A stretch of 13,108 nt of DNA, from NCBI GenBank assembly GCA_900550025.1, contig URQP01000078.1, positions 1-13,108 of the forward strand. Direction: 5' to 3'. Both the position numbers and the translations under genes were made by a program. The notes below the pieces were generated by a model. That model worked only from the letters and a program-made list of their open reading frames with translations, searched no databases and was not told the DNA's origin. Positions 1-13,108 of this stretch are shown here, piece after piece. The first letter of the stretch is position 1. Every line of letters begins with the position of its first letter. This DNA comes from an uncultured Porphyromonadaceae bacterium (lineage in GTDB: Bacteria; Bacteroidota; Bacteroidia; Bacteroidales; Muribaculaceae).

Positions 1-34
1 ATAAATACAAACCTGAACATAAAAACTTAATTAT

Positions 35-1495
35 ATGAAAAAGCTGAATTTCTTTATTCCGTTTGTTAATGAGGCACAAGTGAAGAACACAATCGGTGGT
101 TTGACACAGTGCGAGTTGGTTACTAAAATCTGTCTTCTTGCCGGCGACGACGCTCAAGGTTCCGTTGAAGGTTGCGAGAAGATAGCCGTCAAAGGTATTA
201 AGAGCACCGATACTATGAAAAAGATAGCCGCTGCGGCTGATGGCGACTATATAGTATTATATACGAAGTACAACACTCTCGACTTTGGAATGTTTGCCAT
301 CGAGCGTATGGTTAGGATTGCCGATGATTCGGATGCCGGTATGGTATATGCCGACCATTATAACGTAGTAGGTGGAAATCGCACCAATGCTCCTGTAATC
401 GATTATCAGGCGGGTAGTCTGCGCGATGATTTCGATTTCGGTTCTGTGCTGATGTTTAACGCAGCCGCTTTCAAAGATGCGGTTGCCCGTATGGACAAGG
501 ATTATGAGTTTGCCGGTCTTTATGATTTGCGTTTGAAAATTTCGCAGAAAGCGGAAATCGTCCATATTAATGAATATTTGTATTCTGATGTTGAACTTGA
601 TACGCGCAAGAGCGGTGAAAAGATTTTCGATTATGTCGACCCGAAGAACCGTGGCGTGCAGATTGAAATGGAAGATGCTTGTACTGCCCATCTGAAGGCT
701 GTCGGCGGTTATCTTGAGCCTAATTTCAAGAAAATAGAGTTCAGTGCCGGCAATTTCGAATATGAGGCTTCGGTCATAATTCCGGTACGCAACCGTATCC
801 GCACAATCCGTGACGCAATTAAGTCGGTGTTATGCCAAAAGGCCGATTTCAAGTTCAATCTTATTGTTATTGACAACCATTCGACAGACGGCACGACAGA
901 AGCCATCGACGAGTTTAAGGGCGATGACCGTCTGATTCATCTTATTCCAGAACGTGACGATCTTGGCATCGGCGGTTGCTGGAATCTTGGAGTGCATCAT
1001 CCCAAGTGCGGTAAATTTGCCGTGCAGCTCGACAGTGATGACGTTTACAAGGACGAGAATACTCTGACCACGATGGTGCGTGCTTTCTATGAGCAGAATT
1101 GCGCTATGGTTGTCGGTACTTATATGATGACCGACTTCAATATGAACATGATAGCGCCGGGTATCATCGACCATAAGGAATGGACACCTGAAAACGGACG
1201 TAACAATGCGTTGCGCATCAATGGTCTTGGCGCTCCGCGCGCTTTCTATACACCGGTGTTGCGTGAGGTGAAAGTGCCTAATACAAGCTATGGCGAGGAT
1301 TATGCGCTTGGGCTGAATTTCTCCCGTGAATATCAGATAGGCCGTGTTTATGACGTGGTATATTTGTGCCGTCGCTGGGACGACAATTCTGACGCGTCGC
1401 TCGACGTGATGAAGATGAATGCCCACAATCTTTATAAGGACCGTATCCGCACGTGGGAGCTTAAGGCACGTATCGCATTCAATAAGAACAAATAA
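35..1495 (+). CDS. Two-domain GT2-family glycosyltransferase, first gene of the operon
   Basis: This 486-residue protein has no signal peptide or membrane segment, so it is probably cytosolic. The C-terminal half is a GT-A fold of the GT2 type. It opens with VIIPVRNR (247-254), has the nucleotide-binding strand and loop VIDNHSTDG (278-286), a DXD-like metal/sugar-nucleotide site in LDSDD (332-336), and a later GED motif typical of the acceptor side. The N-terminal half (about 1-230) looks like a second, degenerate GT-A domain: it begins with a hydrophobic strand (FFIPF) and has a YADHY segment where an active domain would carry its acidic metal site. Donor and acceptor cannot be read from sequence. 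The stop is one base before the start of the DUF4922 gene, so the two are surely co-translated. I infer that it works with that protein on a sugar nucleotide. Only 34 A/T-rich bases lie upstream, with no clear promoter. The GT2 call is firm; the role is not. Confidence 0.87.
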   Translation: MKKLNFFIPFVNEAQVKNTIGGLTQCELVTKICLLAGDDAQGSVEGCEKIAVKGIKSTDTMKKIAAAADGDYIVLYTKYNTLDFGMFAIERMVRIADDSDAGMVYADHYNVVGGNRTNAPVIDYQAGSLRDDFDFGSVLMFNAAAFKDAVARMDKDYEFAGLYDLRLKISQKAEIVHINEYLYSDVELDTRKSGEKIFDYVDPKNRGVQIEMEDACTAHLKAVGGYLEPNFKKIEFSAGNFEYEASVIIPVRNRIRTIRDAIKSVLCQKADFKFNLIVIDNHSTDGTTEAIDEFKGDDRLIHLIPERDDLGIGGCWNLGVHHPKCGKFAVQLDSDDVYKDENTLTTMVRAFYEQNCAMVVGTYMMTDFNMNMIAPGIIDHKEWTPENGRNNALRINGLGAPRAFYTPVLREVKVPNTSYGEDYALGLNFSREYQIGRVYDVVYLCRRWDDNSDASLDVMKMNAHNLYKDRIRTWELKARIAFNKNK

Positions 1496-1496
1496 G

Positions 1497-2432
1497 ATGC
1501 AAAATATAGATAAGGCGATTGTGCAGGCATTCTTTGACCGTCAGGTAAGTGAATGGGATACTGCAAAAAATAATTACGAAGCATTGCAGCGTGTCAAGGT
1601 GAAAGAGTTCCGGCTTGGCAATGCGTTGGTGAAAGTGCAGTTCAATCCGGCGCGTATTGTTTCGTCGGCTGCCAAGGTGGATGCCAAGTCGTTGAAAGAA
1701 CGTAAATGTTTTCTTTGCGAGGAAAACCGTCCTGCGGTGCAGGATGGTTTGGCATGGGGCGATTATACGATATTGGTAAATCCTTTCCCTATATTCCCGA
1801 AGCATCTTACCATACCGGCAAACGGGCATATCCCTCAGCTGATATCAGGCAGGATTAAGGATATGATGCGCTTGTCGAGCGTGTTGTGCGACTATGTAGT
1901 GTTCTACAATGGCCCGAAGTGCGGGGCTTCCGCCCCCGACCATATGCACTTTCAGGCGGGTAACACCGGGTTTATGCCGGTTGCCGATTGGATGCGCAAT
2001 GCAAGGAAACGCAACGTCTTGCTTTCCGGAGATGCCCGGCTTAGTGTGGTGGAGGAAGGCATGCCGCAATGTTGTTTTATAATAGAAGCCTCTTCGGTAG
2101 ATGGCGGCAGCCGTATGTTCGACCGTCTTTATGAGGCAATTGACATTCCGGAGGGTGAAAGCGAGCCGATGCTCAATGTGCTGTGTCTCTACTATGCAGG
2201 GGTGTGGAACATTGTTGTTTTCCCGCGTAAGAAGCATCGTCCGGATTGCTACTTCAAGGAGGGCGACGGCAATATATTGATTAGCCCGGCCTCTGTCGAC
2301 ATGGGTGGTGTGTTCATCACTCCTTTGGAAAAAGATTTTGATAAAATTACAGCTTCCGACCTTCAGACTATTTATGATGAAGTGTGCATAGGAAAGGATG
2401 ACGCGGAGGCTATTTGTAGTAAAATTAATTAA
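1497..2432 (+). CDS. DUF4922 protein, HIT/GalT-like nucleotidyltransferase or phosphorylase
   Basis: This is a 311-residue soluble protein. The open frame runs upstream to 1419, but that part overlaps the preceding glycosyltransferase. The ATG at 1497, one base after its stop, is the sensible start (MQNIDKA). Visible motifs are a CFLC pair (71-74) that resembles the zinc half-site of GalT-like enzymes, a NPFPIFPKHLTIP segment typical of Ap4A phosphorylase and GalT relatives, and DHMHFQ (148-153). In the GalT/phosphorylase branch of the histidine-triad superfamily the motif is HxHxQ, where the second His (here H151) is the nucleotidylated nucleophile; HIT hydrolases have HxHxH instead. Q153 therefore points to a transferase or phosphorylase. 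A later FPRKKHRP segment also fits this fold. The likely reaction is phosphorolysis or nucleotidyl transfer on a sugar nucleotide or dinucleoside polyphosphate, but the substrate is unknown. The tight coupling to a glycosyltransferase favours a sugar nucleotide. Confidence 0.85.
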   Translation: MQNIDKAIVQAFFDRQVSEWDTAKNNYEALQRVKVKEFRLGNALVKVQFNPARIVSSAAKVDAKSLKERKCFLCEENRPAVQDGLAWGDYTILVNPFPIFPKHLTIPANGHIPQLISGRIKDMMRLSSVLCDYVVFYNGPKCGASAPDHMHFQAGNTGFMPVADWMRNARKRNVLLSGDARLSVVEEGMPQCCFIIEASSVDGGSRMFDRLYEAIDIPEGESEPMLNVLCLYYAGVWNIVVFPRKKHRPDCYFKEGDGNILISPASVDMGGVFITPLEKDFDKITASDLQTIYDEVCIGKDDAEAICSKIN

Positions 2433-2440
2433 GTCAGATT

Positions 2441-3763
2441 ATGCAGCAACCAGTAGTAAAGGTCGGTATAATGAATGAACCGGCGATTAGATTCAGATTT
2501 TCTGCTGATTACCGCCAAGGTGATAAGATATTCTCAGGTGAACAGCACGCTGAAGTGTGCGATGGAAAAGTGAAATGGGATGGCGGCGTTTACGACACGG
2601 TGGAATTCACACCGTGCGATATGGCAAATTCTTATTTCGAGCTGTATGATGTGACTATTGGCGTTAATTTCCATTGGGAAAGGAAGGAGAACCAGTCGTT
2701 CCGCGGCTCGTTGCGCCTGATTGTGGAGAACGGCAAGCTGACGGCTGTCAACATATTGCCGGTAGAGGAGTATCTGCTTAGTGTGATTTCCTCGGAGATG
2801 AGCGCGACAGCCTCATTGGAGTTGCTGAAGGCGCATGCGGTGATTTCGCGCAGTTGGCTTCTTTCCCAAATAGAAAAGAACAAGGAGCTGACGGCTTCGG
2901 ATACCAAATACGAGCCGTCTACGGTTACCGATACGGAGATTGTGCGTTGGTACGACCGTGAGGACCATGTGAATTTCGACGTTTGCGCCGACGACCATTG
3001 CCAGCGTTATCAGGGCATAACCCGTGAATCTACGCAGAAAGTGCGTGAAGCTATCGGCGCTACTTTCGGACAGGTTCTTATGTATGATGGCAAGTTGTGC
3101 GACGCACGGTTTTCCAAGTCGTGCGGCGGTGTGTTCGAGCAATTCGAGAATTGTTGGGAGCCTAAGCATTACGACTATCTTGTGGCTCGCCGTGACAGTG
3201 CTTCCCCGATGGATTTCCCGGACCTTACGGTAGAGGAGAACGCAAGGAAGTGGATTCTTGAAGCTCCGGAGGCTTTCTGCAACACTACGGATAAGCAGAT
3301 ACTGTCGCAGGTGCTCAACAGCTACGATCAGGAAACGGTGGATTTCTACCGCTGGAAAGTGGAATACACGCAGCAGGAATTGTCGGAATTGATTAAGAGC
3401 CGCTCAGGCATCGACTATGGCGGTATCGTGGATTTGGTGCCGGTTGCGCGCGGTACTTCCGGACGGCTTTACCGTTTGAAGATTGTCGGAACGAAGCGCA
3501 CTATGATTATAGGAAAAGAATTGGAGATACGTCGCACATTGTCGCCGTCGCATCTCTATAGCTCCGCATTTGTAGTGGAGAAGGAGGGCAGTCGTGACGG
3601 CCTTCCCGAGAAATTCATAATAAAGGGAGCCGGTTGGGGGCATGGCGTAGGGCTTTGCCAGATTGGTGCTGCCGTCATGGGGGAGAAAGGCTATGATTAT
3701 CGCCAGATTCTCCAACATTATTTCATCAACTCCGAAATAACGGAATTATATTCAAAAGACTAA
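2441..3763 (+). CDS. SpoIID/LytB-domain protein (lytic transglycosylase-like), no signal peptide
   Basis: This 440-residue protein spans a SpoIID domain. The signature VEEYLLSVISSEM (108-120) matches the SpoIID/LytB core, and E119 sits where the family has its catalytic Glu. The C-terminal hallmark GWGHGVGLCQIGA starts at G398. H176, C182, H186 and C187 form an HxxxxxCxxxHC pattern close to the zinc site reported for Clostridioides difficile SpoIID. SpoIID enzymes cleave glycan strands stripped of stem peptides, forming 1,6-anhydroMurNAc ends. Here the N-terminus (MQQPVVKVGIMNEP) is not a signal peptide. An in-frame stop at 2426-2428 rules out a longer start, and there is no membrane helix. 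Nine cysteines also fit the cytosol better than the periplasm. It may therefore act on imported fragments, or be binding-only or repurposed. A later start at 2471 is possible but would not change this. The family call is firm; location and activity are inferred. Confidence 0.85.
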   Translation: MQQPVVKVGIMNEPAIRFRFSADYRQGDKIFSGEQHAEVCDGKVKWDGGVYDTVEFTPCDMANSYFELYDVTIGVNFHWERKENQSFRGSLRLIVENGKLTAVNILPVEEYLLSVISSEMSATASLELLKAHAVISRSWLLSQIEKNKELTASDTKYEPSTVTDTEIVRWYDREDHVNFDVCADDHCQRYQGITRESTQKVREAIGATFGQVLMYDGKLCDARFSKSCGGVFEQFENCWEPKHYDYLVARRDSASPMDFPDLTVEENARKWILEAPEAFCNTTDKQILSQVLNSYDQETVDFYRWKVEYTQQELSELIKSRSGIDYGGIVDLVPVARGTSGRLYRLKIVGTKRTMIIGKELEIRRTLSPSHLYSSAFVVEKEGSRDGLPEKFIIKGAGWGHGVGLCQIGAAVMGEKGYDYRQILQHYFINSEITELYSKD

Positions 3764-3766
3764 GCA

Positions 3767-5116
3767 ATGAGTAAAGTAACGACACGCAATCCGTGGGCAT
3801 GGATTCCCACGTTATATTTTGCACAAGGCATACCGTTCATCTTCATCAATATGGTGACGATGGTGCTGTTCACCCAGCTTGGCATGTCGGAAACAGACGC
3901 CGCCCTTTATACGGGCTGGCTTTATCTCCCTTGGGTAATCAAACCGTTCTGGGGGCCTATTGTCGATATTCTTAAGACAAAGCGTTGGTGGACGGTGGTA
4001 ATGCAAATCTGTGTGGCTGTAGGGCTTGCAGGCATAGCTTTCACGCTGCCGTTGCCTGAAAAGGAAGAGATAGCGGCCGGTATGCCTGTAAGCGCGTTTG
4101 CCGTGTGCCTGTTCTTCTATTTCATTACGGCATTCTGTTCGGCTACCCACGACATAGCTTCCGACGGTTTCTATATGCTCGCCCTTAACACTAACCAGCA
4201 GAGTATGTTCGTAGGCATCCGTTCTACGTTCTACCGCTGCGCCAATGTGTTCGGACAGGGCGGTCTGGTGATGATTGCCGGCGCTTTGGAAGCTTATTTC
4301 GGCACGGCTGCCGCTTGGAAATGGACAGTGGCAAGTTGCGCCGCTTTCTTTGCTTTGGTTTCAATCTGGCACATGTTCATTCTTCCTGTGCCGGTTGCCG
4401 ACAAGGCTGTGGGCGGCGAGGTTGAGCAGCAGGGCATTAAAGGCATTCTCAAGGGTTTTGTCGGTTCTTTCGTCACGTTTTTCAAGAAGAAGCATGTGGT
4501 GTTGGCAATGCTCTTTATGTTGCTATACCGTTTGCCGGAGGCTCAGGTGGTGAAACTCTGCCAGCCTTTCCTTCTTGCGTCGCGCGAAGCCGGCGGTCTG
4601 GGCATGACCCAGATGGAAGTGGGGTTTGCGTATGGAACGCTTGCCATAATCGGATTGACAGTCGGCGGTATCATCGGCGGTATCTGTGCTTCGCGCGGAG
4701 GCTTGCGTAAATGGATTTGGCCTATGGCGCTTGCCACGTCGCTCAACTGTGTGGCCTATATCATCCTTTCTACGGTGCAGCCTGATTACAGCACTTTGAC
4801 TGGCAAGATAATCACTTTCTCTGCGATTATTCTCGAACAGTTCGCCTACGGATTCGGTTTCACTGCATTTATGCTCTTTATGATGTATTTTGCGGAAGGT
4901 CCGTATAAGACTTCGCACTATGCCATCTGCACGGCATTCATGGCATTGGGCATGATGCTTCCGGGTATGGCCGCGGGTTGGATTAAGGAAGTGATGTTGG
5001 GCAATTCTTACATTAACTTCTTCTTGTGGGTGCTTGGTTGTAACCTCGCGACATGGCTTGTAACGGCTCTTGTGCGCAGGCATATCGACCCGGCTTATGG
5101 CGCAAAACAAAATTAA
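3767..5116 (+). CDS. ampG: AmpG-like MFS muropeptide permease
   Basis: This is a 449-residue inner-membrane transporter of the major facilitator superfamily, with about twelve hydrophobic segments. The AmpG/acetyl-CoA-transporter-like signature is clear: an N-terminal AQGIPF helix start, the YTGWLYLPWVIKPFWGPIVD loop after the second segment, and ATHDIASDGFY (126-136), whose D129 and D133 match the conserved acidic residues of the AmpG 'DIAxD' motif. AmpG carries GlcNAc-anhydroMurNAc and its peptides from periplasm to cytosol by proton symport. It starts three bases after the SpoIID-like gene and is followed by NamZ, which fits wall-fragment uptake. The family also includes other substrate specificities, and Bacteroidales often carry several paralogues, so the exact cargo (anhydro-muropeptide, plain disaccharide or MurNAc) is inferred from context. 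Confidence 0.85.
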   Translation: MSKVTTRNPWAWIPTLYFAQGIPFIFINMVTMVLFTQLGMSETDAALYTGWLYLPWVIKPFWGPIVDILKTKRWWTVVMQICVAVGLAGIAFTLPLPEKEEIAAGMPVSAFAVCLFFYFITAFCSATHDIASDGFYMLALNTNQQSMFVGIRSTFYRCANVFGQGGLVMIAGALEAYFGTAAAWKWTVASCAAFFALVSIWHMFILPVPVADKAVGGEVEQQGIKGILKGFVGSFVTFFKKKHVVLAMLFMLLYRLPEAQVVKLCQPFLLASREAGGLGMTQMEVGFAYGTLAIIGLTVGGIIGGICASRGGLRKWIWPMALATSLNCVAYIILSTVQPDYSTLTGKIITFSAIILEQFAYGFGFTAFMLFMMYFAEGPYKTSHYAICTAFMALGMMLPGMAAGWIKEVMLGNSYINFFLWVLGCNLATWLVTALVRRHIDPAYGAKQN

Positions 5117-5119
5117 AGG
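5115..5119 (+). promoter_or_regulatory. Shine-Dalgarno-like AAAGG deciding the NamZ start
   Basis: AAAGG overlaps the last two bases of the permease stop codon. It lies eight bases before the ATG at 5128 but only two before the ATG at 5122, which favours 5128. It is one of the few places in this operon with a recognisable ribosome-binding sequence; other starts are preceded by A/T-rich stretches only. Confidence 0.45.
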
Positions 5120-5127
5120 TAATGACT

Positions 5128-6360
5128 ATGAGAAAATCAATATTGGCATTGTCCCTTGGCGTGGCGGCTTTGGCTGCCACGGCCGGGGTTAAGCCGGGCG
5201 TGGAGGTGCTCCGCGACAACGGCTTCCAGCAATTGGACGGAAAGAAAGTGGGATTGATAACCAATCCGACTGGAGTGGACAATAACCTGAAGTCGACCAT
5301 CGACATTCTTCACGATGCGCCGAATGTGGAACTTGTGGCTTTGTTCGCTCCGGAGCATGGTGTCCGTGGCGATGTGCATGCCGGTGACGAATTTGAAAAC
5401 ACGGTCGATCCGGCTACCGGCGTGCAGGTATACTCCATTTATGGCAAGACAAAGAAGCCGACTCCTGAAATGCTTAAAGGCATTGATGCCTTGGTTTACG
5501 ACATTCAGGACATCGGTTGCCGCTCGTTCACGTTTGTCAGCACTCTTGGCATGGCGTTGGAGGCTTGTGCGGAAAACGACATAGAGCTGGTAGTGCTCGA
5601 CCGTCCTAACCCGCTTGGCGGAAACCGTGTGGAAGGAAATCTTGTGGAGGACGGCTTTTATTCGTTTGTAAGCCAGTTCCCGATACCTTATCTTTATGGC
5701 ATGACTCCTGGCGAGACTGCCCGCTATCTTAACGGCGAAGGTCTTGTTGCCGGGGGAAAGAAGGCTAAGTTGACTGTTGTGCCGATGGAAGGTTGGACGC
5801 GCGACATGACTTTCGACAAGACAGGTATGCCGTGGATTCTTCCTTCTCCGCATATTCCGCAGCCGGTAACCTCTTATTATTATCCGGCTACCGGAATCCT
5901 CGGCGAGTTGTATTTCGTGTCGATAGGCGTGGGCTATACGTTGCCTTTCCAGTTGATATGCGCCGATTGGATTGACGCTGACAAATTCTCGGCGAATATG
6001 AACGCCTTGAACTTGCCGGGCGTGAAATGCCGTCCGATACATATCAAGCCGTTCTATTCTACCGGGAAAGGCGAGAATTTGCAGGGAATACAATTCTATA
6101 TCGACGACATTCCGGAATCGAGCATCACGTTGCTGCAATTCTATGCTATGCAGGTGCTTGCCGAAATGTATCCTGACAAGCGTATTTTCGATGTCGCTAC
6201 CGACAAGTCGCGTTTCAATATGTTCGACAAGGTGTGCGGTACAGACCAGATACGTTTGCGTTTCTCGAAGAATTATAAAGTGAGCGACATAATTGACTAT
6301 TGGAACAAAGATGTAGAGCCGTTCAAGGCTAAGTCAAGTAAATACTATCTATATAAGTAA
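5128..6360 (+). CDS. namZ: NamZ-type exo-beta-N-acetylmuramidase (DUF1343, GH171), secreted
   Basis: This 410-residue precursor starts MRKSILALSLG and has a short, cleavable-looking signal peptide ending near AATAG (about residue 20). It has no lipobox Cys, so it is probably periplasmic. The open frame extends upstream to 5053, but that part overlaps the permease gene. ATGs at 5122 and 5128 are both possible; spacing from AAAGG favours 5128. The DUF1343 signatures are all present: FAPEHGVRG with E76 as the likely catalytic Glu, YDIQDIGCRS (124-133), VLDRPNPLGG (156-165), and the PSPHIP block. Bacillus subtilis YbbC/NamZ, the founding member, removes MurNAc from the non-reducing ends of peptidoglycan fragments. 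The neighbouring MurK-like kinase and MurQ use exactly that product, which strongly supports the assignment. The length is normal for the family, and nothing looks truncated. Confidence 0.9.
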   Translation: MRKSILALSLGVAALAATAGVKPGVEVLRDNGFQQLDGKKVGLITNPTGVDNNLKSTIDILHDAPNVELVALFAPEHGVRGDVHAGDEFENTVDPATGVQVYSIYGKTKKPTPEMLKGIDALVYDIQDIGCRSFTFVSTLGMALEACAENDIELVVLDRPNPLGGNRVEGNLVEDGFYSFVSQFPIPYLYGMTPGETARYLNGEGLVAGGKKAKLTVVPMEGWTRDMTFDKTGMPWILPSPHIPQPVTSYYYPATGILGELYFVSIGVGYTLPFQLICADWIDADKFSANMNALNLPGVKCRPIHIKPFYSTGKGENLQGIQFYIDDIPESSITLLQFYAMQVLAEMYPDKRIFDVATDKSRFNMFDKVCGTDQIRLRFSKNYKVSDIIDYWNKDVEPFKAKSSKYYLYK

Positions 6361-6369
6361 GAGCAACTA

Positions 6370-9162
6370 ATGATGGATAAAGCGTATCAATCCTACCTCG
6401 AGCGTATCAGGGAGTTTGTCCCGGAGGAGAGGATCTACACCGACGATTTACGTCGGTTGGCATGGGGAACTGATGCCGGTTTCTACCGACTTATACCTAA
6501 GATTGTTGTAAGGTCGAAGTCGGAGGAAGAAGTGGCGCGCCTTCTTGCCATTGCAGATGATTTGAGTTTGCCGGTAACTTTCCGTGCTGCCGGAACAAGT
6601 CTTTCAGGACAGGCAATCAGTGATTCAATCTTGATTGTTGCCGGGAAGAACTGGGAAAAATACGAGGTGTCGCCCGATGCTTCTACAATCAGGCTGCAGC
6701 CCGGTATTGTCGGCGAACGGGTCAACCAGATATTACGTCCATACGGCCGTATTTTTACGCCCGACCCGGCTTCGAAAAATTCGGCTATGGTAGGCGGCAT
6801 AATCATGAACAATGCTTCCGGTATGAATTGCGGCACACATGCCAACAGCGACCGTATGTTGCGCTCTGTGCGCATTGTCCTTGCCGACGGCACAGTGCTC
6901 GATACCGGTGACAACGCGAGCAAGGCGGAGTTCCGCCGTACTCATCCTGATTTTATCCGCAGGATAGAGGAGCTGCGCGACAAGGTGAATGCCGACAGTC
7001 GTCTTGCCGACAAGATACGCTATAAATATTCCATCAAGAATGTGACAGGTCTGAACATCCTTCCTTTTGTATCGTTTACTGATCCGTTCGACATAATTAC
7101 CCATTTGGTTGTAGGGTCGGAGGGTACGTTGGCATTCCTTTCGGAAGCGGTGATGGCGACAGGGCACTTGTTCAAGCATTCTGCGAGCGCGATGCTCTAT
7201 TTCTCCGATTTGCAGGAGGCATGCCGCGCTGTGGTGGAATTGAAGGTAGGGCCGGTGTTCAGCGCGGAGATGCTTGACAAGAAATCGCTTTCGTCGGTCA
7301 ACGACGCTACGGGCGAGGGGCTTACCGCTTTGCTTGTCGAGACAAAAGCCGACACCAAGGAGCAATTGGAGGAGAATATCGAGGTTATTAAAAAGATATT
7401 GGAGGGATATAATCTATATACTCCCATCCATTTCACCGATGTGCCGGAGGAGTACTCCAAATATTGGGCTATCCGTTCCGGTATTTTCCCGTCGGTGGGC
7501 GGTACCCGTAAATTAGGCACTACGGTGCTTATCGAGGATGTGGCTTTCCATATCGAGGATTTGCCGGAGGCTACGCTCGACCTTCAGCAGATGCTCGAGC
7601 GTCATGGCTACGATGATGCCTGCATCTATGGGCATGCTTTGGAAGGCAACTATCATTTTGTCATTGCCCAATCGTTCGACACGCAGGAGGAAATCGACCG
7701 GTATAAGGCTTTGATGCTTGAAATAGAACATCTTGTGGTTGATAAATACAACGGTTCGCTGAAGGCCGAACACGGAACTGGACGCAATATGGCTCCGTTT
7801 GTCAAGGCTGAATGGGGCAGTGACGCTTATGAGATTATGAAGGCTGTCAAGCAGCTTTTCGACCCGAAAGGCTTGCTTAATCCGGGCGTGATTTTTAATG
7901 ACGACCCCGAATGCTACATAAAGGGGATGAAACCGATGCCTTTGACTAATCCTAACGTCGACCGGTGCATAGAGTGCGGCTTCTGCGAGGTGAATTGCCT
8001 TACGTGCGGTTTCTCCATGTCGTCGCGGCAGAGGATTGTCGTGCAGAGGGAAATCTCGCGCCTGAAGATGACAGGCGAGGACCCGGAGCGGCTTGCCCGT
8101 TTGGAAAAGGAGTTTAAATATCTTGGCAATGAGACGTGTGCCGGTGATGGATTGTGCAGCACTTCCTGCCCGATGAAAATCAATACCGGAGAGATGGTTC
8201 ACGACCTCCGCCGTGAGGCATTGCCTAAGACCGGCATAGGCTATAAGACCGGCGATTTTGCCGCCAATCATTTTTCTGCGGTCAAGGCTTCTTTGCGTCC
8301 GTTGCTTTCGGTAGCGTCGTTCACTCACGCCGTGATTGGTGACAAGGGTGTTGAGGTCGCCGGAAAGGCGTTGCATAAATTGGGGCTTCCGTTGTGGACT
8401 CCGGCACTGCCTAAGGCTTATTACCCGCATCGCATCGATACCGGAGCGTCGGATTTGAAAGTGGTGTATTTCCCGAGCTGCATAAACCAGACTATGGGGC
8501 TGTCGGAAAAGAATACTGTCAAAAAACCGCTTGTCGACGCTACTGTGGCGTTGATTAGAAAAGCCGGTTACGAGGTGATATTCCCGAAGAACATGAAGAA
8601 TCTGTGCTGTGGCACTATTTGGGAAAGCAAGGGCATGCCCGACATAGCCGACCGTAAGGTGGAGGAATTGGAGCAGGCTCTTATCGAGGCATCGCAGGGC
8701 GGGAAATATCCGGTGCTTTGCGACCAAAGTCCGTGCCTGCACCGTATGCGCGAGAAGATAAAGTCGCTTAAGCTGTATGAGCCGGTGGAGTTCATCTATG
8801 AATACCTTGTGCCGCGCCTTGAAATAAAGCAGACCGATGAGCCGGTGGCCATTCACCTCACTTGTTCTACCCGCCATATGGGATTGGACAAGGAATTTTT
8901 CGCGTTGGCAAGCCTTTGCTCGTCGAAGGTGCTGATTCCTGAGGAAGTGGGTTGCTGCGGTTTTGCCGGCGACAAGGGTTTCACCCATCCGGAGGTCAAC
9001 CGTTACGCTTTGCGCAAGTTGCGTCCGCAAATCGAGAAAGCCGGCATAAAGAGGGGATTCTCCAACAGCCGTACCTGCGAGGTGGGGCTGACTCTGAATG
9101 CGGGGATTCCTTACTATTCGATTGTGTACCTTGTTGATGAGTGCAGCGAGCCGAAACATTAA
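6370..9162 (+). CDS. FAD/Fe-S D-lactate dehydrogenase-like oxidoreductase (Dld-II type)
   Basis: This is a 930-residue multidomain oxidoreductase; the start is the ATG at 6370 or the adjacent one at 6373. In order: an FAD-binding PCMH domain with FRAAGTSLSGQA (71-82), an FAD-linked oxidase C-terminal domain with HGTGR (468-472), a ferredoxin-like module with C533, C536, C539 and C543 plus a second cluster with C590, C596 and C600 (CxxDGLCxxxCP), and two CCG modules. The CCG modules have CCG at 746-748 and 862-864, with partner cysteines C704 and C832. This is the layout and length of Shewanella Dld-II, a membrane-associated respiratory D-lactate dehydrogenase; the E. coli 2-hydroxyglutarate dehydrogenase YdiJ is a longer relative. 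Glycolate or D-2-hydroxyglutarate are therefore alternative substrates. D-lactate is favoured because MurQ, encoded in the same operon, releases D-lactate from MurNAc-6-P. Electrons would go through the clusters to quinone or another acceptor. The gene starts nine bases after namZ. Confidence 0.85.
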   Translation: MMDKAYQSYLERIREFVPEERIYTDDLRRLAWGTDAGFYRLIPKIVVRSKSEEEVARLLAIADDLSLPVTFRAAGTSLSGQAISDSILIVAGKNWEKYEVSPDASTIRLQPGIVGERVNQILRPYGRIFTPDPASKNSAMVGGIIMNNASGMNCGTHANSDRMLRSVRIVLADGTVLDTGDNASKAEFRRTHPDFIRRIEELRDKVNADSRLADKIRYKYSIKNVTGLNILPFVSFTDPFDIITHLVVGSEGTLAFLSEAVMATGHLFKHSASAMLYFSDLQEACRAVVELKVGPVFSAEMLDKKSLSSVNDATGEGLTALLVETKADTKEQLEENIEVIKKILEGYNLYTPIHFTDVPEEYSKYWAIRSGIFPSVGGTRKLGTTVLIEDVAFHIEDLPEATLDLQQMLERHGYDDACIYGHALEGNYHFVIAQSFDTQEEIDRYKALMLEIEHLVVDKYNGSLKAEHGTGRNMAPFVKAEWGSDAYEIMKAVKQLFDPKGLLNPGVIFNDDPECYIKGMKPMPLTNPNVDRCIECGFCEVNCLTCGFSMSSRQRIVVQREISRLKMTGEDPERLARLEKEFKYLGNETCAGDGLCSTSCPMKINTGEMVHDLRREALPKTGIGYKTGDFAANHFSAVKASLRPLLSVASFTHAVIGDKGVEVAGKALHKLGLPLWTPALPKAYYPHRIDTGASDLKVVYFPSCINQTMGLSEKNTVKKPLVDATVALIRKAGYEVIFPKNMKNLCCGTIWESKGMPDIADRKVEELEQALIEASQGGKYPVLCDQSPCLHRMREKIKSLKLYEPVEFIYEYLVPRLEIKQTDEPVAIHLTCSTRHMGLDKEFFALASLCSSKVLIPEEVGCCGFAGDKGFTHPEVNRYALRKLRPQIEKAGIKRGFSNSRTCEVGLTLNAGIPYYSIVYLVDECSEPKH

Positions 9163-9184
9163 TTAAAATTGAATAAAAGAAAAA

Positions 9185-10423
9185 ATGACAGAATCAGTTC
9201 AAATAAAAAAGCCTAAGAACCGCATACTCGCGCTCGACATATTGCGTGGTATAACGATTGCGGGTATGATTATGGTGAACAACCCCGGTTCTTGGGGACA
9301 TATTTATGCTCCGTTGGAGCATGCGAGCTGGATAGGGCTGACTCCTACCGACCTCGTGTTTCCGTTCTTTATGTTCATAATGGGTATTTCCACCTACATA
9401 TCGTTGCGCAAGTACGATTTCTCGTACTCCCATGCGACGTTGATAAAGGTGGTGCGCCGCACGATAGTGATTTTCCTTATCGGTTTGGCGATAGGTTGGT
9501 TCAGCCGGCTGTGCTACGGCCTTGCCGGCTCCGACAGCTCGTTGCCGCTATGGGGAAGGATTCTCGATGCGGCCAACAGCTTCTCCTCGATGCGCATACT
9601 CGGCGTGATGCAGCGTCTGGCGTTGTGCTATTGCTTTGTCTCGATTATCGCCATTACGGTGAAGCATAAGCTTATCCCTTACATAATAGCCGGCATACTT
9701 GTCGTTTATGGCGTGCTGTTATTGATGTTCCACGGGCTGGAATTTTCGTTGAACAACATTGTCTATGTCGTTGACCATGCGGTGTTCGGCGACGCTCACC
9801 TTTATAAGGACACGGTAAGCTCTCTTGTGGGAAGCGTGCATAGCAGTTCGGAATTCTCTGTCGATATTTATCAGCGCCAGCGGCTTCCGATTGATCCGGA
9901 AGGTCTGCTCAGCACTTTGCCGTCGATTGCGCATGTGCTTATCGGCTTCTGTTGCGGTAAGATGATTATGACGGTGAAGGAAAACGACAAGAAAGTGCAG
10001 AATTTGTTTATAATAGGCACAATTCTTACTTTTACCGGCTTTTTGCTGAGCTACGGCATGCCGATAAGCAAGAAATTGTGGACTCCGACGTTCGCGCTCG
10101 TCACTTGCGGGTTGGCGGCGAGCTTGCTTGCGTTGCTGATTTGGATAATCGACATCAAGGGCTACAAGAAATGGACGAGGTTTTTCGAGGCTTTCGGAAT
10201 CAATCCGTTGTTCATGTATGTGCTGGGCGGTGTGCTGGGCATTTTGTTCAACACCATCTCGATTGGCGGGCATTCAATCCATACATGGCTTTATTCCAAG
10301 TCATTCGTGCCGCTGTTCGGCGACCCGACGTTCGCCTCGCTTGTCTATGCGTTGGTGTTCATCGGTATTAATTGGGCTATAGGTTACATATTGTATAAAA
10401 AGAAAATATATATAAAGATATGA
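9185..10423 (+). CDS. DUF5009/HGSNAT-like multispan membrane protein, candidate MurT-type MurNAc transporter
   Basis: This 412-residue inner-membrane protein has about ten hydrophobic segments. The signature LEHASWIGLTPTDLVFPFF (44-62) is that of the heparan-alpha-glucosaminide N-acetyltransferase/NagX family (COG4299, DUF5009). H46 aligns with the His reported as catalytic in human HGSNAT, and D56 with the following conserved Asp. HGSNAT moves acetyl from cytosolic acetyl-CoA to a terminal glucosamine on the other side of the membrane. By position, directly before a sugar kinase and murQ, the gene matches murT of the Tannerella forsythia murT-murK-murQ cluster, where MurT is described as an inner-membrane MurNAc transporter. 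I recall that gene order but cannot confirm homology here. The stop overlaps the kinase start as ATGA (10420-10423), indicating translational coupling. It may transport MurNAc, acetylate an amino sugar, or do both. Confidence 0.82.
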   Translation: MTESVQIKKPKNRILALDILRGITIAGMIMVNNPGSWGHIYAPLEHASWIGLTPTDLVFPFFMFIMGISTYISLRKYDFSYSHATLIKVVRRTIVIFLIGLAIGWFSRLCYGLAGSDSSLPLWGRILDAANSFSSMRILGVMQRLALCYCFVSIIAITVKHKLIPYIIAGILVVYGVLLLMFHGLEFSLNNIVYVVDHAVFGDAHLYKDTVSSLVGSVHSSSEFSVDIYQRQRLPIDPEGLLSTLPSIAHVLIGFCCGKMIMTVKENDKKVQNLFIIGTILTFTGFLLSYGMPISKKLWTPTFALVTCGLAASLLALLIWIIDIKGYKKWTRFFEAFGINPLFMYVLGGVLGILFNTISIGGHSIHTWLYSKSFVPLFGDPTFASLVYALVFIGINWAIGYILYKKKIYIKI

Positions 10424-11262
10424 TTTTAATTGCTGATTGTGGGTCAACAAAGATTGACTGGTGCTTGATTGAAAACGGTAAGGTTGCCAAGCAGGTTTTT
10501 ACTTCAGGAATCAATGCATTGCTGATGAGTGAGGAACAGATTCGTCAGACTATTGCCGACGAGCTTGTCCCGGAAATCAAAGGGTATGAAATCGGCAGCG
10601 TGTATTACTACGGTGCTGGATGCCTGTTCGACGACATTTGCGCGAATGTGCGCCGCGCGATAGCCGCCAACATACCTTCGGCCAAGACCATTGAGGTGGA
10701 TACTGACTTGTTGGCTGCCGCGCGTGCGCTGTGCGGTAAGAATCCCGGCATAGCCTGCATCATGGGCACAGGGTCCAACTCCTGCTATTACGACGGTGTG
10801 AGAATTGTCGACAATGTGTCGCCGCTCGGATATATTCTTGGCGATGAGGGCAGTGGCGCCGTGCTTGGCAAGTTGCTCGTGGGCGATGTGCTGAAAAATC
10901 AGTTGCCGGCCGCATTGTGTGAGAAATTCTTGAAAAAGTATGACCTTGACCGTCAGAAAATCATTGAGGGAGTGTATAAGAAGCCTGCGGCAAACCGCTT
11001 CCTCGCTTCTTTGTCGCCGTTCTTGATTGAAAACATCGAGGAACCTGCCGTACACCGTCTGGTGCTCAACGCTTTCAAGGCGTTCTTCGTGCGCAATATC
11101 GAGAACTACGAAGGCTACAAGACGATGCCCGTGTCGTTTGTCGGCTCTGTTGCCTATTACTATCGCGATGTGCTTGAGGAGGCCGCAAGCTCTCTTGGCA
11201 TAAAGATTGGGACTGTTATAAAGAGTCCGATGGAAGGGTTGATTAAATATCATTCAAATTAA
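10420..11262 (+). CDS. murK: BadF/BadG-family amino-sugar kinase (MurK-like MurNAc/GlcNAc kinase)
   Basis: This is a 280-residue cytosolic ASKHA-fold kinase. The phosphate-1 motif DCGSTKIDW starts at D6. The phosphate-2 region has MGTGSNS (115-121), followed by the hallmark GDEGSG (141-146) found in N-acetylglucosamine kinases of the BadF/BadG/BcrA/BcrD family. It would transfer phosphate from ATP to the C6 hydroxyl of MurNAc, and possibly GlcNAc, giving the substrate of MurQ. In Tannerella forsythia the kinase at this position (MurK) is reported to act on both sugars. This step replaces the phosphorylation done by the MurP phosphotransferase system in E. coli, and no PTS component is seen here. 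The start overlaps the membrane-protein stop by four bases, and murQ follows after 16 bases. Kinase family is firm; MurNAc specificity rests on the neighbours. Confidence 0.85.
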   Translation: MILIADCGSTKIDWCLIENGKVAKQVFTSGINALLMSEEQIRQTIADELVPEIKGYEIGSVYYYGAGCLFDDICANVRRAIAANIPSAKTIEVDTDLLAAARALCGKNPGIACIMGTGSNSCYYDGVRIVDNVSPLGYILGDEGSGAVLGKLLVGDVLKNQLPAALCEKFLKKYDLDRQKIIEGVYKKPAANRFLASLSPFLIENIEEPAVHRLVLNAFKAFFVRNIENYEGYKTMPVSFVGSVAYYYRDVLEEAASSLGIKIGTVIKSPMEGLIKYHSN

Positions 11263-11278
11263 AATATTTGGTAAGTTT

Positions 11279-12100
11279 ATGGCATTTGTGAAAATTAGCG
11301 AACAACCGTCGCTGTATAATGATTTGGAGAAGAAACCGGTGCGTGAGATTCTTGAGGAAATCAACACCGAGGACCATAAGGTGGCTGATGCCGTGCAAAA
11401 GGCGATTCCCAATATCGAGAAGCTCGTTGAGGGCATCGTGGAGCGTATGAAGAAAGGCGGGCGCATATTCTATATCGGCGCAGGCACTTCAGGCCGTCTC
11501 GGCGTGCTCGACGCTTCGGAGATACCGCCCACATTCGGCATGGACCCGAGCTGGGTGATCGGTGTGATTGCCGGTGGCGACACTGCTTTGCGCAACGCGG
11601 TGGAAAATGCCGAGGACGATACCGAGCAGGGGTGGAAGGACTTGGAGAAATTCAACATCAATTCCAAGGACACGCTTATCGGTATAGCAGCTTCGGGTAC
11701 TACGCCTTATGTTATCGGCGCATTGAAGACAGCCCGCGCCAACGGACTTCTTACGGCTGCCATCACAAGTAATCCCGACGCTCCTGTTTCCGAGGCTGCG
11801 GAGATTCCTATCGAGATGATTGTAGGTCCGGAATATGTGACCGGAAGCTCGCGTATGAAGTCGGGTACAGGGCAGAAGATGATATGCAACATGATTACCA
11901 CTTCTGTGATGATCAAGATGGGACGTGTGAAAGGCAACAAGATGGTGAACATGCAGCTGACGAATGCCAAGTTGGTGGACCGCGGCTCGCGGATGGTGGC
12001 TGAGGAGCTCGGTTTGCCCTACGACGAGGCGAAACGTCTGCTTCTTTTCCACGGTTCGGTTAAGGTGGCTGTCGACGCTTATCGTTCGAGTCATCATTAA
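11279..12100 (+). CDS. murQ: N-acetylmuramic acid 6-phosphate etherase MurQ
   Basis: This 273-residue SIS-domain enzyme cleaves the D-lactyl ether of MurNAc-6-P, giving GlcNAc-6-P and D-lactate in the cytosol. The signature GAGTSGRLGVLDASEIPP (67-84) is almost the textbook MurQ motif, and E81 corresponds to the Glu of the DASE segment implicated in catalysis. AVENAEDD contains E109, the likely second active-site Glu. The sugar-phosphate loop AASGTTP (137-143) and GSSRMKSGTG (189-198) are intact. It is somewhat shorter than the E. coli enzyme (298 residues), with the difference mainly at the C-terminal helical end; all catalytic segments are present. It lies between the MurK-like kinase and an SGNH hydrolase. 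The D-lactate product explains the dehydrogenase gene three genes upstream. Confidence 0.95.
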   Translation: MAFVKISEQPSLYNDLEKKPVREILEEINTEDHKVADAVQKAIPNIEKLVEGIVERMKKGGRIFYIGAGTSGRLGVLDASEIPPTFGMDPSWVIGVIAGGDTALRNAVENAEDDTEQGWKDLEKFNINSKDTLIGIAASGTTPYVIGALKTARANGLLTAAITSNPDAPVSEAAEIPIEMIVGPEYVTGSSRMKSGTGQKMICNMITTSVMIKMGRVKGNKMVNMQLTNAKLVDRGSRMVAEELGLPYDEAKRLLLFHGSVKVAVDAYRSSHH

Positions 12101-12112
12101 TAATCTGTGGGT

Positions 12113-12781
12113 ATGAGGCGTTTTTTGATTTTGTCGGCATTGGTATTGTCGGGTGTTTGTGGCATGGGGGCGCAGGAAAAGTACGAGTACAACGAGTTCT
12201 ACTATCAACGCTCGTCGCATTTTGAGATGCTTCCTGTCGGCAGCGACGATATTGTGTTTCTTGGCGACAGTCAGACAAACGGTTGCGAGTGGCACGAGAT
12301 GCTCGACAATCCCAACGTGAAGAACCGCGGAATATCGTCCGACGTGATTCAGGGATTCGCCGACCGCGTGCAGCCGATAATCGACGGCCGTCCGGCGAAG
12401 CTGTTCATCCTTGGCGGCGTGAACGACATTTCCCACGACCTTACGCCCGACAGCATTGCCACGGCGATGCGCAACCTGATTGTGAAGGTGCGCCGGGGTA
12501 CTCCGGCGACTAAGGTCTATCTTCAAAGCCTCCTTCCTATCGACAACAGTTTCCGCCGCTACAAGGCGATGACCGGCAAGGAAAGCGTGATTGTGGAGAC
12601 CAATAAGTTGCTGAAGAAAGTGGCTGAGGAAACCGGCGCTACGTGGATCGACCTTTATTCGCGTATGGTTGATCCGGCGACGGGCAATATGCGCAAGGGA
12701 CTGACCAACGACGGCCTCCACCTGCTTGGCGCGGGCTACGCCGTATGGCGTGACGCCGTCCTTCCCTACGTCGAGGAATAA
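12113..12781 (+). CDS. Secreted SGNH/GDSL-family hydrolase, possible O-acetylesterase
   Basis: This is a 222-residue precursor. A GTG at 12107 would add two residues, but the ATG at 12113 gives a clean signal peptide (MRRFLILSALVLSG to about GAQ, residue 21). C16 is preceded by Val, so there is no lipobox; periplasmic or secreted is most likely. SGNH blocks are complete: GDS (51-53) with nucleophile S53, the Gly block in NRGISSD, GxND (102-105), and DGLH (200-203) giving the Asp-His pair. The family covers lipases, acyl-thioesterases and carbohydrate O-acetylesterases. The mature protein is small and the operon handles MurNAc, so removal of 6-O-acetyl groups from MurNAc is an attractive role, since acetylated C6 could not be phosphorylated. 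The substrate is inferred only from context. It is the last gene before the terminator. Confidence 0.85.
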   Translation: MRRFLILSALVLSGVCGMGAQEKYEYNEFYYQRSSHFEMLPVGSDDIVFLGDSQTNGCEWHEMLDNPNVKNRGISSDVIQGFADRVQPIIDGRPAKLFILGGVNDISHDLTPDSIATAMRNLIVKVRRGTPATKVYLQSLLPIDNSFRRYKAMTGKESVIVETNKLLKKVAEETGATWIDLYSRMVDPATGNMRKGLTNDGLHLLGAGYAVWRDAVLPYVEE

Positions 12782-12799
12782 ATTGAATAGTTATACATT

Positions 12800-12852
12800 A
12801 GAATCCCTTTGTTGCGGAATTTTTCTGTCAACAAAGGGATTCTTATTATTGT
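12800..12852 (+). terminator. Strong hairpin terminator closing the operon
   Basis: A perfect 15-base-pair stem pairs 12800-12814 (AGAATCCCTTTGTTG) with 12829-12843, with a 14-base loop that is itself T-rich. It begins 18 bases after the SGNH stop and is followed by a T-rich run (TTATTATTGTTG), as in Rho-independent termination. It marks the 3' end of the ten-gene unit. The downstream tract is interrupted by A and G, so the T-tract is only moderate. Confidence 0.8.
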
Positions 12853-12855
12853 TGT

Positions 12856-12895
12856 AGACTGGCACACTATGATGTTTCTGTGTGCAATGCAGTCT
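12856..12895. other. Second imperfect hairpin just downstream of the terminator
   Basis: AGACTG (12856-12861) pairs with CAGTCT (12890-12895) and GCACAC (12862-12867) with GTGTGC (12880-12885). The two helices stack around a four-base bulge (12886-12889) and a 12-base loop. It could be a back-up or opposite-facing terminator, or part of the repeat-like tract that follows. No function can be assigned from sequence alone. Confidence 0.4.
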
Positions 12896-13108
12896 GTCCT
12901 ATGTCAGATTTTTATAGCGTATTATTGGTGCCCGCTAAAAATGTGGGCATTCGGTTTATGGTGTGTAATGCGCTGCCGCCGATGAAGCCAGCCCCGTGGG
13001 GGCTATTGATGCGTAACCCGCCGCCTTGGCGGTGGGTAGGTGGCTGACAAAGAAATCGGCCTCGTGGAGGTCGCGCTTGAAGCAACTATGCTATGAGTGC
13101 GACCTCCA
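12896..13108. repeat. Hairpin-rich gene-free tract, candidate dispersed intergenic repeat
   Basis: I see no convincing gene here. The tract carries a series of hairpins: 12929-12949 (TGCCC/GGGCA extended by a G-T and a C-G pair around TAAAAAT), 12990-13004 (AGCCCC/GGGGCT with a three-base loop), 13016-13037 (ten pairs including one G-T, two-base TT loop), and 13065-13108 at the very end. The G/C-rich second half differs from the A/T-rich spacers elsewhere in the window. A 29-codon open frame (12958-13047) and a frame open to the window end exist, but neither resembles a known protein. Structure and position after an operon end suggest a repeated palindromic element; copy number cannot be judged from one window. 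Confidence 0.4.
13065..13108. repeat. Near-perfect inverted repeat at the window edge
   Basis: TGGAGGTCGC (13065-13074) is exactly complementary to GCGACCTCCA (13099-13108). The stem continues for five more pairs with three G-T wobbles, then an A-A mismatch and a small AGCA/TGCT helix with an ACTA loop. The whole 44-base stretch can thus fold into one long hairpin. The window ends exactly at the end of the outer arm, so the element may extend further. It may be a terminal or internal palindrome of a mobile or repeat element, or a terminator for a gene beyond the window. Confidence 0.5.

Follow-up and report, generated by a model that had tools for sequence, protein, structure and literature searches.

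Three adjacent genes, encoding a GT2 glycosyltransferase, a DUF4922 protein and a SpoIID-domain protein (hereafter, the trio), probably specify a previously undescribed machine that acts, within the cell, on sugars salvaged from the cell wall. Together with AmpG, the trio may serve peptidoglycan recycling in Bacteroidota as a cytosolic branch for the peptide-free disaccharides that AmpG imports, a reading to which we give a little less than an even chance. It draws on the close co-occurrence of AmpG, GT2 and DUF4922 (with SpoIID nearly as constant), the fusion of the three proteins, the lack of export signals, catalytic motifs that are intact in all three, the phosphorylase fold of DUF4922, and a near-exclusion with AnmK. 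Of this proposal, the role in the pathway is held more firmly; which way the chemistry runs and which nucleotide it uses are guesses. New here are the AmpG partnership, the fusions, the Apa2-like fold with its invariant HxHxQ motif, and the AnmK contrast, the operon itself having been published already. The first-pass annotation had proposed a cytosolic module and suggested a survey of its co-occurrence with namZ/murQ; a single cytosolic unit linked to the salvage of wall material, and built around a nucleotide enzyme of the phosphorylase type, is supported, with AmpG rather than namZ/murQ as the discriminating partner.

Layout of the locus

The window, meaning the whole 13,108-nt stretch of DNA that was analysed, carries the trio at 35..3763 of the forward strand (Table 1). 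Open reading frames and Pfam matches bear out the earlier description of three tightly packed GT2, DUF4922 and SpoIID genes, with intergenic gaps of 1 base (GT2/DUF4922) and 8 bases (DUF4922/SpoIID), situated 5' of ampG and then namZ. A longer DUF4922 reading frame from 1419 was rejected as an over-extended start in favor of the ATG at 1497. An FAD/Fe-S oxidase gene lies between namZ and murT, and a GDSL gene lies 3' of murQ. The trio had also been said to lead the operon, which must be withdrawn: it appears first because the window begins there, and in relatives a gene for a protein of ~1000 aa and a second MurK-like kinase gene precede it. The ~1000-aa protein carries Golvesin_C in 3/3 proteins scanned; it may be an amidase, but Amidase_3 stays under its cut-off in B. 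fragilis (20.5 versus 27 bits) and gave no match in T. forsythia.

Table 1. Features of the window.
Feature	Position	Strand	Remarks
GT2 gene	35..1495	+	ATG 35, stop 1495; 486 aa
DSDD metal/nucleotide motif, D333-D336 of GT2	1031..1042	+	invariant in 24/24 aligned sequences
E421-D422 of GT2	1295..1300	+	invariant in 24/24 aligned sequences
DUF4922 gene	1497..2432	+	ATG 1497, stop 2432; 311 aa; Ap4A-phosphorylase/GalT-type fold
C71-x2-C74 of DUF4922	1707..1718	+	invariant 27/27
H149-x-H151-x-Q153, predicted nucleotidyl-transfer motif	1941..1955	+	invariant 27/27
SpoIID/LytB-domain gene	2441..3763	+	ATG 2441, stop 3763; 440 aa
E119 of SpoIID	2795..2797	+	aligned with catalytic E101 of C. difficile SpoIID (5i1t); invariant 21/21
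H176, C182, H186, C187 of SpoIID	2966..3001	+	invariant 21/21
AmpG-like muropeptide/disaccharide importer	3767..5116	+	TIGR00901 140.9 bits, below model cut-off of 350
NamZ exo-N-acetylmuramidase	5128..6360	+	signal peptide, periplasmic
MurT-like membrane protein (NagX/HGSNAT type)	9185..10423	+	profile matches
MurK-like sugar kinase	10420..11262	+	weak NagK match, 28.8 bits; T. forsythia has its murK in the same place
MurQ, MurNAc-6-P etherase	11279..12100	+	NF003915 374.6 bits; optional neighbour

AmpG as the steady partner

The steady, discriminating partner of the trio is AmpG, rather than namZ/murQ. Among 61 related genomes, 43 with the trio and 18 without, GT2, DUF4922 and strong AmpG matches marked the identical 43 (AmpG matches in G042 and G050 being left out as weak). 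Across 296 Bacteroidota genomes, DUF4922 was found in 41, accompanied by GT2 in 40/41, SpoIID in 40/41 and AmpG in 41/41; these counts leave out three DUF4922 matches with E over 1e-6 (G088, G197 and G221, two of them over the Pfam cut-off), whose retention gives 40/44 for GT2 and 41/44 for AmpG. A SpoIID orthologue was absent from G284, and no GT2 match was found in G217 among the 5 candidates scored per genome. SpoIID-family matches occurred in 7/18 relatives lacking the trio, that of G019 being of trio size and score. The association with AmpG persists where the genes are scattered. AmpG was present without the trio in 49/296 Bacteroidota genomes, which, like the exceptions for GT2 and SpoIID, counts against the preferred reading.

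Gene neighborhoods were read in 43 genome loci and at least 80 named loci, including gut Bacteroides and Prevotella; the two sets overlap partly and were counted separately, and a requirement for 2.6 kb of upstream and 4.8 kb of downstream flank dropped 3/43 and 20/80 listed loci. GT2, SpoIID and AmpG all lay near DUF4922 at 34/40 genome loci and at 54/60 of the named loci listed with enough flank, so that the trio was not seen mostly apart from salvage genes, and the proposed link to salvage stands. SpoIID was absent at five loci (L136, from Parabacteroides gordonii, and L104, L111, L084 and L135), and at L050, L058, L063 and L068 it was found elsewhere in the genome.

NamZ is uninformative as a partner (42/43 trio genomes and 14/18 others; near the locus in 23/33), and MurQ was rejected as an obligate one, being over cut-off in 26/43 trio genomes as against 2/18 others and near the locus in 17/33. 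AnmK shows the opposite pattern, at 3/43 trio genomes versus 12/18 others, a contrast for which one genome per family is the sole correction for relatedness. A glucosaminidase survey confined to the GH3 family and to trio genomes gave 69 matches, some of them fragments, in 13 genomes; 30 of the 69 were read, and 29/30 loci had a hydrophobic N-terminus, the ambiguous L166 being the exception. No cytosolic GH3 was found in the four trio genomes checked fully (G009, G052, G058 and G012). Since DUF4922 never occurs without AmpG (weak matches aside) and rarely with AnmK in the sampled genomes, the trio proteins are named candidates for the fate of sugars after AmpG.

A probable single cytosolic unit

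The earlier view that the trio lacks signal peptides is upheld in both locus sets by a simple hydropathy measure, as distinct from a trained predictor. N-termini scored at or above the threshold of 2.0 in 4/96 SpoIID, 2/104 DUF4922 and 10/117 GT2 proteins and in 0/40 fused proteins (counted per domain), compared with 90/100 for NamZ. Those listed at the top for the trio resemble over-extended starts or an initial strand of the fold, and the SpoIID protein of the window shows no hydrophobic N-terminus or export signal by this measure.

Fusions of every step were found, up to GT2-DUF4922-SpoIID proteins of ~1266 aa, and by this fusion with GT2 and DUF4922 this SpoIID should therefore act in the cytosol. 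One protein search returned 120 proteins of 1266 aa that are near-identical, and therefore add number rather than breadth; the fusion tree is a quick tree with its long branches flagged. Short gaps are frequent in bacterial operons, and the three could be unrelated genes that happen to share one, but the repeated fusions and the co-occurrence of scattered genes argue against this, the fusions largely refuting it, and we give it next to no credence.

The three proteins

The DUF4922 protein matches PF16269 at 218.4 bits (cut-off 23.6), as do 27/27 aligned sequences, the window's included, and NCBIfam profiles gave no match to it. The GalT-like DHMHFQ motif reported earlier is present as D148-H149-M-H151-F-Q153 at 1938-1955, with H151 the probable nucleophile. 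H111 and H149 are likewise invariant (27/27), and C71, C74, H111 and H149 probably form a GalT-type zinc site. One might picture DUF4922 as swapping the nucleotide between UDP-GlcNAc and MurNAc-1-P to yield UDP-MurNAc, so that salvaged MurNAc would enter anabolism; we regard this as highly unlikely.

The best match of the DUF4922 protein, both in fold and among PDB sequences, is the yeast Ap4A phosphorylase Apa2 (4i5t), whose whole fold is present together with an HxHxQ motif of the Apa1/Apa2 type. That the nearest fold is Apa2, and not a sugar-nucleotide phosphorylase, counts against the preferred reading and favors one in which DUF4922 is an Ap4A phosphorylase or clears stray NDP-hexoses, its link to wall genes being regulatory or housekeeping. 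Consistent with this, DUF4922 was over cut-off outside the phylum in Synechococcus elongatus and Lactococcus lactis, controls that concern the DUF4922 profile only. PF26216, presumably named after GDPGP1, is annotated on many relatives, and the accessible portions of two papers assign plant GDP-hexose phosphorylase relatives to the DUF4922 superfamily (PMC9871823, PMC11047344). However, the fusions to GT2 and SpoIID and the co-occurrence with GT2 (43/43 and 40/41) would be unexpected for a housekeeping Ap4A enzyme, and the window protein falls under the Ap4A_phos_N (PF19327) cut-off, at 21.2 versus 23.1 bits, which the P. gordonii protein of L136 passes at 36.4 bits. The Ap4A or clean-up role is, on balance, distinctly unlikely.

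GT2 belongs to its family by PF00535 (75.7 bits, cut-off 23.3) and is probably a tandem GT-A protein, with an N-terminal domain at about 1-236, of which the first ~56 residues are absent in 8/24 aligned relatives, and a catalytic domain at about 245-486. The DxD residues D333, D335 and D336 are kept in 24/24, and E421-D422 is presumably the general base motif of an inverting GT-A enzyme. In a structure model of pLDDT 91, the best full-length match is the K4 chondroitin polymerase K4CP (2z86), and the catalytic domain is near the UDP-GlcNAc users TarP, TarS and PmHS2; the VIA rows for this model span mainly residues 241-486, and the N-terminal domain is therefore barely tested structurally.

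GT2 enzymes normally run forward, and this, together with the matches to a polymerase and to UDP-GlcNAc users, would suit a biosynthetic module in which GT2 adds a sugar to a cytosolic glycan or to a muro-fragment taken up by the cell, DUF4922 supplies or removes the nucleotide sugar, and SpoIID trims the product. A phosphorylase beside a forward glycosyltransferase would, however, destroy its donor; the steady companion, AmpG, is an importer; and no polymer-export or lipid-carrier gene appeared among the neighbors named, an incidental observation outside any dedicated search. Biosynthesis is possible but doubtful.

The SpoIID protein scores 89.3 bits against PF08486 (cut-off 23) and 175.6 bits against the SpoIID/LytB domain TIGR02669 (cut-off 83.3), and falls under the cut-off of the stage II sporulation protein D equivalog TIGR02870 (129.8 versus 234.75 bits). 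According to the accessible portions of the literature, the C. difficile enzyme has catalytic E101 and zinc ligands H134, C140, H145 and C146 (PMC6221140), and denuded glycans are the substrate of SpoIID (PMC6221140, PMC6635528). H176, C182, H186 and C187 correspond to these ligands by spacing only (H-x5-C-x3-HC versus H-x5-C-x4-HC), as the HMMER alignment with 5i1t did not pair them.

A possible mechanism

The chemistry of the trio is perhaps a nucleotide-cycled phosphorolysis. GlcNAc-MurNAc and GlcNAc-anhydroMurNAc would enter through AmpG into cells that mostly lack AnmK and, in the few genomes checked, show no cytosolic NagZ; SpoIID would open the 1,6-anhydro ring or trim denuded oligomers; GT2, running backward, would move the GlcNAc of the disaccharide onto a nucleoside diphosphate; and DUF4922 would phosphorolyse the NDP-GlcNAc to GlcNAc-1-P, freeing the NDP for the next round. 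MurK/MurQ, or presumably AmgK/MurU in the case of T. forsythia, may then act on the MurNAc so released. Against this, a backward-running GT2 that starts from a beta-GlcNAc bond faces an uphill reaction unless the step is coupled.

A more specific version makes the trio a trifunctional nucleotide-cycled disaccharide phosphorylase, in which SpoIID, as a lytic transglycosylase run backward in the cytosol, would re-open the anhydro ring of GlcNAc-anhMurNAc, GT2 would run backward with UDP or another NDP, and DUF4922 would split NDP-GlcNAc. The net conversion of GlcNAc-(anh)MurNAc and Pi into GlcNAc-1-P and MurNAc would need no ATP and, if true, would replace NagZ, AnmK and GlcNAc kinase; this version is unlikely. 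The broader reading, a recycling branch behind AmpG, gives the post-AmpG fate of wall sugars in Bacteroidota purifiable candidates, some of them one protein of ~1266 aa. Were it true, it would also hint at what a large DUF family does and provide a case of a SpoIID domain working inside the cell.

Comparison with known systems

The closest system is the PGN/MurNAc operon of Tannerella forsythia (Tanf_08345-08385), reported in the accessible portions of two papers as co-transcribed (PMC5388701, PMC7670621), its single transcript beginning before the ~1000-aa gene under GppX (PMC5388701). Its order (L133, NZ_JUET01000082) is ~1000-aa protein, GT2, DUF4922 (gtf), SpoIID (lytB), ampG, ybbC/namZ, murT, murK and murQ. 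The window shares this gene order, with a DUF4922 that is 49% identical, and differs in one insertion, the FAD/Fe-S oxidase gene that separates namZ from murT, and in the GDSL gene after murQ. A count of two glycosyltransferase genes in the operon was rejected, the second "gtf" being DUF4922. The set, for which the first-pass annotation knew of no described pathway, is in print, but no function or substrate for the trio was found in the open-licence PMC literature, including the accessible portions of the T. forsythia papers. The disaccharides GlcNAc-MurNAc and GlcNAc-anhMurNAc, both free of peptide, are the reported cargo of AmpG in T. forsythia, where AnmK is not predicted and the handling of anhMurNAc without it "remains to be explored" (PMC7670621).

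Recycling of the E. coli type (AmpG, NagZ, AmpD, AnmK, MurQ) shares AmpG import and, in many genomes, the MurQ end step, but AnmK was not found in 40/43 trio genomes, nor a cytosolic GH3 in the four checked fully. SpoIID of Clostridioides difficile and Bacillus likewise keeps the catalytic Glu and the zinc-ligand motif; unlike it, the window protein lacks an export signal, scores under the sporulation cut-off, and has relatives in a multi-enzyme fusion. Apa2 is 16% identical to DUF4922, has no CxxC where it aligns with C71/C74, and differs from it in that DUF4922 of relatives is fused to GT2 and SpoIID. The GDP-hexose phosphorylases (plant VTC2/GGP and animal GDPGP1) and, grouped with them, the Arabidopsis ADP-glucose phosphorylase (2h39) may also be among the closest systems. 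K4CP probably shares the tandem GT-A architecture of GT2, and both domains align, but at 15% identity and an rmsd of 22 over 393 residues, so that the domains are arranged otherwise than in K4CP, and the N-terminal domain is shortened in 8/24 GT2 relatives.

Association with AmpG

Co-occurrence with AmpG, triple fusions and the near-exclusion of AnmK mark the GT2, DUF4922 (Ap4A-phosphorylase-type fold with an HxHxQ motif) and SpoIID-domain genes, together with AmpG, as a genuine form of peptidoglycan recycling that can be tested. The first-pass interpretation was right in outline and off on the partner that matters. The identical 43 of 61 related genomes hold DUF4922, GT2 and a strong AmpG match (weak ones in G042 and G050 being left out), and the other 18 hold none of these; with one genome per family (24 of the 61, from 24 other families), the same eight hold all three. 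Across 296 genomes of the phylum Bacteroidota, DUF4922 is present in 41, a count that leaves out three weak matches (two above the Pfam cut-off) in genomes where neither GT2 nor AmpG was found. GT2 is found in 40 of these 41 genomes and in no other (no match in G217, with five candidates scored per genome), as is a SpoIID orthologue at E <1e-100 (not found in G284), and AmpG is found in all 41. Even in G245, where DUF4922, GT2 and SpoIID are separated by hundreds of kilobases and AmpG lies on a different contig, all are retained. Counting against the link, AmpG occurs without the trio in 49 further genomes of the 296. SpoIID is absent at the locus in Parabacteroides gordonii and some others, 7 of the 18 relatives that lack the trio have SpoIID-family matches, and DUF4922 matches occur in two control genomes outside Bacteroidota (S. 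elongatus and L. lactis).

Co-occurrence with namZ and murQ had been proposed as the survey to make, and the tie to wall salvage stands. MurQ is optional, since just 26 of the 43 trio genomes have a match above cut-off, and NamZ does not discriminate (42/43 trio versus 14/18 non-trio); the discriminating partner is AmpG. AmpG itself has two forms, of about 450 aa (window) and about 600-670 aa (L031, L033, L037, L041 and other relatives' loci), the longer with additional residues inserted near window residue 180.

Locus organization

ORF reading and Pfam scores confirm the position, order and spacing (gaps of 1 and 8 bases) first assigned to the trio. A simple hydropathy measure, by which NamZ is mostly positive, finds no export signal in the trio proteins, and profile matches place AmpG and NamZ directly 3', both as first described, followed by an FAD/Fe-S oxidase and MurT-, MurK- and MurQ-like genes. 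Among the named loci listed, the closest are Muribaculaceae MAGs.

Features of the window and of related loci
Feature	Sequence	Position	Strand	Remark
GT2	window	35-1495	+	ORF; score far above Pfam cut-off
DUF4922	window	1497-2432	+	ORF; score far above Pfam cut-off
SpoIID	window	2441-3763	+	ORF; score far above Pfam cut-off
FAD-oxidase and Fe-S protein	window	6370-9162		930 aa; GlcD / D-2-hydroxyacid dehydrogenase type; between namZ and murT
MurT	window	9185-10423		
GDSL-type esterase	window	12107-12781		after murQ; retained in several relatives
MurT	L133 (T. forsythia, NZ_JUET01000082)	15113-16279		assigned by position
AmiA-like N-acetylmuramoyl-L-alanine amidase	L048	5124-5984		replaces GT2, heading DUF4922-SpoIID-AmpG
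Second NamZ-like gene and sodium:solute symporter	L101 (B. fragilis)	681-3339		cluster start

D-lactate released by MurQ may be a substrate of the oxidase, which is not found at the namZ-murT position in T. forsythia, and the esterase may remove O-acetyl groups from a sugar or from peptidoglycan. In the L048 genome GT2 is located elsewhere, and other Bacteroides loci share the NamZ-like gene at the cluster start. Ahead of the trio, about 3 kb upstream of GT2, relatives' loci such as L031, L038, L040 and L044 carry a second MurK-like kinase and a protein of about 1000 aa (a Golvesin_C match in those scanned); this kinase may be compared with K1058, which PMC10465942 places upstream of the cluster in T. 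forsythia.

The Tannerella forsythia operon and disaccharide salvage

The first-pass annotation knew of no described pathway with this set. The gene set is already known, since the T. forsythia operon Tanf_08345 to Tanf_08385, reported as a single GppX-driven transcript, carries the same genes (PMC5388701; PMC7670621), with Tanf_08350 and Tanf_08355 named 'gtf' and Tanf_08360 'lytB'; of the two 'gtf' genes, the second encodes the DUF4922 protein (L133, same contig; 49% identity to that of the window). No function for the trio was found in the open-licence literature searched. One report (PMC5790795) places MurT in the sodium symporter superfamily and describes it as a transporter of MurNAc; both MurT genes, of the window and of T. 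forsythia, instead match the NagX / HGSNAT acyltransferase families and score 119-120 bits against NF046061, under its cut-off of 480.

T. forsythia AmpG is reported to import GlcNAc-MurNAc and GlcNAc-anhMurNAc, mainly peptide-free, growth of an ampG mutant on either being completely inhibited, and its genome is reported to have no predicted AnmK (PMC7670621). A cytosolic activity must split both disaccharides. AnmK occurs in 3 of 43 trio versus 12 of 18 non-trio genomes (Fisher p 3e-6), a contrast that persists with one genome per family (1/8 versus 12/16, p 0.008) and after removal of the least complete genomes (p 0.02). Every GH3 match was examined in four trio genomes, and no cytosolic NagZ was seen there, since all five proteins appear exported or anchored.

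Fusions and proposed mechanism

At 123 loci (43 genome loci and 80 listed named loci, partly overlapping) there are 14 DUF4922-SpoIID, three GT2-DUF4922 and two triple GT2-DUF4922-SpoIID fusions; a quick tree of 108 rows, unsure because of long branches, requires at least 10 changes of fused state. Among the 120 public proteins listed with a DUF4922-SpoIID fusion as query are at least 31 triple forms of 1234-1299 aa and at least two GT2-DUF4922 forms, and one triple protein as query returned at least 120 near-identical proteins. With AmpG co-occurrence, disaccharide import and AnmK scarcity, these fusions suggest that the trio is a cytosolic machine for AmpG cargo. In the favoured scheme, SpoIID would open the anhydro ring or trim oligomers, GT2 would shift GlcNAc onto an NDP, and DUF4922 would phosphorolyse the NDP-GlcNAc, releasing NDP. 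Uphill glycosyl transfer could be pulled by phosphorolysis. The strongest rival, in which GT2 runs forward in biosynthesis, appears less likely.

For a machine acting on AmpG cargo, the peptide-free substrate would be consistent with SpoIID action on denuded glycan, its reported substrate (PMC6221140, PMC6635528). In the fusions, where it shares one polypeptide with GT2 and a nucleotide enzyme and no export signal is seen, the SpoIID domain should act in the cytosol, and in this predicted location it differs from the SpoIID proteins described in those reports.
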